Source: Candidatus Aenigmatarchaeota archaeon (lineage in GTDB: Archaea; Aenigmatarchaeota; Aenigmatarchaeia; GW2011-AR5). From it: a DNA stretch of 64,000 nt. This document shows, piece by piece, positions 1 through 64,000 of the stretch. Made by a program: the position numbers and the translations under genes. Numbering within the stretch: position 1 is the first letter of the stretch; every line of letters begins with the position of its first letter. Below the pieces are notes generated by a model, which saw only the letters and a list, made by a program, of their open reading frames with translations, had not been told where the DNA came from and ran no database searches. The stretch is from assembly GCA_016187335.1 (NCBI GenBank), contig JACPJW010000001.1:130547-194546 (forward strand), in the 5' to 3' direction.

Positions 1-116
1 TGTCCCGCTCCTGTTCTCGGTTTTCCTCTCGGTTGCGTGCCATCAGGCAGAGGCCTGACGAGCCTCAGGTGTGGATGAGATCCTCTCGCGGATACCGGAT
101 TTCTTTGATAATGCAT
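1..116 (-). CDS. possible partial ORF at left edge, unknown
   Basis: A reading frame opens with ATG at 116, four bases after the stop of the gene at 121-327, and stays open to the window edge (38 codons, rich in Arg, Pro and His). The tight spacing suggests translational coupling. The visible piece matches no family I know and is too short to judge; it could be a chance frame. Confidence 0.3.
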   Translation of the reverse strand, partial: MHYQRNPVSARGSHPHLRLVRPLPDGTQPRGKPRTGAG

Positions 117-120
117 TGTT

Positions 121-327
121 TCACCTTTGATACATTGCTGGCGTGATTCCGAGAGCCCTGTACATTTCTGCTGTCCTTTGGCGCTCCTCTATTTCTAGTC
201 TCATTTCGCTGACTGCTCCCTCAATGTCGAAATCAGCACGTGAGAGATAATCTCCCATCCGGACTGCAGCCGTGGCTCCTATAGCGGTGATTGCGACTAA
301 CGCAGCAGCCTTTTGCAGTAAACGCAT
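121..327 (-). CDS. small membrane-anchored protein, unknown
   Basis: A 68-residue product starting MRLLQKAAALVAITAIG. It has one N-terminal hydrophobic segment (about residues 4-24) followed by a charged, probably helical tail rich in Glu and Arg. An upstream TTG at 351 would add eight residues, but ATG at 327 lies about 30 bases from a TATA-like CCTTTTAAA (359-367), which fits a leaderless transcript. It is divergent from the gene at 390 and appears to share that promoter. Function unknown. Confidence 0.55.
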   Translation of the reverse strand: MRLLQKAAALVAITAIGATAAVRMGDYLSRADFDIEGAVSEMRLEIEERQRTAEMYRALGITPAMYQR

Positions 328-357
328 TAAACCACTTGTAATTACTAACAAGTGAAA

Positions 358-368
358 GGTTTAAAAGG
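358..368. promoter_or_regulatory. shared divergent TATA element
   Basis: The sequence GGTTTAAAAGG reads as a TATA box on both strands. It lies about 25 bases before ATG 390 on + and about 30 bases before ATG 327 on -, the expected archaeal spacing for leaderless mRNAs in both directions. Confidence 0.5.
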
Positions 369-389
369 TTATTTTTTTACATAGCTGTT

Positions 390-773
390 ATGACGGAATT
401 CGTTCTCGTTCATGACGGAATAGAACTAGAAAGCCGGGAACGCCTGAACAGACGCGGCATCAAGACTTATTGGAGGCAACACCCTCTCTTTGGATCCTCC
501 ATATTCAGCCTCTTCCCGTGGCGCGACAGCGTGTACAAGCGCGCGATTATCGTTGATGGGTCTAATCCAGAAAGCTACTTGAGGGAATTGATCGTAATAA
601 GGTTTGTTCTCGAGCAAGGCGGCTGCGACGTATTAAACTTCCGCGAGCCTGCACGAGCTCTTGCTGCATATGGTCCTGATACTGACCTGGTCGTAGCCTA
701 TTACCACATTAACAAGAATTCGACTGGTATCGGTACGATAGAAGAAATGATGGAAAAGGCGAAGCGGTCTTGA
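390..773 (+). CDS. hypothetical protein, 127 aa
   Basis: A soluble 127-residue protein starting MTEFVLVHDGIELESRERL. No signal peptide, membrane segment or metal motif is visible, and I do not recognise the family. A segment around residues 48-62 is hydrophobic and beta-like (RAIIVDGSNPESYLREL). The stop abuts the convergent stop of the nucleotidyltransferase-HEPN gene at 774. The gene is probably transcribed from the TATA element at 358-368. Confidence 0.6.
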   Translation: MTEFVLVHDGIELESRERLNRRGIKTYWRQHPLFGSSIFSLFPWRDSVYKRAIIVDGSNPESYLRELIVIRFVLEQGGCDVLNFREPARALAAYGPDTDLVVAYYHINKNSTGIGTIEEMMEKAKRS

Positions 774-2036
774 TTACTTCTTCTTGCCCTTGCTTATCTT
801 CAGCCTTCCTTCCAGAATCGGCTCTAAATCGCGCACAAACCTGCGGACGTATTCTCTTGTCAGCTCAATGTCGCGCTGGGGGATTTCTCCGACCTTGTCC
901 TCGTCCAGCAGCTTCCGCATCGTGACGACCTGCCGGAAAACCTCGGAGAAGTACGGGTCAACATGCCCCTGGTCTATCAGATAGTTTTTTACAGCGTGCG
1001 GCAGGTCCTTGGGATCCTCCGGAAGGTGCTCCATCTTCTTCAAAGCAGCAACAGCCGCCTTGATCATCACTTCATAGTTTTTCTCGACAATGTTTTCCTT
1101 CTTCTTTTTCTGCAATTGCATCAGCAGCTGCTCCATCCTTGAAACGAACTGCTTTGACTTTGTTATGAACTCGTCCACTTCGGCTCCTGATATGTCCTTT
1201 ACTTCCTTGTGCTCTATGCGCTTCCTGAAGTCAATGATTTTCTCAAGGTCCTGCAAATAATTTTCCTCCAGCAGCTTCTGGTCAACAAGGTGCTCCTTGA
1301 CGGCAACGGGCGTGTGCTTCGGCGACGGCGGGTTCTGCCCTAAATACATTAAAACTGCCTGCGCGCTGTTGAGCATGGCGTAGTAGAGGTCTTCAGCGAC
1401 CATGTACAATTTTGCTGTTTCCACGCGGTTTATTTTCTGCGGCGCGGCTTCCATGAACTTTTCCACTGCCTCAAGCGTTGTGGGTATCTTTCCCAGCTCA
1501 AGCAGCTTTCTCACGGGGATGAAAAATCCCGTGTCGTAGAGAGCCCACCCGTCCCTGACTATGGTGAACAGCAAAGGATGCCCTATGCGGGCCATGTCCC
1601 AGAATTCGGTGAGCGACCACGCGGGCTGCACTGTGATGTATTCTGAAATCTTTTTGGACAAATCATACAATTCGTCGTCAAACCTGTCCTTCATCTCCGG
1701 CGTAAAGCGGGCGAACGTATCATCGTAAACAACAAGTATGTCTATGTCGCTTTTTTCATGGAAGTCGCCGCGCACCAGCGAGCCGAACAGGACAACGCTC
1801 TTGATTATGTTCTTGTAGCGCTTCAGAACCTCGTCCTTGTATTTGTTCGCGAGCGCCATCTGCTTCTTGCGCAGCTTTTCCCGCGCTTCGTCAACCTTTT
1901 TGTGGGGCTGCTGCGGAATAACCTGCTGGGGCATGAATGCTTCCGTCATGCTTTCTTGATGCTTCATCTTGTAGGCTTTTTTCGCTTCCTTTGCCGGCTT
2001 GCGCTGCTTCTTCTTTGCTTTTCTGGCCATCTTCAT
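774..2036 (-). CDS. nucleotidyltransferase fused to two HEPN-like domains
   Basis: A 420-residue protein. The Lys-rich N-terminus (to about residue 70) is followed by a minimal nucleotidyltransferase domain with the motif GSLVRGDFHEKSDID (about residues 84-98), the DNA polymerase beta-like metal-binding signature. A helical HEPN-like domain follows, with FRKRIEH fitting the HEPN Rx4-6H motif (near residue 268). A second, degenerate helical HEPN-like unit (about 320-410) lacks the histidine. MNT and HEPN are usually separate genes forming toxin-antitoxin pairs in which the MNT modifies the HEPN RNase. Here both are one chain, so self-regulation is an inference. Start could be ATG 2036 or 2030. 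Confidence 0.85.
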   Translation of the reverse strand: MKMARKAKKKQRKPAKEAKKAYKMKHQESMTEAFMPQQVIPQQPHKKVDEAREKLRKKQMALANKYKDEVLKRYKNIIKSVVLFGSLVRGDFHEKSDIDILVVYDDTFARFTPEMKDRFDDELYDLSKKISEYITVQPAWSLTEFWDMARIGHPLLFTIVRDGWALYDTGFFIPVRKLLELGKIPTTLEAVEKFMEAAPQKINRVETAKLYMVAEDLYYAMLNSAQAVLMYLGQNPPSPKHTPVAVKEHLVDQKLLEENYLQDLEKIIDFRKRIEHKEVKDISGAEVDEFITKSKQFVSRMEQLLMQLQKKKKENIVEKNYEVMIKAAVAALKKMEHLPEDPKDLPHAVKNYLIDQGHVDPYFSEVFRQVVTMRKLLDEDKVGEIPQRDIELTREYVRRFVRDLEPILEGRLKISKGKKK

Positions 2037-2042
2037 CGCCTT

Positions 2043-2134
2043 TATAGTTCTACAAGGAAAGATTCTGGATATTATTTCCTTGTGAACTATATGTGAACCC
2101 AGTATAACATATCCTGATTATTTACTGGGTTCAC
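2043..2134. repeat. two adjacent long inverted repeats
   Basis: The first inverted repeat (2043-2091) pairs about 17 bases, TATAGTTCTACAAGGAAA against TTTCCTTGTGAACTATA, with one bulge. The second (2093-2134) pairs GTGAACCCAGTA with TACTGGGTTCAC perfectly. They occupy the promoter and leader region of the nucleotidyltransferase-HEPN gene. They may be an operator or attenuator, or a small mobile element. Confidence 0.7.
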
Positions 2135-2367
2135 TATAACAGAAATTGTTAATGTATGGATTTAAATAGAAATAGGAAGTACTTTCATTCAAAAAGTTTG
2201 CGTTGGCTTAATTTCCGTTAACGCTTTTTAAAATACAAATAATATGTTTCTTTGCTCAGAAAGCGAAAGCTTTCTGGCAACTCAAGAAGCTTACGCTTCT
2301 TCGAGTTTTCCCGAGGGTTTTTCGAAACAGCTTGACGCACTTTGTGCGTCGTTCGGCTCGAAAAGGC
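2097..2367. other. intergenic stretch without a gene
   Basis: Between the minus-strand gene starting at 2036 and the stop at 2368 I find no credible gene. It holds the end of the double inverted repeat, a TATA-like ATTTAAATAG (2159-2168) with no gene after it on +, and the 87-bp hairpin element at 2237-2323. Confidence 0.5.
2237..2323. repeat. 87-bp paired-hairpin element, copy A
   Basis: Identical base for base to 6251-6337. It contains hairpin 1 (CAGAAAGC-gaaa-GCTTTCTG, 2257-2276), a short GGCAA-type linker and hairpin 2 (AAGAAGC-ttac-GCTTCTT, 2284-2301) flanked by CTC and GAG. It lies just beyond the 3' end of the TIM-barrel gene. Confidence 0.9.
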
Positions 2368-4044
2368 TCACCGGAACTTCCTCTTTTCCCATTCCTGCGC
2401 CTTGCCTTTCCTCACGGCTTCGCCGCCAAGGAAGGTGTGCTTCTCCTCCGGGATTGCCAGAACGTCGTGGAGCGGGTCCCACGCGTGCTCCCTGATTGTA
2501 ACCAGCTGCCTTGCCCATATGTCCTTGTTGTCAAAAGACATGCCGAAGAATTCCGGCGGCAACTGGTCAGGTTCGGTGTCGTTGTCAAGGAATTTGGATA
2601 TCTGCCGGAGGACCCATATGCTGTGCTCAAAGACGTTGAACGCGCTCTGGTCTCCCGGGCGGCGGCCGGCGCCCCTTTCAAAAATAAGGTAGCCGTCGCT
2701 GAATCCTTTCTTGCGGAAGGCAAAAATCCACTTGTACAGAACCTCCTGCGCCTGCGAGCCTAAGGGTATTGGTATATGCGCAGGGTGGTAAGGCTTCGGC
2801 TCTCCCAGATGTAACATCTTTATCTGCTTCCCGAAATCCTCGGGCGCGTCCTTGACGAGCTTGTCCGGGTCAATCCTCTGCGTAAGCATGTGCTCAAAGT
2901 CAATAGTCATTTTAAAGTATGGCGAGCTTATTTTTTTTATCAGGTGGTAGAACTCCAGGGGATTGAAGAACCTGTAAAGCCCTTCCTGCCCCGCGCCCGC
3001 CTCGGGATTTTCAAAAAGTATGTACAATTCCTTATCGCCGACGAAATCCTTGACCGTCTTGCCGTCCAGGTCCTTGTTCTTCACGGCGGCAAAATGCCCC
3101 TCTATGTACTTCGCAGCGACGGCGGCATTGAACTGCAAAGGCTTGTCGTTGTAGGCTTCTTCCGGCGTTAGGTTGCCGACAATGCTTGTCCACAAAGGGT
3201 CGCCCGCCTCTTTCATTGAATGCGCCACAACCATGTAAGCGTCTATCTCGCCGCCTTCCAGGACGTACCGGGTATAAGGGGACTTTTTCCACGCTTCGTA
3301 AAAGAAATCGCGGCTCCCCCGGGTTTCCCTTTCTTGTTCGTTCTGGGCTGCGGCGCTGAATTCCTGGTTGATTTTTTCCTCTTGCTGTCTCTGGAGTTCA
3401 GGGTGCAGCCGCTGGTACTCAGGATTTCGCCTTAGCGCTTCAATCGCCTTTTTGATCCTTTCCGCGTATTTCCGCCTTATTTCTTCCCATTTTTTCTCGG
3501 CCAGTTCCTGATACGGCTTCTCGCTCATTATGTGGCGCCCGAGGGCGTTTATTTCCATCATCCTCATAACGTATTCCTTCGCTGCTTTTGATTTATCGCA
3601 AAGCACCGGGAACGGTTCGCCCGTGGGCGTGACAACGTGGTAGGAAAACCCGAAAGGCCTTATCCTCGCTTCCTCCTGCTGCAGGATGATGGAAGCAGAA
3701 TAATGGTAATTGATGTACTTGAAACCCAGCTCCGCGGAGCGCTTCACGGTCTCGACCATCCTGCTGTGGACCTGCTCCCATGTTTTCCGCTCCGCGCTCT
3801 CGAACGCGCCCATCTGGCTTATCTCGCCGTGCAGGCCGATTTCCAGGCCCAGGTCCTTCTGCATGCGCTTCATGTTTTCCTTGAGCCGCGGCTCTAAGAA
3901 TTCAGAAATTGTTTCCAGGTCAAGCTGCGTGAACCTTATGCCGCCCGTCGCGCCCAGGCCGCCGGCTTTCTGCGCAAGCCCCAGCAGCGAAGGGTCTTTT
4001 CCTATGTTCCAGAAGCCCGTTGAAATCCCGACTTTGTATGCCAT
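2368..4044 (-). CDS. endonuclease IV / xylose isomerase-like TIM-barrel protein
   Basis: A 558-residue protein starting MAYKVGISTGFW, with an AAGGAG site nine bases before ATG 4044 (a longer frame opens at 4095). Candidate metal ligands appear in the order seen in the AP endonuclease 2 superfamily: H72 (GLHGE), H114 (INYHYS), E345 (ILFENPE), D382 and H385 (IDFEH), H412 (LHLGE), H420/H423 (YHPAH) and E456 (LIFER). A helical, charged insert of roughly 200 residues separates H114 from E345. The fold and a multi-metal site are inferred from this pattern. Whether the substrate is damaged DNA or a sugar cannot be told. It follows the unknown gene 4130-5746 by 85 bases and is probably cotranscribed with it. 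Confidence 0.7.
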   Translation of the reverse strand: MAYKVGISTGFWNIGKDPSLLGLAQKAGGLGATGGIRFTQLDLETISEFLEPRLKENMKRMQKDLGLEIGLHGEISQMGAFESAERKTWEQVHSRMVETVKRSAELGFKYINYHYSASIILQQEEARIRPFGFSYHVVTPTGEPFPVLCDKSKAAKEYVMRMMEINALGRHIMSEKPYQELAEKKWEEIRRKYAERIKKAIEALRRNPEYQRLHPELQRQQEEKINQEFSAAAQNEQERETRGSRDFFYEAWKKSPYTRYVLEGGEIDAYMVVAHSMKEAGDPLWTSIVGNLTPEEAYNDKPLQFNAAVAAKYIEGHFAAVKNKDLDGKTVKDFVGDKELYILFENPEAGAGQEGLYRFFNPLEFYHLIKKISSPYFKMTIDFEHMLTQRIDPDKLVKDAPEDFGKQIKMLHLGEPKPYHPAHIPIPLGSQAQEVLYKWIFAFRKKGFSDGYLIFERGAGRRPGDQSAFNVFEHSIWVLRQISKFLDNDTEPDQLPPEFFGMSFDNKDIWARQLVTIREHAWDPLHDVLAIPEEKHTFLGGEAVRKGKAQEWEKRKFR

Positions 4045-4129
4045 TGTTTTATCTCCTTCACTCATCAATGCGGAAGTGATTTCCTTCTGTTGCAAAGTTC
4101 AGGAACCCTCCGGTTCCTTCCGTCTTGCT

Positions 4130-5746
4130 TTACTGCCCGTAGCCGCTCTTCTGCTTGATGAAGTTGGTGATCGTGGCGTAACGCGCGTACGCCGCGGAGC
4201 GCACATGGCCCTTTGATATCCTTTCAAAAAAGTCATGCTCGTACGGGCCTTTCTTGGCGAACATGAACTCAAAGCCGAAGTAGTCAAAGAATTTCTTCGC
4301 CGGCTGCAGCCAGTCCCTTTCATCCTTGGGTTTTTGCCCTTTCGGCGTGCATATGGGGCATCCGGGGTCCCTCACGCCGATCAGGTTGTCAATATAGTGG
4401 TTCATCTCCACCTGCTTCGCCTTCATCTCGAGGAGCTTTGCAAAGAGCGCGTTCTCGCTCATGTAGATGTAGTTGACATCAAAAGTGCCGTCCTCCATCT
4501 CCGAGCCCGTCGGCATCCTGATGTTCAGCTTTTCCAGGGTTATTATAAAGAAGCTGTAATACATCTTGACAGGGTCTATCCACGGCCTTATGCCGGCTCC
4601 CTGGCTCTCGCGGGTCGTCATGAATTTTTCCTGTTCCTTCACCCATTCGTCGGTTATCCACGGGAAGTCAGCCACGAGGCCGTGATCTTTGTGAAATATG
4701 AGGTTTTTCTTGGTCCAGCTGTCATAAGGCCTGACAGCACCTTCAGCCCTTTCCTGCCCGAGAAGCTCTGTCCCGCCCTTGTAAAGCTCCGGAGGGGTTG
4801 CGCCGAACTCCCTCCATGTCCACAGCTCTATCTGGTTGAAAGAAGTGGCATGCCCTGCCGGCATCGCAAAGAGCGAGCTTAGCGTGCTCCTTGCTCCGGG
4901 CCCAATACCCAGCCCTTCCTGAAGTATCTGGTGCCTTGCAACGTAAGGCTTCAGCCACTCCCTGTACTGGTCAACGGACGATTCCCTGCTCCGCACGAGC
5001 TCCCTTATTCTCCTGAACCTGTCCTGGATTTCTCCTCCGAAAAGCTTTTTCCATTCCATGTAGAGCTTGTTCTTTGTCACTAAGACAACGGCTTCAGCCT
5101 TTGACACGTCCATCTTTTCTTTTACCTTGTCCGGGTCCGTGTCGCTGTCGTTCAGCTTCATGAAGTCAACAATCAGCGTCGGCCACCTGCTCACTATGGT
5201 CCTTATCGCTATGCCCTCGCCCGTGTGCACGTCCACCTGGTCTATGAAAACGCTCCTGAGCGCATGCTCGTCCTTTTCCTTCTTTTCCTTGAAGCCGTTT
5301 GCTGATTCGTCGTATTCATAGCCGAAGTAGTCCAGGAATTCCCTGTACTTGCGCTCGTCGTGCTTCAGCAGCTCCAGATCCGCTACGGACTGCGCGGCCG
5401 AGGCAAGTCCTGCCTTTATCTGCTGCTCCACCTCCTGCTTCTGCTTTACCGTGAGCTGGTAGTATTGCTGGTGGACCGGCGAGACTTCTATCCATTCGTC
5501 TGCCTTCTGCACGAAGAACTCCCATTTTCTCAGCTGGAAAACCAGCGAGAAATAAATGCCTGATATGAACCCGGGAGGCCCCGTAGGATTGATTCTCGTG
5601 TGCCCTTCATAAGGCAGAGCAAAGACCAGGTTGCCTATGTTTTTGTGTGCCCAGTCGTCAAGGGGCATCCCCTCGACAACCGCCGGTACCTGGTTCGTGT
5701 AAGTCCTCGCGAGATTTGATAAAGCGAATCTTCCCATATTCCACAT
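4130..5746 (-). CDS. large conserved-looking protein of unknown function
   Basis: About 538 residues from MWNMGRFALSNL (ATG 5746; ATG 5737 is also possible, and a frame extends to 5803). A TATA-like TTATTATATT lies near 5758-5770. The protein is soluble-looking and rich in aromatic residues. FLDYFGYEYD (about 137-146) and FFDYFGFEFM (about 486-495) resemble each other and suggest an internal duplication. A single CPIC pair (about 463-466) could bind metal only with other ligands. I do not recognise the family. It lies upstream of the endonuclease IV-like gene on the same strand, so the two probably act together. Confidence 0.7.
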   Translation of the reverse strand: MWNMGRFALSNLARTYTNQVPAVVEGMPLDDWAHKNIGNLVFALPYEGHTRINPTGPPGFISGIYFSLVFQLRKWEFFVQKADEWIEVSPVHQQYYQLTVKQKQEVEQQIKAGLASAAQSVADLELLKHDERKYREFLDYFGYEYDESANGFKEKKEKDEHALRSVFIDQVDVHTGEGIAIRTIVSRWPTLIVDFMKLNDSDTDPDKVKEKMDVSKAEAVVLVTKNKLYMEWKKLFGGEIQDRFRRIRELVRSRESSVDQYREWLKPYVARHQILQEGLGIGPGARSTLSSLFAMPAGHATSFNQIELWTWREFGATPPELYKGGTELLGQERAEGAVRPYDSWTKKNLIFHKDHGLVADFPWITDEWVKEQEKFMTTRESQGAGIRPWIDPVKMYYSFFIITLEKLNIRMPTGSEMEDGTFDVNYIYMSENALFAKLLEMKAKQVEMNHYIDNLIGVRDPGCPICTPKGQKPKDERDWLQPAKKFFDYFGFEFMFAKKGPYEHDFFERISKGHVRSAAYARYATITNFIKQKSGYGQ

Positions 5747-5859
5747 TATAGCTTTGTTCAATATAATAAGTTTTTCGCTGGCGGCGAAGATAATTATCAG
5801 CATAAACGGGCATCCGAATGATTTTGTTTATGCGAGAAACAAGAATATTCTTTCCGTTT

Positions 5860-6198
5860 TCAAAAAAGCAGCAGATATATTCCTATTATCAGGAAAATCA
5901 GGCCGAAAAATACGCCGGTCTTGGACATCGCAGCCCGCTGGTAATCCGGCGCGACGTCCGGGAACCCTACCACGAGGAAAATTCCCAGCGCCCCCAGAAG
6001 CAGCCCGGCTATTTTCCGGATGATGAATTCCCATGTTATCTTTGAGATGATAATCCATCCGCCCGCAAAAATAAACACGGCGCCTATGAAAAGTATGAAC
6101 AGCAGCTTCGGGTCGTCGGCGCCGCTGTCAACGGAAAATATTATCGCAAACACGCCGAAGGATATGAGAACGGCTGCGGCTATGATGTCAAGGACCAT
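5860..6198 (-). CDS. small integral membrane protein, four helices
   Basis: A 112-residue protein with four hydrophobic segments (about residues 4-22, 31-53, 61-78 and 92-111) joined by short loops. It has no recognised motif. The gene stands alone between the unknown gene (start 5746) and hairpin element B. Similar small four-helix proteins are common in archaea but carry no assigned role. Confidence 0.7.
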   Translation of the reverse strand: MVLDIIAAAVLISFGVFAIIFSVDSGADDPKLLFILFIGAVFIFAGGWIIISKITWEFIIRKIAGLLLGALGIFLVVGFPDVAPDYQRAAMSKTGVFFGLIFLIIGIYLLLF

Positions 6199-6250
6199 CT
6201 GCTATCACTCTTCTTTATTTGTCGTCCCGTTCTATAAAGGTTTCTGGAAT

Positions 6251-6337
6251 AAATAATATGTTTCTTTGCTCAGAAAGCGAAAGCTTTCTGGCAACTCAAG
6301 AAGCTTACGCTTCTTCGAGTTTTCCCGAGGGTTTTTC
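6251..6337. repeat. 87-bp paired-hairpin element, copy B
   Basis: Identical over 87 bases to 2237-2323. It sits between the divergently transcribed membrane protein gene (start 6198) and the gene at 6395, so it lies in both upstream regions. A further palindrome-like TTTTTCTTTGCAAAAGAAAAAGG follows at 6333-6355. Perfect identity implies recent copying or gene conversion. Confidence 0.9.
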
Positions 6338-6394
6338 TTTGCAAAAGAAAAAGGCTCTTTTATAAACCCTGAACAATAATAATTAGGTTTTGCT

Positions 6395-6934
6395 ATGGTA
6401 TGGGCGCGGACAAAGCTGATGATATGGGACTACATATTCGAGCCCGTTGTGGACGTGAGAATAAGCTACACCGGGAAAACGCCCGAGAAGTTCTACAAGA
6501 AAATCAACGAGTACATACGCACGATTTTCAACATCCCCGACGCCTACGTGCAGGAAAAGAACTACCTGTGGGAAAAGAACAAGGACGGCGAGAAATTCGA
6601 GGTCGCGTGGGAAATCACGAAAATCCTTGACGTCTTCAGCTACATCGTCGTTGAAATAGATTTAAGGGGGTTCTCAGCCGCCGGCGAGGGCAAGGCCACG
6701 GTAAGGCTGAAGCCGAGGCTGATAACGGAATATCCGCAGGACACGATATTCCAGCAGAACCTTCTTTACGAAATACTGAGAAGGACGTGGCACAGGCTTT
6801 TTTACCACAGGAAAAGGATGGAGTACCTGAATTTAGGGAAGGAGCTCGTGACGACGTTTGAGAGCAGCGTAAAGCGCTTCGGCGAAACCATGAACGGCGA
6901 GCCGGAAAGCAGGGAAGAGGCAAGCCAGGGATAA
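6395..6934 (+). CDS. hypothetical protein, paralogue of the next gene
   Basis: A 179-residue soluble protein starting MVWARTKLMIWDYIFEP, with a mixed alpha/beta pattern. It shares with the gene at 6987 the order: a GKxP motif near the N-terminus, a beta strand ending in RGF or QGE, a GxGxA.VR strand, a YP motif, then a helix with an aromatic-Arg cluster (HRLFYHRKRMEYL). The charged C-terminal tail is probably disordered. A membrane-facing or lipid-binding role is only a guess from the aromatic-basic helix. Confidence 0.7.
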   Translation: MVWARTKLMIWDYIFEPVVDVRISYTGKTPEKFYKKINEYIRTIFNIPDAYVQEKNYLWEKNKDGEKFEVAWEITKILDVFSYIVVEIDLRGFSAAGEGKATVRLKPRLITEYPQDTIFQQNLLYEILRRTWHRLFYHRKRMEYLNLGKELVTTFESSVKRFGETMNGEPESREEASQG

Positions 6935-6986
6935 AATTTTCTTTCCGCCCTGATTTGCCGGAAAGGATTGAAGATTTTGTTGAGCG

Positions 6987-7487
6987 ATGGTTATGGCAGA
7001 AGTTGTATGGCTTGACGATGTTCACGCCCCCGCTGAATGGGTCATAAGGCTAAGGGGCAAGAGGCCGTACCAGCTCGCGGAGATGGCACCGGACATCCTC
7101 AGAAGGGTAATGAAGGTCCAGACAAAGAACATTTTTGAGCTGGACATAAGATGGGACCTCACAGGGGACCCGAGGACGTTCTACGGCTACTGGGAAGGCC
7201 ACAGGACCGAGGACCAGTGGACGAGAACGACGCTGAAAATAACAATACAGGGCGAGCAGTCAGCCGCCGACGGGACGGGAACGGCGCACGTGAGGGTCAG
7301 GGGCGTCATTGCAACAAGATATCCCTACCACAATTTCATACAGCGCACTTTCTGGTGGTTCTACAACCGCTTCTTTTACTATCAGCAGAGAAGAAATTAC
7401 CTTTTCAAGACAAAGGACGAGATTTTACAGATGAGGGAAATAATGCTCCGCACCTTCGGCGTCAACGAGGAGGAAGTTTCACGTTAA
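6987..7487 (+). CDS. hypothetical protein, tandem paralogue of 6395-6934
   Basis: A 166-residue protein (ATG 6987, or ATG 6993 giving MAEVVWLDD). The pattern RGKRP, KITIQGE, GTGTAHVRVR, TRYPYHNFIQ, then RFFYYQQRRNYL parallels the upstream paralogue at low identity, implying an old tandem duplication. The genes are 52 bases apart and probably cotranscribed. Retention of both copies suggests a heterodimer, which is inference. Confidence 0.7.
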   Translation: MVMAEVVWLDDVHAPAEWVIRLRGKRPYQLAEMAPDILRRVMKVQTKNIFELDIRWDLTGDPRTFYGYWEGHRTEDQWTRTTLKITIQGEQSAADGTGTAHVRVRGVIATRYPYHNFIQRTFWWFYNRFFYYQQRRNYLFKTKDEILQMREIMLRTFGVNEEEVSR

Positions 7488-7720
7488 ACTTTGCCAAAGC
7501 GGAAGCATAAGGCAAGTATAGCAAAAGCAAAATCGGAAAGGAATGTCAGAGTTAACAAAAACCCTGGCGATTCTTTCCATCTGCGGAAGTTCTAAAACTT
7601 TTATTAATAGTGGAAATGAAATAATTACCATGCTGGAAGGGAAATGTTAAGATATAGTTTTCTAAAAACCTGCTGAGAATCTTGACTTTCTTTTCCACCT
7701 TGATAAAAGGGGCAGATTAT
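7488..7720. other. intergenic region, 233 bases
   Basis: I see no convincing gene. A 35-codon frame (7542-7649) is preceded by AAAGGA, but it contains TATA-like CTTTTATTAATAG and its product is not protein-like. The region probably carries the promoter of the gene at 7721. Confidence 0.4.
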
Positions 7721-8086
7721 ATGGGCATATTTTCGGCAATAAAGAAAAGGCTTGGGCGCGGCAGCGACGATTACGGGGACATAAAGAGCCACGTCCTTGA
7801 CGAGCCGTTCCCTCCTCCGCCGGCGCCTGCGCAGCAATACGACGAAAGGTTCGGCCCGCCGCTCCAGCAGGAAGAATTCCCCCGCGAGACTGGTTTTCCC
7901 GAGATGGAAAAACCGCTGACGCTGGAACGTGAACTGGAACCGCCTTCGCGAGATTTCGGCAAAGAATACGACATTGCTGACAAATTAAACCTGATAGAGG
8001 CGCAGCTTTCGGCAATCCGCTCGCAGACGGAAACGATAAACGAGCGGCTGAAGAACATGGAAGCGCGGTTGGCGAGGAGATATTAA
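7721..8086 (+). CDS. hypothetical protein with Pro-rich linker and coiled coil
   Basis: A 121-residue protein from MGIFSAIKKRLG, chosen because the purine run AGGGG precedes ATG 7721 and the upstream frame is poor. An amphipathic basic N-terminal helix is followed by a Pro/Glu-rich linker (about 30-75) and a C-terminal coiled-coil helix (about 85-118). That layout suggests a membrane-surface or scaffold protein. Its last four bases overlap the convergent stop at 8083. Confidence 0.65.
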   Translation: MGIFSAIKKRLGRGSDDYGDIKSHVLDEPFPPPPAPAQQYDERFGPPLQQEEFPRETGFPEMEKPLTLERELEPPSRDFGKEYDIADKLNLIEAQLSAIRSQTETINERLKNMEARLARRY

Positions 8087-8444
8087 TCAAACGGCTTCTT
8101 GATAAGTTCTTCAAAGCCCAGTTGCTCTTCCGGAATTCCTTGAGATATGCCGTATTTTCTTGCTTGTTCCAGATTTTCATCGCCTTTCGAAAACTGGAAT
8201 GACTTGTTCCGGAATATGACAACGATTTCCTTGTTCCTGCATATGTGAATATACCATCTTTTCTTCAGGGAATTCTTTGCTTTTCTTACGAACTCATTTT
8301 TTCTGCTGACATCGACCACGATGTTGTGGAATGGCATTTTAGCTTTTCTCCTTCCAGTGTTTTCTTTTTTGTCCCCATGATTTTTACAATACCCAGCAAA
8401 TCTTTATTTCTCAGGCTTTCCTCGATCATCACTCCTTTCCACAT
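8083..8444 (-). pseudogene. small gene apparently split by a one-base frameshift
   Basis: ATG 8444 (MWKGVMIEESLRNKDLLG) lies four bases after the stop of the KH-protein gene, as expected in an operon. This frame runs to EGEKLK and then continues out of phase, while the natural-looking continuation (MPFHNIVVDVSRK...WYIHICRNKE...GIPEEQLGFEELI) is in the next frame, opening at ATG 8337. One extra A in the run at CTAAAATGCC would fuse them into a protein of about 120 residues. It may be a real mutation, an assembly error, or two coupled cistrons. I believe the joined protein is one small archaeal family, but I cannot name it. Confidence 0.6.
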
Positions 8445-8448
8445 TTTC

Positions 8449-8904
8449 TCACTCCATCACAACCTCGTACCGCCTGTTAAAAATCTTCTCCAGCAGCCGC
8501 GATGCTTCTTCAGCATTGATACGCTTTTTGTGTATCCGGATTTTTCTTATTTCGCCGGGATAAGCAACATTGACGCCGATGACATGCACGCCCAGGATTT
8601 TCTCAATCATTGTGCGCTCTTCTGATTTTTCAACGACGCGCACGTTCTTGCCCAGGGCGGATGACAGTTTTTTCACGTTCTTTCCGGAAGTCCCTATGAA
8701 TTTCGGGACGTCGGCAGCCGAGGCGATGACAAAGATGTCTTTCTCCGTATCAATGACGTGGCTGAACTTCGCTCCTATTCCGAGCTTGTGGACGGCGCGC
8801 GCTGCGCTGATTTCTGTTCCAGTTATTTCCCTAGCCTTCAGCCTGTTGCCGCATCCTTTGCAAAGAATGTCGCTCTGCAGGCATACATTGCATATGACTT
8901 GCAT
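8449..8904 (-). CDS. KH-domain RNA-binding protein with zinc ribbon (NusA-like)
   Basis: A 151-residue protein. The N-terminal CNVC...CKGC (residues 5-18) forms a small zinc ribbon. A KH-type RNA-binding domain follows, with FIGTSGKNVKKL as the GxxG loop (about residues 68-80) and a final helix near 125-150. This layout resembles archaeal NusA-like factors. Upstream of and coupled to the broken gene at 8083-8444. Confidence 0.85.
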   Translation of the reverse strand: MQVICNVCLQSDILCKGCGNRLKAREITGTEISAARAVHKLGIGAKFSHVIDTEKDIFVIASAADVPKFIGTSGKNVKKLSSALGKNVRVVEKSEERTMIEKILGVHVIGVNVAYPGEIRKIRIHKKRINAEEASRLLEKIFNRRYEVVME

Positions 8905-8957
8905 AACGATTATTGAAGCATGTTATCATTTAAAAATTCTCCTGTGCCCATAATCCT

Positions 8958-9848
8958 ATGGTTGACCTGGTAGTTTTAGGCTCCGTCGGATACGACAGCA
9001 TAAAGACGCCTTTTGGCTCAGCGGATAACGTTTTAGGCGGCGCTGCAACTTACGCATCAATTGCTGCTTCCTTTTTTGCTAAGCCGGGCGTGGTCGCCGT
9101 TGTCGGCGAGGATTTCAGCGGCATGGATAAGTTCCTTTCAAGGAATATCTCAACAGACGGAATAAAAATCGTGAAAGGCATGACATTCCGCTGGTCGGGA
9201 TATTACGAATACGACATGAACGAGGCCCGCACCGTTGAGACGCAGATGAATGTTTTTGAAGGATTCAGCCCTGCTCTTCCGGAAAGTTATAAAAAAGCGA
9301 AAAGCGTCTTTCTCGGCAACATAGACCCTGGGCTGCAGCTTTCCGTGCTTAAGCAGATGAGGCCGGAGCTTGTCGTTGCTGACACGATGAACTACTGGAT
9401 AGAAAACAGGCGTGATGCGCTTTTTGACGTCATTAAAAAAAGCACTATATTCCTTCTCAACGACGGCGAGGCGAGGCAGCTTTTCAGCACGACCAGCCTT
9501 GCAGCAGCAGGGAAAAAAATCCTCTCTCTAGGTGCAAAAGCGGCTGTAATAAAGAAAGGCGAGCACGGCGTCCTTTTGTTCACGGACAGCAGCGTATTCA
9601 TGCTTCCGGGTTATCCTTTGGAAAACGTTGTTGACCCGACTGGAGCCGGCGACAGCTTCGGCGGCGCGCTTTCCGGCTGCCTGTTAAAGAACGGATTGAG
9701 TGAGCAGTCCCTTAGAAAAGCAGTTGTTTACGGCTCGGCTGTAGCATCGTTCAGCGTGGAAGATTTCGGCACGAGCAATCTGGAAAGAATAACGATGAGC
9801 GACATAGAAAGGCGCTACAGGGAATTTGAAGCCATGATAAGGTTTTAG
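8958..9848 (+). CDS. PfkB/ribokinase-family kinase, likely nucleoside or sugar kinase
   Basis: A 296-residue kinase. GSVGYDSIKTPFG opens the substrate domain, GGAATYAS (about residues 27-34) fits PfkB signature 1, and VDPTGAGDSFGG (about 224-235) is signature 2 with the catalytic Asp and anion hole. It lies 84 bases upstream of adenosylhomocysteinase on the same strand. That context favours phosphorylation of adenosine released from SAH, giving AMP, but the substrate is inferred. Confidence 0.9.
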   Translation: MVDLVVLGSVGYDSIKTPFGSADNVLGGAATYASIAASFFAKPGVVAVVGEDFSGMDKFLSRNISTDGIKIVKGMTFRWSGYYEYDMNEARTVETQMNVFEGFSPALPESYKKAKSVFLGNIDPGLQLSVLKQMRPELVVADTMNYWIENRRDALFDVIKKSTIFLLNDGEARQLFSTTSLAAAGKKILSLGAKAAVIKKGEHGVLLFTDSSVFMLPGYPLENVVDPTGAGDSFGGALSGCLLKNGLSEQSLRKAVVYGSAVASFSVEDFGTSNLERITMSDIERRYREFEAMIRF

Positions 9849-9932
9849 CAACAAAATAATTTCCATAATTTCCCGCTTTTCTGAATCCCTTTAAGTTTGT
9901 TTTGTTTATAGTTACCCTAACAGGTTTTGGAT

Positions 9933-11180
9933 ATGCCGTACGATGTCAAGGATATTTCTTTGGCGGAGCAGGGAAAAAAGCAGATAGAGCTGGCGGAAGC
10001 CCGGATGAAAGGGCTGCTGAAAATAAGGCGGCGCTTTGCCGAGGAAAAGCCCCTTTCAGGCCTGCGCATAGGCATGGCCCTGCACATCACGAAGGAAACC
10101 GCTGTGCTCGTTAGGACGCTGCACGCAGGCGGCGCTTCTGTGGCAATAACAGGCTGCAACCCGCTCAGCACGCAGGACGACGTTGCCGCGGCCCTGGCAG
10201 AAGAGGGTTTCGCTGTTTTCGGATGGAAGGGCGAAACGAACAGGGAATATTACGACAACCTCAACAGGGTCCTTGAAACAAAGCCGAACATCACCATAGA
10301 CGACGGCTGCGACCTTGTGACCGAGGTCCATACAAAAAGAAAAGAGCTTCTCAAAAACATCATCGGAGGCGCCGAGGAAACGACGACAGGCGTCATCAGG
10401 CTCAGGGCAATGGAAAAAGACGGCGCGCTGAAATACCCTATCATAGCTGTGAATGACTCGAAGACAAAGCACCTGATGGACAATTATATCGGCACCGGGC
10501 AGAGCACGATTGACGGCATTCTTCGCGCGACAAACATTCTTCTGGCCGGAAAAAATTTTGTCGTCTGCGGCTACGGGAGCTGCGGCAAGGGCGTTGCAAT
10601 GCGCGCGAAGGGCATGGGCGCGAACGTTATTGTAACAGAGGTGGACCCCTTCAGGGCTGTACAGGCATTGATGGACGGTTATCGCGTCATGCCGATGGGC
10701 AAGGCAGCGGAAACCGGCGACATATTTGTAACGGTGACCGGCTCAAAGCACGTCATATCCCTTGATGATGCAAAGAAGATGAAGGACGGCGCTGTCCTCG
10801 CTAACGCCGGCCATTTCAACATAGAGATAGACCTGGATTCTCTGGAAAAAACAGCGAAGAAAAGAAACATAAGGCCTTTCATGGATGAGTACACCCTCAA
10901 TGGAAAAAGGCTTTACGTTTTGGGCGAAGGCCGCCTGGTCAACCTTGCGGCTGCAGAAGGGCACCCTTCGGAAATAATGAGCATGTCTTTCATGAACCAG
11001 GCCCTTGCTGCTGAATACATTGCAAAGAATCACCGGAACCTTGAGCCGAAAATCTACAGGCTGCCGGACGACATAGACAGCATGGTCGCCAAAATCCAGC
11101 TGGAAGCTTTGGGCGTCGAAATTGATTCGTTAACTCCAGCGCAGAAAAAATATCTGGAATCGTGGAGTGAAGGGACATAA
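9933..11180 (+). CDS. ahcY: adenosylhomocysteinase
   Basis: A 415-residue enzyme that reversibly hydrolyses S-adenosylhomocysteine to adenosine and homocysteine. Visible features are DDGCDLV and [10 protein letters not shown] of the substrate domain, [11 protein letters not shown], the NAD-binding Rossmann motif GYGSCGKG (about residue 213), and the C-terminal KIYRLP...[14 protein letters not shown] of the dimer partner. ATG 9933 is preferred over an in-frame TTG six bases upstream because it lies about 25 bases after TATA-like TTGTTTATAG (9901-9910). Pairs functionally with the kinase upstream. Confidence 0.97.
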
Positions 11181-11197
11181 TTCTGAAGGCTGTTGTT

Positions 11198-11764
11198 ATG
11201 GACTACGTCCACAGAAGAGTTGCTTCCGCAATAATAACCCTGGCAGACATAATGGAACCGGGTCAGTATGTTATGCCTGTTGCTCTGGACGGGGCAGTTG
11301 CTTATCATTTATCACGTTTTCGCTGGATGAGAAAAGGATTAAATCCGGAAGACCAGCTGGGCAATACAATCCAGGCAACGTCAAGGCTTGGTGAAATGGA
11401 CGAGGCTAAATTCAGAAGAATATTGCAGGACGCTTACTCTGCCGATAAATCTGTATACGCATTGGATATCAGGACAAAAACAGGCAGGCTTGGCTCAATG
11501 CTGAGAGGCATAGCGGGCAGCACAAGCACCAGGTTTCTTTATGCTGTCCTTTTTGACCCCAATCACGTGGCTGACATAATGGCTTCTGATGAAGATCTGA
11601 CAGATGAGGAAAGGTCTCATATTTACTGGACACCGACCCGCGAAGCTCAGCAAGAATTTATCAGAAAAGAAGGCAATTTGTGGGTTTATAACTTAAGCCA
11701 TGATGCCCTCAGCAGGCTTGACCACGTTCAGCCGATAAAAGACCTGCTGATGCAGCTAGGCTGA
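11198..11764 (+). CDS. hypothetical protein, 188 aa
   Basis: A soluble protein starting MDYVHRRVASAIITLADIM. No cofactor, metal or membrane motif is visible and I do not recognise the family. Residues 85-130 look alpha/beta (SVYALDIRTKTGRLGSMLRG). It starts 17 bases after ahcY and may ride on its transcript. Codon use looks less G/C-ending than in ahcY, as in other unrecognised genes of this window. Confidence 0.6.
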   Translation: MDYVHRRVASAIITLADIMEPGQYVMPVALDGAVAYHLSRFRWMRKGLNPEDQLGNTIQATSRLGEMDEAKFRRILQDAYSADKSVYALDIRTKTGRLGSMLRGIAGSTSTRFLYAVLFDPNHVADIMASDEDLTDEERSHIYWTPTREAQQEFIRKEGNLWVYNLSHDALSRLDHVQPIKDLLMQLG

Positions 11765-11810
11765 TTCTTTTTCGGCTTGATTATTAAAATATTCTTCTCC
11801 TACTTTTATC

Positions 11811-12968
11811 ATGCTTGAGTTAGCTTTGGTAGGCGCGCCGAACAGCGGGAAATCCACGTTCTTCAAGGCAGCAACATTGAAAGACGTGAAGATTGCTCCT
11901 TATCCTTTCACAACGCTGGAGCCCAACGAGGGCTTGGCCTATGTCACGGCAAAATGCGTCTGTGCGGAACTAGGCACGAAATGCATTCATTGCATCGACA
12001 ATGTGCGCTTCGTTCCAGTGAAATTATGGGACGTCGCAGGTCTTGTCCCTGAGGCGCACCTTGGAAAAGGAAGGGGAAACGAGTTTCTCACGGACGTGAT
12101 GAAGGCTTCGGGGTTTATCCAGATCGTGGACGCTTCCGGCAGAACGGACAGTGAGGGAAACCCATCGCAGGAATTTGACCCTTCAAAAACCGTTGGTATG
12201 CTGGAAAAGGAACTGGACTACTGGCTGTTATCGCTCATCAAAAAAGACTGGCGCGCCATCCAGCAGGACGCTGATTTTTCCAAAACCATAGCGGCGCGCC
12301 TCTCGGGCCTCGGCTTCAGCGAAGGAGTTGTGAAAAGAACTGCGGAAAAACTGGGCGCCGGCAAGGGCAGCGAAGACCTGCTGCTCCTTGATTTCCTGAG
12401 CGCGCTGCGCAAGCAGGCAAAGCCTGCGGTGATCGCTGCGAACAAGTGCGACGTGCGCGGCGCACGGAGTAACTTAGAAAAAATGCGCTCGGAATTCTCT
12501 GAATATCCGGCAATACCGACGTCAGCGGAAATTGAGCTGGCGCTGAAAGAGGCGTCAAAAGAAGAAATGATAGAATACACGCCAGGCAACAGCAGCATAA
12601 AAATAATCAGCGAAGATAAAATGAACCAGAAGCAGAAATTCGCCGTCAGCTTTATGTCCGAATTTCTGAAAGAGCATGGCAGCACGGGCGTTCAGCAGTG
12701 CCTGAACACTTTGGTCTTTGAACTGCTCGACATGATAGTTGTTTATCCCGTAGCGGATGTGCACAAATTCACTGACAAGCACGGCAACGTACTGCCTGAT
12801 GCCTATCTGATGAAGAAAGGTTCCACAGCGCTTGACCTCGCCTTCGCCATACACCAGGACTTCGGCCACAAGTTCATTGCCGCAGTGGACGCAAGGACAG
12901 GCAGGAACGTATCAGCGAATTATGTTTTGCAGAACAACGACGTGCTTTCAATAAAGAGCGGGAAATGA
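11811..12968 (+). CDS. YchF/Obg-family GTPase with TGS domain
   Basis: A 385-residue GTPase. G1 is GAPNSGKST (about residues 8-16), G3 is DVAGLVPEAHLGKGRG and G4 is ANKCD. The C-terminal TGS domain ends in ANYVLQNNDVLSIKSGK. A Cys cluster in the N-terminal part (CVCAELGTKCIHC) may bind zinc. It belongs to the archaeal branch of the ribosome-associated YchF/DRG-like GTPases. TATA-like TTATTAAAATATT lies near 11780. Confidence 0.95.
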   Translation: MLELALVGAPNSGKSTFFKAATLKDVKIAPYPFTTLEPNEGLAYVTAKCVCAELGTKCIHCIDNVRFVPVKLWDVAGLVPEAHLGKGRGNEFLTDVMKASGFIQIVDASGRTDSEGNPSQEFDPSKTVGMLEKELDYWLLSLIKKDWRAIQQDADFSKTIAARLSGLGFSEGVVKRTAEKLGAGKGSEDLLLLDFLSALRKQAKPAVIAANKCDVRGARSNLEKMRSEFSEYPAIPTSAEIELALKEASKEEMIEYTPGNSSIKIISEDKMNQKQKFAVSFMSEFLKEHGSTGVQQCLNTLVFELLDMIVVYPVADVHKFTDKHGNVLPDAYLMKKGSTALDLAFAIHQDFGHKFIAAVDARTGRNVSANYVLQNNDVLSIKSGK

Positions 12969-13045
12969 TTGTCAAAGCGGAAGGAAAAGTTCACGTCAGA
13001 TGCTTATCAGAATAATTTTCAATTCGTACTTTCCTTTTGTCTTGA

Positions 13046-14029
13046 TTATTTCTTCCCGAAAGCGCCGGCTACAATCAGCGGGAAAATTATCGTCGCATCG
13101 CCCTCGACATTGACGGAGGAAGCGGCGAAAGCCTGCTTGCCCCATGACACGGCTTCTTCCGTTCGCGCACCGGAAACAGAACCGTCGCCTTCCGTTCCTG
13201 TGGTTATGTAAACGGTGTAATCGGTCCCGCCCCTTGCAAGATTGGCGTTCATTATGTGGTGCTTCGGCAGGGAGCCGCCTAAAATTATGGCTCCGGTTTT
13301 CTTCGAGTCCATTGCGATGTCCGTGAGAAGTTTCAGGTCAGCAGCAATATCCACTTTGAAGTCCGGGTGCTCGTGCATGAAGAAATACATCATGTCGCCT
13401 ATGCTGCCGTCTGTGAGCGCAGGGCAGAAGACCGGTATGCTGTTGCGCGCCGCCCAATACAAAACCGAGTTTTCATCCTTGGCGAGCATTCCCAACCTTC
13501 TGGAAAATTCGCTGGCACTGATGATTTTTCCCGTCTTCTTCTGCTCTTTGTGCAATTCCGAAAAGAACGGCATCATCAGTTTCTCAAACTCAATGTAGCA
13601 TTCCGTCGGCACCAGTATGTTTCCTATCCTGTTTATGCCCGCTTCGCGCAGCTTCCTGTCGTCCATCCTGAAAGAGCCTAGAACAAAAGGACGCAGCGTT
13701 TTTATCACGTCCTCCTCAACGCCGCCGGCTGTTGTGACAAGGACGTCAACGTACCTGTTCTTAACAAGATAAGCAATAACTTCGCGCAGGCCCGAGGAAA
13801 CCATGTTGGAAGTGTATCCGAGGAATATCGTCGCCTTCTCCTGCCTCATCTGCTTTATGATGTCCACGGCTGTTTTCAGGTTCGTTGCCTGGAATCCTGT
13901 GGTGCCGTATTTTTCCAGAAATTCTTCAATGCTGAACGTTTTTGAGAAATCATATCCTCTGACGGCTGTCCCTTTCGCCGGCTTGCTTTTCTTCAGAATA
14001 TTCTTTCTCGCCTTTTCCAGATTGTCCAT
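13046..14029 (-). CDS. dys: deoxyhypusine synthase
   Basis: A 327-residue enzyme that transfers the aminobutyl group of spermidine to a lysine of aIF5A, using NAD. Visible motifs are FLGYTSNMVSSGLRE, TTAGGVEEDVIK, GGSLPKHHIMNANL, GTEGDGSVSGA and EEAVSWGK, the last carrying the catalytic Lys (about K298). Length is normal. It is convergent with the GTPase gene. Divergent from argS, with a 50-base shared promoter gap. Confidence 0.97.
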   Translation of the reverse strand: MDNLEKARKNILKKSKPAKGTAVRGYDFSKTFSIEEFLEKYGTTGFQATNLKTAVDIIKQMRQEKATIFLGYTSNMVSSGLREVIAYLVKNRYVDVLVTTAGGVEEDVIKTLRPFVLGSFRMDDRKLREAGINRIGNILVPTECYIEFEKLMMPFFSELHKEQKKTGKIISASEFSRRLGMLAKDENSVLYWAARNSIPVFCPALTDGSIGDMMYFFMHEHPDFKVDIAADLKLLTDIAMDSKKTGAIILGGSLPKHHIMNANLARGGTDYTVYITTGTEGDGSVSGARTEEAVSWGKQAFAASSVNVEGDATIIFPLIVAGAFGKK

Positions 14030-14079
14030 TCAAAGACTCTTTGTAAAAAACATTTAAAGAGCTGAAAGAAAGCTTGTCT

Positions 14080-15723
14080 ATGCATCCGTTTGCGCAGTTC
14101 CGCAAGGAATGCGAAGAGTTGTGCGGCGAAAACGCGCGGTTTCTGGAAGAGCCCAAGGAGCACGCAGACCTCGCCCTGCCTTGCTTCCGCCTGGGCAGGA
14201 ACCCTGTTGAGATAGCGAAGCAACTGGAAAAAGACCTGCAAAGCAGGATAAAGAAGGACTCGCTTGTAAAGGATGTGGAAGCGTCAGGTCCATATATTAA
14301 TTTTTTCATCGACAACAAGAAATTTTCTCATATTGTTATTCAGCAGGTTTTAAATGAAAAAGAAAAATACGGCTCGCAGCCGCGCATGAAAGAAAAGATA
14401 ATGATTGAGTACGCCCATCCAAACACGCACAAGGCCTTCCACGTCGGCCACGTGCGGAACATCTGCATCGGCGAGGCCCTGTGCAGGCTGCTCGAAAAAA
14501 GCGGTTATAAAGTGATCCGCGCAAATTACCAAGGAGATATCGGGCCTCACGTCGCGAAATGCTTATGGGGCCTGCAGAACCTGGGCATGTCGCAGGAAAA
14601 GAACAAGGGCCTTTTTCTCGGTGACGTTTACGCCGCGGCAAACGCGAGGATGGAGGGGAACCCCCAGCTGGAATCGGAGATCCAGAAGATTAGTAGCGCC
14701 CTTTACAGGAGGAGCGACAAAAAACTGCTCCAGTTATGGAAAAAGACAAGGAAGTGGTCGCTTGACTACTTCGGCTCGATATACAAGGATTTTGGCGCGA
14801 AGTTTGACCACCTTTATTTCGAGAGCGAGGTCTTCGAGGAAGGAATAAGGATGGCTCGCGAGCTGCTCGAGAAGGGTGTCGCGGAGATGAGCGAAGGCGC
14901 CATAATTGCCGATTTGAAAAAGCAGGGGCTCGGGGTGTGTGTGATATTGAAAAGCGATGATGATCCGCTTTACTCGACGAAGGATCTTGGCCTGGTGAAA
15001 AAGCAGTTCAGTGAGTACAAGCCCGATAAAATAATCCATGTCGTGGGCTCGGAGCAGCGGCTGTACTTCCAGCAGATGTTCAAGATATTCGGCTTCATCA
15101 ACCCTGACTGGGAAAGTAAGAACTACCATCTTTCCTATGAGCTTGTCATGCTGCAGACGGGCAAGATATCTTCAAGGGCGGGCAGCGTCGTGACTTACGA
15201 GCACCTGATCGAGGAAGGGACTGAAAAAGCGGTGGAAGAAATAAAGGAACGAGGCATCTCGGAAGAAAAAGCCGCGAAGGACATTGCCCTCGCAGCGGTA
15301 AAGTATGCCATGCTGAAAAGGGACACTGATAGGACCATAACTTTTGACTGGTCCGAAGTGCTTAATTTCGAGGGCGACACCGGGCCTTATTTGCAGTACA
15401 CTTACGCCCGCGCCTTATCCATTTTACGCAAGAGCAAAAGGAAGCCCAAAGCCGCTCCGCTTTTTACTGAACTAGAGTTCGACCTTGCAAAGAAGCTTGC
15501 CATGTTTCCTGAAATCATTGAAAAGTCAGCAAGGGATTTGAAGCCGAACTATGTTGCAAATTATCTTTATGACCTGGCGACGCTGTTCAACAAATTCTAT
15601 CATGAAACCCGTGTTGTCGGCACTAAGGAAGAAGAGACTCGCCTAGCGCTGGTTGCCGCAACGGCGCATGTTCTTAAAAACGGCATGGAAATACTAGGGA
15701 TAAAAGCATTAGAGAAAATGTAA
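14080..15723 (+). CDS. argS: arginyl-tRNA synthetase
   Basis: A class I synthetase of 547 residues. The N-terminal Add1 domain is followed by the HIGH-type motif HVGHVRN, and GKISSRAG stands in for KMSKS, as in other ArgRS. The C-terminal anticodon-binding helical domain ends EILGIKALEKM. ATG 14080 is preferred to an in-frame TTG at 14074. A degraded second copy of the last codons lies just downstream (15749-15788). Confidence 0.97.
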   Translation: MHPFAQFRKECEELCGENARFLEEPKEHADLALPCFRLGRNPVEIAKQLEKDLQSRIKKDSLVKDVEASGPYINFFIDNKKFSHIVIQQVLNEKEKYGSQPRMKEKIMIEYAHPNTHKAFHVGHVRNICIGEALCRLLEKSGYKVIRANYQGDIGPHVAKCLWGLQNLGMSQEKNKGLFLGDVYAAANARMEGNPQLESEIQKISSALYRRSDKKLLQLWKKTRKWSLDYFGSIYKDFGAKFDHLYFESEVFEEGIRMARELLEKGVAEMSEGAIIADLKKQGLGVCVILKSDDDPLYSTKDLGLVKKQFSEYKPDKIIHVVGSEQRLYFQQMFKIFGFINPDWESKNYHLSYELVMLQTGKISSRAGSVVTYEHLIEEGTEKAVEEIKERGISEEKAAKDIALAAVKYAMLKRDTDRTITFDWSEVLNFEGDTGPYLQYTYARALSILRKSKRKPKAAPLFTELEFDLAKKLAMFPEIIEKSARDLKPNYVANYLYDLATLFNKFYHETRVVGTKEEETRLALVAATAHVLKNGMEILGIKALEKM

Positions 15724-15728
15724 TATGG

Positions 15729-15788
15729 TCTAGAAAGAATTTCAAAGAAATTCTTGGTAGGCATCAAGGCATTGGAGAAGATGTAGGC
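15729..15788 (+). repeat. hairpin plus duplicated argS tail
   Basis: AAGAATTTC-aaa-GAAATTCTT (15735-15755) is a perfect nine-pair hairpin. Next to it, 15759-15785 again encodes GIKALEKM and a stop. Compared with the true argS end the 24 coding bases differ at five positions, all synonymous third positions. This looks like a leftover of a diverged argS allele rather than a simple tandem duplication. Confidence 0.7.
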
Positions 15789-15856
15789 AAAAACTATCAT
15801 TGCGTAGTGAAGCGGAAAATAAAGTTTTTTAATCCTTTTCCCTGCTATTTTTCATT

Positions 15857-16360
15857 ATGTTCTTCTCAGAAATCTACGGTTCGTGGAGGAAAATACAGGA
15901 AGAGAAATACGAGGGCTTGTGGAGCATCCTCGGGAGGGATTTCTTCGCGGCGTTTGAAAAAAGGCGCGTTCTTGACCTGGGGTGCGGCTCCGGGTATTTT
16001 GAGTCGTTCCTGCGCAGCAGGGGCGTGAACGCCGGGATAATCAGCGTTGACGTTGAATTTACAAAAAAGGTTTCCCCGTTTGTCATTGCGGACGGCGATT
16101 CGCTGCCTTTCAGGGACGGTTCTTTTGATATTGTAGTCTGCGTGGACACTGCCCACCTCTTAGGCGGCAGCGATTTCCGCCGCGTTCTGCGCAAAAACGG
16201 TATTCTGCTGATGAGCGTTTTCTTCAACGGCACAAATTACGGGGAGCGCGCTGAAATGCTGAAGGAAAAGCTTGGCGGCTTTGAAATTCTGCTGGAATTT
16301 GAAACCGGTAAGAGGGAAAGGGACTGCGTAATTGTTGCAAAAAACTCAATGACCAGTTAA
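15857..16360 (+). CDS. SAM-dependent methyltransferase, class I
   Basis: A 167-residue protein. VLDLGCGSGYFESFL (about residues 38-52) is motif I, the acidic ISVDVEF follows strand 2, and SFDIVVCVDTAHLL is motif IV. It is short for the family and appears to lack a substrate-recognition insert, so the methyl acceptor (small molecule, tRNA or protein) cannot be predicted. Confidence 0.85.
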   Translation: MFFSEIYGSWRKIQEEKYEGLWSILGRDFFAAFEKRRVLDLGCGSGYFESFLRSRGVNAGIISVDVEFTKKVSPFVIADGDSLPFRDGSFDIVVCVDTAHLLGGSDFRRVLRKNGILLMSVFFNGTNYGERAEMLKEKLGGFEILLEFETGKRERDCVIVAKNSMTS

Positions 16361-16387
16361 AATAGAAATAAAAAATATAAGAAGAAA

Positions 16388-16615
16388 TCAGACCTTCTTT
16401 ATTGCGTCGGAAAGAAAATCGATGATTTCTTTTTCCACGGGCACTGCGATGCTTTTCTTGTAGCGCCTTTCGCCCGTCCTTGTCATGAAGCCGCGGGAAA
16501 TTGAAATGAATTCGTTTTCCCCTTCTTCCGTGACCGCTTTCTTTCTGGCTATTTCCAGGAAATTGGAAGAGCCGAACTTTATCTCCTCGCTTTTGATTGT
16601 TTCAAATGTTACCAT
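16388..16615 (-). CDS. small conserved archaeal protein, possibly nucleic acid-binding
   Basis: A 75-residue protein (MVTFETIKSEEIKFGSSNF). The pattern FISISRGF...GERRYKKSIAVPVEKEIIDFLSDAIKKV is a short antiparallel sheet followed by one helix. It is reminiscent of small PUR/whirly-type single-strand binding domains, but that link is tentative. It is a stand-alone gene facing the methyltransferase. Confidence 0.65.
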   Translation of the reverse strand: MVTFETIKSEEIKFGSSNFLEIARKKAVTEEGENEFISISRGFMTRTGERRYKKSIAVPVEKEIIDFLSDAIKKV

Positions 16616-16768
16616 GTTGCCACCTCGTTGTCGCTTGACGCAAAATCGCGTGAATCATGAATTGCTTCGGGTTGTCTTGCGTCTGTTTTTGTTTTCAAAC
16701 TTTGTTTTCGTTTAGGTTTCTTCCGTTTTGGTTCCTTTCGGTTATGACCGGACTTTCTGGTTTTTGGT

Positions 16769-16790
16769 TAAACTTTTTTATAAAAAGGTT
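16769..16790. repeat. AACTTTT-type palindrome
   Basis: AAACTTTTTTATAAAAAGGTT sits just beyond the stop of the membrane-protein gene ending at 16806. It is a member of the short palindrome family found about ten times here, and may act as a bidirectional transcription terminator. Confidence 0.6.
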
Positions 16791-16805
16791 GCTTGAAAGA
16801 AAAAA

Positions 16806-17051
16806 TCACTTCTTCTTCTCGGCGCGTTCGCGCGCTTCCCATTTCATGTCTTCGTACTCAATCCAGGCGATGAGAAAGCCCAGGAACGCAAGGAACGCCC
16901 CGAAAGTCCCGAAGAACACCGTCTTCAGTGCGCTCCATGTATTAACGCCGAACACGCTCCCGTTCCCGAACCAGGGGGTTGAAACGGCGTACCAATAAAT
17001 GCCTGCGAATAAAATTAGCAGCCCTATGATCATTTTAACTGCTGAATTCAT
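16806..17051 (-). CDS. small membrane protein with two helices
   Basis: An 81-residue protein with transmembrane segments at about residues 6-24 and 44-66 and a highly charged cytoplasmic tail (EYEDMKWEARERAEKKK). No family recognised. Divergent from L15e across the palindromic promoter region. Confidence 0.65.
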   Translation of the reverse strand: MNSAVKMIIGLLILFAGIYWYAVSTPWFGNGSVFGVNTWSALKTVFFGTFGAFLAFLGFLIAWIEYEDMKWEARERAEKKK

Positions 17052-17116
17052 TTTTTATCCACCTCTGGTTTACGTGATTATGTTTGTCGCAAAGCTTTTT
17101 AAACGCTATTGCTACA

Positions 17117-17179
17117 AGAACATACCGCTAGATATTTTATTAGTGGTATGTTCTGTACAATGAGAACGTACGTTCTCAT
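17117..17179. promoter_or_regulatory. tandem palindromes in front of the L15e TATA box
   Basis: An imperfect hairpin at 17117-17154 pairs AGAACATACCGCTA with TAGTGGTATGTTCT (14 pairs including one G-T). It is followed by the perfect 20-bp palindrome ATGAGAACGTACGTTCTCAT (17160-17179). The second touches the TATA box ATTATAAAAG (17178-17187), where a bound protein would block TFB/TBP access. It could be an operator for L15e or for the divergent membrane protein. Confidence 0.65.
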
Positions 17180-17221
17180 TATAAAAGCAATTGTCGGATT
17201 TTTTTTTTGAAGGTGCCAAAA

Positions 17222-17779
17222 ATGGTTCATCAATATTTGCGGGAAGCGTGGAAAAAGCCCAGACAGACCGGCGAACAAAAACAGACCGACGAACGAAATT
17301 CGTCAAGCAACTTTGCGTCTATCGGTTCTCTTGTAAAGGATAAAGTGACAAAGTGGAGAAAGCAGGGAGTTGTTGTTCGTATTGACAAACCGACCAGGAT
17401 TGACCGCGCCCGCTCTCTGGGTTACAAGGCGAAGCAGGGCTTTGTAATTGCAAGGGTGCGGATCAAGAAAGGCGGCAGAAGGCGCCACACAATAAGAAAA
17501 GGCAGAAAGCCGACGAAGGTCGGGCTTCGCCACTACACGCCTGAGAGAAGCAAGCAGTCAATAGCGGAAACCCGCGTTGCCGGAAGGTTTCCCAACATGG
17601 AGGTTCTGAATTCATACTACATCGGCGAGGACGGGAAATACAATTATTACGAGGTCATCCTTGTCGACTCCAATCATCCGGCAATAAGAAACGACAAAAG
17701 GATTTCGTGGATTGCCCGCCAGCGGCGGCGCGCATACAGGGGCCTGACATCAGCGGCAAAGAAATCAAGGGCGCTCTGA
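17222..17779 (+). CDS. rpl15e: 50S ribosomal protein L15e
   Basis: A 185-residue ribosomal protein. MVHQYLREAWKKP is the conserved start, followed by the basic core RIKKGGRRRHTIRKGRKP and the tail SWIARQRRRAYRGLTSAAKKSRAL. ATG 17222 follows GAAGGTG at a suitable distance and a TATA box about 40 bases upstream. An upstream in-frame TTG is not needed. It precedes the RNase P gene cluster, a common archaeal arrangement. Confidence 0.97.
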   Translation: MVHQYLREAWKKPRQTGEQKQTDERNSSSNFASIGSLVKDKVTKWRKQGVVVRIDKPTRIDRARSLGYKAKQGFVIARVRIKKGGRRRHTIRKGRKPTKVGLRHYTPERSKQSIAETRVAGRFPNMEVLNSYYIGEDGKYNYYEVILVDSNHPAIRNDKRISWIARQRRRAYRGLTSAAKKSRAL

Positions 17780-17900
17780 TTCTTCCGTTTTAAAAGATTC
17801 CCGTCCTAAATTATTGCAAGGGCAGAACGCAGGATGGCATGAAGAAAGCAGCGGCGAACTTCGGCGCTTGCGATGTTGATGAAGCTCTTTGGTGGTAGTT

Positions 17901-18611
17901 ATGCCCTTCTACGACATGCATGTTCACACTACTCTTTCTATAGGCGAAAATACGCTGGGTGACATAGCGGATTTCGCGAAAAAGCTCGGCCTGAACGGCC
18001 TTGGCATTGTCAGGTATTACAGCGGCGGGAAAATCGAGCAACTGGCAAAAAGAAGCGACATTGATATCGTTGATGCGGTTATGCTCAAGCCTGCCAGCCC
18101 TGAAGAGCTGAACAGGCTGGCTGAGAAAGTTAGAGCAAGATCAGAAATCCTGATGGTCCACGGCGGCAACTACGACGTGAACCGCGCCGCGTGCGAGAAC
18201 CCGCTCATTGATGTTTTATGCCACCCGGAGCTTGGCAGGAACGACAGCGGCATTGACCATATTGTAGCAAAGGCGGCTGCTGAAAATGACGTTGCTGTTG
18301 AAATTAATTTCCGCGAGGTTCTGGAATCCTACAAGAGGCAGCGGGTGCATATTTTGTCAAGCATGAGGAAAAACGTGAAGCTGTGCGAGAAATACGAGGC
18401 GAAGATAATCACGGCTTCCGGCGCTATCTCAAAATGGAACATGCGCCCCGGCCGCGACCTGGCCGCACTGAGCCATTTGTTGGGCCTTGAGCTGGGAAAA
18501 GCGATAGACACTGTCACAACAATACCCGAAGAAATGGTAAGAGCGAACAGGGAGAAATTGGAAGGCAAAAGGTGGGAAGGAGTCAGCATTGTAGAGGAAG
18601 GTGGGGAATAG
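17901..18611 (+). CDS. rnp3: RNase P protein component 3 (Rpp30)
   Basis: A 236-residue PHP-like TIM-barrel protein. MPFYDMHVHTTLS opens the barrel, and later strands carry ILMVHGG, DVLCHPEL, AVEINFRE and IITASGA. Rpp30 supports the catalytic RNA in tRNA 5' maturation, partnering Pop5 (here at 18973). ATG 17901 is preferred to GTG 17889. Its TAG stop overlaps the GTG start of the next gene. Confidence 0.93.
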   Translation: MPFYDMHVHTTLSIGENTLGDIADFAKKLGLNGLGIVRYYSGGKIEQLAKRSDIDIVDAVMLKPASPEELNRLAEKVRARSEILMVHGGNYDVNRAACENPLIDVLCHPELGRNDSGIDHIVAKAAAENDVAVEINFREVLESYKRQRVHILSSMRKNVKLCEKYEAKIITASGAISKWNMRPGRDLAALSHLLGLELGKAIDTVTTIPEEMVRANREKLEGKRWEGVSIVEEGGE

Positions 18612-18931
18612 TGAAAATAAGCAAAGCACAGAAAATCGTGAAGGAATTTGCAAAGCGCAACAAATGGAAAGATGACCCGAACATAGACAAGTTCGACCAT
18701 GTTCACGAGGAGCTAATAGAAATGTCAAGGCATTTGCGTTACAAGGAACTGGAAGAGCGCAAAAAAATCATCAAGGAAAGAAAAGAAGTTTTTGAGGACG
18801 GCATAGGTGATTTGCTTTTTGTTGTCATGCGCCTTTCAAACCAGCTTGGAATTGATGCCGAGAAAGCTTTCGAAAAAGTAAAGAGAAGAATAACGAAAAG
18901 GTACGATAGGAAAAGCGAAGGAAAGAAGTGA
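18611..18931 (+). CDS. MazG-like nucleotide pyrophosphohydrolase
   Basis: A 106-residue all-helical protein. HVHEELIEMSRHL supplies the ExxE half and FEDGIGDLLFVVM the ExxxD-like half of the MazG metal site. Such enzymes hydrolyse non-canonical or alarmone nucleotides. It starts with GTG 18611, sharing a base with the rnp3 stop. It is inserted between the two RNase P protein genes, so it is cotranscribed but not obviously connected in function. Confidence 0.85.
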   Translation: MKISKAQKIVKEFAKRNKWKDDPNIDKFDHVHEELIEMSRHLRYKELEERKKIIKERKEVFEDGIGDLLFVVMRLSNQLGIDAEKAFEKVKRRITKRYDRKSEGKK

Positions 18932-18972
18932 AGATGAAAATGCGAAATTCGAATTGACCGTGGTGAATAGTC

Positions 18973-19338
18973 ATGTCAGAACCCAAGATGCTGCCGCCGA
19001 GCATGCGCTCGCAGAAGCGCTATGTTGTATTTGAAATCATCAGCGAGCACAAAGTCGCTTATCCTGACATCGTCACGGCTGTATGGGCGAACATGTTGGG
19101 ATTCCTGGGTGAAGCCGCGGCGAGCGAAGCAAAGATATGGAACATAAAAAACCTGTACGACGAGTCCCAGCAGAAGGGCGTCATAAGGTGTGCGCACGAC
19201 CGCGTGGAGCATATAAGGACTGTCCTGTCCCTGATGCAGATAATCGGCGAATCCCGGTGCGTTGTACGGGTCGTCGGAGTGACAGGCACGATAAAGGCTG
19301 CCAGAAACAAGTATCTTTCTAAAGAAGCGGAGAAGTAG
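18973..19338 (+). CDS. rnp2: RNase P protein component 2 (Pop5)
   Basis: A 121-residue protein with the Pop5 pattern RYVVFEIISE, then GVIRCAHDRVEHIRTVLSLM, then CVVRVVGVTGTIKAARNKYL. Pop5 forms a heterotetramer with Rpp30 that activates the catalytic domain of RNase P RNA. ATG 18973 is preceded by GTGGTGAATAGTC. Confidence 0.93.
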   Translation: MSEPKMLPPSMRSQKRYVVFEIISEHKVAYPDIVTAVWANMLGFLGEAAASEAKIWNIKNLYDESQQKGVIRCAHDRVEHIRTVLSLMQIIGESRCVVRVVGVTGTIKAARNKYLSKEAEK

Positions 19339-19472
19339 GAGAAAAATTTCAGCTTCCGGGGGAACTTAGGTTCTTCTGTATAAAAGGTTTTCTTTATTGG
19401 AAAATAGAAGGTAGCTTTATTGGTTTTTGGAAACAAGGAATGTTTGGAGTGAATCATAGGGTGATTTTGGAT

Positions 19473-19874
19473 ATGGACTACAAAGAACTTCTGAAAAAAG
19501 CCCGCGCGAACCTGCCCGTGAAAAAGGGCGACGCCAGGTTTGAGATGCCGCGCGCCAGCGTGCTTATAACGGGCCGCCTGACTACCGTGAAGAATTTTTC
19601 GGACTTGGCCAAGATTTTGAGGCGTGATGCGAAGCATGTATCAAAATATTTATTCAAGGAGCTGGCAGTTCCGGGGGACATCAAGGGCGGCGAGCTCGTG
19701 CTGCAGGGAAAGTTTTCCTCGTCCGTGATCAACGGCAAGATAGAGAACTACGCTGAGGAGTTCGTCTACTGCCACGAGTGCGGCAAGCCCGACACGGTGG
19801 TTGTGAAAACAGACAGGATTGAGCAGATAAAATGCGAGGCGTGCGGCGCTCGCAGGCCTGCGCGCCATATCTGA
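19473..19874 (+). CDS. eif2b: translation initiation factor aIF2 beta
   Basis: A 133-residue factor starting MDYKELLKKARANLP, with the helix that docks on aIF2 gamma at the N-terminus. An alpha/beta core follows, and a C-terminal zinc ribbon uses CHEC...CEAC (about residues 101-124). It is part of the ternary complex delivering initiator tRNA, with aIF2 alpha at 40919. TATA-like GTATAAAAGG lies at 19378-19387. Confidence 0.95.
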   Translation: MDYKELLKKARANLPVKKGDARFEMPRASVLITGRLTTVKNFSDLAKILRRDAKHVSKYLFKELAVPGDIKGGELVLQGKFSSSVINGKIENYAEEFVYCHECGKPDTVVVKTDRIEQIKCEACGARRPARHI

Positions 19875-19905
19875 AGAACATGAATTTTGGCGGAAGATGG
19901 TTCCG

Positions 19906-20202
19906 ATGTTTGACTATAAGGTATTCAGGGCCGGCAGCGATGTCCTGGTTGCAATAGCCGATTCTTCTATAGTAGGGAAAAAATTTTCCGAGGGCGGCCT
20001 GGAACTGGAAGTGAAAAGGGATTTTTACGGCGGCATGAAATGCGATGAAAGGAAAGCTGTGAAAATCGTGAATTCAGCCACTATCGTCAATGCAGTCGGC
20101 AAGGATATCGTATCGCTGCTGCTGAAGAAAGGCTTTGTGGACGGCGACAAGGTCATCAAGGTGCAGAAAATACCGCATGCCCAGATAGTTGTGGTGAAGT
20201 GA
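19906..20202 (+). CDS. DUF424 family protein
   Basis: A 98-residue protein starting MFDYKVFRAGSDVLVAIADSSIVGKKF (an ATG nine bases upstream is also possible). VNAVGKDIVSLLLKKGFVDGDKVI is typical of DUF424, an archaeal family often found next to aIF2 beta, as here (31 bases downstream). A role in translation is suspected from context only. Confidence 0.85.
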   Translation: MFDYKVFRAGSDVLVAIADSSIVGKKFSEGGLELEVKRDFYGGMKCDERKAVKIVNSATIVNAVGKDIVSLLLKKGFVDGDKVIKVQKIPHAQIVVVK

Positions 20203-20207
20203 GTAAA

Positions 20208-21128
20208 TTATTCAACTTGAATTTCCGGAGCCTTGGATTCTTCATATAATTCATTCAGATACATATTCGGGCCGCCCAGTATTCCCGCAACACGACTAAA
20301 GGCGGTTACAGGATCTTTAGGATCTACTTCGCCTTTGTACCATTTCATGTGGTGAGTTTTTTCCCAGTTGTATCTATGTTCGGATATTCCTGATTTTAGC
20401 AAGATTCTTCTTGCAAGCTCGGGATTTTCACCCTCCGATAGAAAAATCAAAGTCGTTACTGCGCTTTCATAATGCAACCCAGCTGTCCCAATAGGCTCTA
20501 TCTGAGCTGCTACTTGCCTTAGTCCGTCTTTACTGCGCTCGGGATTAACAACGGGCTTTCCGACATCTTTCAACTGCGGCGTAAACCTTTCAGCCAGTTC
20601 AATTATTCTTCCTGCAGGGGTCTGTGGATGACCATCAGCGATTTCTTGCAGAAGCCTTCTATACATAGTTGCGGCTCTGAAACATCTTGCATTGTCCCTG
20701 ACGTGATGATTAAGGCAAGGTTCAAGATTGTAATCAATTCGCAAACATGAATCTTCTCTTGCTAATTGATAAAATTCATTTCCTTTAGGTTCAAGGACAT
20801 GGGACTCGTGCGGCAATAAAACAATATGAGAAAGCATCATAATACTCATTTTGTCCGAAGCATCTTCGTCAAAAAATACTACGCCTCGATATTCTCCGGT
20901 CTTGCATCCAAGACACAAGTCACTTACATGAATCCCTCCATACGATTCGAGTTGTTCTGCTGGAATGACACCAGGAAAAGTATAACGTCTTCCAAAAGGT
21001 TCAACCGTGCTTTTTGTTTGGAATCGCCCAAACCCCGCAGGACCCCAAGAAGTTTGCGTGGTTCCATCTTTTCCGCAATGAAGGCATGCAAGATTCTTTA
21101 TAAGATGAACGTAGTCTATGGCGCTCAT
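20208..21128 (-). CDS. hypothetical protein with N-terminal zinc-binding cysteines
   Basis: A 306-residue protein. CLHC (about residues 15-18) and CLGC (about 73-76) form two CxxC pairs that probably bind one zinc ion around a small beta domain. A helical region follows (about 130-240), and the acidic tail is short. No family recognised. Codon use looks more A/T-ending than neighbouring housekeeping genes. TATA-like ATTTAAGC precedes it. Confidence 0.65.
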   Translation of the reverse strand: MSAIDYVHLIKNLACLHCGKDGTTQTSWGPAGFGRFQTKSTVEPFGRRYTFPGVIPAEQLESYGGIHVSDLCLGCKTGEYRGVVFFDEDASDKMSIMMLSHIVLLPHESHVLEPKGNEFYQLAREDSCLRIDYNLEPCLNHHVRDNARCFRAATMYRRLLQEIADGHPQTPAGRIIELAERFTPQLKDVGKPVVNPERSKDGLRQVAAQIEPIGTAGLHYESAVTTLIFLSEGENPELARRILLKSGISEHRYNWEKTHHMKWYKGEVDPKDPVTAFSRVAGILGGPNMYLNELYEESKAPEIQVE

Positions 21129-21210
21129 AAAACTTCCTTAATACTAATACCTCTTAGCTTAAATTCGTGAAATAATAGATGGAATCAATTACAAAGATAT
21201 CACAAATAAA

Positions 21211-21573
21211 TCACGTCGTGAACGTCTCGGTCTTCTTCGCCCTGTTCGAGGAAATGCCCAGCGTTATGGTGTATTTTTTCTGGGCGCAGTCCGCGGCAGA
21301 AAAGGAAACGTCTTCTATGTATCCCAAGGACGCCATCTTCCTTTTTGTGTAATAAATGGCTTCACTGAGGTTTTTTTCGATGCCCGCGCAGTCCGGCGGC
21401 GAGCTGCTCACAGAGTTTTCCAGCACCGTCTTCACGTTCTCGAAATAGAATGCCTCCGAAGACGTTCCTGTCGGCAGAAAATCTATTGCAGAATAGTCCC
21501 TGAGCAGGCCGGAAAGAACGACAAAAAACGACGTTATGACGACGGCGGAAATTATGAACCACTGGCCTTTCAT
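21211..21573 (-). CDS. pilin-like protein with N-terminal membrane helix
   Basis: A 120-residue protein. MKGQWFIISAVVITSFFVVLSGLL resembles the short basic leader plus hydrophobic helix of archaeal pseudopilins. The exported part has two Cys (PDCAG and ADCAQ) that could form a disulfide. It could be a minor pilin or other membrane-anchored surface protein. Confidence 0.6.
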   Translation of the reverse strand: MKGQWFIISAVVITSFFVVLSGLLRDYSAIDFLPTGTSSEAFYFENVKTVLENSVSSSPPDCAGIEKNLSEAIYYTKRKMASLGYIEDVSFSAADCAQKKYTITLGISSNRAKKTETFTT

Positions 21574-21597
21574 GGAAAACTAATTGGCTGCGCGGCT

Positions 21598-22701
21598 TTA
21601 ATGCTTTTTGCTGAAACTGATTATTTCTTCCGCCTCGCCTTCTTCCAGAGAAAACTTCTCCGCCAGGGCGGCATTCTTGCGGAGCAGCGCGGAAACAAGC
21701 GGAATATAGCTCCTTGCCTTTTTTCTTGATGTGCCGAGCGCCGAGGCGATTTTTTCCAGTGCATCATTGCCTTTGCCCGCATAGAACCTCCGCGGCGGCT
21801 GGTATCTGGTAAAGCCGGCGTAAGCTTTTTTCTTGCTCAATGAAACGCCAAAAGCCGCGAGGTCGTATGCAAACTTCTGCAGGCTCCACGACTGCCTTTT
21901 TATTATCCTTGCTGAGAACAAATCCGACTTTGAAAGGTAGTCATAAGCAGCGGCGATTTCATCTTCGCTCCTGTATTCGTTAGCTATGTTCTCCTGCAGC
22001 CACGGTATCACGCTCTCTCCCGCGCTGCGCATTGCTTCGGAAACCGCGGAAATGCTCTTTGTCTTGAAAATTGTTCTCATAACAGCAAAAATATTTTCCT
22101 CGAAATCGCGCCGGCTTTCGCCTGAAAACAAATCAATAATGGCCGCGCGCAGGTCGCCGTTGCAGTTAACCGCTATCCTCCTTATCGCCTTCATCTCCAT
22201 ATCCATTTTTTCCAAAACAGCTACCTTCCTCAGGAAGTATTCAACGTCGTCAGCGGCGATCCTCTCGTATTTGACAAGAACGCAGCATTCGCGCAGCGCC
22301 CTCAATTTTTGCTCGTAAGCGTCGGTGGCGATGACAATCACAGGGAATTCGCTTTCCTGTACGAGGCCCTTTATGGCGGCGGCGGAATCCAGCGCTTCCG
22401 CGTCGTCTATGACAAACAGCTTTTTCTTGTAAAAAATGCTCCTCTGCTTCGCCGCCTTGAGCAGGGTTTCCTTTATGGCAGAAGCGCTCCTGATGTCGGA
22501 AGCGTAGCTCTCCACGAGCTCGCAGCCAAGCTCCTTTGCTATGAGCTTTACGGACAAGGATTTGCCGACGCCCGGCGGACCGTAAAGAAGAAGCCCCTTT
22601 CCTTTCTTCCAGTTTTTCACCCATCGCAATATTCCGGCGGCCTGCTGCCTGTTGCCAGCAAAATCCTTGAGCGACATGGGCTCGTATTTCCGGAGGAGCA
22701 T
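21598..22701 (-). CDS. rfcL: replication factor C large subunit
   Basis: A 367-residue AAA+ subunit of the clamp loader. GPPGVGKS is Walker A (about residue 42), LFVIDDAEAL Walker B (about 95), CNGDLRAAI sensor 2, and the C-terminal helical collar ends SFSKKH. It lacks the long lysine-rich PIP-box tail seen in many RfcL, so it is short. Start MLLRKYEPMSL (22701) follows TTTTTATAAA by about 25 bases, so the transcript is nearly leaderless. Confidence 0.92.
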   Translation of the reverse strand: MLLRKYEPMSLKDFAGNRQQAAGILRWVKNWKKGKGLLLYGPPGVGKSLSVKLIAKELGCELVESYASDIRSASAIKETLLKAAKQRSIFYKKKLFVIDDAEALDSAAAIKGLVQESEFPVIVIATDAYEQKLRALRECCVLVKYERIAADDVEYFLRKVAVLEKMDMEMKAIRRIAVNCNGDLRAAIIDLFSGESRRDFEENIFAVMRTIFKTKSISAVSEAMRSAGESVIPWLQENIANEYRSEDEIAAAYDYLSKSDLFSARIIKRQSWSLQKFAYDLAAFGVSLSKKKAYAGFTRYQPPRRFYAGKGNDALEKIASALGTSRKKARSYIPLVSALLRKNAALAEKFSLEEGEAEEIISFSKKH

Positions 22702-22751
22702 GCTTTTCCTTTGGGAAGAATTTATAAAAAGAAGGTACACTGCAACTGCAT

Positions 22752-23453
22752 CTACGCTGTTTTCTCGATTGCATCTGCCAGTTCATCACGAAGGGGGAAA
22801 ATTCCATGTGAAAGATTTTCTGTCATTTCATCGATGAAGGGTGTTCGTCTTTCCTCTTGGCGTGCAATGATTTCATCTAGATGCCTTGTCGCCTCCTTGT
22901 CGCCAGCCATCTCCCTTCTTATTAAATCTTCTGCAAAATCACCTGTATATTCAGCGCCACAAATGTAAACGTCATATGCTTCGAGACTTTCTTCGATTTC
23001 GCCGAGCCTTAGCCTGACGTGAACAAGCCCGGCTCTGTCAGTTAAAATCGTCTCGGGCAATCTTCTGTTTTCAAGCCAATGGCGGGGGAAGCGTCTCCAT
23101 GCTGGATTTCCAAGTCTTCTTATTGAATAAGAGGAGCAAGCCATTCCAGCCAGTTCATATCTCTGGTAAAGATGCCAGCTGGAATAAAAAACTTCGGTTG
23201 CTCTCCCCCATATCGCCGCTATATCCAGCGGACCCAAGCTGAAATCTCCTATGTCCTCAATCGCATCAGCAAGGAACCCGTAACTTCTTCTGACAAAAGA
23301 ATATAATTCGTTGTTATGCTTAATTTTCAAAGACTTATCATTGAGCTGCTGGATTATCGGCAGATGAGCGTCAATAACAGAAATCACCGGGTGCTGTCCG
23401 TACGCCCCCTCCCTTCGCGCTGCCTGCTCTATAAGCTCTCTCGTAAGTTCCAT
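22752..23453 (-). CDS. hypothetical protein, 233 aa
   Basis: A soluble, mainly helical protein starting MELTRELIEQAARREGAYG. No recognised motif. The C-terminus is rich in Glu and Arg (DEIIARQEERRTPFIDEM). It lies between the Lrp regulator and rfcL on the same strand. Codon use is more A/T-rich than rfcL, suggesting a recent or fast-evolving gene. Confidence 0.6.
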   Translation of the reverse strand: MELTRELIEQAARREGAYGQHPVISVIDAHLPIIQQLNDKSLKIKHNNELYSFVRRSYGFLADAIEDIGDFSLGPLDIAAIWGRATEVFYSSWHLYQRYELAGMACSSYSIRRLGNPAWRRFPRHWLENRRLPETILTDRAGLVHVRLRLGEIEESLEAYDVYICGAEYTGDFAEDLIRREMAGDKEATRHLDEIIARQEERRTPFIDEMTENLSHGIFPLRDELADAIEKTA

Positions 23454-23483
23454 AGCAATCTGAAATCTCTGAAGGATTTAAAT

Positions 23484-23975
23484 TCAGAACCTGTATTCCT
23501 CCAACTTGTATATCTTTGATACGATGACTTCCTTCCAGTCGCCTATCAGGCCGCCGAATTTCTCGCGGAACTCCAGCTTCATGGTTTCGAACTCGCGCGC
23601 ATCTTTGGCAAGAAAAACTATGTACAAATCATAATCGCCGAGCATGGCCATGAGGTCGATGACCCTCGGATTCTTTTTCATCGCGTCGATCAGCGCCTCG
23701 TACTTCTCCTTGTCTATGTCCTTCAGCTTGATGTAGACATGCACGGCGAAGCCGATGCCTATTTTGCCCGGATCCGGCTCTATCGTATATCGCCTTATCA
23801 CCCCGATGCGCTCAAGCTTTGCTATGCGCTTCTTCGTGGAATCAACGGAAAGACCTATGTCACCGGCGATTTTTGTCAGTTTTGAGCGTGCATTTTCGCC
23901 TAAAATGTTCAGGATGCGCCTGTCTTTCTCGTCCAGGTGCCTTATTTTCTCCGATTCCTCTTCATTTTTGACCAT
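23484..23975 (-). CDS. Lrp/AsnC family transcriptional regulator
   Basis: A 163-residue regulator. The N-terminal winged helix-turn-helix reads LDEKDRRILNILGENARSKLTKIAGDIGLSVDSTKKRI. A C-terminal RAM/AsnC-type ligand domain includes VIDLMAMLGDYDLYIVFLAKD. The typical family glycine-rich DYD turn is present. A TATA-like TTTATCTTATAAATTAAG region precedes it. Target unknown; autoregulation is usual for the family. Confidence 0.92.
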   Translation of the reverse strand: MVKNEEESEKIRHLDEKDRRILNILGENARSKLTKIAGDIGLSVDSTKKRIAKLERIGVIRRYTIEPDPGKIGIGFAVHVYIKLKDIDKEKYEALIDAMKKNPRVIDLMAMLGDYDLYIVFLAKDAREFETMKLEFREKFGGLIGDWKEVIVSKIYKLEEYRF

Positions 23976-24061
23976 ATTTATCTTATAAATTAAGATAAAT
24001 ATTTAAAGAAATTCCTATTTTTTAAGACATTTTTCGTTAAAAGGCTTAATACTTTCACATA

Positions 24062-24079
24062 CTACTATATAGTGGTGAT
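24062..24079 (+). promoter_or_regulatory. shared palindromic motif before a hypothetical gene
   Basis: CTACTATATAGTGGTGAT contains a near-palindromic core and matches the motifs before the genes at 31192 and 59252 at most positions. It lies directly before ATG 24084. Confidence 0.45.
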
Positions 24080-24083
24080 AATA

Positions 24084-24275
24084 ATGATATTTGGTTTCAT
24101 GGAAAGCGCTCCCCTGAAAGAGGTCAGGCAGAGCAGGCTTAATCCTCCTGCTGTTTTCAGGAAAAAGAATGAGGATTGTTCGGGCTGCGTTGACGTTTTT
24201 GATTTCAGCCTGAACGGAAGCGGGGCTGTCTTCAGGACAGTAACCTGCGGGTACCACGGTGAGGGATTAAAGTGA
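24084..24275 (+). CDS. small hypothetical protein, 63 aa
   Basis: Starts MIFGFMESAPLKEVRQSRL. Three Cys lie in CSGC and TCGYH, so a metal site or disulfide is possible. It is the first of three tightly packed small genes (24084-24942); its TGA overlaps the ATG of the next by one base. Function unknown. Confidence 0.5.
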   Translation: MIFGFMESAPLKEVRQSRLNPPAVFRKKNEDCSGCVDVFDFSLNGSGAVFRTVTCGYHGEGLK

Positions 24276-24541
24276 TGTTCTTCCTTGGTTATGCAGTTGG
24301 AATTAACGGGCAACCGCAAGAACCATTATTCAAAGGCCGATTAGCAGAGTCGTTGGTCAGAGGGGCATTGATTGGGCTCAGGCGGGGTCTGGAACAGGGT
24401 CATGAACCATCGGAAATTGAAAGTTATCTTGTCTTCGAAAAAGAAAACGGAGAAAGATTTTACAAGGTATTGTTCCAATCAGAAGTCCAACCAAAGAATC
24501 CCGGGTACAAAAGTAGAGACCATTGCGGGTACGGGTTATAG
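24275..24541 (+). CDS. small hypothetical protein, 88 aa
   Basis: MFFLGYAVGINGQPQEPLF begins a compact soluble protein with a helical centre (LAESLVRGALIGLRRGLEQG). ATG 24275 overlaps the previous stop and follows GAGGGATTAAAG. The next gene starts three bases after its stop. No homologue recognised. Confidence 0.5.
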   Translation: MFFLGYAVGINGQPQEPLFKGRLAESLVRGALIGLRRGLEQGHEPSEIESYLVFEKENGERFYKVLFQSEVQPKNPGYKSRDHCGYGL

Positions 24542-24543
24542 TC

Positions 24544-24942
24544 ATGACAGAATATTTCTCACAGTCCAAAAGCGTCAGGGAAACAGCTGGCAGGTTAGGT
24601 ATCTCGTCGTACGAAGAAGCGGCAGCTGGATTAAACGGGGCACAAAGGCGTCTGCGCGAAATAGATAGTGAAATCAACAGGCTTCAGCGTCTCAAATCCG
24701 CAGCGATAGGCCAAGTTCGGGATTACCATTTCTGCTCGCGCCTGCGTGATTACAGGGAAGCTGTAATAAGAGAGCTTGATGGAAAGGACCCGAGGCAAAT
24801 GGACGAGCAGGAACGTGCTGCGTTGCAAAACTCTGTGAAGATTCGCGCTTACGAACATGGCTTCGACGTCTTCGGCATGGAACAGCGAAGAATGCGGGAA
24901 AAGCTCGCGAGCAGGTTGAGCGTGACGGACAAGAGGAAATAA
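24544..24942 (+). CDS. hypothetical helical protein, 132 aa
   Basis: MTEYFSQSKSVRETAGRLGISSYEEAA suggests a helix-turn-helix-like start, followed by a coiled coil (LNGAQRRLREIDSEINRLQRLK) and an Arg/Glu-rich tail. It may be a DNA-binding member of this three-gene operon, but the helix-turn-helix assignment is weak. Confidence 0.5.
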   Translation: MTEYFSQSKSVRETAGRLGISSYEEAAAGLNGAQRRLREIDSEINRLQRLKSAAIGQVRDYHFCSRLRDYREAVIRELDGKDPRQMDEQERAALQNSVKIRAYEHGFDVFGMEQRRMREKLASRLSVTDKRK

Positions 24943-25062
24943 AACAGTAAAGAGAATGTGAAACGGCAAGGCAATTGCAGAAACGATAGGAATATTTTAC
25001 CGGTTTTTTCTTTCCGTTTATTCCGCAATCATTATTTAAGATTTCATCGCGATTTATTCAAC

Positions 25063-25275
25063 ATGCGCAGGCAGGCAAAGAAAATAGAAATAAAAAACGC
25101 CATGAAATGCGGGCGCTGCGAGCTTTCATTCAAGAGCATGCTCGCGCTGAAGAGGCACAGCCACGTGCATCTGGACGACATGCAGGAACTGAGGCTGCTG
25201 CAGGAAGGCCACAAGCCCGTGGAAACGAAGTTCGGCGGGATTTTCAAGGGGAAAAATAAGGTTATAATAAGTTAA
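25063..25275 (+). CDS. small C2H2 zinc-finger protein
   Basis: A 70-residue protein starting MRRQAKKIEIKNAMKCGRCELSF. One finger, CGRC-x12-HSHVH, fits C2H2 spacing, with basic flanks. It is probably a DNA- or RNA-binding protein. TTATTTAAG (25033-25041) lies about 25 bases before ATG 25063. The same finger type ends the primase at 48920. Confidence 0.8.
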   Translation: MRRQAKKIEIKNAMKCGRCELSFKSMLALKRHSHVHLDDMQELRLLQEGHKPVETKFGGIFKGKNKVIIS

Positions 25276-25431
25276 TTCTTTGATTAAACTTTCTTTCTAA
25301 GAAAGTTTACAAGAACAGGGTTATTATAAGCTAATTCTTTTGGTGCAACTTTTCCTAAAAGTTGCTTTGATTAAACTTTGGATTTACTGGCCACAAGTCT
25401 CTTTTGGTGCAACTTTGGAGAAGCAAATTGC
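25276..25431. repeat. cluster of AACTTTT-type palindromes and half copies
   Basis: It contains a palindrome at 25286-25308 (AAACTTTCTTTCTAAGAAAGTTT), another at 25345-25365 (GCAACTTTTCCTAAAAGTTGC) and half elements near 25370 and 25405. The segment GTTATAATAAGTTAATTCTT (25261-25280) recurs with two changes at 25319-25338, so a unit has been duplicated. No gene is present. Confidence 0.75.
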
Positions 25432-26184
25432 TTAGTGACCGCCGTATTTGAATAATGCAGTCATGTATATTTTTTCTAATTTAGGTATCTCTTCTCTGGG
25501 AAGACGTAACTCCAATGCTTCAAGCGTTCTGCTCATTGACCTGTATCTTACTGTATCCCTTATGAAAGGCTTGAATCCTTCTTTGCCGTCATGAGGGCTG
25601 ACATAATATCTGTTTACAAGATCGCCGAATGCAAGCGCCTCCCGATAAGGCGTTGTCGTCTCTATTTCTCTTCTTCCATTACCATCTTCATTAAGCCAGC
25701 CGCCGTATTCTGCGTATGTCTCCATGAAAAGCGTTGCTAGTGGTTGCGGAACATCAGCGCTTTTCAAAAGTCTTCTGGACCTGACATGCCTAGTTTCGTG
25801 GTCCGTGACTCTTTGAGGGCGTAAGTGAGAAGGTAAACGTCTATTGAAACCCATCACAGGAACTTTCACAGCATCTCTAATTGGGTCGTACTGGAAGCCT
25901 GTGACGCCTGGCGGACCGTTTTCATATACTACAACGGGTACTCTACTGTTTTCAGGTTTATCACCCACGCCAAGGTCATCTTCTTGGTTTATCTTCCTGA
26001 AAGACCTTTCTACGCTTGATCTAACATCATAAGGCAAACCGCTTGTATCCAGAGAAGGCATAAGGAGTCCGCGCAGCATTCCTCTTAATCTGAATCCGGG
26101 CATCATGAGCGTAAGTTCGTCCACTAATTCCTGCACGCTTGTCCCGCCCCTGTAGTCCGAAATGCTTCCTCTCATCCAAATCAC
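25432..26184 (-). CDS. putative zincin-like metallopeptidase, unrecognised family
   Basis: A 250-residue protein. HETRH (residues 129-133) is a perfect HExxH zinc motif. METYAEYGGW follows 20 residues later and offers E155 or E159 as third ligand, the gluzincin layout. There is no signal peptide or membrane helix, so it would act in the cytoplasm. The start GTG 26184 has AAGGA six bases upstream. The motif could be chance, but the spacing and flanking helices argue for a real site. Substrate unknown. Confidence 0.55.
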   Translation of the reverse strand: MIWMRGSISDYRGGTSVQELVDELTLMMPGFRLRGMLRGLLMPSLDTSGLPYDVRSSVERSFRKINQEDDLGVGDKPENSRVPVVVYENGPPGVTGFQYDPIRDAVKVPVMGFNRRLPSHLRPQRVTDHETRHVRSRRLLKSADVPQPLATLFMETYAEYGGWLNEDGNGRREIETTTPYREALAFGDLVNRYYVSPHDGKEGFKPFIRDTVRYRSMSRTLEALELRLPREEIPKLEKIYMTALFKYGGH

Positions 26185-26252
26185 ATCTATTCCTTGCCGC
26201 CCAGCGATTTAAGCTTTTCCCTTTTTAAAGCTATTCCCGGCTCTTTTTTATT

Positions 26253-26900
26253 ATGGCAAAGCGAAGGCTCCCCTCAGCAGCTAGGCAAAGAGCAGCCGTG
26301 CAAAGGCAGCGCCTTGCCCTGGAAAGGCAGAAGCGCCGCCTGGCATTGGCAAGGCAAAGGCAGCGGCTGTCATCGCAGTACGAAACGGAAGAAAAGCGGG
26401 CAAGCAGTGGAAGGCGCGTTTTCATAGCAGGGCTTGCTTTGATACTGGTCATAATTTTCCTTTATTTCTTTGTTATGTATCCTGCATTTGTCGCGAAGCC
26501 ATCTGTGGACAGGTTCCCCCTGGCCGCCGCTTCTGACATTGACAGCGAGCACATTAACTGGCTGATAAACGAGGCGGGCGGCTACAAGCTGCACCCCGAC
26601 TGGTATTTTTTCGGCGAAAGGCCTGAAATAGAAACAGTGATTACGGACCAGGGCAGGCGCTTCACCACGACGATAATAAACGGCTATCCCGTGACCGTGG
26701 AAGCGCCGGCAAAGAATCCGGACATACGCTTCCGCATAAGCAGCGGCGACTTTCTGCTTCTTTACGCGTCGCCGGACATACTGAAAACAGCGCAGGCCAT
26801 GAGGAACGAAGGCACCCTGCGCGTTGACTTGCTGAAGAGCGAGTTCGCCCTGACCGTGAAGGGCTACCGTGTCATCTATGACAAGCTGCCGTCTCCATGA
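26253..26900 (+). CDS. single-pass membrane protein with Arg-rich N-terminus
   Basis: A 215-residue protein. Residues 1-50 form a strongly basic helix of repeated RQR and LAL units, followed by a transmembrane helix (about 55-78, VFIAGLALILVIIFLYFFVMY). An external domain of about 130 residues ends VKGYRVIYDKLPSP. The basic helix may bind nucleic acid or acidic lipid at the inner face. No family name known to me. Confidence 0.7.
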   Translation: MAKRRLPSAARQRAAVQRQRLALERQKRRLALARQRQRLSSQYETEEKRASSGRRVFIAGLALILVIIFLYFFVMYPAFVAKPSVDRFPLAAASDIDSEHINWLINEAGGYKLHPDWYFFGERPEIETVITDQGRRFTTTIINGYPVTVEAPAKNPDIRFRISSGDFLLLYASPDILKTAQAMRNEGTLRVDLLKSEFALTVKGYRVIYDKLPSP

Positions 26901-26922
26901 TTCCTGCGCACAGTGATAAGTT

Positions 26923-27180
26923 ATGGATTTCACTTACAGAATACGCAAGATAAACCCGCGGTGGGGATACTCGCAGGCTGATCAGGTCAGAAATTATCTG
27001 GAATCCCTTGAGCAGCGCAGGATAGTCGGCGGGATTGTTTTCCTGTCCCCGCAGCCCGATGGCGATTTCTTTGACGTGACTTTCAGGCTCGGCGACACTT
27101 CCAAAGAACCCGAAATAACCCGGAAACTTTTGGAAGTCTACAGCGCGCAAATAAAGGATGACCCGGACACCAGTGCATAG
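26923..27180 (+). CDS. small hypothetical protein, 85 aa
   Basis: MDFTYRIRKINPRWGYSQADQ begins a compact alpha/beta protein with strands IVGGIVFLS and FFDVTFRLGD. It starts 22 bases after the membrane protein and is probably cotranscribed. Convergent with the dimethyltransferase gene. Function unknown. Confidence 0.6.
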   Translation: MDFTYRIRKINPRWGYSQADQVRNYLESLEQRRIVGGIVFLSPQPDGDFFDVTFRLGDTSKEPEITRKLLEVYSAQIKDDPDTSA

Positions 27181-27182
27181 GA

Positions 27183-27908
27183 CTACTTTTTCATTTTCCA
27201 CAATTCCTTCAGCTCGGACAGGCTCAGCTGGTGCACCTTCTTCTTCGCCATCTCTGCACGCGCGTCCCTGAACACCTTGCCTGCGTCTCTGTTGCGCTTC
27301 GCGTAGGTTATTTTAAGGAATGACCAGAAATCAGTGTTGAGCAATGATTTCTGCCGTAGTATAATTATAGCGGAATCAACGGCAGGCGGGTAGAAAGCCG
27401 TAGCAGGCACAATCCTGACAATATCCGAATCGCAGCAGTCAGCTACAGCAGCAGCAACCGCCTCCTTCTTCCACAGCTTCTCGGCAAACTCCTTCTGCAC
27501 GCACAAAACCGCAATGCTCCACTCATGCTGCAGAAGCTCTATCAGCAGCTTCTGCGACAGCGAGTAGGGTATGTTGGAGATGATTTTGTTGAATGTAAAA
27601 TACTGCTTGCCGCTCCGCTTTTCTTCCAGCGCCTGCAAGGCGTCGCCGATGATTACTTCTGTATTTTCCACCTTTCTCAGCAATGGAAGGAACCGCTTGT
27701 CTTCTTCTATCGCAACAACCCCGCATTTCCCCGCTATCTTCCGCGTCAGGTTCCCGGGCCCCGCGCCGATTTCCAGAACAGCATCAGAAGGCGACAGTCC
27801 GGCCAGTTCCACCTCAAAATCAAGAGTGCTGTTATCAGCCAGAAAAAACTGGTCCTTGCTGCGAAGAGGTTCTATTTTGTGTTCTTTCAGGACGCGTGCG
27901 ATATCCAT
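27183..27908 (-). CDS. rsmA: 16S rRNA dimethyladenosine transferase (KsgA/Dim1)
   Basis: A 241-residue methyltransferase. DQFFLADNSTLDF is the conserved N-terminal loop, LEIGAGPGNLT motif I and SNIPYSLS motif IV with the NxPY catalytic tetrad. It dimethylates two adjacent adenosines near the 3' end of 16S rRNA using SAM. It is slightly short, with a reduced C-terminal domain. Confidence 0.95.
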   Translation of the reverse strand: MDIARVLKEHKIEPLRSKDQFFLADNSTLDFEVELAGLSPSDAVLEIGAGPGNLTRKIAGKCGVVAIEEDKRFLPLLRKVENTEVIIGDALQALEEKRSGKQYFTFNKIISNIPYSLSQKLLIELLQHEWSIAVLCVQKEFAEKLWKKEAVAAAVADCCDSDIVRIVPATAFYPPAVDSAIIILRQKSLLNTDFWSFLKITYAKRNRDAGKVFRDARAEMAKKKVHQLSLSELKELWKMKK

Positions 27909-27962
27909 GGGAGTAGTATTGTTATAAAGTTTTTAACTTGAAACAAAGATTTGGCGGTTCAG

Positions 27963-28343
27963 ATGGTTTGGTACGTAGGACCGGCTGCAAACGGTACGTT
28001 GGTGGAGCTTATTGCCCGGTGGGAACCGAAAGCAAGTGAAATCAGGCTTGTGAGACATAGGAGTGTTTATTACATTAGTGTCTTGTACCCGACAGACCTT
28101 TCAACATCTTACCTTGAAGTGGGTCCGATATTGTCTTATGTCTGCGTAGGAAGACGGGAAGTCGATAATTTGAGCAGAGAAGTAAATGAACTTACTGATC
28201 CAAAAGGCGGAATAATACCGGTAGTCAGGCTCTTAAGAGATAAAGATGATAGAACAACTAAAATACCAACTTACAAATTTTATGTACCAAGAAAAAGTAA
28301 AAGGCTCAAAAAGGTGAGAACTAGGCTTGCTGTACGAAGCTAG
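27963..28343 (+). CDS. hypothetical protein, 126 aa
   Basis: MVWYVGPAANGTLVELIAR begins a beta-rich soluble protein with a very basic C-terminus (FYVPRKSKRLKKVRTRL), which suggests nucleic acid or ribosome contact. No family recognised. Base composition is A/T-rich compared with the flanking housekeeping genes. It is convergent with rpoN. Confidence 0.55.
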   Translation: MVWYVGPAANGTLVELIARWEPKASEIRLVRHRSVYYISVLYPTDLSTSYLEVGPILSYVCVGRREVDNLSREVNELTDPKGGIIPVVRLLRDKDDRTTKIPTYKFYVPRKSKRLKKVRTRLAVRS

Positions 28344-28364
28344 TTTTCTTTACGATCTGCGTCT

Positions 28365-28568
28365 CTAAATCCTGAACTTCGCTATCTTTTCCAGGGTATC
28401 TATGTGCGTCATGAAGAGCGCCCTGCAGCAGTAGCTTTTCATCCCTAAATCGTCCAGGACTTTCCCCGCAGGCTCGCCGCTGGCAACCCTTTGCCTGAAC
28501 TTCTCGAACATCCCGCCTACAGGGCGGCCGCAACTCATACACCTGACTGGTATTAAGGTAATTATCAC
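28365..28568 (-). CDS. rpoN: RNA polymerase subunit N
   Basis: A 67-residue zinc-bundle subunit (Rpb10 homologue). The N-terminal CMSC and the later SYCCRALF supply the CxxC...CC zinc ligands. It joins RpoD and RpoL in the assembly platform of archaeal RNA polymerase. The start is GTG within AAGGTGATAATT. It is the last gene of the S13-to-RpoN operon on the minus strand. Confidence 0.96.
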   Translation of the reverse strand: MIITLIPVRCMSCGRPVGGMFEKFRQRVASGEPAGKVLDDLGMKSYCCRALFMTHIDTLEKIAKFRI

Positions 28569-28601
28569 CTTGTTTTTTTTCTTCTATGATGTCCTCTTCG
28601 T

Positions 28602-29096
28602 TTAACGCTTGCTCTGCTGCTTTGTAGCCCTCGGCCCGTCCTTGCTGCGCGAAGGCTTGTGCGGCTCCGTCCTGCGGGGATCCGACACGAGCAGCGACCT
28701 GTCATAATCAACGTACATGCGCTTCAGCTTCTCGTCCTTGCTCCACGCCACCAGGCCGTTGGCTATTGCTGTTCTCGCGGCGTCCGCCTGGCCCCACATC
28801 CCGCCGCCCTTCACGCTGACGGAAATGTCCAGGCTGCGCCACGAATCCTTTGCAATTATCAGCGGCTCCTTTATCCTCATCTGCCTGTATCTGGGCTGTA
28901 CCAGATCCAGGGGCACGCCGTTTATCCTGATAACGCCCCTGCCCTCCCTGACAACAGCTCTTGCAATCGCTTTCTTTCTCTTGCCCACGGTTATGATTAT
29001 CTTCGCCTTTTTCTTGCGCGCAGGCGCTGCGGCTTCAGCTGCCTCTTTCTTTTCCTGTGCTGCCAGCGGCTTAGGTTCTAGTTGAAGTTCTTGCAT
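28602..29096 (-). CDS. rps9: 30S ribosomal protein S9
   Basis: A 164-residue protein with an unusual Ala/Lys-rich N-terminal extension (about 32 residues) before the core IIITVGKRKKAIARAVVREG. The C-terminus DPRRTEPHKPSRSKDGPRATKQQSKR reaches the P-site tRNA in the ribosome. ATG 29096 follows GTGATAATC, which overlaps the stop of the upstream cargo gene. Confidence 0.97.
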   Translation of the reverse strand: MQELQLEPKPLAAQEKKEAAEAAAPARKKKAKIIITVGKRKKAIARAVVREGRGVIRINGVPLDLVQPRYRQMRIKEPLIIAKDSWRSLDISVSVKGGGMWGQADAARTAIANGLVAWSKDEKLKRMYVDYDRSLLVSDPRRTEPHKPSRSKDGPRATKQQSKR

Positions 29097-29101
29097 GATT
29101 A

Positions 29102-29416
29102 TCACGAATGAGTCTGACGACTTCTGGAGCTTATTTCAAGATTAAGGTCTCTTATCGCCCGCGGATCCGGAGTTGTAACATCCACTATTCCTAAAAATTC
29201 ATAGCCCATTATACCCATTCTTCTTGTCACTTCTCTTGCTAAATAAGGACCTCTTAAATCTACAATTCCATCCGGATTTTCTCTTCCATAAGAGAAAGTC
29301 ATCATTTCGTGGTAATCAGGAGGGGATTTGCCTTCAACGATAAATATGCCGTTTGCATCTACAGCGATATTTGCTTCCGGTGGCTTTCTGAATCGCATTG
29401 TTAATTGAAAGAACAT
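29102..29416 (-). CDS. unrecognised gene inserted between L13 and S9
   Basis: A 104-residue protein starting MFFQLTMRFRKPPEANIAVD, with a beta-rich first half and a Ser/Arg tail. ATG 29416 has GGTGA upstream. Archaeal operons normally run L13-S9 directly, so this is cargo. It looks more A/T-rich than both neighbours. Its TGA overlaps the S9 leader (GTGA), so it is translated in the operon. Function unknown. Confidence 0.65.
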   Translation of the reverse strand: MFFQLTMRFRKPPEANIAVDANGIFIVEGKSPPDYHEMMTFSYGRENPDGIVDLRGPYLAREVTRRMGIMGYEFLGIVDVTTPDPRAIRDLNLEISSRSRQTHS

Positions 29417-29434
29417 TTTGTCACCTTTTAGGTT

Positions 29435-29848
29435 TTAGATCTTCTCGTGCCATCCGAGCGCCTTTGCCAGATTTCCGACTTTAATATAGTCCGTCTTGAT
29501 CTCTTTCACGGCTATGCTTTTTGTTTCCTTACCGGCAAGCTCGGCAGGCAATCCGATATGAACGCGCAGCCTTTTAAAAGAGGCTCTGCCCGACGGCTTC
29601 TTGTACTCCATCATGCCCCTGACAGTCCTGCGCACGATCATGTCAGGCTTCTTGGGAAAGAAAGGCCCGTGCTGAGGGCTGCCAATCCTGCGGCGCTTCA
29701 AATACTTCCCTACAATCTGCTTGGGGCTGCCTGTTATTATCGCCTGCTCGGAATTGACAATAACAACGTCCTCGCCCTTCTTCAGCATTTTGGCTATTTC
29801 AGACGCCATCCTCCCGAGCACAGCATTGCGCGCGTCAATGATTATCAT
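29435..29848 (-). CDS. rpl13: 50S ribosomal protein L13
   Basis: A 137-residue protein starting MIIIDARNAVLGRMASEIAK, with IVNSEQAIITGSPKQ and RTVRGMMEYKKPSGRASFKRLRV. ATG 29848 lies six bases after GGTG. Upstream in the operon are a 43-residue ORF and the gene 30028-30384. Confidence 0.97.
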   Translation of the reverse strand: MIIIDARNAVLGRMASEIAKMLKKGEDVVIVNSEQAIITGSPKQIVGKYLKRRRIGSPQHGPFFPKKPDMIVRRTVRGMMEYKKPSGRASFKRLRVHIGLPAELAGKETKSIAVKEIKTDYIKVGNLAKALGWHEKI

Positions 29849-29875
29849 GGTGACACCAAAGCAAGAATACATGAA

Positions 29876-30007
29876 CTAATGAGTATTATCCCATCTATCA
29901 TAAAGCTCATCTCTATATTTGTAGATTAAACCTTCACTGTTATGACCTTTCTTCAAAAGTTCAAGTGCCTTTTTTATATTTTCATTTTCTTTCGTATCGT
30001 CTGTCAT
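29876..30007 (-). CDS. small ORF, 43 aa, in the ribosomal operon
   Basis: ATG 30007 opens MTDDTKENENIKKALELLKK and ends YRDELYDRWDNTH, a charged, mostly helical peptide. It lies between the gene ending at 30028 and L13, with 20- and 27-base gaps, and fills the space exactly. Coding status is inferred from protein-like composition. Confidence 0.5.
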   Translation of the reverse strand: MTDDTKENENIKKALELLKKGHNSEGLIYKYRDELYDRWDNTH

Positions 30008-30027
30008 AATACAACCCTTCCATTCAG

Positions 30028-30384
30028 TCACCCGAAATACTCAGGCTGCTGGGTTATCTGCGACGCAGCCTGCGCAGCCTGCTTTGCCAAAGCCCTTTTT
30101 TTCTTGTCGTCGTATTTCTTGTATTCCTTCCATATCGCATCAGCAGTCTTTCCCCTGAGTATTTTCACTATCACGTGCCTTGGCATGTGGCTGCTTTGCG
30201 ACACGGAAGTGTAGTCAACAAGCACGATGTCGCCTTCCTTGACATCAGCGGCTATCTTGGCATCAACCGCAAACGTGAAAAGATTTTCGTCCCACATCTC
30301 TACAAGGGCCTGCGTCGTCGCGTCGCCCTTCACTTCCCTGTCCTTTGCCGAAAATATCTTCAATACTCTGCCGGGATGGTACAT
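30028..30384 (-). CDS. unknown protein between L18e and L13
   Basis: A 118-residue protein from MYHPGRVLKIF. Residues 1-75 look like a small beta barrel (FTFAVDAKIAADVKEGDIVLVDYTSV), possibly an OB-fold. The C-terminus is a Lys/Ala helix with a Gln-rich end. Nine bases separate it from L18e. A ribosome- or RNA-related role is suggested only by context and fold impression. Confidence 0.7.
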   Translation of the reverse strand: MYHPGRVLKIFSAKDREVKGDATTQALVEMWDENLFTFAVDAKIAADVKEGDIVLVDYTSVSQSSHMPRHVIVKILRGKTADAIWKEYKKYDDKKKRALAKQAAQAASQITQQPEYFG

Positions 30385-30393
30385 GGCAACCAC

Positions 30394-30738
30394 TCAAACT
30401 ACAATCCTTCCTTTTGTTTCTTTACCCAAAGCCTCTTTCAGCATCAGGGCTTTTCCGCCGGCTTTTTCTATCTTTTCCTTTGCTGAAGAAGAATAACCGA
30501 GCGCGTAGACATTTATTTTTTTTGTCGCGCTGCCCGATGAAAGAACCTTGCCGGGCACGAAAACACTGTCATTATCTGAAGCTGCCTTGTTTATCTTGAA
30601 CAACGTGACGCCTTTTTTCTGCCGGCGCGGCTTTGCCAGATGTTTTGCCAGCTGCGAATGGAAAGGCGTTTTCTTCGCGCGCAGTTCCGCTATCAGCTTC
30701 GCTAGCTCAGGATTCGTCGGGCCTGTCGGTTTTGGCAT
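30394..30738 (-). CDS. rpl18e: 50S ribosomal protein L18e
   Basis: A 114-residue protein starting MPKPTGPTNPELAKLIAELR, with VFVPGKVLSSGSATKKINVYALGYS typical of L18e and L15. ATG 30738 follows GTGATTATC. It heads the downstream half of the split S13-RpoN operon. Confidence 0.96.
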   Translation of the reverse strand: MPKPTGPTNPELAKLIAELRAKKTPFHSQLAKHLAKPRRQKKGVTLFKINKAASDNDSVFVPGKVLSSGSATKKINVYALGYSSSAKEKIEKAGGKALMLKEALGKETKGRIVV

Positions 30739-30842
30739 GATAATCACACAAATTGTTAAAGCGGAAAAGACGGCTCTGCGTTCTTTCGCTTAATGACTTT
30801 TATTTGCTTGAGCATTAAAACTTAAAAGCACATGTTTTTGAT

Positions 30843-30865
30843 AGAACTTTTTTTGAAAAAGTTCT
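30843..30865. repeat. AACTTTT-type palindrome next to the ncRNA
   Basis: AGAACTTTTTTTGAAAAAGTTCT ends exactly where the first helix of the RNA candidate at 30866 begins. It may be a terminator for transcription from the left or part of the promoter region. Confidence 0.6.
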
Positions 30866-31127
30866 GCGGGGGTTCCCGAGAAGCCCTTTTTAGAAAAAAG
30901 CGCTTGCGGAAAAACTAAGGAGGGTTAGGGAATGGCCAAAGGGGCAGGACGGTTGCCGTGAAAATGGTGCCGGGCTTCACTTAAGGCATGGCTTAAGTTT
31001 CGAGCTAAGACAGCTTAGCTATGAAAGAAATCCTGTGGCTTAGTGCCTTCGAGAGTTCGAATGCGCCCTTTCTTGGAAAGAAAGCGTGCACGGAAAGAAA
31101 CGGGTGCCGAAAATCTCTTCCCCCGCA
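30865..31127 (+). ncRNA. candidate structured RNA, identity unknown
   Basis: About 263 bases without a reading frame, closed by an end helix: GCGGGGG (30866-30872) pairs with CCCCCGC (31120-31126), followed by a T run. Inside are AAAGGG/CCCTTT, CAGGA/TCCTG and perfect hairpins ACTTAAG-gcatgg-CTTAAGT, AGCTAAG-acag-CTTAGCT and CTTTC-ttg-GAAAG. The nested, branched layout and GAAA-rich joints look like a functional RNA. RNase P RNA is one hypothesis (GTGAAAATGGTGC vaguely recalls its specificity domain), but I cannot find its conserved P4 strands. SRP RNA motifs are absent. Confidence 0.5.
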
Positions 31128-31171
31128 TTTTTCTGCCTTGTAGAAAGCTTTAAATTTCTATAATGCATCCT

Positions 31172-31190
31172 TACTTTAAAGTAGTGAATG
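31172..31190 (+). promoter_or_regulatory. palindromic motif before the proteasome-like gene
   Basis: TACTTTAAAGTAGTGAATG contains the 12-bp palindrome TACTTTAAAGTA and lies directly before ATG 31192, downstream of TATA-like CTTTAAATTT (31148-31157). Nearly the same motif precedes 59252 (minus) and 24084. Confidence 0.5.
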
Positions 31191-31191
31191 T

Positions 31192-32091
31192 ATGACTCTA
31201 ATTTCATTCTTAAGAGCAGGACCTGGAGTTGGTGTGGGACACTCTGATCGCCAGCTATTGTACACCTCGCGTGCTAGGCCTTCGGAAACTTATCAGGCAA
31301 AGGAAAGAAAAGTCATAATGCTAGGCAGTGAGCATTGTGTTGGATACGCAACCGGAATTGACGTAGGATACGCCCGGAAAATAGTTCATTCGGCAAAACG
31401 TGCTGTGGAGTCTCGTTTGCGGGACGGACCTGTCACCTTCAAGGAAGTGCGGGGTATGGTGACAAAGGCGTATGATGAGGTTCGTTCCGGGAAAGTTCCT
31501 AAGAATTTTGATGTGGATCTTATTATTGCAGGTCTTGATGAAGACCCTCCAAATTTTGTTACTCATGAAACCAGTTTTATATCTCCCAGACCTCCGCCCA
31601 GGGATTTTAGCATAGTAACTTATGACAAAAGCGGAGAGCTAGTTTATCACACGTATACAGCTTCAATAGGCTCCGCATCCGACACAGCTGACAGATTTAT
31701 CAATGAGTTCCTGGAAACCGTGAACCCAAGGCAGCCTTATCTCGGGCTTGTAAGATGCGCCCAAGTAGTGATGGAAGCGCACAGAATAGCCGAGAAAAGA
31801 CATAGGGGAAGCGTAGGAGAAAGAGATCAGTTGGTATGGATAAACGATAATCCAACATTTCAAGAAACAAGCGAGAAAGAAACGTCCTTACTCGGTAGCA
31901 GCCTGCGCTTGAAGGCACAAGGCCTGCTGACTGGTGAAGTGGTTAATGAGGTCTTTAAAGTAATTTTGAATCGTGATAATTCCGAAAGGGATGCAGCTAC
32001 CAGAGTAAGAGATAAGTTAAGAGAAATTCTTTTATCGGATAGTGACGGTGCAAGACGTCTCCTCGATTACGTTCTTTTTGGAAGAAATTAA
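31192..32091 (+). CDS. divergent proteasome-like (Ntn-hydrolase fold) protein, orphan
   Basis: A 299-residue protein whose strand and helix order resembles 20S proteasome subunits. It has a beta strand at the N-terminus with Thr2 exposed after Met removal, DR at 19-20, K40 before VIMLGSEHCVGYATG, helix RKIVHSAKRAVESR, then VDLIIAGLDEDPP, FSIVTYDKSGEL, and YTASIGSASDTADRFINEFLE matching the GSG-A helix. A further C-terminal 100 residues are helical. Similarity is by pattern only, not proven. It lies on + inside a minus-strand ribosomal operon. Composition is A/T-rich. It could be a self-processing peptidase or an inactive relative. Confidence 0.5.
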   Translation: MTLISFLRAGPGVGVGHSDRQLLYTSRARPSETYQAKERKVIMLGSEHCVGYATGIDVGYARKIVHSAKRAVESRLRDGPVTFKEVRGMVTKAYDEVRSGKVPKNFDVDLIIAGLDEDPPNFVTHETSFISPRPPPRDFSIVTYDKSGELVYHTYTASIGSASDTADRFINEFLETVNPRQPYLGLVRCAQVVMEAHRIAEKRHRGSVGERDQLVWINDNPTFQETSEKETSLLGSSLRLKAQGLLTGEVVNEVFKVILNRDNSERDAATRVRDKLREILLSDSDGARRLLDYVLFGRN

Positions 32092-32124
32092 TATGTTCTT
32101 ACGGCCTTTGTAAATAACCGTTGC

Positions 32125-32787
32125 TTACTTCACCGCTTTCTTCAGCTCAGAAGAAAATTCCTCGGCGCGCCTTTCAAGTTCATTCAATGCTATCTCGACA
32201 ATTTCCGCAGCCTTCAGGCCGGATACGCTCTCGACTTCAAAAACAAACTCCTCTTCGCGGAACTTCACGTCGTCTCCCTGCGGGTCCTCGGGCCTGCCGG
32301 CAACGGGGTTCTTGTATCCCACAACAGCTGCCTGCCATTTGGCGTGCTCCTTGCCGAAGCCCAGCTGCGCTATGGCTTCGAATTTCAGCCTTTGGTTCTC
32401 ATAGAGTTCCACTATAGGTATTTCCGGGTCAGCCGGCTGCACGCTGTCGTCGCTGCTCTTGATGTCGGAAGCCTTCACCATGCACGGCCCTGTCTTTTCC
32501 AGTACAAGCGTAACTTCACAGGAAGAGCAGCCTTTGCCGCCGCACTTGCATTCGTCCTTTGTCCTGTATATCTTCCTGCTGTAGGTGAGCGGTATCAGAC
32601 CCACGCGGTGCGCAATTATCTCGTCAAAAAGACCCGAGCCGTTTTCCTCAAAATCAACGTTCTCAACAGCCATGGTCGGCACTTCGTTGACCATGACGCG
32701 CCGCAATGCATTCGCAAAGCCCGCGTCGCTGTCTTCCAGAGCGAAGGATAATTTCTTTTCAGATTTTTCCAAAATTCGGAGTTTCAT
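32125..32787 (-). CDS. rpoD: RNA polymerase subunit D
   Basis: A 220-residue subunit (Rpb3 homologue). GFANALRRVMVNEVPTMAVE is the dimerisation motif shared with bacterial alpha. The inserted ferredoxin-like domain keeps CKCGGKGCSSC, four Cys that may still bind a cluster or zinc. It forms the platform with L, N and P subunits. In this window it is separated from S11 by the MFS gene and from L18e by the ncRNA and proteasome-like gene. Confidence 0.96.
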   Translation of the reverse strand: MKLRILEKSEKKLSFALEDSDAGFANALRRVMVNEVPTMAVENVDFEENGSGLFDEIIAHRVGLIPLTYSRKIYRTKDECKCGGKGCSSCEVTLVLEKTGPCMVKASDIKSSDDSVQPADPEIPIVELYENQRLKFEAIAQLGFGKEHAKWQAAVVGYKNPVAGRPEDPQGDDVKFREEEFVFEVESVSGLKAAEIVEIALNELERRAEEFSSELKKAVK

Positions 32788-32839
32788 GACAAATACACCA
32801 TTAATGCAACAAAGAAATTCATCAGAAGTTTTAAATACT

Positions 32840-32899
32840 AGAATTTCCCCTTAAAGGAAAATTCTGTCTTTCAAACCATATCTTTATGGTTTTTAAATA
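32840..32899 (+). promoter_or_regulatory. two hairpins abutting the MFS TATA box
   Basis: GAATTTCC/GGAAAATTC (32841-32864, one bulge) and AAACCATA-tctt-TATGGTTT (32873-32892) are followed at once by TATA-like TTTTTAAATAG, about 25 bases before ATG 32921. The layout resembles the L15e promoter and could be an operator. Confidence 0.5.
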
Positions 32900-32920
32900 G
32901 CAAATTTATTAAGGTTTTCT

Positions 32921-34105
32921 ATGTCCTTAGAGCGGAACATCCGTTTAATGTATATCATAAATTTCCTGAAAAACCTCACTTTCTTCGGCGCTATCAGCAT
33001 TCCTTTTTTCCTCGGATGGGGAGGACTGAACTATACCCAGATATTCCTGCTGCAGGCATGGTTCATGTTCTGGATGTTTTTCTTTGAAATCCCTACAGGC
33101 CTTGTTGCCGACAAGTTGGGCAGGAAGACTTCGATTATCCTTTCAGGCATACTGACATCTCTAGGATTTCTGATCTATGGTAGCATACGCGATTTCCGCT
33201 TTTTTCTTCTGGCAGAATTTCTCATAGCAATAGGGTTTACCCTTATCTCCGGCGCTGACAGCGCACTGATTTACGACACGCTGAAGCAAAAGAAAAAATC
33301 AGGGGAATCAAAGAAGATTTTCGCAAATTACCAGATAGCAGGCACTTTGGGCATTATCATAGCCTTTCCCGCCGGCTCATTGATTGCAGGAACTGTTAAC
33401 ATACCTTATCCCGACAACCTTGCCTTTGTCATGTTGCTTACCGCATTCCCTCTATTTACATACGCCATTATTTCATTTTTGCTGGAAGAGCCTAAAAGAA
33501 CCAGACCATCGGAAACTTATTTTGAAACGGCAAAGAACGGCCTGAAGTATCTTGCAAAGCATAAGCACCTGCGTCCGCTCGCCCTGAACTTCGTGCTCAT
33601 ATCAACGACGCTTTTCTTCATGTACTGGTTTTACCAGCCTTTGCTCGGCTCAGCGGGCGTTGACATAACATACTACGGATTCGTCGCGGCAGCTTACAAT
33701 ATCCTCGCTGTTCTGCTCATAAGCAAGACCGCCTTGTGGGAGAAAATCTTCGGCACCAGAAATGTTCTTTACATAACCGCCTTCGTGCCGGGCATACTTT
33801 ACATAATTCTGGGTTTCACGAAAATGTTTTTCATCACTATTCTCGGGATACTTCTAATAACGTCTCTCAGAGGGTTGAGAGAGCCGTTGTTCAGCCATTA
33901 CATGAATTACTACATAAAATCCAATGACCGCGCCACGGTGCTATCTTCGATAAACATGCTGCAAAGATTGCTTACCATGGTTCTTTACGTGCCCATAGGA
34001 ATGTTGACGGATATTTCCCTGAATTACACCCTGATTTTCCTTGGTTTGCTTACCTTGGTGTTCGGTTTCCTTTCTCGCGTAGAAGAAGAATCGTTGAAAG
34101 AATAA
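32921..34105 (+). CDS. MFS family transporter
   Basis: A 394-residue membrane protein with about 12 hydrophobic helices. The loop GLVADKLGRKTSI between helices 2 and 3 fits the MFS signature, and a central cytoplasmic loop (LLEEPKRTRPSETYFETAKNGLKYLAKHKHL) divides the halves. Substrate unknown; it resembles drug or metabolite exporters. It interrupts the ribosomal operon on the opposite strand between S11 and RpoD. Confidence 0.92.
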   Translation: MSLERNIRLMYIINFLKNLTFFGAISIPFFLGWGGLNYTQIFLLQAWFMFWMFFFEIPTGLVADKLGRKTSIILSGILTSLGFLIYGSIRDFRFFLLAEFLIAIGFTLISGADSALIYDTLKQKKKSGESKKIFANYQIAGTLGIIIAFPAGSLIAGTVNIPYPDNLAFVMLLTAFPLFTYAIISFLLEEPKRTRPSETYFETAKNGLKYLAKHKHLRPLALNFVLISTTLFFMYWFYQPLLGSAGVDITYYGFVAAAYNILAVLLISKTALWEKIFGTRNVLYITAFVPGILYIILGFTKMFFITILGILLITSLRGLREPLFSHYMNYYIKSNDRATVLSSINMLQRLLTMVLYVPIGMLTDISLNYTLIFLGLLTLVFGFLSRVEEESLKE

Positions 34106-34109
34106 ATTC

Positions 34110-34499
34110 TCACACGCGCCTTCCGCGCCGCCCACCTTTTTTCCTGCAGCTGTCGTGGGAAATGGGCGTGACGTCCTCTATTGAGCCGATGCGGAAGCCT
34201 GCCCTTGCAAGCGAGCGGATAGCAGGCTGCGCCCCCTGGCCGGGTATCTTTGACTTGATGCCCCCGGGCGCTCGTATTTTTATATGCAAACCCGTGATGC
34301 CGAAAGCCAGCGCCTTGTCAGCAGCCTTCCTTGCCGCCCTCATGGCGGTGAACGGCTTGCCCTTGTTCATGTCCTTGTCCGAGACCATGCCGCCGCTGGC
34401 AAAAGCAATCGTCTCGGCTCCTGTAACGTCAGTTACGTGTATGATAGTGTTGTTTAATGACGAGTATACATGCGCTATTCCCCATTTTTCTCTGCTCAT
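34110..34499 (-). CDS. rps11: 30S ribosomal protein S11
   Basis: A 129-residue protein from [24 protein letters not shown], with [32 protein letters not shown] and the basic tail [13 protein letters not shown] 34499 follows AAAGTGATTGAG. Its stop lies four bases from the convergent MFS stop. Confidence 0.97.
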
Positions 34500-34553
34500 T
34501 CTCAATCACTTTGTCAAAATTTATCAAGACGGAAACGAAAGTCGGGTTTTGCA

Positions 34554-35084
34554 TCAGGTTTTCCGGATTGCTCCTGCCTTTTCCCTTTTCGTCTGTTTTG
34601 CGGATTCGGCAACCATGTCCGTCCTTATCTTCGGGCTTATTTTTATCTTGCCTTCCTCTTCGCTGGGAACGATGTACCCGGGCCATAAAATCTTCCTGTC
34701 GTCAATGTAAACATGGCCGTGCACTATGAGCTGCCTTGAGTGTCGCGGCGAATTTGCCACGCCTTTTTTGTAAACTATTGTCTGCAGCCTTCTTGACAGG
34801 ATGTGGTCAAGGTTTATGCCGAGGACGTCGTCAACGCTGCCGACCCTGATGCCTAATTTGTTCAGCTTTCCCAGAAGCTCCTTTTCCATCTTTTCGTTGC
34901 GCTCCGCCTGAAGTTCCCTCGCTCTTCTGCGGAAATTTCTCAGCACGCTCTCGGTGCGCCATATCTCCTTTTTCCTGCGCAGCCCGTATTCCTGCAGAAT
35001 CTTCCTTTCCCGTTCAATGCGGCGCTTGTCGTAAGGCCTCTTCGGCGTCTCGTATTTCTTCCTTTGCTTTTTCGGGTGGCCCAT
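34554..35084 (-). CDS. rps4: 30S ribosomal protein S4
   Basis: A 176-residue protein from MGHPKKQRKKYETPKRPYDKRR. An S4-type RNA-binding domain is seen at SRRLQTIVYKKGVANSPRHSRQLIVHGHV. An in-frame alternate start lies nine bases upstream. ATG 35084 follows AAGTGATAAAA. Confidence 0.97.
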   Translation of the reverse strand: MGHPKKQRKKYETPKRPYDKRRIERERKILQEYGLRRKKEIWRTESVLRNFRRRARELQAERNEKMEKELLGKLNKLGIRVGSVDDVLGINLDHILSRRLQTIVYKKGVANSPRHSRQLIVHGHVYIDDRKILWPGYIVPSEEEGKIKISPKIRTDMVAESAKQTKREKAGAIRKT

Positions 35085-35173
35085 TTTTATCACTTGTCAA
35101 GATGGATGGATAATTCTTCGTTCAATTTTCTCATTAGCTTATTTTAATCGAACAATCTCGTTCCCTTTTTGAT

Positions 35174-35194
35174 CAAACTTTTTTGAAAAGTTTG
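35174..35194. repeat. AACTTTT-type palindrome at the S13 stop
   Basis: CAAACTTTTTTGAAAAGTTTG sits one base from the S13 stop codon (35196-35198). Confidence 0.65.
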
Positions 35195-35195
35195 G

Positions 35196-35720
35196 TTATT
35201 TCTTCTCCGCCGGCTTTGCCGCTGCCGGTGCGGGCTTTGCTGGCGCTGCTGCTGCGGGCTTTGCCGCGGCAACTATCTTCTTTTTCGCGACGCCCACGGT
35301 TTTCTGCGTCCTGAATGAAGACCTTGTCCTCTGGCCCCTGACAGGCAGGCCAAACTCATGCCTTACGCCCCTGTAGGCTCTCATCTTTTTGAGGAAGTTT
35401 ATGTCCTCGCGTTTTTTCAAATCAAGCTCCGAAGCAACTGAATGCATGTCCTTTCCCGTGTCCATATCCTTCCGGCGGTTGAGCAGCCACGAAGCGAATC
35501 CGGGCGCCCTGATTGTCGATTCTATTTTTTTCAGCTCTTCGCTGCTCAGTTCGGCCAGTTTCTTCCTTTTGTCTATCCCTGCTGACGTGCACACGGCGCT
35601 GGCGAACATAAAGCTTACGCCCTTTATCCTGCGCAGGCCCCGCATCAGCTGCGTGGAGCCGTCTATGTCAGTCGCCATTATCCTGACAATCTTCCTTGTT
35701 TCAGTTGCCGGAGCTGCCAT
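35196..35720 (-). CDS. rps13: 30S ribosomal protein S13
   Basis: A 174-residue protein from MAAPATETRKIVRIMATDIDG. RAYRGVRHEFGLPVRGQRTRS is the conserved S13 tail. After it comes an unusual Ala/Pro/Lys extension (about 35 residues ending AAPAKPAPAAAKPAEKK), probably disordered. First gene of the minus-strand operon. Confidence 0.96.
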   Translation of the reverse strand: MAAPATETRKIVRIMATDIDGSTQLMRGLRRIKGVSFMFASAVCTSAGIDKRKKLAELSSEELKKIESTIRAPGFASWLLNRRKDMDTGKDMHSVASELDLKKREDINFLKKMRAYRGVRHEFGLPVRGQRTRSSFRTQKTVGVAKKKIVAAAKPAAAAPAKPAPAAAKPAEKK

Positions 35721-35846
35721 AATTATTGCAAAGATTAAGTTCGTCCAATAAATATTAAAGCGTATCAAGGCGGAAAGGATGCCGAATCTGGGCTCTCCGT
35801 ATTTTCCGATTTAATGTATTTTTATTTTTCCATATCAATTATTATC

Positions 35847-36296
35847 ATGCTTGTAAAGGAAATAATGTCCAGAAAGCCTGTCACGCTGCATTCCCGGGAT
35901 ACGCTGGAGAAAACTGTAAGGGTGTTTGCAAAGCACAGGATATCAGGGTGCCCTGTTGTTGACAGCAGGAAGCATGTTGTAGGCATCATAGCGAACACCG
36001 ACGTGCTGCGTGTTATTGACGCGCAGGGCAGGATACTGAAAGAAAACGAGGATCTGCTTTCCGTCGTTTTAGGCTTTCTGAAAGGCGACGCGAAAACGGC
36101 GCTGAAAAAAATACTGAAAAGCCCTGTCAGGAAACACATGGTCCGGGATGTGGTTGTCGTTGCGCCTGAGGACGACATCGCCAACGCCGTCTCAATGATG
36201 AACCAGCGCGATATCGAGCGGCTGCCCGTCGTCAGCAAGGGCAGGCTCGTCGGCATAATCTCGCGCAAGGACGTAATGCGCTTTCTGGAGAAGTAG
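35847..36296 (+). CDS. CBS-domain pair protein
   Basis: A 149-residue protein made of two CBS domains. The first runs MLVKEIMSRKPVTLHSRDTLEKTV to VVGIIANTDVLR, the second VRKHMVRDVVVVAPEDDI to LVGIISRKDVMRFLEK. Such stand-alone pairs bind adenosine nucleotides and act as energy sensors. The partner is not visible. ATG 35847 preferred over an upstream in-frame codon. Confidence 0.93.
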   Translation: MLVKEIMSRKPVTLHSRDTLEKTVRVFAKHRISGCPVVDSRKHVVGIIANTDVLRVIDAQGRILKENEDLLSVVLGFLKGDAKTALKKILKSPVRKHMVRDVVVVAPEDDIANAVSMMNQRDIERLPVVSKGRLVGIISRKDVMRFLEK

Positions 36297-36401
36297 GCGG
36301 AATTTTAATATACAGCCCAAGAGCATAAAAACGTATTACTATCCGCTACCTGAAGAGCGGCGGAATTCGGATTTAAAAAAGTATCTCTTAAACTATTTTG
36401 T

Positions 36402-37517
36402 ATGAAAAATAATGCTATAGTGCTCTTGGGGTTAGCATTGTTTGTTTCAGGGTGTATCGGACAGTCAGATATAACACCTGTTATAAAAGCCTTGCCAGAA
36501 GTCCAGCAGTTTCTTGCCCAGAATCCAGATGCGGATATTAGGGCATTTTTGGTACCATCCAAGACAATGAACCAGACAATTAGTAGCGTAGAAGCGGAGT
36601 GCGGCCAGATGGATATAAAGGACTATTGGAAAGTTCTGATAACGAAGAAAAATGTAAACCTTACAGTATGGGTCGATTCAGAAACAAGAAATCCTGTATG
36701 CATAATAAAACCGGGCATAGTGACAAACCAGACAGAAATTCCACCAAAGGTAGATTTGTCATCAAAGATCATACGCATAGACGGCGCGTCTGACAATCAG
36801 ATAGCCGTAAGAAACATCGGCTCGGTTAGCATAGATAGTTCGGATCTGGCTGTGTTCCTAGACGGGAAATTGCAAACATGTTCATGGACATCTAATTCTG
36901 TAGAATCAGGGAGTATAATCGTATGTACGATGCCTTCTTCGTGTAAAGGCACTGTGGTTAAAGTAACAGCACCCGGGAATGCTGATACTGCTTATTGTTT
37001 TACACTCATCGAGCTTGGTAGAAATCAACCAATTCCTGCGGAACCCGCGCCTGAACCAATTCCTGCGGAACCGCCTCAGCCAGTCCCTCCTCCGCAGCCA
37101 ATTCAGCCATCTCCTCCGCCTTCAGGCAATGAAACAAACAGTAGCCAGCCCGGGGTCAATGAAACAAACAATATCAAACCCGGGGTCAATGAAACAAACA
37201 ACCAGTCACTGATCAATGAAACAAACAACCAGCCAAGAAATGTCACATTCTCCTGCCAGATAAGCGGCAATCTCAGTGCCATGGTTACAGGGACACAAGG
37301 AGGAGTTGTGTGCAGTCCCTCAATATCAAACCGGAATGTCAGCCTGTCACCCGGCAATCATTCGGTGTACATCGCATGTTCTGGCGCTGGTAGATGTTCT
37401 CATGTCATTTGCATAAAAGGAGCAAGTTTTCCCTATGAAACGAGCAGCAACGGGAGGTGCACGGACGGCCAGTTGTCGCCTGGAGATTCGACCACTGCGC
37501 CGTTCAGAATCGGCTGA
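36402..37517 (+). CDS. secreted lipoprotein with Pro-rich and NETN repeat linker
   Basis: A 371-residue exported protein. The signal peptide ends in lipobox FVSGC (Cys18). Residues 30-200 form a beta-rich domain. A Pro/Glu/Gln-rich stalk (about 210-250) is followed by four NETN repeats, each an N-glycosylation sequon, and a Cys-containing C-terminal domain with further NxS/T sites. It is probably a glycosylated cell-surface protein. TATA-like TTTTAATATACAGCC lies at 36303. Confidence 0.8.
   Translation: MKNNAIVLLGLALFVSGCIGQSDITPVIKALPEVQQFLAQNPDADIRAFLVPSKTMNQTISSVEAECGQMDIKDYWKVLITKKNVNLTVWVDSETRNPVCIIKPGIVTNQTEIPPKVDLSSKIIRIDGASDNQIAVRNIGSVSIDSSDLAVFLDGKLQTCSWTSNSVESGSIIVCTMPSSCKGTVVKVTAPGNADTAYCFTLIELGRNQPIPAEPAPEPIPAEPPQPVPPPQPIQPSPPPSGNETNSSQPGVNETNNIKPGVNETNNQSLINETNNQPRNVTFSCQISGNLSAMVTGTQGGVVCSPSISNRNVSLSPGNHSVYIACSGAGRCSHVICIKGASFPYETSSNGRCTDGQLSPGDSTTAPFRIG
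37128..37230 (+). repeat. 30-bp tandem repeat within the lipoprotein gene
   Basis: CGGGGTCAATGAAACAAACA recurs at 30-base spacing (two full and two partial units), giving NETN repeats in the protein stalk. Copy number probably varies by slippage. Confidence 0.85.
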
Positions 37518-37580
37518 AAGCTCTATAGTGGTGTTATTGATAAACGAATTTTATATACAGCCGCGACGCATAATTAATGC

Positions 37581-38234
37581 ATGAGGCGCTGGGCGGTTTT
37601 TGCGGTCATACTGCTGTTTCTGATGGGCTATGCTGTTTTGTCATTTGGCGCTGTGGCAATCGGAAACCAGGATTTCGGCGGGGCCGCTCCCGAGCCGGAA
37701 AAAGGCGCCCAGGGCGAGGGCTCCCGCGTCGGAGAGGAGGAATACGACCGCCCGCCGCCAAGCCTTGAAATTTTCCATATTCCTGCGGATCCTACGGATG
37801 CTGATACCATTAACATAACGGCGCAAGTCATTGCATCCGTCAGCCTCGAGAAGGAGTGCATCCCTAGCACCGGCATCCTGAGCCTGTTCTTCGGCGGCTG
37901 CACCGAAACAGGCAACTGGATAGAGCGCACGCCTAACTGGCGCCCGCGTGGAATAAAGATATTCATTAATGGCGAGGAGCGGAAGGGATGCGGCTTTGAC
38001 GTGAATGCAATGTTCCGCTACTGCAAGAAGGGATCTGCTGATTTTGACAGTTGCGTTTCTTACAAGCCCGACAAGAGGGTTGTTGCGTTGTGCAGCTACC
38101 TGCAGAAATTCAACGCGGGCACGAATGTCACTTACTCCGCAATAACGTACATAACACCGCCAAAAACCGCTGAGGAGCAGGCAAAGCAGGCGGAAGAGGA
38201 AAGGGAAAGAGGTGGAGGCGGACCGGACAGATAA
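37581..38234 (+). CDS. exported protein, unknown
   Basis: A 217-residue protein. The N-terminal signal-like segment AVFAVILLFLMGYAVLSFG is followed by a flexible Glu/Gly stretch, a beta-rich domain with six Cys (likely disulfides) and a charged Glu/Arg/Gly tail. Its signal resembles that of the next gene (FLMSYAAFSA), so the two may be distant paralogues. TATA-like TTTTATATACAGCC lies at 37550, about 25 bases before ATG. Confidence 0.75.
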   Translation: MRRWAVFAVILLFLMGYAVLSFGAVAIGNQDFGGAAPEPEKGAQGEGSRVGEEEYDRPPPSLEIFHIPADPTDADTINITAQVIASVSLEKECIPSTGILSLFFGGCTETGNWIERTPNWRPRGIKIFINGEERKGCGFDVNAMFRYCKKGSADFDSCVSYKPDKRVVALCSYLQKFNAGTNVTYSAITYITPPKTAEEQAKQAEEERERGGGGPDR

Positions 38235-38250
38235 GAAATGAGGTTGTATA

Positions 38251-39237
38251 ATGAAAAAGGAAATTTTGGTTTTTGCTGTTGTTGTCATATTCCTGATGAG
38301 CTACGCTGCTTTCTCAGCAAACATGGAAGGGACATCTTTAGACGCGCATGCCGGTCCTGATTACCGCGGACAGGAAGGTGTTGACAACAGGCCGGCAGAA
38401 ACGGGTGGCACGCCCGGCGTTGTGAAATCCGGAACGAAAAGTTTTGTCGTGAAGAAATACACGGGTCCGGCAGCGCCGGAAACCGCCACGAAAACGAACC
38501 TTGATTTCCCTGCGCCGGAGAATATCTCTTCAGCCGAGCAGCAGCCCAAAGCGGAGGAGAAGCAGAAAACTCCCGAGAAAACCGCTGAGACTCCAAAAGA
38601 TGCTGAGCAGCAACCTATAGCGCAGCCAAAAGGTGGTCTTTGCGGCGACTGCGACACCCAGACAAAAACGGGCCTGAGTTTCCGGATCAGCGGCGATGTG
38701 AACGTGCTCACCATGGCTGTGTGCGCCGGCAGCGCCAGCGAAAAGGAATGCAGGGAAGCGCCTGCGTGCGGCATCGACAAGCCGTGCATATGCGAGTCTT
38801 TTTTGAAGAACATCTGCGAAGTGAGATGCTTCAACACGAAAGGAAAATACTACGTCACTGTAGACGGCTTCCGCGGGCTCTTTGATTCCGTCGATGAAAA
38901 GGATCCTGCTGAAGGCGGCTATGACTACGAATGCCCGGCAGTGAGCACGGAATCGCTTGCAAAAACAAGGGAGAACCTGCTGCAGCTGCAGGGAAAGATA
39001 AGCGGCATCGCGGCAAAGGTTGACCTCATCGTCAAAAACGCGCCTGACAACGACACGACAGCGGCGTTCCAGAAATACTCGGACACGCTGAAAAAAATAT
39101 CGGACATGATTGACGCCAGGATAAAATCCATCGACGCCGTCCTTGCAAGCCCGACGGAGGAAGGAATACAGCAAAACCAGGCAGAGGCGGATGGCCTGAA
39201 AAAGGACATTGCTGACATGCTGAAAACGCTGCAATAA
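38251..39237 (+). CDS. exported protein with Cys-rich domain and coiled coil
   Basis: A 328-residue protein: a signal or anchor segment (ILVFAVVVIFLMSYAAFSA), then a Pro/Ala/Lys-rich stalk (about 30-130), a Cys-rich domain (about 128-230, nine Cys starting LCGDCD) and a C-terminal coiled coil (about 235-325). It starts 16 bases after the previous gene and is probably cotranscribed. A surface stalk or assembly role is inferred. Confidence 0.75.
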   Translation: MKKEILVFAVVVIFLMSYAAFSANMEGTSLDAHAGPDYRGQEGVDNRPAETGGTPGVVKSGTKSFVVKKYTGPAAPETATKTNLDFPAPENISSAEQQPKAEEKQKTPEKTAETPKDAEQQPIAQPKGGLCGDCDTQTKTGLSFRISGDVNVLTMAVCAGSASEKECREAPACGIDKPCICESFLKNICEVRCFNTKGKYYVTVDGFRGLFDSVDEKDPAEGGYDYECPAVSTESLAKTRENLLQLQGKISGIAAKVDLIVKNAPDNDTTAAFQKYSDTLKKISDMIDARIKSIDAVLASPTEEGIQQNQAEADGLKKDIADMLKTLQ

Positions 39238-39316
39238 TCAAGGCGGAAGTGAACATGGCATTGAAAATGGACCAGAAGAATACACATTACATTACGCTTT
39301 GATAGAATTGATTTCT

Positions 39317-39676
39317 ATGAGAAAAGGCATGGAGCTTCCTGTATCAACGGTTGTTGTCGTAGCCGCTGCCGTGCTTGTGCTTGTAGTTGTGTCGTCGTTT
39401 TTTCTTTCAGGCTCGGGAAAGCAGTTCAGCGAGATTGACGCCAGAAGCAGGTTCGGCCAGGAGTGCACCAGGCTGAAATGCACCGTCAGCGAGGCGCAAA
39501 GCCTTCAGGCAACCCATCCCGACCTCTACAAATACTGCAGGGCGGTTTACGGTGATGTTTCAGCAGCCCAGTGCGTCAACGCTTGCGGGTGCAGGATTGA
39601 CTACTCATCAAAAGGAGAAGTAGCGCAGGATGTAAACCAGGACATAGCCGAACTTATTATTGATCTGACAGCTTAG
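39317..39676 (+). CDS. archaeal type IV pilin-like protein
   Basis: A 119-residue protein starting MRKGMELPVSTVVVVAAAVLVLVVVSSFF. A short basic leader with a KGMELP cleavage region precedes a hydrophobic helix, as in archaeal type IV pilins processed by prepilin peptidases. The exported part has five Cys. It closes the four-gene surface locus. Confidence 0.75.
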   Translation: MRKGMELPVSTVVVVAAAVLVLVVVSSFFLSGSGKQFSEIDARSRFGQECTRLKCTVSEAQSLQATHPDLYKYCRAVYGDVSAAQCVNACGCRIDYSSKGEVAQDVNQDIAELIIDLTA

Positions 39677-39706
39677 ATGCTGCTGGAGGTTCGCTTCCAA
39701 ATTATG

Positions 39707-39877
39707 TCAGGCTTTCTTGCCGCGCGACCACTTGAATTTCCTCGGGTCGCGGCCGAGCTTCACTGAGTTTTTCTCGCAGCGCCGCGAGCAGAACCAGCTT
39801 ATTTTCCCGGTGCTCTGGATAATCATCTTGCCTGTTCCTGATTCAACGTTTGCAGAACAAAAAAAGCATTTTGCCAT
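39707..39877 (-). CDS. rpl24e: 50S ribosomal protein L24e
   Basis: A 56-residue protein from MAKCFFC. The zinc ligands are CFFC and CSRRC, and the end is RDPRKFKWSRGKKA. It is transcribed after S28e and L7Ae on the minus strand, a usual archaeal cluster. Confidence 0.96.
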   Translation of the reverse strand: MAKCFFCSANVESGTGKMIIQSTGKISWFCSRRCEKNSVKLGRDPRKFKWSRGKKA

Positions 39878-39906
39878 ATCAGAACCCATCATTTATTTTT
39901 TGATGC

Positions 39907-39927
39907 CAACTTTTTTGTAAAAAGTTG
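39907..39927. repeat. AACTTTT-type palindrome between S28e and L24e
   Basis: CAACTTTTTTGTAAAAAGTTG lies in the L24e leader, downstream of S28e, one of the few copies inside an apparent operon. Confidence 0.6.
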
Positions 39928-39969
39928 CTAGTCGGTTTAGATACCTCCGTAGGTATCGGATTTTTCTTA

Positions 39970-40179
39970 TTATCTTCGCCCGTAGCTTCCCGAGGACTCC
40001 ATCTCGGTCTCCTTGAGCATCAGGACGTCGCCTATCTTGACGGGCCCTATGACGTTTCGCGTCAGTATCTTCCCCTTGTCGCGGCCGTCAACGACCCTGC
40101 ACCGCACCCGCGTCACTCCCTTCGCGCCCATCCTGTCAAGTACGCCGATAATTTCAGCGGGCGTTGAGTCTTCGGGCAT
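39970..40179 (-). CDS. rps28e: 30S ribosomal protein S28e
   Basis: A 69-residue OB-fold protein. [37 protein letters not shown] is the conserved core. The C-terminus SSGSYGRR is slightly extended. Confidence 0.97.
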
Positions 40180-40255
40180 GATTAAGCACCAATAAATTGC
40201 TAAAATGGAAATGTAGTCTTAAGTTGTTCCTGAATTCCGGCAGCTTCAGCTTTGA

Positions 40256-40567
40256 TTACTTTGACAGTTCTTCTATTTTCTTTCTTGCCTCGCCGCCGTC
40301 AACAACAGCGACGGCGGAAGTTCCGACGTCAATGCCCGCGGCCCTGCCGAGCTCGTTCTTGCTCGCTACCTTGACCAGCGGTATTTTCTTCTCGCCGCAG
40401 AGGGCGGGCAGATGCATGACTATTTCCGGGGGGTCCACGTCGTCAGCAATCACAACCAGCTTTGCTATTCCCCGCTCCGCGGCCTTCGTGGCCTCGTTGA
40501 CCCCCTTCCTTATCTTGCCCGTTTCCCTGGCTATTTCAATTGTTTCAAGAATCTCGTTGTCCTTCAT
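40256..40567 (-). CDS. rpl7ae: ribosomal protein L7Ae
   Basis: A 103-residue K-turn binding protein. [31 protein letters not shown] is characteristic. In archaea it serves in the ribosome, in H/ACA and C/D guide RNPs and in RNase P, so it links to Cbf5, Nop10 and the RNase P genes in this window. Confidence 0.97.
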
Positions 40568-40663
40568 CGATTCACCTCAATAGCGGCTGGTAAATTCCTA
40601 ACAAAGTATTTAAGACAAACGTTTTTAAGGTTGCGGAATCAAGGAAGAAAAGCGGTGTTAATC

Positions 40664-40843
40664 ATGCAGGAAAAATCGGCGTTTCTTAAGGTCAAATGCA
40701 AGAAATGCAAGAACGAGCAGATAGTGTTCAGCAAGGCCGCTATGCAGGTGAAATGCCTTGTGTGCGGTGCCGTGTTCTTGCAGCCTAAAGGCGGGAAAGC
40801 GGACGTGAACATGGACGCGGTGCAGGTTCTGGAAAGGCTGTGA
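40664..40843 (+). CDS. rps27e: 30S ribosomal protein S27e
   Basis: A 59-residue zinc-ribbon protein. CKKC...CLVC gives the four ligands. It heads the S27e-aIF2 alpha-Nop10-PAC2 cluster and follows TATA-like CGTTTTTAAGG. Confidence 0.95.
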   Translation: MQEKSAFLKVKCKKCKNEQIVFSKAAMQVKCLVCGAVFLQPKGGKADVNMDAVQVLERL

Positions 40844-40918
40844 ATGACTGCTTTAGCTGCACCAGTGCCTTAAAGGTTTAATTTCTTTCATGCAATAACA
40901 TGGGTTGGTGTTGGTAAC

Positions 40919-41671
40919 ATGGTAAAAAAACGGGGACTTCCTTCCGAAGGCGAGTTGGTTATCTGCACCATTACCAAAATAAATCCCAATTCGGCTTTCG
41001 CTTTTATGGAGGAATACGGCAAGGAAGGGATGATACACATCTCGGAAATCGCCCCGGGATGGGTCCGCGATATAAGGCAGCACCTGAAGACGGGCCAGAC
41101 GGGCGTCGCAAAGGTCATGCGCATCGACGACAAAACGATTTCTCTGTCAATAAAGCGCGTCGACGACAACCAGAGGAACCAGAAAACAAAGGAGTACAAC
41201 CTGGAAAACAAGGCTGAAAGGCTGCTGGAAATAGCGGCAAAAAAGCTTGAGAAAAATTTGGACCAGGCTTACGAGGAAGTTGGTTTTCTGCTGCAGGAAA
41301 AATTCGGCTCCATTTACGAGGGCTTCAAAACTGCCCTGAATGCCCCGGACAACCTGAAGAAGCGCGGCATTCCTGACAAATGGGTTGAAGTTATCAGGGA
41401 GGTTGCCGAAAAAAGCATAGAGCAGAAAGAGTTTGAGTTCAAGGCAAGGTTGCTGATAAATACATATAAACCGAATGGTGTAATTATAATAAAGGACATA
41501 CTGAAGAAAGCGGCGGCAGCCGGCCTGGACGTCAGGTACATCGCCGCGCCTGAATATCTTGTCAGGTACAAAACAAAAAACGCCAAGAAAGGACAGCGTT
41601 ATATTGAAGAGAAGCTGGAAGAGCTGAGAAAGAACAAGGACGCGGAAGTGAAGTTTGAGCTGCTGAGCTGA
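40919..41671 (+). CDS. eif2a: translation initiation factor aIF2 alpha
   Basis: A 250-residue factor: an N-terminal S1 domain (ELVICTITKINPNSAFAFMEEYG...GMIHISEIAPGWV), a helical domain, then a C-terminal alpha/beta domain (VIIIKDILKKAAAAGLDVRYIAAPEYLVRYKTKN). It forms the aIF2 trimer with beta (19473). Confidence 0.96.
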   Translation: MVKKRGLPSEGELVICTITKINPNSAFAFMEEYGKEGMIHISEIAPGWVRDIRQHLKTGQTGVAKVMRIDDKTISLSIKRVDDNQRNQKTKEYNLENKAERLLEIAAKKLEKNLDQAYEEVGFLLQEKFGSIYEGFKTALNAPDNLKKRGIPDKWVEVIREVAEKSIEQKEFEFKARLLINTYKPNGVIIIKDILKKAAAAGLDVRYIAAPEYLVRYKTKNAKKGQRYIEEKLEELRKNKDAEVKFELLS

Positions 41672-41763
41672 AAAAAGCTAAGAACGAGAGATAGAAATCG
41701 TCAAGAAGGCAGGAAGCAGCAAAAAGAAGAACAGAAATTCCTGCCCCGGCTATTGCTGAGGTA

Positions 41764-41922
41764 ATGCCCTTGCCATTGATAAAAAAATGCTGCGCCTATA
41801 CGATGCAGGAAAAATGCCCGCGGTGCGGCAGCAGGACTAAAAGCGCGCACCCGATGAAGTTCTCCGCGGAGGACAAATACGGAAAATACAGGCGGATGGC
41901 AGGCAGGGAAAAGAAGGTCTGA
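41764..41922 (+). CDS. nop10: H/ACA RNP protein Nop10
   Basis: A 52-residue protein: MPLPLIKKCCAYTMQEKCPRCG begins with a zinc ribbon (CC and CPRC), followed by TKSAHPMKFSAEDKYGKYRR. Nop10 binds Cbf5 (46200) and positions guide RNA for pseudouridylation. The usual order aIF2 alpha-Nop10-PAC2 is kept. Confidence 0.95.
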   Translation: MPLPLIKKCCAYTMQEKCPRCGSRTKSAHPMKFSAEDKYGKYRRMAGREKKV

Positions 41923-41964
41923 TGACAAAGAAATAACGTCTTTTTGCTTGATAAGGTGTTTTCA

Positions 41965-42738
41965 TTGCAAACCGAAATAAAAATCCTTGAGAAAGTGAAG
42001 CTGAAAAATCCCGTGCTCATAGAGGGGCTCCCGGGAATAGGCAATGTAGGGCGCGTGGCCGCCGGCTATCTTGTAAGCGAGCTGAAAATGAAGAAGTTCG
42101 CGGAGCTGTACTCAAATCACTTTCTGCCCCTTGTCATACTTCACGACGCTTCCGTGGCGCAGCTCCTGAAATGCGAATTTTATTACTACCGCTCGAAGAG
42201 CCGCGACATCATTATCCTGACAGGCGACACGCAGAGCATTTCGCCGGAAGGGCACTACGAGATCTGCGAGAAAATTCTTGAGTTCTCGGAAAAGCTCGGC
42301 GTGAAAGAAATAATAACGCTTGGCGGCTTTGCGGAAGGGCGGCAGATAGACGAGCCAAGGGTCATAGGCGCCGTGAACGACAAGTCGCTGATAAAGAAAT
42401 ACGAGAAATACGGCATTGATTTCGGAAAGGACCATCCGGTAGGGACAATTGTAGGCGCATCAGGATTGCTCCTGGGCCTGGGCAGGCTCCGCGGCATTGA
42501 CGGCGCGTGCCTGATGGGCGAGACCTATGGACTGCCCGTCATGACAGACCCCAAAGCGGCTGACCGCGTGATTCACGTGATTACAAAAATACTGGGCATC
42601 AAGGTGGATTTGTCAAAATTAGAGAAAATAATCAAGGAAATGGAAGGAAAGATGAAGCAGACGGAAAAAATACACAAAAGGATTTTGGAGCAGATACCGA
42701 AACAGAGCAAGGGCGAGGACGTGAGGTATATTGGCTAA
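41965..42738 (+). CDS. PAC2 family protein (proteasome assembly chaperone-like)
   Basis: A 257-residue protein. PVLIEGLPGIGNVGRVAAGYLV is the family signature, with ITLGGFAEG and IVGASGLLLGLGRLRGIDGACLMGETYG further on, and a C-terminal coiled coil. I prefer TTG 41965 because AAGGTG lies seven bases before it; GTG 41956 and TTG 41944 are also in frame. Relatives of PAC2 assist proteasome assembly in eukaryotes; the archaeal role is unproven. Confidence 0.9.
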   Translation: MQTEIKILEKVKLKNPVLIEGLPGIGNVGRVAAGYLVSELKMKKFAELYSNHFLPLVILHDASVAQLLKCEFYYYRSKSRDIIILTGDTQSISPEGHYEICEKILEFSEKLGVKEIITLGGFAEGRQIDEPRVIGAVNDKSLIKKYEKYGIDFGKDHPVGTIVGASGLLLGLGRLRGIDGACLMGETYGLPVMTDPKAADRVIHVITKILGIKVDLSKLEKIIKEMEGKMKQTEKIHKRILEQIPKQSKGEDVRYIG

Positions 42739-42822
42739 CGGATGAACTGCATTCTTCTGTAACGCTTAAAAGAGTATCAGTTAAAGATAAAAGCTGTGTT
42801 CTAGGCAAGAGATGAGAAGCTT

Positions 42823-43020
42823 ATGTTTGAATACCCGGGACTGACAAGGTTTGAAAAAACCCGCATAATAGCCGCGCGCGCCCTGCAGATTTCAATGGGT
42901 GCGCCAGTCCTTTTCAAGACGGATCTGGAAAGCCCGAAGGAGATATCAAAGCTTGAATTTGAGAAAGGGATCCTCCCGATAACCGCGAAGAGAAGGATGC
43001 CGGGAAAAACAGCCGAATAA
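42823..43020 (+). CDS. rpoK: RNA polymerase subunit K
   Basis: A 65-residue subunit (Rpb6/omega). LTRFEKTRIIAARALQISMGAPVL is the conserved core helix, and ELEKGILPITAKRR-like text follows as FEKGILPITAKRR. TATA-like GCTTAAAAGA lies at 42764. Confidence 0.95.
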   Translation: MFEYPGLTRFEKTRIIAARALQISMGAPVLFKTDLESPKEISKLEFEKGILPITAKRRMPGKTAE

Positions 43021-43099
43021 TTTCAAAAACGGAGGCTGCCTTGGCTGTTCAAAAATATAAAGAATGAACTCATGCTTCCACCTTGAAAAATTGATTTTT

Positions 43100-43708
43100 A
43101 TGTCAGCGACAAAAATGGAGACAAAAGTAAAAAAGGAAAGGCTGCTCATACCGAGGGAAAAATACCTGAGCGCAGGAGTCCATATAGGCCTCACGACAAA
43201 GACGGCGGGCATGAAGCGCTTCATATACAAGATCCGCCCCAACGGCTTGGCAGTTCTAAACGTCGGCATGATCGACAAGAGAATCGGCCACGCGGCGAAC
43301 ATGCTGGCGGAAAGGAAAAATATTCTTGTCGTGTCAAAGAAAGAAAACGGCCAGCAGTCCGTGAGGAAATTCGCAGAAGTTACCGGAAGTAGGGCGATTA
43401 CGGGAAGGTTCATGCCCGGCTCCTTGACAAACCCTTCCTCCCAGGATTTTTTTGAGCCTGACATACTCGTTGTTACAGATCCTTTGGCGGACAAGCAGGC
43501 GATAAAGGAGGCCTACAGCATGCGCATACCCATCATCGGAATGGTTGACACCTTCAACGAGCTGGGATACCTGGACTTTGTCATTCCTTGCAACAACAAG
43601 GGAAAGAAATCACTGGCTGTCATATACTGGCTCCTTGCAAAGCTGCTGCTGGAAAAAAGAGGCGAAAAACTGGAAGCAAAGCCCGAGGACTTCGGGTACG
43701 AGGAATAG
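43100..43708 (+). CDS. rps2: 30S ribosomal protein S2
   Basis: A 202-residue protein. YLSAGVHIGLTTKTAGMKRFIYKIRPNGLAVLN, then PGSLTNPSSQDFFEPDILVVTDPLADKQAIKEA and a typical PCNNKGKKSLAVIYWLLAK end. ATG 43100 preferred over the longer frame from 43064. Confidence 0.97.
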   Translation: MSATKMETKVKKERLLIPREKYLSAGVHIGLTTKTAGMKRFIYKIRPNGLAVLNVGMIDKRIGHAANMLAERKNILVVSKKENGQQSVRKFAEVTGSRAITGRFMPGSLTNPSSQDFFEPDILVVTDPLADKQAIKEAYSMRIPIIGMVDTFNELGYLDFVIPCNNKGKKSLAVIYWLLAKLLLEKRGEKLEAKPEDFGYEE

Positions 43709-43726
43709 AAAGCCTGGAAAAGAAAA

Positions 43727-44257
43727 TTAGTCTCCGGTTTTTTTCTCGACAAGAATTTTCGTCGGCGTCGGCAGCTTGTATCCTGCTTTCTTCAGCGCGA
43801 TTTTTGCCGTGTCAATTCCGTTTTTGTTTACCTGTATCTCCATTATTTTCTGCCCGCTCATGACGCGCGCCGCTGTCCCTACGGGCTTGCCGAAGTTGTC
43901 GCGCATTCCCGACTGGAACCTGTCCGCTCCTGCTCCTGTTGCCATGGCGTTTTCCCTGAGGACCTGATGCGGGTAGACGCGCACGCGGACAAAGTATGTG
44001 CTGCCTTTGCCCAGCTTTTTGTCCAGCGTCTGCACGACCATAATGCGCGCTGATTCCAGCGCATTATGCCTTATCTGGACATCCCTTTCGGAAACAAGAA
44101 ACAGCTTGGCGTCGTAATCCCCTACCGTCCCCATCTGGAATTCCGCTATTTTCGGCTTTGGCACGCCTTTTACATAGCCTTTCTTGGGAACGCGAATGCT
44201 CTGCCTGGTATAAGGCCGCTGCAGGTTGCGGTAGCATCTTCCGGGTCTTAATCCCAT
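43727..44257 (-). CDS. rpl10e: 50S ribosomal protein L10e (uL16)
   Basis: A 176-residue protein starting MGLRPGRCYRNLQRPYTRQS, with HNALESARIMVVQTLDKKLG and VYPHQVLRENAMATGAGADRFQSGMR, the loop near the peptidyl transferase centre. Confidence 0.97.
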   Translation of the reverse strand: MGLRPGRCYRNLQRPYTRQSIRVPKKGYVKGVPKPKIAEFQMGTVGDYDAKLFLVSERDVQIRHNALESARIMVVQTLDKKLGKGSTYFVRVRVYPHQVLRENAMATGAGADRFQSGMRDNFGKPVGTAARVMSGQKIMEIQVNKNGIDTAKIALKKAGYKLPTPTKILVEKKTGD

Positions 44258-44364
44258 AAAAATCGCTTCGTGATTTCTGCTGAAACGGAAAGGGAAAGGA
44301 TTTTGTCAACTTTGTTTTTGATTTCCGCTTTGCATTGCTTTCTTCCCAGACAAGATTTAAAAAG

Positions 44365-45495
44365 CTACCATCGTTTCACGAAAACCTGGAAAAGCAGTGA
44401 TGTCAGGACAATGCTTGCAATTGACAGCAAAACGACAAGCGTGAATACAGCCGGGCCTATGAGCGATGCTGTCATTGCTACATAAGCCGCTATAATGGAT
44501 ATCTCGCCGCGCGGCATCATTGCTATGCCGACGGTCAGCTGGTCGCGGCCGCCGAAGCCGTAATGCCTGGTGAGAATCCCGGAGCCTATGAACTTGGCGG
44601 CTGTCATGAGCAAAAACAGCGGGACGAAATGCTGCGCCTGAACCCCCGTTCCGGCGGAAAGCGCGACGTATGCAAAAAACAGCGGGACGAAAAAGCCGTT
44701 GGAAACCGTCCTTATTTTAGGCTCTATTACCGATTCTGTAAGCGGTGATTTGCCCAGCAGAAGGCCCGCGACAAACGCCCCTGAAACTGCCGCAATTCCT
44801 GCCTGCTGCGTTGCGTATGAAAGCAGGAAAACGGCGACGAGGGCTGCAGCCACTATAAACTGGTCGTCGTTCATCTCTTCCAGAAATCCGAAAAACTGGC
44901 CTATCCGTTTTGACAGGGCGGCGGCTATTACAATTATGGACAGCGACAGGATGAAGAATACGGTGGCGCTTTTCCATGCCTCGCTGAACGAAAAATAGCC
45001 TATGAAAGTTGAAAGGCCGATTATTGATATCATGTCGCCGTACAGGACCGCGGACGTTATGAGCTTTCCGGCTTTTGAATTCAGCTCGCCGAGGGATGAC
45101 ATTGCCCTGGAAGATATGCCGCTGCTCGTGGACATGAAGGCGATCCCGATCACCACGGCGGCCTTGAAATCGTAAAAATAATAGCCGGCCGCGAACCCAA
45201 GAATGAAAGGAACAACAGCCCCCGCTATCCCGAGCGATATTCCCTGCTTCGTGTTCCCTTTTGTTTTTTCTACGTCTATGTTAAGCCCTATCAGGAATAT
45301 TGCAAAAAGCATTCCGAGATTCGCCATCTCGCCGAGGAGCGGGCTGGGGGAGACAAAATTAAGAAGGGGCCCCGCAATAAAGCCGCCGGTCATTTCCCCG
45401 ACAAGCGAAGGGACCTTCAAACGCTCCGCAATCTCGCCGAAGATTTTCGCGAATATGAGCAATATGGCGACGCTGAACAGGATTTCAACGGTCAT
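44365..45495 (-). CDS. cation:proton antiporter, CPA2 family
   Basis: A 376-residue membrane protein with about 12 helices. VEILFSVAILLIFAKIFGEIAERLKVPSLVGEMTGGFIAGP is the family start, and GIAFMSTSSGISSRAMSSLG is the core ion-binding region. It ends without a TrkA regulatory domain. The open frame continues upstream through the tRNA gene, but ATG 45495 (MTVEILFS) is the natural start. Confidence 0.93.
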   Translation of the reverse strand: MTVEILFSVAILLIFAKIFGEIAERLKVPSLVGEMTGGFIAGPLLNFVSPSPLLGEMANLGMLFAIFLIGLNIDVEKTKGNTKQGISLGIAGAVVPFILGFAAGYYFYDFKAAVVIGIAFMSTSSGISSRAMSSLGELNSKAGKLITSAVLYGDMISIIGLSTFIGYFSFSEAWKSATVFFILSLSIIVIAAALSKRIGQFFGFLEEMNDDQFIVAAALVAVFLLSYATQQAGIAAVSGAFVAGLLLGKSPLTESVIEPKIRTVSNGFFVPLFFAYVALSAGTGVQAQHFVPLFLLMTAAKFIGSGILTRHYGFGGRDQLTVGIAMMPRGEISIIAAYVAMTASLIGPAVFTLVVLLSIASIVLTSLLFQVFVKRW

Positions 45496-45575
45496 GATTT
45501 CATTACGACTTCTTCCAAATATAAAATAATTCTTTCTTTCCGCCAGAGCTTTCTTTTTAAAGAAAGGTCTAAGAG

Positions 45576-45706
45576 CGCCGAGAGGGAGATTTGAACTCCC
45601 GCGAGCACGAGGCTCACAAGCTTTCTTACAACCTTCCCTTTTGATGCAACTTTTGGGAAAAGTTGCTTCCAGGCTTGCGCGTTGGACCAAGCTCCGCCAT
45701 CTCGGC
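45576..45706 (-). tRNA. tRNA-Ser(GGA) with intron
   Basis: Acceptor arms GCCGAGA and TCTCGGC, a three-pair D stem GCG/CGC, anticodon stem CAAGC/GCTTG, loop CTGGAAA with anticodon GGA, long variable arm (GAGC/GCTC), T arm GGGAG-TTCAAAT-CTCCC and discriminator G, all as expected for serine. CCA is not encoded. The 44-base intron (45623-45666) follows position 37. Its ends GCAAC and GTTGT, and inner TTCCC and GGGAA, can pair to form the bulge-helix-bulge needed by the splicing endonuclease. Mature length 87 bases. Confidence 0.93.
45623..45666 (-). repeat. tRNA intron containing an AACTTTT-type palindrome
   Basis: Half of the intron is GCAACTTTTGGGAAAAGTTGC (45646-45666 on +), whose outer end coincides with the 5' splice point. 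A near-identical palindrome with the same TTTTGrTG flank occurs at 25345-25365. The palindrome competes with the intron's long-range pairing. Confidence 0.75.
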
Positions 45707-45730
45707 AGAAGAGAAGAAACCTGCGGTTTC

Positions 45731-45790
45731 TCTCTTTGCGCAGAAACCAAAGGTTTCTGGCAATCCCAGAAAGCTCTTGCTTTCTGAGGA
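45731..45790. repeat. paired-hairpin element, copy C
   Basis: TCTCTTTGCG then CAGAAACC-aaa-GGTTTCTG, linker GGCAATCC, then CAGAAAGC-tctt-GCTTTCTG and GAGG. It keeps the layout and linker of copies A/B but has different stem sequences. It lies upstream of the tRNA-Ser gene. Confidence 0.75.
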
Positions 45791-45867
45791 TTCTAATCTC
45801 ATTTCCCTTATTACAAAATATTAAAGAATTAGTTTATTAGGGCTCTGAGAAGCCCTACCCTTTTGAT

Positions 45868-45888
45868 TAAACTTTTTGGAAAAGTTTA
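45868..45888. repeat. AACTTTT-type palindrome at the Trm112-like stop
   Basis: TAAACTTTTTGGAAAAGTTTA directly abuts the stop codon of the gene ending at 45889. Confidence 0.65.
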
Positions 45889-46056
45889 TCAGAACTTCTC
45901 CGCGTCCTCCAGGAGCATGTCCGGTATGTCTTCATCTATAACAGAAAACCGCAGCCTGCATTTCTTGCAGGAAAGCCTGTTCTTCTTCCTGTCGTAGTCC
46001 AGGTCGCCCTTGCATTTCGGGCATGCAAGTATGTCCAGAAGCTCTTTTTTGAGCAT
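45889..46056 (-). CDS. Trm112-like zinc protein
   Basis: A 55-residue protein: MLKKELLDILACPKCKGDL begins the Trm112/UPF0434 fold, with CPKC and CKKC zinc ligands and RFSVIDEDIPDMLLEDAEKF at the end. Such proteins activate methyltransferases acting on tRNA, rRNA or release factor. The methyltransferase partner is not next to it. Confidence 0.88.
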   Translation of the reverse strand: MLKKELLDILACPKCKGDLDYDRKKNRLSCKKCRLRFSVIDEDIPDMLLEDAEKF

Positions 46057-46199
46057 GAATTACTTTTGAAGAATCAGGCTTTTAAGATTATATTCCCCTG
46101 CACTGCCATTTAATCTGACGATGCGAATGCTGTGCAGAAGAGATGGGTATTTCACGCACTTTGGTTCTTAGGTGGTCGTACGCCTGAAGAAAACGTAAT

Positions 46200-47156
46200 T
46201 TATCCGTAATGCTGGCGCATTTTCGGATAAACGCCTTTCTCCATTATAACCCTGTCAGTCTTCGCGGCAAGTCCCTTCCTGTGCATCATCTCGTCGCTGC
46301 TCATCGCCGCCATTGCCAGTGCGACCAGCTCGCCTTTCAGCGTAATTAAGGCAATCAAATCATCCTTCTCGATTCCTTTCCGGATTTTGCATATGCCCTG
46401 CGTGTACAAAGGCGTTCCACCTGCAACGGAAAAAACAGCCGAGTCCTTGACGACAATTTTCTTCAGGTGGTCAACGGCTTTTTCAACAGGAAGAACGTAG
46501 TCGCGAATCTTATCATCGCCGTTTTCTTTCCAGAAAACAAAAGCGTCAGCGATGTCGTGCATTTTTACAGACTGCTCTTCTCCGAAAGGTCCTGCTTTGG
46601 TGCGCCTGAGCTCGCTCATGTGCGCGCCGCCCAGATGCTTGCCGATGTCATGGCAGAGAACGCGGATGTATGTTCCTGCTTCCACGGATGTTTTGAACAA
46701 TACATCCTTGCCGCTTATCTCCAGGATGTCAAAGGAATGGACCCTGCGGGTTCTTTCTTTTCTTGCAACAGCAGAACGAACCGGGGGTCTTTGCCTGATG
46801 TCGCCGAGAAATTTTTTCACAGTTGCCGAGAGTTTTTTTGCATCCGTTTCTTTATGCAGATGCATCACGCCGGCGTATTCCTTGTCCAATCCCTGCAATG
46901 CCGGAATAACCTTGCAGGCGTTTTCCAGCGTGACTAACAAAACACCGCTCACCATGGGGTCAAGCGTGCCGGCGTGGCCTGTCTTGTTCAGCCCTAAAAC
47001 TTTTTTCACCGTCGCAACAACATCATGAGAAGTCGGGCCCTGCCATTTGTCCAGAACGACGAAGCCGTTTTTAAGAAGTTCTTCTACTGAACGTTCTTCT
47101 GGTTTTTTACCAAAGCCTTCTGCCGGCTCCTCGTCGCTTCTGATGAGCCATTCCAT
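46200..47156 (-). CDS. cbf5: tRNA/rRNA pseudouridine synthase Cbf5
   Basis: A 318-residue TruB-family enzyme. NKTGHAGTLDPMVSGVL holds the catalytic Asp, and VEAGTYIRVLCHDIGKHLG follows. A PUA domain forms the C-terminus (LYTQGICKIRKGIEKDDLIALITLKGELVALAMA). With Nop10 and L7Ae it forms H/ACA RNPs. Confidence 0.97.
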   Translation of the reverse strand: MEWLIRSDEEPAEGFGKKPEERSVEELLKNGFVVLDKWQGPTSHDVVATVKKVLGLNKTGHAGTLDPMVSGVLLVTLENACKVIPALQGLDKEYAGVMHLHKETDAKKLSATVKKFLGDIRQRPPVRSAVARKERTRRVHSFDILEISGKDVLFKTSVEAGTYIRVLCHDIGKHLGGAHMSELRRTKAGPFGEEQSVKMHDIADAFVFWKENGDDKIRDYVLPVEKAVDHLKKIVVKDSAVFSVAGGTPLYTQGICKIRKGIEKDDLIALITLKGELVALAMAAMSSDEMMHRKGLAAKTDRVIMEKGVYPKMRQHYG

Positions 47157-47198
47157 GAAGAGAATTATCCGAGCAAGAATTAAAATGGCCGTTTTGGT

Positions 47199-47219
47199 TA
47201 AACTTTTTTGAAAAGTTTA
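47199..47219. repeat. AACTTTT-type palindrome at the DUF106 stop
   Basis: TAAACTTTTTTGAAAAGTTTA includes bases of the stop codon of the gene ending at 47217. Confidence 0.65.
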
Positions 47220-47837
47220 TACGTAAACCTTCAGCAGCTTTCTCGTCACGACCATGAACAGGAGCGCGCTCAGGAAATACCATCCCAGCCATCCCAGATC
47301 GCTGCCCACGAAAGGCAGTGCGAAAGGCAGGTAGGCGATGATTCTTGAGAATTTCACTTCGTTGCCGTTCATTGCAATGTTCCATTTGTAACCGTTCAAA
47401 GCAACGCCGTTCTTCGGGGTTTCGATGTTGCCGTAACCGCTTATCTCCACGCCGCCCTCTGTTTTCTGGACCTGGTAAACGCTCCCGTCTATATTCAGCT
47501 CTCCTTTGCCGTCGTTGAGCTTCACTTCCCTGTCGCCGTAAATTCCCGCGATCCACGGCAAAGCGAGTATTACTATGATGAAGGAAACAACCATGGGCTT
47601 TAGGGACATCCTCATTATCTTGCCGTTCTCGCTCATCAGCTCCCCGAGGAGCTTGTTCACCTTCTCCGTGTTGCCCTTTTTCTGCTCTTCCTTTATCTTT
47701 TCGTTCATCTCCTTCATCCTTTCCCGCGACTGCTTCACCTGGTGCTGGTCCAAGAGCAGTTTGTAGAATATGTTTATGACCATGATGACGAAGAAGGAGA
47801 AAATAAAGACGTCAATTATCGGGGAAAAATATGCCAT
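47217..47837 (-). CDS. DUF106 / EMC3-like membrane insertase homologue
   Basis: A 206-residue protein from MAYFSPIIDVFIFSFFVIMVINIFYK. The N-terminal helix is followed by a cytosolic coiled coil (QSRERMKEMNEKIKEEQKKG) and two or three further membrane helices, the Oxa1/YidC/Get1-type layout of archaeal DUF106. It inserts membrane proteins, by family analogy. A roughly 50-residue beta insertion (GELNIDGSVYQVQ...) between helices 2 and 3 is unusual. Confidence 0.85.
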   Translation of the reverse strand: MAYFSPIIDVFIFSFFVIMVINIFYKLLLDQHQVKQSRERMKEMNEKIKEEQKKGNTEKVNKLLGELMSENGKIMRMSLKPMVVSFIIVILALPWIAGIYGDREVKLNDGKGELNIDGSVYQVQKTEGGVEISGYGNIETPKNGVALNGYKWNIAMNGNEVKFSRIIAYLPFALPFVGSDLGWLGWYFLSALLFMVVTRKLLKVYV

Positions 47838-47942
47838 GATTATCACTCTATTAAGCCGAAAGCAAATGTTCGATTCGTGTCAGGAAATTTATCATGAACA
47901 TCGCTTTGGAAAATTGAACTTCGCCTTTCCTTTTCACTTTAA

Positions 47943-48227
47943 TCACGCCTTGACGTACTCCACTTTCTTTATCCTGAAGCCGGTGCCGACGTCGTGCTTC
48001 TTGCCGCAGACGCCGCATTTGTACCGTAAATCCAGGCGGCGCGTCGGCTTTTCCCTGCCCTTGGGGTTCTCCTTCGGGAAGGAACCGTAGCCTGCCAGCT
48101 TCCGCAAAAAGCGCCGCTGCGACTTCGTGTCCTGCCTTCTCGGCCTTCTCTTTGATTCTTCTACAACATGCTCCGTGTGCTTCCTGCAGTAAGGGCAATA
48201 GCGCTTTTGGACTTTCGGTATCATCAT
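47943..48227 (-). CDS. rpl44e: 50S ribosomal protein L44e
   Basis: A 94-residue zinc protein. RYCPYCRKHTEH and YKCGVCGKKH supply the ligands. It contacts the E-site tRNA. In many archaea it precedes S27e; here the two lie 7 kb apart on opposite strands. Confidence 0.96.
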   Translation of the reverse strand: MMIPKVQKRYCPYCRKHTEHVVEESKRRPRRQDTKSQRRFLRKLAGYGSFPKENPKGREKPTRRLDLRYKCGVCGKKHDVGTGFRIKKVEYVKA

Positions 48228-48280
48228 TGGAAATCACATCTTCGGCATCATAGGCAAACAATAATTCGGCAGTTCTCGTT

Positions 48281-48865
48281 CTATTCCTCAATTCTTTCAA
48301 TAACTCCTTCCTTGAGCAAAAATTCATTTAAAGCTTCTGGCAATTGAACCGTTTCTCCTTCTTTCAGCTCGTACGTTTGCATGTCCGGTCCCACAAAAGC
48401 GGGCATGCTTTTCCTGACGCGGTAAACTGTTCTTTTCTGGATTAAGTCGGAAATTTGGGGCGGGTCCTCTGCTCTTTGATTTTCGGGGATTTCGTCTTTT
48501 CCTTCCGTCCTTGCCGGTTCCTTCTGCAGCTCCTCAAAGAACGTTTCCCTCAGGCGCCGCAGCTCGTCAACAAGGAAGAAAAAAGTTTTTTCTTCGTTTC
48601 TTGCCAGGTTTTCCGAGGGTATTCCCGTCCGCGCGGTGTAAAGGGCCATCTCCATGAGCTTTTTTTCCCTTGACTCGAACAGGCGCCTTATGATGCTTCT
48701 TGCGTTCTCCAGCTCAATTATGTCGGAGGAAGTTTTCTCGGTTATTCTTTCTTTCCTCCGGAGGTACTCCTTCAGGTCTTCAAAAAAATTCTCCGGCAGC
48801 TTCTGCAGCTTCTTTGACTCGTGCTCCGCCCTTTCGATGTCGCGTATTTTTTCAAACGTCAGCAT
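48281..48865 (-). CDS. DNA replication complex GINS protein
   Basis: A 194-residue protein with a helical A domain (LPENFFEDLKEYLRRKE...ELENARSIIRRLFESREKKLMEMAL) and a small beta B domain at the C-terminus (PAFVGPDMQTYELKEGETVQLPEALNEFLLKEG), the Gins51 order. It joins MCM and the GINS-associated nuclease in the helicase. It is adjacent to the primase, as in other archaea. Confidence 0.9.
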   Translation of the reverse strand: MLTFEKIRDIERAEHESKKLQKLPENFFEDLKEYLRRKERITEKTSSDIIELENARSIIRRLFESREKKLMEMALYTARTGIPSENLARNEEKTFFFLVDELRRLRETFFEELQKEPARTEGKDEIPENQRAEDPPQISDLIQKRTVYRVRKSMPAFVGPDMQTYELKEGETVQLPEALNEFLLKEGVIERIEE

Positions 48866-48919
48866 TCTTATCAGGAAAGGTTAAGACTGGAATCTTTTAA
48901 AGGGCTGTTTTGAAAAGTT

Positions 48920-50272
48920 CTAATGAACCCTTCCCTTGTGCTGCGCAAGCGAGCGCATCGTGGGGAACTCTTTGTTGCACACGCCGCAAGAAAAGCCGCG
49001 CTTCACGGCTTTCAGGTCCTGCCTGAGTTTTCGGCGCTCTTTCATTATCTTGTAAGGGTATGCAATGGGGTTCTTTATCTTCATTTTCTCGTGGTCAACG
49101 GTCTTGGAGCAGATGTCGTACAACCCTATGCTCCTGCAGAACGTTTCGTTGGTGCAGTTGGGCGGCTTTCTGTCGTTTAAGAGGTTCCAGCGCATCTGCG
49201 AAAGCAGGATGCTCCGCGGCAGCGGCGGCTTGTTCCTTTCGTTCCACTCCAGCACTGATTGCTCAATCTCTTCAGGCTGCCAGTTCATCATTTTGAGGAA
49301 GGTAACAAGGGTGAAAATGCTTCTCTTCCTGCCCTCGCTCATCCCGGCTAAAATTGTTTTTACGCACGGAGGGAAGAATTCCTCCGGTATTTTCTTATCA
49401 TAAACAACGAGCCTTTTCGGCTCCTGCTTTTTTTCCTGCTTGGTGTGCATCGCGTGCCAGTCAAGGGCTTCTAAAAGCAGATCCTCCGCCTCGTTCTCTT
49501 CGCTGACGAAAAATTTTTCTTTAACGTTAACCTTTTTTGGTTGGGCAATTTCCGGCTCGAATCTTTTAAGATGCTGCCTTGCTATCGGCAGCGATGCCAG
49601 CCACGTTTTTTCGTTGAGCGAATAAGGCGCCCTGAATAAATGCCTGGCGCCCCAGTCCTTTTCTACCTCAACGAAATAAAACGGGCTCAGTCTTGACGGG
49701 GCTTCGCCCAGCGCTTCTATAAGCTCCTTCGCGCTCCTCCTTTTTACCAGCTTTCTCATCAGCACTTTTGATATTTTCTTTCTTATGAACCTGGCAAGTA
49801 TGCGCGGCGCTTCCGGATACATCCTTGCCAGCGGTTTGTAATCAACCTCTTTGGGAAATGCCTCCCAGCCGACGGAAATGTGAAAGCCCCTTCTTCCGGA
49901 AAACTTTATGCCGTAATTGCGCACACCGTATTTTTCCAGCGTGCGGCATATCAGCATTGCTGCTGTTTTTGATTCTTCAATTCCGAGCTTGCTGTCTATG
50001 TCCAGGACAAAGTCCCATCCGCTTCGCATCTCGCTGTAGTTCTGGCTGTTCACGCTCATGGCGTTCTTCCATCTTTCAACGGAAAAGTGGAACGAAACAA
50101 CACCTTTCCTGACCATCTGCACGATGTCATTTGGGTATTGTATTATGTTCGGCCTTTTCTCGTATGTCCCGTCGAAAAAAGTCCCGACGGCTTCCCTTTC
50201 CTTTGAATGCTCTATGAGCGCCTTGGAAATGTCCTCGCGCGCGTAATATTCCAGAATCTGCTGGCGGTTCAT
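48920..50272 (-). CDS. priS: single-chain DNA primase (PriS-PriL fusion) with C2H2 finger
   Basis: A 450-residue protein from MNRQQILEYYAREDI. The catalytic PriS core has D91 and D93 (FVLDID) and SGRRGFHI (125-132). After a charged linker a PriL C-terminal-type domain follows (about 300-412) with four Cys (303, 373, 379, 388) placed to hold a 4Fe-4S cluster. A final zinc finger uses C429, C432, H445 and H450. Most archaea make two subunits; a monomeric fusion is known in Nanoarchaeum equitans. The added finger is unusual. Confidence 0.93.
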   Translation of the reverse strand: MNRQQILEYYAREDISKALIEHSKEREAVGTFFDGTYEKRPNIIQYPNDIVQMVRKGVVSFHFSVERWKNAMSVNSQNYSEMRSGWDFVLDIDSKLGIEESKTAAMLICRTLEKYGVRNYGIKFSGRRGFHISVGWEAFPKEVDYKPLARMYPEAPRILARFIRKKISKVLMRKLVKRRSAKELIEALGEAPSRLSPFYFVEVEKDWGARHLFRAPYSLNEKTWLASLPIARQHLKRFEPEIAQPKKVNVKEKFFVSEENEAEDLLLEALDWHAMHTKQEKKQEPKRLVVYDKKIPEEFFPPCVKTILAGMSEGRKRSIFTLVTFLKMMNWQPEEIEQSVLEWNERNKPPLPRSILLSQMRWNLLNDRKPPNCTNETFCRSIGLYDICSKTVDHEKMKIKNPIAYPYKIMKERRKLRQDLKAVKRGFSCGVCNKEFPTMRSLAQHKGRVH

Positions 50273-50323
50273 GAGAATAAGTTCCGGACGAACAAATAAA
50301 AGGTTATCAAGGAAATTTAGCGA

Positions 50324-50797
50324 ATGGCAGACGTTTACGTCGCCGGCTCCCTGAGGCACACGCCGCGCGAGTGGTGGGCCATCTACGAGAGAATAGCGAA
50401 AATCATCGAAACAATCGGGATGAGCGCTTACGTCCCTCATATACATACTCCGAACGAAGTGGGAGCAAAGGCTTTGGATATAGATAATCTGGATATGGAC
50501 GGTAATCTTAGGGCTGAAATCTATAGAAAGCAGTGGAAGGTCATAGAAAACGCAAAGCTTGTCATAGCGGAAATAACCCAGCCCTCGACAGGAACGGGGA
50601 TAGAAATCGGTCTTGCCCTGAAGCTGAACAAGCCCGTGATCTGCATGGCTCATAAAACTGCGAACATCACGAGCATGGTCATGGGCCCGGCGCATCTCGG
50701 CATGGTCGACGTGATAAGGTACGACAATGAAGAAGACGGTATGGCGCAGCTCAAAAGGCTTTTAGAAAATAAATACAAATCCTTACTTCACCAGTAG
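50324..50797 (+). CDS. nucleoside 2-deoxyribosyltransferase-like protein (DNPH1/RCL type)
   Basis: A 157-residue protein. MADVYVAGSLR starts a Rossmann-like fold, NAKLVIAEITQPSTGTGIEIGLAL carries the catalytic Glu, and KPVICMA follows. Relatives cleave 2'-deoxynucleoside monophosphates or exchange bases, a nucleotide-pool cleaning role. Its last 15 bases overlap the convergent S15 gene. Confidence 0.88.
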   Translation: MADVYVAGSLRHTPREWWAIYERIAKIIETIGMSAYVPHIHTPNEVGAKALDIDNLDMDGNLRAEIYRKQWKVIENAKLVIAEITQPSTGTGIEIGLALKLNKPVICMAHKTANITSMVMGPAHLGMVDVIRYDNEEDGMAQLKRLLENKYKSLLHQ

Positions 50798-51232
50798 CTT
50801 CGCCTGCTCGACGCTGTATTTCCAGTTCTTCGGCAGCTTCCCTGTGCGGGAGTAATATTTTCCGAGCCTGCGGACCTTGCTTTCCATCAGCTCAAGGCCG
50901 TGGATTGCTGACGCGTCTTTCTTGTTTTCTGAAAGGTGCTTGTGAAGGTTCACGGCTTTTTTCATCAGGTTGTACATGTCCTCGGGTATTTCTTTCTTCG
51001 CTTCCTTTGCCGTCACTTTCATGACGCGGAGGCTGAAAGCCCTTACGTCAGGCACGCCGTACTGGTCGCGCAGAATGATGCCTATCTCGCTGGATGTTTT
51101 TCCTTCTTTGGCGAGCTTGGTTATGAGTTTCTCTACTTCGTCCTTGTCGTAGGCGAGCCACTCCTGCCGTATCCTTTTCACGGGCTTCTTGGAGCCGCTT
51201 CTGCCGTGCTTTCTTGAATGCATCTTTGCCAT
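50783..51232 (-). CDS. rps15: 30S ribosomal protein S15
   Basis: A 149-residue protein: MAKMHSRKHGRSGSKKP is the archaeal extension, then LILRDQYGVPDVRAF-like text (IILRDQYGVPDVRAF) and the 16S-binding helices ending LGKYYSRTGKLPKNWKY. GGTG precedes ATG 51232. Confidence 0.97.
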   Translation of the reverse strand: MAKMHSRKHGRSGSKKPVKRIRQEWLAYDKDEVEKLITKLAKEGKTSSEIGIILRDQYGVPDVRAFSLRVMKVTAKEAKKEIPEDMYNLMKKAVNLHKHLSENKKDASAIHGLELMESKVRRLGKYYSRTGKLPKNWKYSVEQAKLLVK

Positions 51233-51252
51233 TTTTTTGACACCTTCATCAT

Positions 51253-51305
51253 GCCCAAAAACCGTTAGGTTTTTGGCATCCCGAAGAACCTTTGTTCTTC
51301 GAGGA
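51253..51305. repeat. paired-hairpin element, copy D
   Basis: CCAAAAACC-gtta-GGTTTTTGG, linker CATCCC, then GAAGAAC-cttt-GTTCTTC and GAGG. It has the same architecture and GGCAtCCC-type linker as copies A-C with other stem sequences. It lies between S15 and Bud32. Confidence 0.7.
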
Positions 51306-51353
51306 AAGCAGGAAGGAATGTGCTGAAGGCAGCATGAACTTTCTTTTTCCGCT

Positions 51354-51953
51354 TTAATTTTCCTTCTTCGTGTACCTTCTCCGCTTTTCTATTTTCCGGA
51401 GGGCTGCAAAAACGTCCTGCGCCCCGCTGTAATTCTTTCCGTAAACTTTTAAAATGGTGTTCCAGGCTTTTTCCAGCAATGAAAAGTGCGTTGACTCCAG
51501 GGCTTCATGCAGCAAAAAAAGATCCGATGCCTTGTCTTCCGTGCGCCTGCTGCGGAATCCCAGGCCGAAATCGATGAAATAAATGTCTCCATCATGAAAA
51601 ATCATGTTGCTGGTAGTGAGATCGCCGTGAATTATGCCGTTGCTGTGCATCTTTGCCGCGGCTTCTGCAATCTTCGCGCATATTTCCCTGAAGTTCTTCC
51701 CGCTTAAAATATCCTTTGCCCTTTTCCCGTCGATGAATTCCATTTTTATTGAAAAATCCTTTTCTTCAATTATTCTTGGAGCCGGCGCGCCGGAGCGGCG
51801 CGCCTCCCTTATCAGGCCCGCTTCTCTTCTTGTTCTGCCGCGGCGCAAAGAAATATCTATTTTTTCGATTCGGTAGCCTTTTTTTATCCGTTCCTTTGTC
51901 AGCGTGCCGTCTTCCTTGCGCAGCACTGCTTCGGCGCCGCGCGCGATTATCAT
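51354..51953 (-). CDS. bud32: KEOPS kinase/ATPase Bud32
   Basis: A 199-residue small protein kinase-like protein. IIHGDLTTSNMIF is the catalytic loop, YFIDFGLGF the metal motif, and the basic C-terminus (RKIEKRRRYTKKEN) binds tRNA. With Kae1 it makes the t6A modification at A37 of ANN-decoding tRNAs. It is often fused or adjacent to Kae1; here it stands alone. Confidence 0.95.
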   Translation of the reverse strand: MIIARGAEAVLRKEDGTLTKERIKKGYRIEKIDISLRRGRTRREAGLIREARRSGAPAPRIIEEKDFSIKMEFIDGKRAKDILSGKNFREICAKIAEAAAKMHSNGIIHGDLTTSNMIFHDGDIYFIDFGLGFRSRRTEDKASDLFLLHEALESTHFSLLEKAWNTILKVYGKNYSGAQDVFAALRKIEKRRRYTKKEN

Positions 51954-52016
51954 GAACGGCTTTTTATGTTAAACCTTTATAAGGATTTACGCAAAATTTC
52001 ATCCTAAGGCGTTTTT

Positions 52017-52253
52017 ATGACTGTAATAGTTGACGACGGCAAGTGTATTTCGTGCGGAGGATGCGTCGCTGTATGCCCGGTGCTTGCGCTGGACATGAAG
52101 AAAGGCACAGACATAATCGTGGACAACGACAGTTGCATTGACTGCAACCTGTGCGTCAGATTCTGCCCTGTTGCGGCGCTGGAGCTTGACGAGGAAGGCA
52201 GGAAGCGCTACAAAGGCGAGCTGCCAAGGAAGAAGGCGGCTGTGCTGTACTGA
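52017..52253 (+). CDS. 2x[4Fe-4S] ferredoxin
   Basis: A 78-residue protein. CISCGGCVAVCP and CIDCNLCVRFCP are two classical CxxCxxCxxxCP motifs. GGCG precedes ATG 52017. It lies 11 bases before a geranylgeranyl-reductase-like gene, so it is a likely electron donor to it. Confidence 0.95.
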   Translation: MTVIVDDGKCISCGGCVAVCPVLALDMKKGTDIIVDNDSCIDCNLCVRFCPVAALELDEEGRKRYKGELPRKKAAVLY

Positions 52254-52264
52254 AAGGTGTTCTT

Positions 52265-53461
52265 ATGATGCTCAACGGAAAATACGATTATGATGTCGTT
52301 GTCGTGGGCGCGGGACCTGCGGGCTCTGCCACGGCGAAGACATGCGCCGAGAAAGGCCTTGAAGTGGCTATGGTAGAAAAACTTCCCGTCCCGTTCGCCG
52401 TCAAGAGATGCGGCGAGGGGCTTTCCAATGATTCGGTGAAGCTCATCGGCCAGAAAATACCGCCGGAGTGCATAGCAAGAAAAATAAACGGCGCGATTGT
52501 TTATTCCCCAGGCAAAAAAGCCGTCATAGACCTTCACAGGGAAGCCGGCTACATACTGGAAAGAAAGCTGTACGACAAGTGGCTGGCTGCGGAAGCCGCA
52601 AGGGCGGGCGTTTACGTCCAGACAAAGACGGCGGCGACCGGCGTCATAAAAAAAGACGGCTTTGTGAAAGGCGTTGAGATTGAATTTGAGGGCGAGAAGT
52701 CCGCTTTAAGCAGCAGGGTCGTTGTCGCGGCGGACGGCGTTGAAAGCGTCATCTCAAGGATGGCGGGCCTGAAAACGACAAACAATCTCGTCAATATTTT
52801 TTCCGCGTACCAGTTTGAGATGGTCGGCATAGAAATGGAAGACCCGGACAAGATAATAGTTTACGTCGGGAACAAGATATCCCCCAGAGGCTACGTGTGG
52901 ATATTCCCGAAGGGCGAGGACGTGGCGAACGTCGGCATAGGCATAGGCGGCCTTGGCTACGAAAAGACGGCCAGGGGCTATCTGGAAGATTTCATAAAAT
53001 CCGACGAGGGCCTGAGGAAAGGCAGCATCGTGGAAGTGAACACAGGGGCGATTCCTGCCGGAGGCTTCATGGATAACATGGTCCTGAACGGCCTCGTTGC
53101 CGTGGGCGATGCCGCGCACCAGGTGAACCCGCTTCACGGCGGCGGGATAAAGGAAGCGACGCTGGGGGGCATGATAGCGGGCGATGTTATAGCTGGATGC
53201 ATTGAAAAAAACGACGTGTCCCAGAGCGCCCTGTCGGAATACAACAAGATCTGGTGGGAGCAGCAGGGAAAGAGGCTGAGGAACATAGAGAAGGCCAGGA
53301 ATGTTATCGCGAAGCTTTCCGACGAGGACCTTGATATGCTTGTTGAAAGCGTCACGGGCGACGATATAGTGGACTTCACGAGGGGGAAGAAGCTGGAAAA
53401 GGTGGCCCAGATTCTCCTGAGAAAGCCGGGCCTGATAACGCTTGCGCGGCATCTTCTCTGA
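52265..53461 (+). CDS. geranylgeranyl reductase family flavoprotein
   Basis: A 398-residue FAD enzyme. VVVVGAGPAGSATAKTCAEKG binds FAD, GYVWIFPKGEDVANVGIG and VAVGDAAHQVNPLHGGGIKEA are family motifs, and the Cys in KRCGEG matches the conserved PxxCGxG-like loop. Such enzymes saturate the isoprenoid chains of archaeal lipids. AAAGGTG precedes ATG 52265. Confidence 0.93.
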   Translation: MMLNGKYDYDVVVVGAGPAGSATAKTCAEKGLEVAMVEKLPVPFAVKRCGEGLSNDSVKLIGQKIPPECIARKINGAIVYSPGKKAVIDLHREAGYILERKLYDKWLAAEAARAGVYVQTKTAATGVIKKDGFVKGVEIEFEGEKSALSSRVVVAADGVESVISRMAGLKTTNNLVNIFSAYQFEMVGIEMEDPDKIIVYVGNKISPRGYVWIFPKGEDVANVGIGIGGLGYEKTARGYLEDFIKSDEGLRKGSIVEVNTGAIPAGGFMDNMVLNGLVAVGDAAHQVNPLHGGGIKEATLGGMIAGDVIAGCIEKNDVSQSALSEYNKIWWEQQGKRLRNIEKARNVIAKLSDEDLDMLVESVTGDDIVDFTRGKKLEKVAQILLRKPGLITLARHLL

Positions 53462-53504
53462 TTCTATTTCTTGGCCTTCAAGATGATGAATTCAGTGGGT
53501 ACAT

Positions 53505-54569
53505 ATGACGAAAATCATGGGCGCGGGCCCTGCGGGCCTTTGCGCTGCAATAAACATTGCAAAGGCCGGCAGGGAAGTGAAGATATTTGAGATGCGCAGC
53601 GACGTCGGCATGCGCTTTCACCCGAACCTTCAGGGGCTGAAAGACGTTGGCAACCCCGAAGACTACATGAAAGAGCTGAACATAAACCCGAAGACGGGAT
53701 TCAGGTATTTCTCCAGGGCATTTTTCGGCACAAGGAAAAGGGACATAGAGCTTGACATCGGGAAGTCAATGCCCTTCGTCGTGCGCGGCGGAAAGGAATC
53801 CTTAGAGTACGGGCTTTACCGGGAAGCGCTTGACCTGGGAGTGGAATTCGAATTCAATTCCAGGATAACGAAAGACGGCGTTGACATCGTGGCGGCGGGC
53901 CATGGCGGAACATGCGACGCAGCCGCGCTTGGCATGGTTTTTGAGGACACGGACTTCCCCAGGGATGCGTTCCTTATAATTTTTGACGACAGGTATTCGC
54001 CAAAAGGCTGGTACAGCTATATTGTGCCGATATCGGACGACCGTGTAGAATTCGTGAACTGCGTGTCCCAGCCTCACGTGCCGCTCTTGAGAAAACTGAC
54101 GGAAAAGGCGCTGCAGGAAAGGAAAATAGTCCGCGGCTTCCTTGACGGGAAAAAAAAGGTGGCAACGTTCGGGGGCGTCGGGAATGTGAGCGTCCCTAAG
54201 ACGGCCTTCATAAACAACAGGTATTACGTCGGCGAGGCCGCCGGATTCCAGGACCCTTTCATGGGCTTCGGCATCACGTATGCGCTGAAATCGGCAAAGA
54301 TGGCCGCCGACGCAATTGTGAACGGTTATGACTACGACGCCATGTGGAAAAGGGAGATAATGCCAAGGATGAGGAAGGATTTCGCGCGGCGCTTCCCGGT
54401 GTCCATATTCGGCGACGCCCTGCCGGAGATGTTCATGAGAAAGTACAGGAGCGGCGACAGGATAGATTTCCAGGACGTTATCCCTTCGTCGTTCCCGTTA
54501 TACAACGTTGCGGAGTTTGTGCTCTTCAGGTTAGAGGTCCTGAAAAAGCGCCTGACCGGCTTCTGGTAA
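53505..54569 (+). CDS. second geranylgeranyl reductase-like flavoprotein
   Basis: A 354-residue protein. MGAGPAGLCAAINIAKAGREVKIFE is the FAD motif, GWYSYIVPISDDRVEFVNC and YYVGEAAGFQDPFMGFGITYALKSA match the later motifs. It is more divergent than its neighbour. It probably acts in the same lipid or quinone side-chain reduction with the ferredoxin; substrate unproven. Confidence 0.88.
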   Translation: MTKIMGAGPAGLCAAINIAKAGREVKIFEMRSDVGMRFHPNLQGLKDVGNPEDYMKELNINPKTGFRYFSRAFFGTRKRDIELDIGKSMPFVVRGGKESLEYGLYREALDLGVEFEFNSRITKDGVDIVAAGHGGTCDAAALGMVFEDTDFPRDAFLIIFDDRYSPKGWYSYIVPISDDRVEFVNCVSQPHVPLLRKLTEKALQERKIVRGFLDGKKKVATFGGVGNVSVPKTAFINNRYYVGEAAGFQDPFMGFGITYALKSAKMAADAIVNGYDYDAMWKREIMPRMRKDFARRFPVSIFGDALPEMFMRKYRSGDRIDFQDVIPSSFPLYNVAEFVLFRLEVLKKRLTGFW

Positions 54570-54599
54570 GATTCTCCTCCGTATCGCAATGCTTATATA

Positions 54600-54628
54600 G
54601 TCCTGTATACGCTGTTATACACAGTTAT
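54600..54628 (+). promoter_or_regulatory. probable operator/promoter of the RHH-SMC operon
   Basis: CTTATATAG (54592-54600) is a TATA-like box. TGTATACGCTGTTATACA (54605-54622) is an imperfect inverted repeat just downstream, directly before ATG 54630. It is well placed for binding by the RHH protein encoded next. Confidence 0.5.
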
Positions 54629-54629
54629 A

Positions 54630-54800
54630 ATGCCGTCTACAACTATCCGCATAAGCAGGGACAACAGGAAAAGACTCAATGATTTAGGCAGGAAAGCCGA
54701 CACTTATGACGACATTCTCGGGCGTCTTCTTGATTATATTGAAAAAGAAGGGATTGATTTTAACGAATTGAACAATTCAAAGAAAAAGGTGAAAAAATGA
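54630..54800 (+). CDS. ribbon-helix-helix-type protein leading the SMC operon
   Basis: A 56-residue protein. MPSTTIRISRDNRKRLNDLG gives the N-terminal strand and first helix of RHH antitoxin-type proteins, DTYDDILGRLLDYIEKEG the second. The Lys-rich tail ends KKKVKK. Its stop overlaps the SMC start (ATGA, four bases). Probably an autoregulator or SMC-associated DNA-binding protein. Confidence 0.8.
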   Translation: MPSTTIRISRDNRKRLNDLGRKADTYDDILGRLLDYIEKEGIDFNELNNSKKKVKK

Positions 54801-57220
54801 TACGCCTGGACAGGATAACCATGCAGGGATTCAAGTCCTTCGCAGGAAAGATAACAATACCGTTTCCCAAAGGATTCAACTGTATCTGTGGCCCGAATGG
54901 ATCCGGAAAGTCGAATATAATAGACGCCCTCACATTTGTTCTTGGAACATCCTCAGCCCGTGCCATAAGGGCCCAGCGCCTGCAAAATCTTTTATTTAAC
55001 GGCGCGCGCGACAAAAAGCCCGCTGATTTCTGCGAAGTGACGTTGTACCTGGAAAACGACGGCTCCATAGCAGGTTACGAAAGCGAAATAAAGGTGAGCC
55101 GCCGCGTGAACAGGAGCGGCGTGACTTTCTACAAGCTCAACGGGAGGACGGTCACGCGTTCAAAAATACTGGATTTGCTTGCCAACGCCAACCTTTCCCC
55201 GGAAGGCTACAACATAATAATGCAGGGCGACGTGACGAAAATAATAGAGATGAACCCGAAAGAAAGAAGAGGCATCATTGACGAAGTGTCGGGCATAGCG
55301 GAATTTGACGACAAGAAGGAAAAGGCGCAGCGCGAGATGGAAAGGGTTGAAATGCGCGTGCGCGAGAACATGATTGTCGTTGCGGAAAAGCAGAAACTTG
55401 TTGCGCGCATGAAGCAGGAAAGAGAAAGCGCAGAGAAATACAAAAAGCTGGGCGACGAGCTGAGAAAAAGCAGGGCATCCATGCTTAACAGGAAAATGAA
55501 GGATATAGAAGAGAAGCTTTCTGTCACGGAAAAAGAAGACAGGGAAAGCGACGAAAGGCTGGCCGCCATAGACAAGGACCTTAAGAAGGCGGAAAAGGAC
55601 CTGCGTGAAAATGAGGACCTGCTGAAGAAAATGAACGAGGATATTCTGAAAAAATCCCGCAACATAGAAATAATGAGGAAAATAGATGCCCTGCAGACAG
55701 AGATTATCAGAAAAAAAGACAAGATTGACCTTAACGAGCGGCAGGCATCTATGCTGCGCTCAACGGAAAGAAACGAGGCCGTCAAGGATATTTTGTCCGG
55801 CAATTTCAGCGGCGTTCACGGGACTTTCTCTTCGCTGGTAAGCACCGACAGAAAATACGAGACAGCTCTGGAGGTGGCGGTTGGCAGGCACGACAAGGAT
55901 ATTGTTGTTGACGACGAGGACATAGCGTCTGGCTGCATAAATCACCTGAAGAAAAGGAAAATCGGGCGGGCGCGCTTCCTGCCGCTGAGGAAACTGCAGA
56001 AACGCGAAAGGAGGGAATACAGGGGAAGGGAAAAAGTCATTGGGTACCTGATCGATTTCGTGAAGTACGACGGGAGATTTTCTTCTGCTGTCAAGCATGT
56101 CCTGGAATCTGTCCTTGTTGCCGACAATATTGATACTGCAAAAAGAATAAGCGGCTTCAAGGTAGTGACTTTGGAAGGCGACCTTGTCGAGCCGAGCGGC
56201 GAGATGATAGGCGGCTATTACAAAAGAAAGATGAAAGATGTCGGCTTTCACGAGATAAAGAAGCTGGAAGAAGAAAACCTTGGGCTGGAAAATGAAATAA
56301 CAAAGATAGAAAAAGAACTGGCAGTTTTGAAGTCGCAGGAGCAGTCGGAATCAAAGGAAGTGATGAAGCTGCAGGAAAGGAAAAATAATGTTGAGAAAGC
56401 CGTTGAAGACCTCAGGAAAAAGTGGAAGGATGCCCTGGAAGAAAAAATAGCGTTGCAGGGCGGCGTCTCAAAGGGCAAGATAGAAAGGGCAAGGCTTGAG
56501 GCTTCTTACGATAATTTGAAAGTGGAAGCTGAGGAGTTCTCTGAAATAAAGGAATACTACAGCAGGTCCGTTGACGAGCTGCAGGAGCGCGTTCGCTCGC
56601 TGACGCTGGAAATAAACAAGCTGGGGCCTGTAAACCTCAGGGCCCTGGAAGAGTATGATGTGATCATAACGGAGTTTGAGGAATTAAAGAAAAAACTGGA
56701 CAAGCTCATAAATGAAAAGGAAGCCGTGATGAAAGTGGTGGAAGAAGTTTCAAAGAGGAGGTATGAAAAATTCATGGAAACGTTCGGCGAGATAAACAAA
56801 AACCTGACGCAGATCTACCATGACCTTGCCGGAGGAGCGGCAGGGCTGCGCCTAGAAGAGGAGAACAACATTGACAGCGGCCTGATTATAGAGGCATCGC
56901 CCCCGGGAAAAAGGGTTCTAAACCTGGACAGCATGTCAGGCGGCGAGCGCACGTTGACGTCGCTGGCGTTTCTTTTTGCAATCATGCAGCATTATTCCTC
57001 GCCGTTTTACGTGCTGGACGAGGTTGATGCTGCTTTGGACAAGTCCAACACTAAGAAAATAGCGGACCTCATCAAGAAATATTCCGGCAAGGTGCAGTTT
57101 ATAGTAATAACGCACAATGACCTTACTATATCCGAAGCCGACAAGGTCTTCGGCGTCAGCATCGAGGGCGGAGTATCAAAAGTCTTCGGCATAGAGATGC
57201 CGCAAGAGCAGCCAGCATGA
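54797..57220 (+). CDS. smc: chromosome condensation protein SMC, with short arms
   Basis: An 807-residue SMC, against roughly 1150-1200 in most archaea. Walker A GPNGSGKSN (32-40), N-arm coiled coil (about 155-325), hinge (about 329-480, GVHGTFSSLVSTDRKYETAL to GEMIGGYY), C-arm (about 480-600), signature LDSMSGGERT (about 710) and Walker B YVLDEVDAALD (about 738). All functional motifs are intact, so the deletion is confined to the arms, about half normal length. Overlaps the RHH gene before it and scpA after it. Confidence 0.95.
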   Translation: MIRLDRITMQGFKSFAGKITIPFPKGFNCICGPNGSGKSNIIDALTFVLGTSSARAIRAQRLQNLLFNGARDKKPADFCEVTLYLENDGSIAGYESEIKVSRRVNRSGVTFYKLNGRTVTRSKILDLLANANLSPEGYNIIMQGDVTKIIEMNPKERRGIIDEVSGIAEFDDKKEKAQREMERVEMRVRENMIVVAEKQKLVARMKQERESAEKYKKLGDELRKSRASMLNRKMKDIEEKLSVTEKEDRESDERLAAIDKDLKKAEKDLRENEDLLKKMNEDILKKSRNIEIMRKIDALQTEIIRKKDKIDLNERQASMLRSTERNEAVKDILSGNFSGVHGTFSSLVSTDRKYETALEVAVGRHDKDIVVDDEDIASGCINHLKKRKIGRARFLPLRKLQKRERREYRGREKVIGYLIDFVKYDGRFSSAVKHVLESVLVADNIDTAKRISGFKVVTLEGDLVEPSGEMIGGYYKRKMKDVGFHEIKKLEEENLGLENEITKIEKELAVLKSQEQSESKEVMKLQERKNNVEKAVEDLRKKWKDALEEKIALQGGVSKGKIERARLEASYDNLKVEAEEFSEIKEYYSRSVDELQERVRSLTLEINKLGPVNLRALEEYDVIITEFEELKKKLDKLINEKEAVMKVVEEVSKRRYEKFMETFGEINKNLTQIYHDLAGGAAGLRLEEENNIDSGLIIEASPPGKRVLNLDSMSGGERTLTSLAFLFAIMQHYSSPFYVLDEVDAALDKSNTKKIADLIKKYSGKVQFIVITHNDLTISEADKVFGVSIEGGVSKVFGIEMPQEQPA

Positions 57221-58008
57221 AACATGGAAAGGGACGAATACTAATGGCAGAAGACATCGCAAAAAAGCCTGAAGCAAAACATGGAAACGATTCCGCTATG
57301 ACAGAAAAAGCCATAGATGAATCCAAGCTTATCCGCACGATTGTTCTTGGCAGCGACTGGCAGGAAGTTTTGGAAAACATTGTCGTTGAAGAGGGTTTAG
57401 ACCCCCAGCATATAGACATAATAAATCTGGCCGACTCGTTCACGGAATATATGCAGCGCCTGAAGGTGTTTGACTTCCGAATTCCCGCAAGGTTCATCCT
57501 TATCGCTGCAATACTGCTCAGGATGAAATGCGAGCTGCTTCTGGAGGAGGAAGAAGAGAAGGCGCGCATTGAATCTGCAGCTCTCCCGAACATCAGCCTG
57601 GAGAACATACCTGAACTGACAGCGCCGCTCATGAGGAAGCCGACAAGGAAGGTGACTCTTGACGAGCTGATAAGGGCGCTGGACAAGGCTTTCGAGTTCA
57701 AAGAGCGGAAGGAAGGAAAACAGCTGAGAATGCGGCGTGCTGTTGAAAACCTTATTGAACCCGAGGAGGACATAGAGCTGCGGATAAGCAGGATATACGA
57801 CAGGATAACGAAGCACAGCGTAATAAAGTTCTCTGATCTTGTGCACCCCTGGAAAAGAAAAGAGATTGTGAAAATATTCATGCCCCTGCTCCACTTGGAG
57901 CAGCGCGGTCGCGTGGTTTGCGAGCAGGAGGAATTTTTCAAGGAGATAACGATAAGGATTGTGGAAGAATCGGAGCAGCCTAAAGAGCCTCAAATGGCCC
58001 AGGAATAA
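57217..58008 (+). CDS. scpA: segregation and condensation protein ScpA
   Basis: A 263-residue kleisin. LDPQHIDIINLADSFTEYMQRLKVFDFRIPARFILIAAILLRMKCELLL is the SMC-binding region, and a C-terminal winged helix reads KFSDLV...IVKIFMPLLHLEQRGRV. ATG 57217 overlaps the SMC stop; ATG 57244 with AAAGGGA upstream is an alternative. Confidence 0.93.
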   Translation: MKHGKGRILMAEDIAKKPEAKHGNDSAMTEKAIDESKLIRTIVLGSDWQEVLENIVVEEGLDPQHIDIINLADSFTEYMQRLKVFDFRIPARFILIAAILLRMKCELLLEEEEEKARIESAALPNISLENIPELTAPLMRKPTRKVTLDELIRALDKAFEFKERKEGKQLRMRRAVENLIEPEEDIELRISRIYDRITKHSVIKFSDLVHPWKRKEIVKIFMPLLHLEQRGRVVCEQEEFFKEITIRIVEESEQPKEPQMAQE

Positions 58009-58023
58009 TAAGGGAAAGTTATT

Positions 58024-58605
58024 GTGAAAAGAAAACCAAAAGAAACCGAAGTTCCGCAGGAACTTCAACCTGATGGGGTTGTCTTGTCTATGGCAATAAG
58101 GAACAAGGAGCAGAAAATTGCGCTGCTGGAAGCTGCGCTGTTCACGACAACCGAGCCCTTGTCTGTCGATGAATTGCAGAAGGCAACGAAGATAACGTCA
58201 GGGGAAATAGAAATCCTGCTGAAGGATATTGAGCAGAAGTATTCAGGTGCAGAGCACGGCGTGAAGCTGTCAACAATCGGCGGCTACCGCCTGATGGTCA
58301 AGGAGCAGTTCGTTGAAAGGGTATCCCATTTGACGCCGCACGCTGATTTGTCCAGAGGCCTGCTCCGCGTCCTTTCTATAATTGCCTACCACGAGCCTGT
58401 GCCTCAGTCGGACATTGTCAAGATTATAGGCAACAGGACATACGAGTATGTCAAGGAACTGGAGGAGCGCGGGCTTGTCAAAAGCGAGAAGAAATCCAGA
58501 ACGAAAATGTTAAGCACCACGCCGCAGTTTGAGGAATATTTCGGCGCCAAGAAAGAAGAAATAAAGCGCATGGCAGAGGGCGTTGAAGAGCAAAACAAAG
58601 AATGA
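58024..58605 (+). CDS. scpB: segregation and condensation protein ScpB
   Basis: A 193-residue tandem winged-helix protein. LLEAALFTTTEPLSVDELQKAT and LLRVLSIIAYHEPVPQSDIVKIIGNRTYEYVKELEERGLV are the two domains. GTG start after AAGGGAAAG. It completes the SMC-ScpA-ScpB condensin. Confidence 0.93.
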   Translation: MKRKPKETEVPQELQPDGVVLSMAIRNKEQKIALLEAALFTTTEPLSVDELQKATKITSGEIEILLKDIEQKYSGAEHGVKLSTIGGYRLMVKEQFVERVSHLTPHADLSRGLLRVLSIIAYHEPVPQSDIVKIIGNRTYEYVKELEERGLVKSEKKSRTKMLSTTPQFEEYFGAKKEEIKRMAEGVEEQNKE

Positions 58606-58625
58606 AATCAAGCCTGAAAAAAACT

Positions 58626-59252
58626 TCATATAAATTCTTCAATGGTTCTCAGGTATTTTTCCATTCTTTTGCTGATGTCTTTTTCATTTGAAATCAGGTA
58701 AAAATGAAAAAACCTTTCTGTCGGCGACTGCCAAACAGCTTCTATCCCTGGAATATTCCTGTTTATAAAAAATCTTTGGAATAGAATCTTTCCCTTATCT
58801 CTCGTTATTTCAGAATCCTTTATTTCTACAACAGACCCGAAAGCATCTACAGATTCAATCCCTTTCTGATAATTTTTCAGCATATCCAAACCTAATTGAA
58901 GTCTCCTTTCCATTGTAGAATTGGTGCGCGGAGTGTACCAGAAAAGAACTGTTGATTCATCTCCTACGGGAAGGTCCCCCGCAGCATGAAATGCTTCCAC
59001 TCCGATTATCATTCCGGATTCGTAACTTGCATTTACTTCATTATATAGCCCGTAATCATAAACTTCCATTCCTCTGGGGTATGTGAATGCTATGCCTATT
59101 TTTGGGTTGGAATACCTCACGAATTCCGATTGCTGGGCTTGTGCAGCCTGTCCCTGTGAAGAGCCGAAACTAGGCGCCGCCGTTCCCATCAAAGCAGATG
59201 CCATTACGGCGGCTGCGCCCGCACGCAAATATCTTCTTATGCCTGATGTCAT
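58626..59252 (-). CDS. exported protein, unknown
   Basis: A 208-residue protein from MTSGIRRYLRAGAAAVMASALMGTAAPSFG, a signal peptide. The mature part has YSNPKIGIAFTYPRGMEVYDYG, reminiscent of PsbP-type exported domains, though that is weak. ATG 59252 has AAAGGT upstream; GTG 59270 is also possible. A palindrome at 59270-59283 precedes it. Confidence 0.7.
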   Translation of the reverse strand: MTSGIRRYLRAGAAAVMASALMGTAAPSFGSSQGQAAQAQQSEFVRYSNPKIGIAFTYPRGMEVYDYGLYNEVNASYESGMIIGVEAFHAAGDLPVGDESTVLFWYTPRTNSTMERRLQLGLDMLKNYQKGIESVDAFGSVVEIKDSEITRDKGKILFQRFFINRNIPGIEAVWQSPTERFFHFYLISNEKDISKRMEKYLRTIEEFI

Positions 59253-59265
59253 CTTCTTACCTTTA

Positions 59266-59284
59266 ATCACTACTTTACAGTAGC
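59266..59284 (-). promoter_or_regulatory. palindromic motif before the exported protein
   Basis: On the minus strand, GCTACTGTAAAGTAGTGATT holds the inverted repeat CTACTgtAAAGTAG, downstream of TATA-like TTTATATAAC (59287-59296). It matches the motifs before 31192 and 24084. Confidence 0.5.
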
Positions 59285-59311
59285 TGTTATATAAAGCTTT
59301 CGCTCCAGAAA

Positions 59312-59899
59312 TCAGCTCTTGACGGCAATCCTGATTATCTCGCTTAAAATTTCCTCGGGCGGCCTGTTGCCGTCTATGACGTATGTTTCCGGAAACAGGT
59401 TCTTCATGTTGAGGTAATTCCTCCTTATCTGCTCCAGTTTGTGCACCTCTTCGAACAGCTCAAGGTGCGGCCGCGATTTCTTCATCCTCTCGACGCATAT
59501 GCTCGGCTGGGTGTCAATGAAAAAAGTCATGTTCGGCTTCCGGAAATAAGCGTTCAGCTGCTTCAGTATCTGCAGTGACACGTCCAGCGAGCCGTAAGCA
59601 TACGAGCTGAGTATGTAGCGATCGCATATCACGATCTTGCCTTTCTTCAGCAGAGGCTCTATTTCAGTTGTCAGGTGGTGCGAGCGGTCCGCGGAGAAAA
59701 GAACCTGCAGCGTGAACGGCGACGTTTTCCATTCCTTGCGCAGGGCTGCTTTTATGGTCCCGCCTATTATGCCTTCCGTCGGCTCCTTTGTCAGAAATGC
59801 TTCCTTTCCTTTGCTCAAGAAGTAGTTCCTCAGCAGGGTTGCCTGTGTTGTCGTGCCCGCTCCGTCAAGCCCCTCGAACACAATCATTTTGCCTGCCAT
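59312..59899 (-). CDS. tmk: thymidylate kinase
   Basis: A 195-residue kinase forming dTDP from dTMP. The P-loop is FEGLDGAGTTTQ (about 8-19), the substrate motif is DRYILSSYAY, and the later FIDTQPSICVERM is also typical. Gly-Ala-Gly-Thr-Thr replaces the more usual GKST-type P-loop, as in several archaeal enzymes. Confidence 0.95.
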   Translation of the reverse strand: MAGKMIVFEGLDGAGTTTQATLLRNYFLSKGKEAFLTKEPTEGIIGGTIKAALRKEWKTSPFTLQVLFSADRSHHLTTEIEPLLKKGKIVICDRYILSSYAYGSLDVSLQILKQLNAYFRKPNMTFFIDTQPSICVERMKKSRPHLELFEEVHKLEQIRRNYLNMKNLFPETYVIDGNRPPEEILSEIIRIAVKS

Positions 59900-59937
59900 G
59901 CTTACCGCTATGTTTAGCGCTTAGATGTATAAAAAGT

Positions 59938-60258
59938 TTATTTGGCTGTTTCGTTTTCAATCCATTTTAAATAATCGGGATTGCCTTCTGTGATCGGGAA
60001 TGCATTGACGCATGGCACGCTGTAAGAATGGTGCTTCTTGACTTCATCAAGAATTTTTTTGTAGAGGGCTTTCTTCGTCTTTGCTATAAGCAGCGCCTCG
60101 CCGTGTTTCTCTATCCTGCCTTTCCACCAGTAGGCGCTTCTTATCGGCATGATGTTCGCGCACGCTATGAGGCGCTTTCTCAGCAGTATTTCGGATATTT
60201 TATCAGCTTCCTTCCAGTCCTTTGTAGTGATGTAAACGGCGATGAATTTTGCTGGCAT
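59938..60258 (-). CDS. cutA: CutA1 divalent ion tolerance protein
   Basis: A 106-residue trimeric PII-like protein. AVYITTKDWKEADKISEILLRKRLIACANI and SAYWWKGRIEKHGEALLIAKT are conserved, as is HHSYSVPCVNAFPITEGNPDYLKWI. Physiological role uncertain. Confidence 0.95.
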   Translation of the reverse strand: MPAKFIAVYITTKDWKEADKISEILLRKRLIACANIMPIRSAYWWKGRIEKHGEALLIAKTKKALYKKILDEVKKHHSYSVPCVNAFPITEGNPDYLKWIENETAK

Positions 60259-60318
60259 AATCCATTCTTCCATCCTGCGCTTAAATATGTATAGGCATTA
60301 TTATGCATAGGTGGGACT

Positions 60319-60489
60319 ATGGCTTACGTGAGGTACAAGCTGCCGGAAGAGACGCACAAGCTGCTGAAAAAGGTTTCTTCGCGTCTGGGCATGAAGGAAT
60401 CAGAGGTCTCCAGAATTGCATTGATGGAATACCTGAAATCACTGGGCGTTCTGAACGAGCGCGTGAAGAAAAAATTCGTTTTCAGGTAA
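60319..60489 (+). CDS. small RHH-type protein
   Basis: A 56-residue protein. MAYVRYKLPEETHKLLKKVSSRLGMKESEVSRIALMEYLKSLG is a strand followed by two helices, the ribbon-helix-helix pattern, with a basic end. It is preceded by a TATA-like TTAAATATG region on the shared divergent promoter with cutA. No toxin partner is next to it. Confidence 0.75.
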   Translation: MAYVRYKLPEETHKLLKKVSSRLGMKESEVSRIALMEYLKSLGVLNERVKKKFVFR

Positions 60490-60509
60490 ACTTTTTAAGA
60501 AAAAGTTTA
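60487..60509. repeat. AACTTTT-type palindrome overlapping the RHH stop
   Basis: TAAACTTTTTAAGAAAAAGTTTA begins with the TAA stop of the RHH gene, so the element supplies the stop codon. Confidence 0.65.
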
Positions 60510-60528
60510 ATCAAAAATAAGGGTTTCT

Positions 60529-61185
60529 ATGACTGAAAAAGCAATCACTGTCGTTATCCCCGCCTATAACGAAGAAAAGAGCGTTGCTTCTGTCGTCAAC
60601 AGGGCCAAAAAATACGGCTCTGTCGTTGTCATTGACGATGCATCAAAGGACCGCACGGCGGAGCAAGCTAAGAAAGCCGGAGCCTCTGTCCTGAAGCACA
60701 AAATAAACGGCGGCCTCGGCGCATCCCTGCGCACGGGCTTCAGGAAAGCCCTGGAAATGCAGAGCGATGTTGTCATAACTCTGGACGCGGACGGCCAGCA
60801 TGACCCCGATGACATACCGGAAATGCTGGAAAAAATTTCAGAGGGCTGCGATTTCGTGATCGGCCAGAGGAACCTGAAGAAATATCCGTTTGTAAAGAAA
60901 TTCGGCAACTTCTTCCTGAACGCGGCAACAAATTTTGTCGCCGGCACTTCTTTGAAGGATACGGAATCGGGCTTTCGCGCAATCAGAACAGGCGCGCTTA
61001 GAAAAATGTCTTTCAAGGCGAAAAGATATGAAATTGCTGTGGACATTGTCTACGAGGTAGGCAGAAACAAACTGAAGACAGCGTCCGTGCCTGTAAAATC
61101 GCCCGTTTACGTGAAAGGCGTCGGCGTCTGGGACGGCGTGAGGAATTTTATTTACCTGCTGAAAAGGAAGGCTGGATTTATCTGA
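60529..61185 (+). CDS. family 2 glycosyltransferase
   Basis: A 218-residue GT-A enzyme. VVIPAYNEEKSVASVV, VVIDDASKDRTAEQA and ITLDADGQHDPDDIPEM are the nucleotide-sugar and metal motifs. It resembles dolichyl-phosphate mannose/glucose synthases but lacks C-terminal membrane helices. The end overlaps the convergent gene by eight bases. Confidence 0.92.
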   Translation: MTEKAITVVIPAYNEEKSVASVVNRAKKYGSVVVIDDASKDRTAEQAKKAGASVLKHKINGGLGASLRTGFRKALEMQSDVVITLDADGQHDPDDIPEMLEKISEGCDFVIGQRNLKKYPFVKKFGNFFLNAATNFVAGTSLKDTESGFRAIRTGALRKMSFKAKRYEIAVDIVYEVGRNKLKTASVPVKSPVYVKGVGVWDGVRNFIYLLKRKAGFI

Positions 61186-61384
61186 TAAGAGCTTCAGCTG
61201 CTTTGTAAAAACCAAAAGCTCCAACAGCACTCATAGCTATCAAATCAGCCAACATTATTTTTTGGAAAACAGGTTCCATTCCCTGGTAAGCTTCAGTAAG
61301 GCTCCTTGCATGTGCATAAGCGTAGGGAAAGACAGCCGCAGCTGCACCTGCCAGGTATGGAAGAAGTTTCACGAATTCCGGCAT
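61178..61384 (-). CDS. small membrane protein, 68 aa
   Basis: MPEFVKLLPYLAGAAAAVFPYAYAHARS begins with one hydrophobic segment and a second occurs near residues 44-65 (MLADLIAMSAVGAFGFYKAAEAL). No family recognised. TATA-like AATATATGA region lies upstream. Confidence 0.6.
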   Translation of the reverse strand: MPEFVKLLPYLAGAAAAVFPYAYAHARSLTEAYQGMEPVFQKIMLADLIAMSAVGAFGFYKAAEALIR

Positions 61385-61448
61385 AATTATCAGTTCATAT
61401 ATTTCCTTAAAATTCTTAACCTTATCCTGAAGCTATCATAAGACCCTA

Positions 61449-62372
61449 TCAAATGTGCTCGAACTTCTCGCCGAGGCTTTCAAGGACGAGCCTTATTCCT
61501 TTTTCCAAGCTGACATTAGGTTTCCATCCCAGTCTGCTTATCTTCGTTATGTCGGCAATGCTGCGCTCCGGGTCAAACGAGGAAGGCGGCATTCTTTTTA
61601 TGTTCGGCTTGTACCTTGTTGTCTTTTCTATGGTTTCTATCAGCTGCAGGACAGAAGTTTCTTTGCCCGTTCCTACGTTGTATATTCCCGTGTGCTCCAT
61701 GCCGAGGAGCAGCGCGTCAACGACATCGTCAACATACACGAAATCCCTTGTCTGGCGCCCCGTGCCGATGAGCGGCATCTCCTCGTAATTCATCATCTTC
61801 CTGCAGAATACGTTTATGACGCCTGTGTTGTTGAAAGGCCCGTAGACGTTGAAAAGCCTTGTGACGAAAGCGTCCGTGCCTTTCAGCAGCTGCTCAGCCT
61901 TGAGCTTCGTTGTGCCGTAGTATGATATTGGTTTGCAGTTTGCTGTCTCTTTCAGCGGCGGCGGCGCGTTGCCGTATACTGCCGCTGTTGACGTGAAAAC
62001 AATCTTTGCTCCCCGCTTTTCCGCGGCGTCAAAAATAGTTTTTGAACCCAGATAATTCACTTTATACATTAGGTCTTCGTCAACATTGCGCGCCTGCGCT
62101 ATTGCCGCCAGGTGGAAAACAGCCTTGCATCCCTGCATTGCAATTCTGACGTCTTCCTCGCTCCTGATGTCGCCGGCAATGAACTTTGCCTTCGGATTTC
62201 TTGCAGAAACCAAAGGTTTCTGAAGACTCAGGAAAGTCTTTGGAGAATCTTTGCTTTCCTCGAGTTTTGGCTGTGCATTGTCCATAACAATAACTTCATT
62301 TCCGTTTTCTACCAGTTTATTGACAAGGTGCGTCCCGATGAATCCGGAGCCGCCTGTCACTAGAACTTTCAT
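61449..62372 (-). CDS. NAD-dependent nucleotide-sugar epimerase/dehydratase
   Basis: A 307-residue short-chain dehydrogenase-type enzyme. TGGSGFIGTHL (7-17) binds NAD, VFHLAAIAQ and YYGTTKLKAE (Tyr-x3-Lys) form the active site, and FVYVDDVVDALL follows. It probably makes UDP-galactose or a related sugar for glycans. Residues about 36-58 (KLEESKDSPKTFLSL onward) are an extra segment between the first two beta-alpha units, encoded by a paired-hairpin element. The start overlaps the upstream HAD gene by four bases. Confidence 0.93.
   Translation of the reverse strand: MKVLVTGGSGFIGTHLVNKLVENGNEVIVMDNAQPKLEESKDSPKTFLSLQKPLVSARNPKAKFIAGDIRSEEDVRIAMQGCKAVFHLAAIAQARNVDEDLMYKVNYLGSKTIFDAAEKRGAKIVFTSTAAVYGNAPPPLKETANCKPISYYGTTKLKAEQLLKGTDAFVTRLFNVYGPFNNTGVINVFCRKMMNYEEMPLIGTGRQTRDFVYVDDVVDALLLGMEHTGIYNVGTGKETSVLQLIETIEKTTRYKPNIKRMPPSSFDPERSIADITKISRLGWKPNVSLEKGIRLVLESLGEKFEHI
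62195..62265. repeat. paired-hairpin element, copy E, inside the epimerase gene
   Basis: CAGAAACC-aaa-GGTTTCTG (62204-62222) is identical to hairpin 1 of copy C. It is followed by GGAAAG...CTTTCC and CTCGAG. The element is translated in frame and adds about 17 residues compared with usual epimerases. Confidence 0.7.
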
Positions 62373-63016
62373 TCAATCATCCCCAGAATTTCCTCAAGCG
62401 ATTTTATGCTTACTGTTGCCCCGACATCTATTAAATGTTCTCCCCTTTCTATGTTCACGTCAAGGACTCCCGCAGCTTTTGCCGCTTCCGTGTCGTCCGG
62501 CCCGTTGCCGACAAAAACGGCTTCATTGCTTTTGGCGCCGAGCATTCTCAGGCATTCGTTTATGCCCTCGGGATGCGGCTTCGGCTTTACTTTGACGCTC
62601 AGATCCCTGTTAAAGGCCACGACAATTGCGTCAAATTCTATCCCGTGAGAACGCAGTATGTCGACTTCGTGCTCGGCCATGTGGAAGACGGCATTGGTGA
62701 CGATGCCGAGCTTTATGCCCTTTTCCGCAAGCTTTCTCAAAACCCAGCAGTCGCCGTAGGGCTCAAGATGCTTTGTCCTTTCCTCTATGGTGTCGTATTC
62801 AACGAATTTTCTCCAGAAATGCTCCGGGTTTATCCCGCCGTCTGTCATGATTTTTTCTTTTTCCGAGAGATTGCCGAACCATATCTTCTCTATGCTTTCC
62901 TTCGTGGGCTTTATCCCCAGGTCGGCGCAGCATCTTCTGATCAGCTGTTCCAGATATTCAGGCTTCGTATGAACCAGCGTGCCGTCCAGGTCAAAGATGA
63001 CAGCCTTGATTGTCAT
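62369..63016 (-). CDS. HAD family hydrolase
   Basis: A 215-residue phosphatase of the phosphoglycolate phosphatase type. FDLDGTL (8-14) has the nucleophile Asp, VTNAVF motif II, KPKPHPEG motif III and FVGNGPDDTEAAKAAG motif IV. A helical cap (about 20-85) is present. Coupled by ATGA overlap to the epimerase, suggesting a sugar-phosphate substrate. Confidence 0.92.
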   Translation of the reverse strand: MTIKAVIFDLDGTLVHTKPEYLEQLIRRCCADLGIKPTKESIEKIWFGNLSEKEKIMTDGGINPEHFWRKFVEYDTIEERTKHLEPYGDCWVLRKLAEKGIKLGIVTNAVFHMAEHEVDILRSHGIEFDAIVVAFNRDLSVKVKPKPHPEGINECLRMLGAKSNEAVFVGNGPDDTEAAKAAGVLDVNIERGEHLIDVGATVSIKSLEEILGMIE

Positions 63017-63067
63017 TTTAGTAATCAGGAAAAGAAGGCTTAAAAGCTCTGCGCCGATGTTATTATT

Positions 63068-63256
63068 ATGGCAGAATATCTCGGCCGTATCCAGAGAGAT
63101 TTTAGAAGAGAAGGAAGACCCCTAGAAATAATGCATTTTTCCCTTATGCTTCCTGGGCAAGCAACAGAAAATGCAATGAAGGCTTACGGCGGGGAAATAA
63201 TAGGCTTAGGTTACGGCAACCCTCGCTCTCGCCGTCCGTATTATCAATCCCAGTAA
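63068..63256 (+). CDS. small hypothetical protein, 62 aa
   Basis: MAEYLGRIQRDFRREGRPLE begins a basic, glycine- and arginine-rich peptide ending RSRRPYYQSQ. TATA-like AGGCTTAAAAG (63029-63040) serves either direction. No family recognised; weaker coding evidence than neighbours. Confidence 0.45.
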   Translation: MAEYLGRIQRDFRREGRPLEIMHFSLMLPGQATENAMKAYGGEIIGLGYGNPRSRRPYYQSQ

Positions 63257-63276
63257 AATCTGATGTTCCTTTCTTT

Positions 63277-63435
63277 TTACCCAAGGAACTTCAGGATGAA
63301 AACAAGCGCCGCGAAAACAGCGGATATGGCCACTACATGCACGGGCTTCAGCTTTATCCCTGCTTCCTCAACGTCGTAATACCTTATCAGGCCCGCAGTG
63401 CTCTGCGGCATCGTCTGCTTTTCTTTCTCGGACAT
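63277..63435 (-). CDS. secG: preprotein translocase subunit Sec61 beta
   Basis: A 52-residue single-pass protein: MPQSTAGLIRYYDVEE is the conserved cytosolic part and VHVVAISAVFAALVFILKFLG the membrane helix. It is the small non-essential subunit of the SecYE translocon. Confidence 0.93.
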   Translation of the reverse strand: MSEKEKQTMPQSTAGLIRYYDVEEAGIKLKPVHVVAISAVFAALVFILKFLG

Positions 63436-63492
63436 GGTTATCAGGAGAATATTGCCGGGTAATGTTTTAATAATTAATCTGAGGGCATTCCG

Positions 63493-63762
63493 TTAGTGCT
63501 TTTTATTCCTCACGCTGTAGTTGTGCCTTTTCAGGAAATCGGCGCGTGAGCGCAGCTGCTTCCTGTGGTCGTCAAGATTTTTTCTGAATTCGCGCAGCTT
63601 TTCCTCAATAACCGAAGACGCCTCGTCAAACTCATCCAGAAGGTTTTCTTTGTGGTAAGCTATTTCCTTTTTCGTCAGCGAGTTCTGCTTTTTCAGCAGG
63701 TTGTCAAGCTCGCTGATTGCTTCCTGCAAATTCTTCTTAGCTTTCACAAGTTCGGGCCACAT
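63493..63762 (-). CDS. coiled-coil protein, unknown
   Basis: An 89-residue protein from MWPELVKAKKNLQEAISELDNLL, a nearly continuous amphipathic helix with heptad-like Leu/Ile spacing and a basic end (RADFLKRHNYSVRNKKH). An upstream open frame exists but ATG 63762 begins the helix and leaves a 37-base gap from the previous stop. Probably a structural or adaptor protein. Confidence 0.6.
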   Translation of the reverse strand: MWPELVKAKKNLQEAISELDNLLKKQNSLTKKEIAYHKENLLDEFDEASSVIEEKLREFRKNLDDHRKQLRSRADFLKRHNYSVRNKKH

Positions 63763-63799
63763 ATCAGATCTTGATTCTTTGATTAAATTTTTTAGGAAA

Positions 63800-64000
63800 T
63801 TATGGGTCGCCGAATACAGGCGTGAATCTGAGCGAAACTGCGCCGCCGGACGGCGCGGCAAATCTCTGGGAGAATGATGTGCCCCTCAGGAAATTAGAGC
63901 CCAAGCCAGGCTGGAACCTGTTCACAGAAATGCCCCCGGAAATAGCACTTTTGTCGCCAAATTTCGGCTCGATCCTGTTCAAAGAAACGCCTGCGGAGAA
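63800..64000 (-). CDS. C-terminal part of a beta-repeat protein (runs off the edge)
   Basis: The 66 visible residues repeat a unit of about 18-20 residues with the pattern S-x-G-x-S-x-x-R-F/I-x-P-x-F-G: NRIEPKFG, NRFQPGLG, SQRFAAPSGG, LRFTPVFG. It looks like an outward-facing beta repeat. The opposite strand also has an open frame (from GTG 63822), which I think is the shadow because it lacks such periodicity. Confidence 0.5.
   Translation of the reverse strand, partial: FSAGVSLNRIEPKFGDKSAISGGISVNRFQPGLGSNFLRGTSFSQRFAAPSGGAVSLRFTPVFGDP

Follow-up and report, generated by a model that had tools for sequence, protein, structure and literature searches.

The window analysed here is a stretch of 64,000 nucleotides from a Candidatus Aenigmatarchaeota genome (G000). 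On its minus strand, at 61449-62372, lies a gene for an NAD-dependent epimerase/dehydratase of 307 residues (extended SDR, UDP-glucose-4-epimerase-like), with an intact reading frame. Its identity rests on a Pfam match to PF01370 (E = 8.6e-50) and on its top PDB match, the UDP-glucose 4-epimerase 4zrm (E = 4.6e-45). The protein reads VIVMDN-AQPKLEESKDSPKTFLSLQKPLVSARNPKAK-FIAGDI, i.e. 31 residues separate DN from FIAGDI. The original prediction, made from the sequence, held that this spacing of about 31 residues (DN to FI.GDI) compares with about 14 typically. This proved accurate: relatives typically have about 14 residues, as in DN-LSTGKKENLDKAAK-FINGD of genome G008, and the orthologue of the same genus (G001) has even fewer. 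Between the two motifs sit 22 surplus residues (36-57, KLEESKDSPKTFLSLQKPLVSA). In a pairwise alignment, VVVLDANVP-RNSKARF of G001 faces VIVMDNAQP-KLEESKDSPKTFLSLQKPLVSA-RNPKAKF of the window, with one clean 22-residue gap, the sharp insertion that was to be expected against the closest epimerases. The aligned parts are 78% identical, with 49, 33 and 143 differences at the first, second and third codon positions, i.e. mostly at third positions. At the nucleotide level, the flank CAGCCA|AGAAATCCG of the insert corresponds to GTGCCG|AGAAACAGC in G001. The 22-residue stretch is also missing from 18 further relatives, these being the ones whose sequence spans the region, and no close homologue free of the hairpin was found with the same residues at this place. 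Since the site is empty in G001 and in the 18 other relatives, the insertion is derived in the lineage of the window.

The insertion comprises 66 nt at 62201-62266 (minus strand), its ends being ambiguous by 3 nt (CAA), up to 62204-62269; the position first proposed, 62195-62265, was thus off by no more than a few bases. The coding strand of the insert reads AACTCGAGGAAAGCAAAG-ATTCTCCAAAGA-CTTTCCTGAGTCTTCAGAAACCTTTGGTTTCTGCAAGAA. The segment matches R1, a covariance model that we built from nine copies of a two-hairpin element, at 62198-62266 on the minus strand (55.8 bits, E = 8.5e-11). Hairpin A (CTCGAGGAAAG...CTTTCCTGAG; 62227-62264, minus strand, stem CTCAGGAAAG...CTTTCCTCGAG) holds in its loop the 12 central nucleotides, ATTCTCCAAAGA, which are missing from an intergenic copy in another part of the genome. 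Hairpin B (CAGAAACC...GGTTTCTG; 62204-62222, minus strand) is closed by a three-nucleotide loop (AAA, or TTT as the feature is written for the minus strand), and hairpin A is its mirror image. Without the 12 nt, the epimerase insert is identical to this intergenic copy (G000:C2:76375-76433) over 57 nt with no mismatch (BLAST E = 5.8e-16), which excludes a chance origin of the hairpin insert. Both copies fold as hairpin A followed by hairpin B, with one bulged nucleotide near each base, and the fold outdoes nearly all shuffled sequences (z of about -3.1 to -3.6). That the surplus stretch is encoded by a hairpin copy, as had been proposed, is therefore borne out by the intergenic identity, the R1 match and the folding. 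A near-identical unit was also found in G008, which belongs to a different genus (L184).

We then examined how widely this element is dispersed. R1 matches about 45 separate places in the window genome, five of them inside the window. Besides the epimerase copy, these are four copies on the minus strand: an intergenic copy at 2249-2307 (66.9 bits), a second one at 6263-6321 that is identical to it, a third at 45733-45792 (57.5 bits) that has CAGAAACCAAAGGTTTCTG in common with the epimerase copy, and a weaker family member at 51250-51307 (37 bits). The first two lie within a block of 87 nt that is identical at two unrelated places of the window (2237-2323 and 6251-6337); a further site, C2:491900 (L038), resembles the site of this block minus the two-hairpin unit. 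Most copies are intergenic, and among the roughly 45 places in the genome the epimerase copy is the only one inside a recognised conserved gene. C2:83206 was considered as a second coding copy and rejected, as it sits in a leader upstream of a pilin-like gene; L193 and L220 were likewise rejected, both lying upstream of the likely real start. Beyond the window genome, R1 matches occur in 29 of 30 sampled genomes of the same order, several of which give more than 100 (counting both strands), and are nearly absent from 65 genomes of other orders in the class. Across 135 distinct copies, double changes were observed at all 19 base pairs. These amount to 585 cells, whereas shuffles give 168 and slid structures no more than 72; 97.3% of the cells are paired. 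Fitting the alignment to the model biases this count towards the structure, yet the slid controls fall far below it.

To what extent the element has moved recently can be seen between two congeners. For this comparison, about 400 kb was taken from G008 and about 525 kb from G013, and clean indels of 40-310 nt were retained. From the 37 indels found, the commonest length is 54 nt, i.e. 18 codons (6 cases), any other length occurring at most twice; insertion or loss has thus been recent. Two indels measure 108 nt, or 2 x 54, and carry four hairpins. The ends of the 54-nt indels are ambiguous by 1-3 nt, often containing AT, and show no flanking homology. The 66 nt of the epimerase insertion equal 54 + 12 nt. 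Of the six insertions of 54 nt, three fall within open reading frames and three outside them, so the length is intrinsic to the element and was not imposed by selection for frame. Copies are also nested in one another and in other hairpins, such as the copy at C2:83900, which a TTTTGAT-AACTTTT hairpin holds in its loop. Also polymorphic between the two congeners are bigger two-hairpin insertions, 116-134 nt long and containing nested hairpins (L281, L283, L293, L294, L303 and L324). As a candidate mover we considered a Y1/RAYT transposase and rejected it: at 76-91% genome completeness, the Y1 transposase (PF01797) is absent from G000 and from the copy-rich genomes G004, G010 and G015, and its presence is uncorrelated with copy number.

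The epimerase insertion is not an isolated event: it is one of many in-frame insertions made by a family spread across this archaeal order. Our screen for coding copies took open frames only, and insertions that break genes would escape it. In G013, an MFS transporter (PF07690, E = 1.4e-73) contains exactly 54 nt (18 residues) that are missing in G008, at 92% nucleotide identity, and a DNA-alkylation repair protein (PF08713) contains 36 residues missing from the orthologue of the window genome itself. In G008, a PKD-domain protein has 36 residues and a 126-residue open reading frame has 18 residues that are missing in G013, while a 505-residue membrane protein shows 18 residues nested within an older insertion. 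The MFS, DNA-alkylation repair and PKD genes and the 126-residue frame each have an orthologue in which the site is exactly empty. In-frame copies were also identified in CobO/BtuR of G020 (compared with G002), in an Endo_dU protein of G013 (compared with G004) and in a VTT-domain protein of G013. Both G008 and G013 have elements in the MetRS linker and in the N-terminal region of FtsY, so that these two genes offer no empty site between the congeners. For MetRS (L289:17730-19934 and L329:2685-4880), the element lies at the same linker with very different sequences, and fast turnover or replacement in place may have occurred there. Pfam confirms carriers including the MFS, DNA-alkylation repair, MetRS, FtsY, Endo_dU, VTT and CobO proteins; the many small open frames that run over elements are without Pfam support. 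Strand and reading frame of the element are the same in the genes for the epimerase, the MFS transporter and CobO. The clear coding copies preserve the frame and nearly all of them are free of stops. Per frame, 53-77% of the copies are stop-free vs. 28% of shuffled sequences, so that 54 nt entering in a random frame are often tolerated. A stop codon does lie inside the inserted element in the G013 orthologue (L314, about 6570-6630) of the membrane protein at L281:3799-5316, which suggests that some insertions damage genes and that not every coding copy is harmless.

These results support the proposal that a dispersed hairpin element has inserted sharply and in frame. We put at about 90% the probability that a small mobile two-hairpin DNA element has left a copy in the epimerase gene, inserted in frame and now translated. 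That the copy is translated we infer from the preserved frame and from how well the remainder of the gene is conserved; the segment would form a surface loop at a position that tolerates it, with predicted insert-derived peptides TFLSLQKPLVSAR and LEESKDSPK, the empty junction reading AQPRNPKAK. The site of insertion is the connection between strands beta2 and beta3, to which an AlphaFold model built from three sequences also assigns the insert, with a mean pLDDT of 46 that is too poor for placing the loop. As the length of this connection varies within the SDR superfamily (PDB alignments), the surplus could be thought of as ordinary loop variation and the hairpin as a coincidence of purine-rich codons. 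We regard this as practically refuted by the 57-nt identity with an intergenic copy, the sharp 66-nt gap with G001 and the covarying family. Some archaeal mRNAs are spliced, and since the element forms bulged hairpins, the segment might instead be excised from the mRNA, by bulge-helix-bulge-type splicing or another form of removal, and never translated. Splicing would not demand that clear coding copies keep the frame, nearly all without stops, although this argument is tempered by a screen that favoured open frames and by a 54-nt length that alone preserves the frame. An informal look across the junctions revealed no apparent bulge-helix-bulge motif, and we consider excision very improbable.

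Somewhat less remote, but still unlikely, is that the elements are cis-acting intergenic structures of RNA or DNA (terminators or RNA-processing hairpins), one of which reached the epimerase by ectopic recombination or gene conversion and not by transposition. The intergenic position of most copies, a covariation like that of RNA or structured DNA, and a Y1 search that yielded no transposase to move them would all fit. This explanation agrees poorly, however, with a 54-nt unit fixed at many unrelated sites, with ends ambiguous by 1-3 nt and no flanking homology, and with copies that nest in one another and in other hairpins; moreover, no Rfam family matched the window. In the reading that we favour, the segment is a mobile copy, and the element is a unit of about 51-54 nt that consists of two mirror-image hairpins with a one-nucleotide bulge near each base. 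A putative trans-acting enzyme would insert it, in many cases at short sites containing AT. Each insertion adds exactly 54 nt (18 codons) and so always keeps the downstream frame, in a sequence poor in stops in all six frames. Intergenic copies would be neutral, and coding copies would persist in an open frame at positions that accept a loop. In the lineage of the window, one such copy, with 12 nt more in the loop of hairpin A, entered the beta2-beta3 connection of the epimerase and would be translated as 22 surplus residues of an otherwise conserved enzyme. More broadly, and with less assurance, we lean towards the view that this order of small-genome archaea hosts still-active 54-nt miniature elements, probably moved by a non-Y1 enzyme. 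These would invade coding as well as non-coding DNA because the unit, with 18 codons and few stops in any frame, adds peptide rather than breaks genes, and would remodel essential proteins, MetRS and FtsY among them.

The precedent invoked at the outset, the Rickettsia palindromic elements (RPEs), are about 150 bp long and are found in frame in many Rickettsia genes (PMC10969869); a Wolbachia counterpart (WPE) is cited in PMC3733652. The RPE is an apt analogy for the mode of action. The archaeal element shares with RPEs and WPEs a small, dispersed, hairpin-forming repeat (as seen from folding, R1 and covariation), several families, and positions both between genes and in frame in unrelated conserved genes. 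RPEs are bacterial, whereas the archaeal unit has 54 nt and two mirror-image bulged hairpins. The archaeal element works like an RPE, but its length, architecture and host domain set it apart and we do not class it as one. With REP/REPIN (BIME) sequences, it shares bulged hairpins in mirror-oriented pairs, high copy number and intergenic clusters. REPs carry a GTAG or CGTC tag (PMC3733652), and no such conserved tag stands beside the hairpin in our alignments A2 and A3. REPs are also extragenic, whereas the archaeal elements lie within genes too, and Y1/RAYT is absent from the four genomes mentioned above. Prokaryotic MITEs, among them archaeal ones and QMITE1 of Coxiella, are likewise short, non-autonomous mobile elements, and some yield in-frame fusions (PMC10969869). 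The archaeal element appears to differ, with an end repeat of just 1-3 nt, often with AT, and by eye no constant long terminal inverted repeat; a search limited to Y1 transposases found no parent insertion sequence.

Protein-coding palindromes were earlier reported from Rickettsia and later from Wolbachia. The original prediction knew of no archaeal counterpart, and we too found no precedent for in-frame archaeal palindromes in the literature searched, where archaeal MITEs are known. If this compact, apparently active archaeal version is indeed unrelated, the insertion of hairpins into proteins would have evolved more than once. Moreover, several occupied and empty gene pairs in close relatives open to direct test an old question, whether the added peptides are expressed, neutral or useful.

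Other hairpin families were also observed. A second one, TTTTGAT-nn-AACTTTT(n)AAAAGTT, has many copies genome-wide and in the window (30833, 35164, 45636, 45858 and 47189), and its TTGAT is similar to the target site used by IS605-type elements (ISDra2). In the loop of a third, outer stem, TTTCCGTAGACGCTTTC...GAAAGGGTCT, members of the second family are often lodged, giving nested palindromes (L079, L082, L083, L095 and L099). Finally, a hairpin GAGAGAAACC-n-GGTTTCTTCTC was found in L113 (C2:83368-83970), in L120 and in the upstream region of L049; it appears to encode pilin leader peptides, GEKxxGFFSxKG, directly before the class III signal cleavage site.
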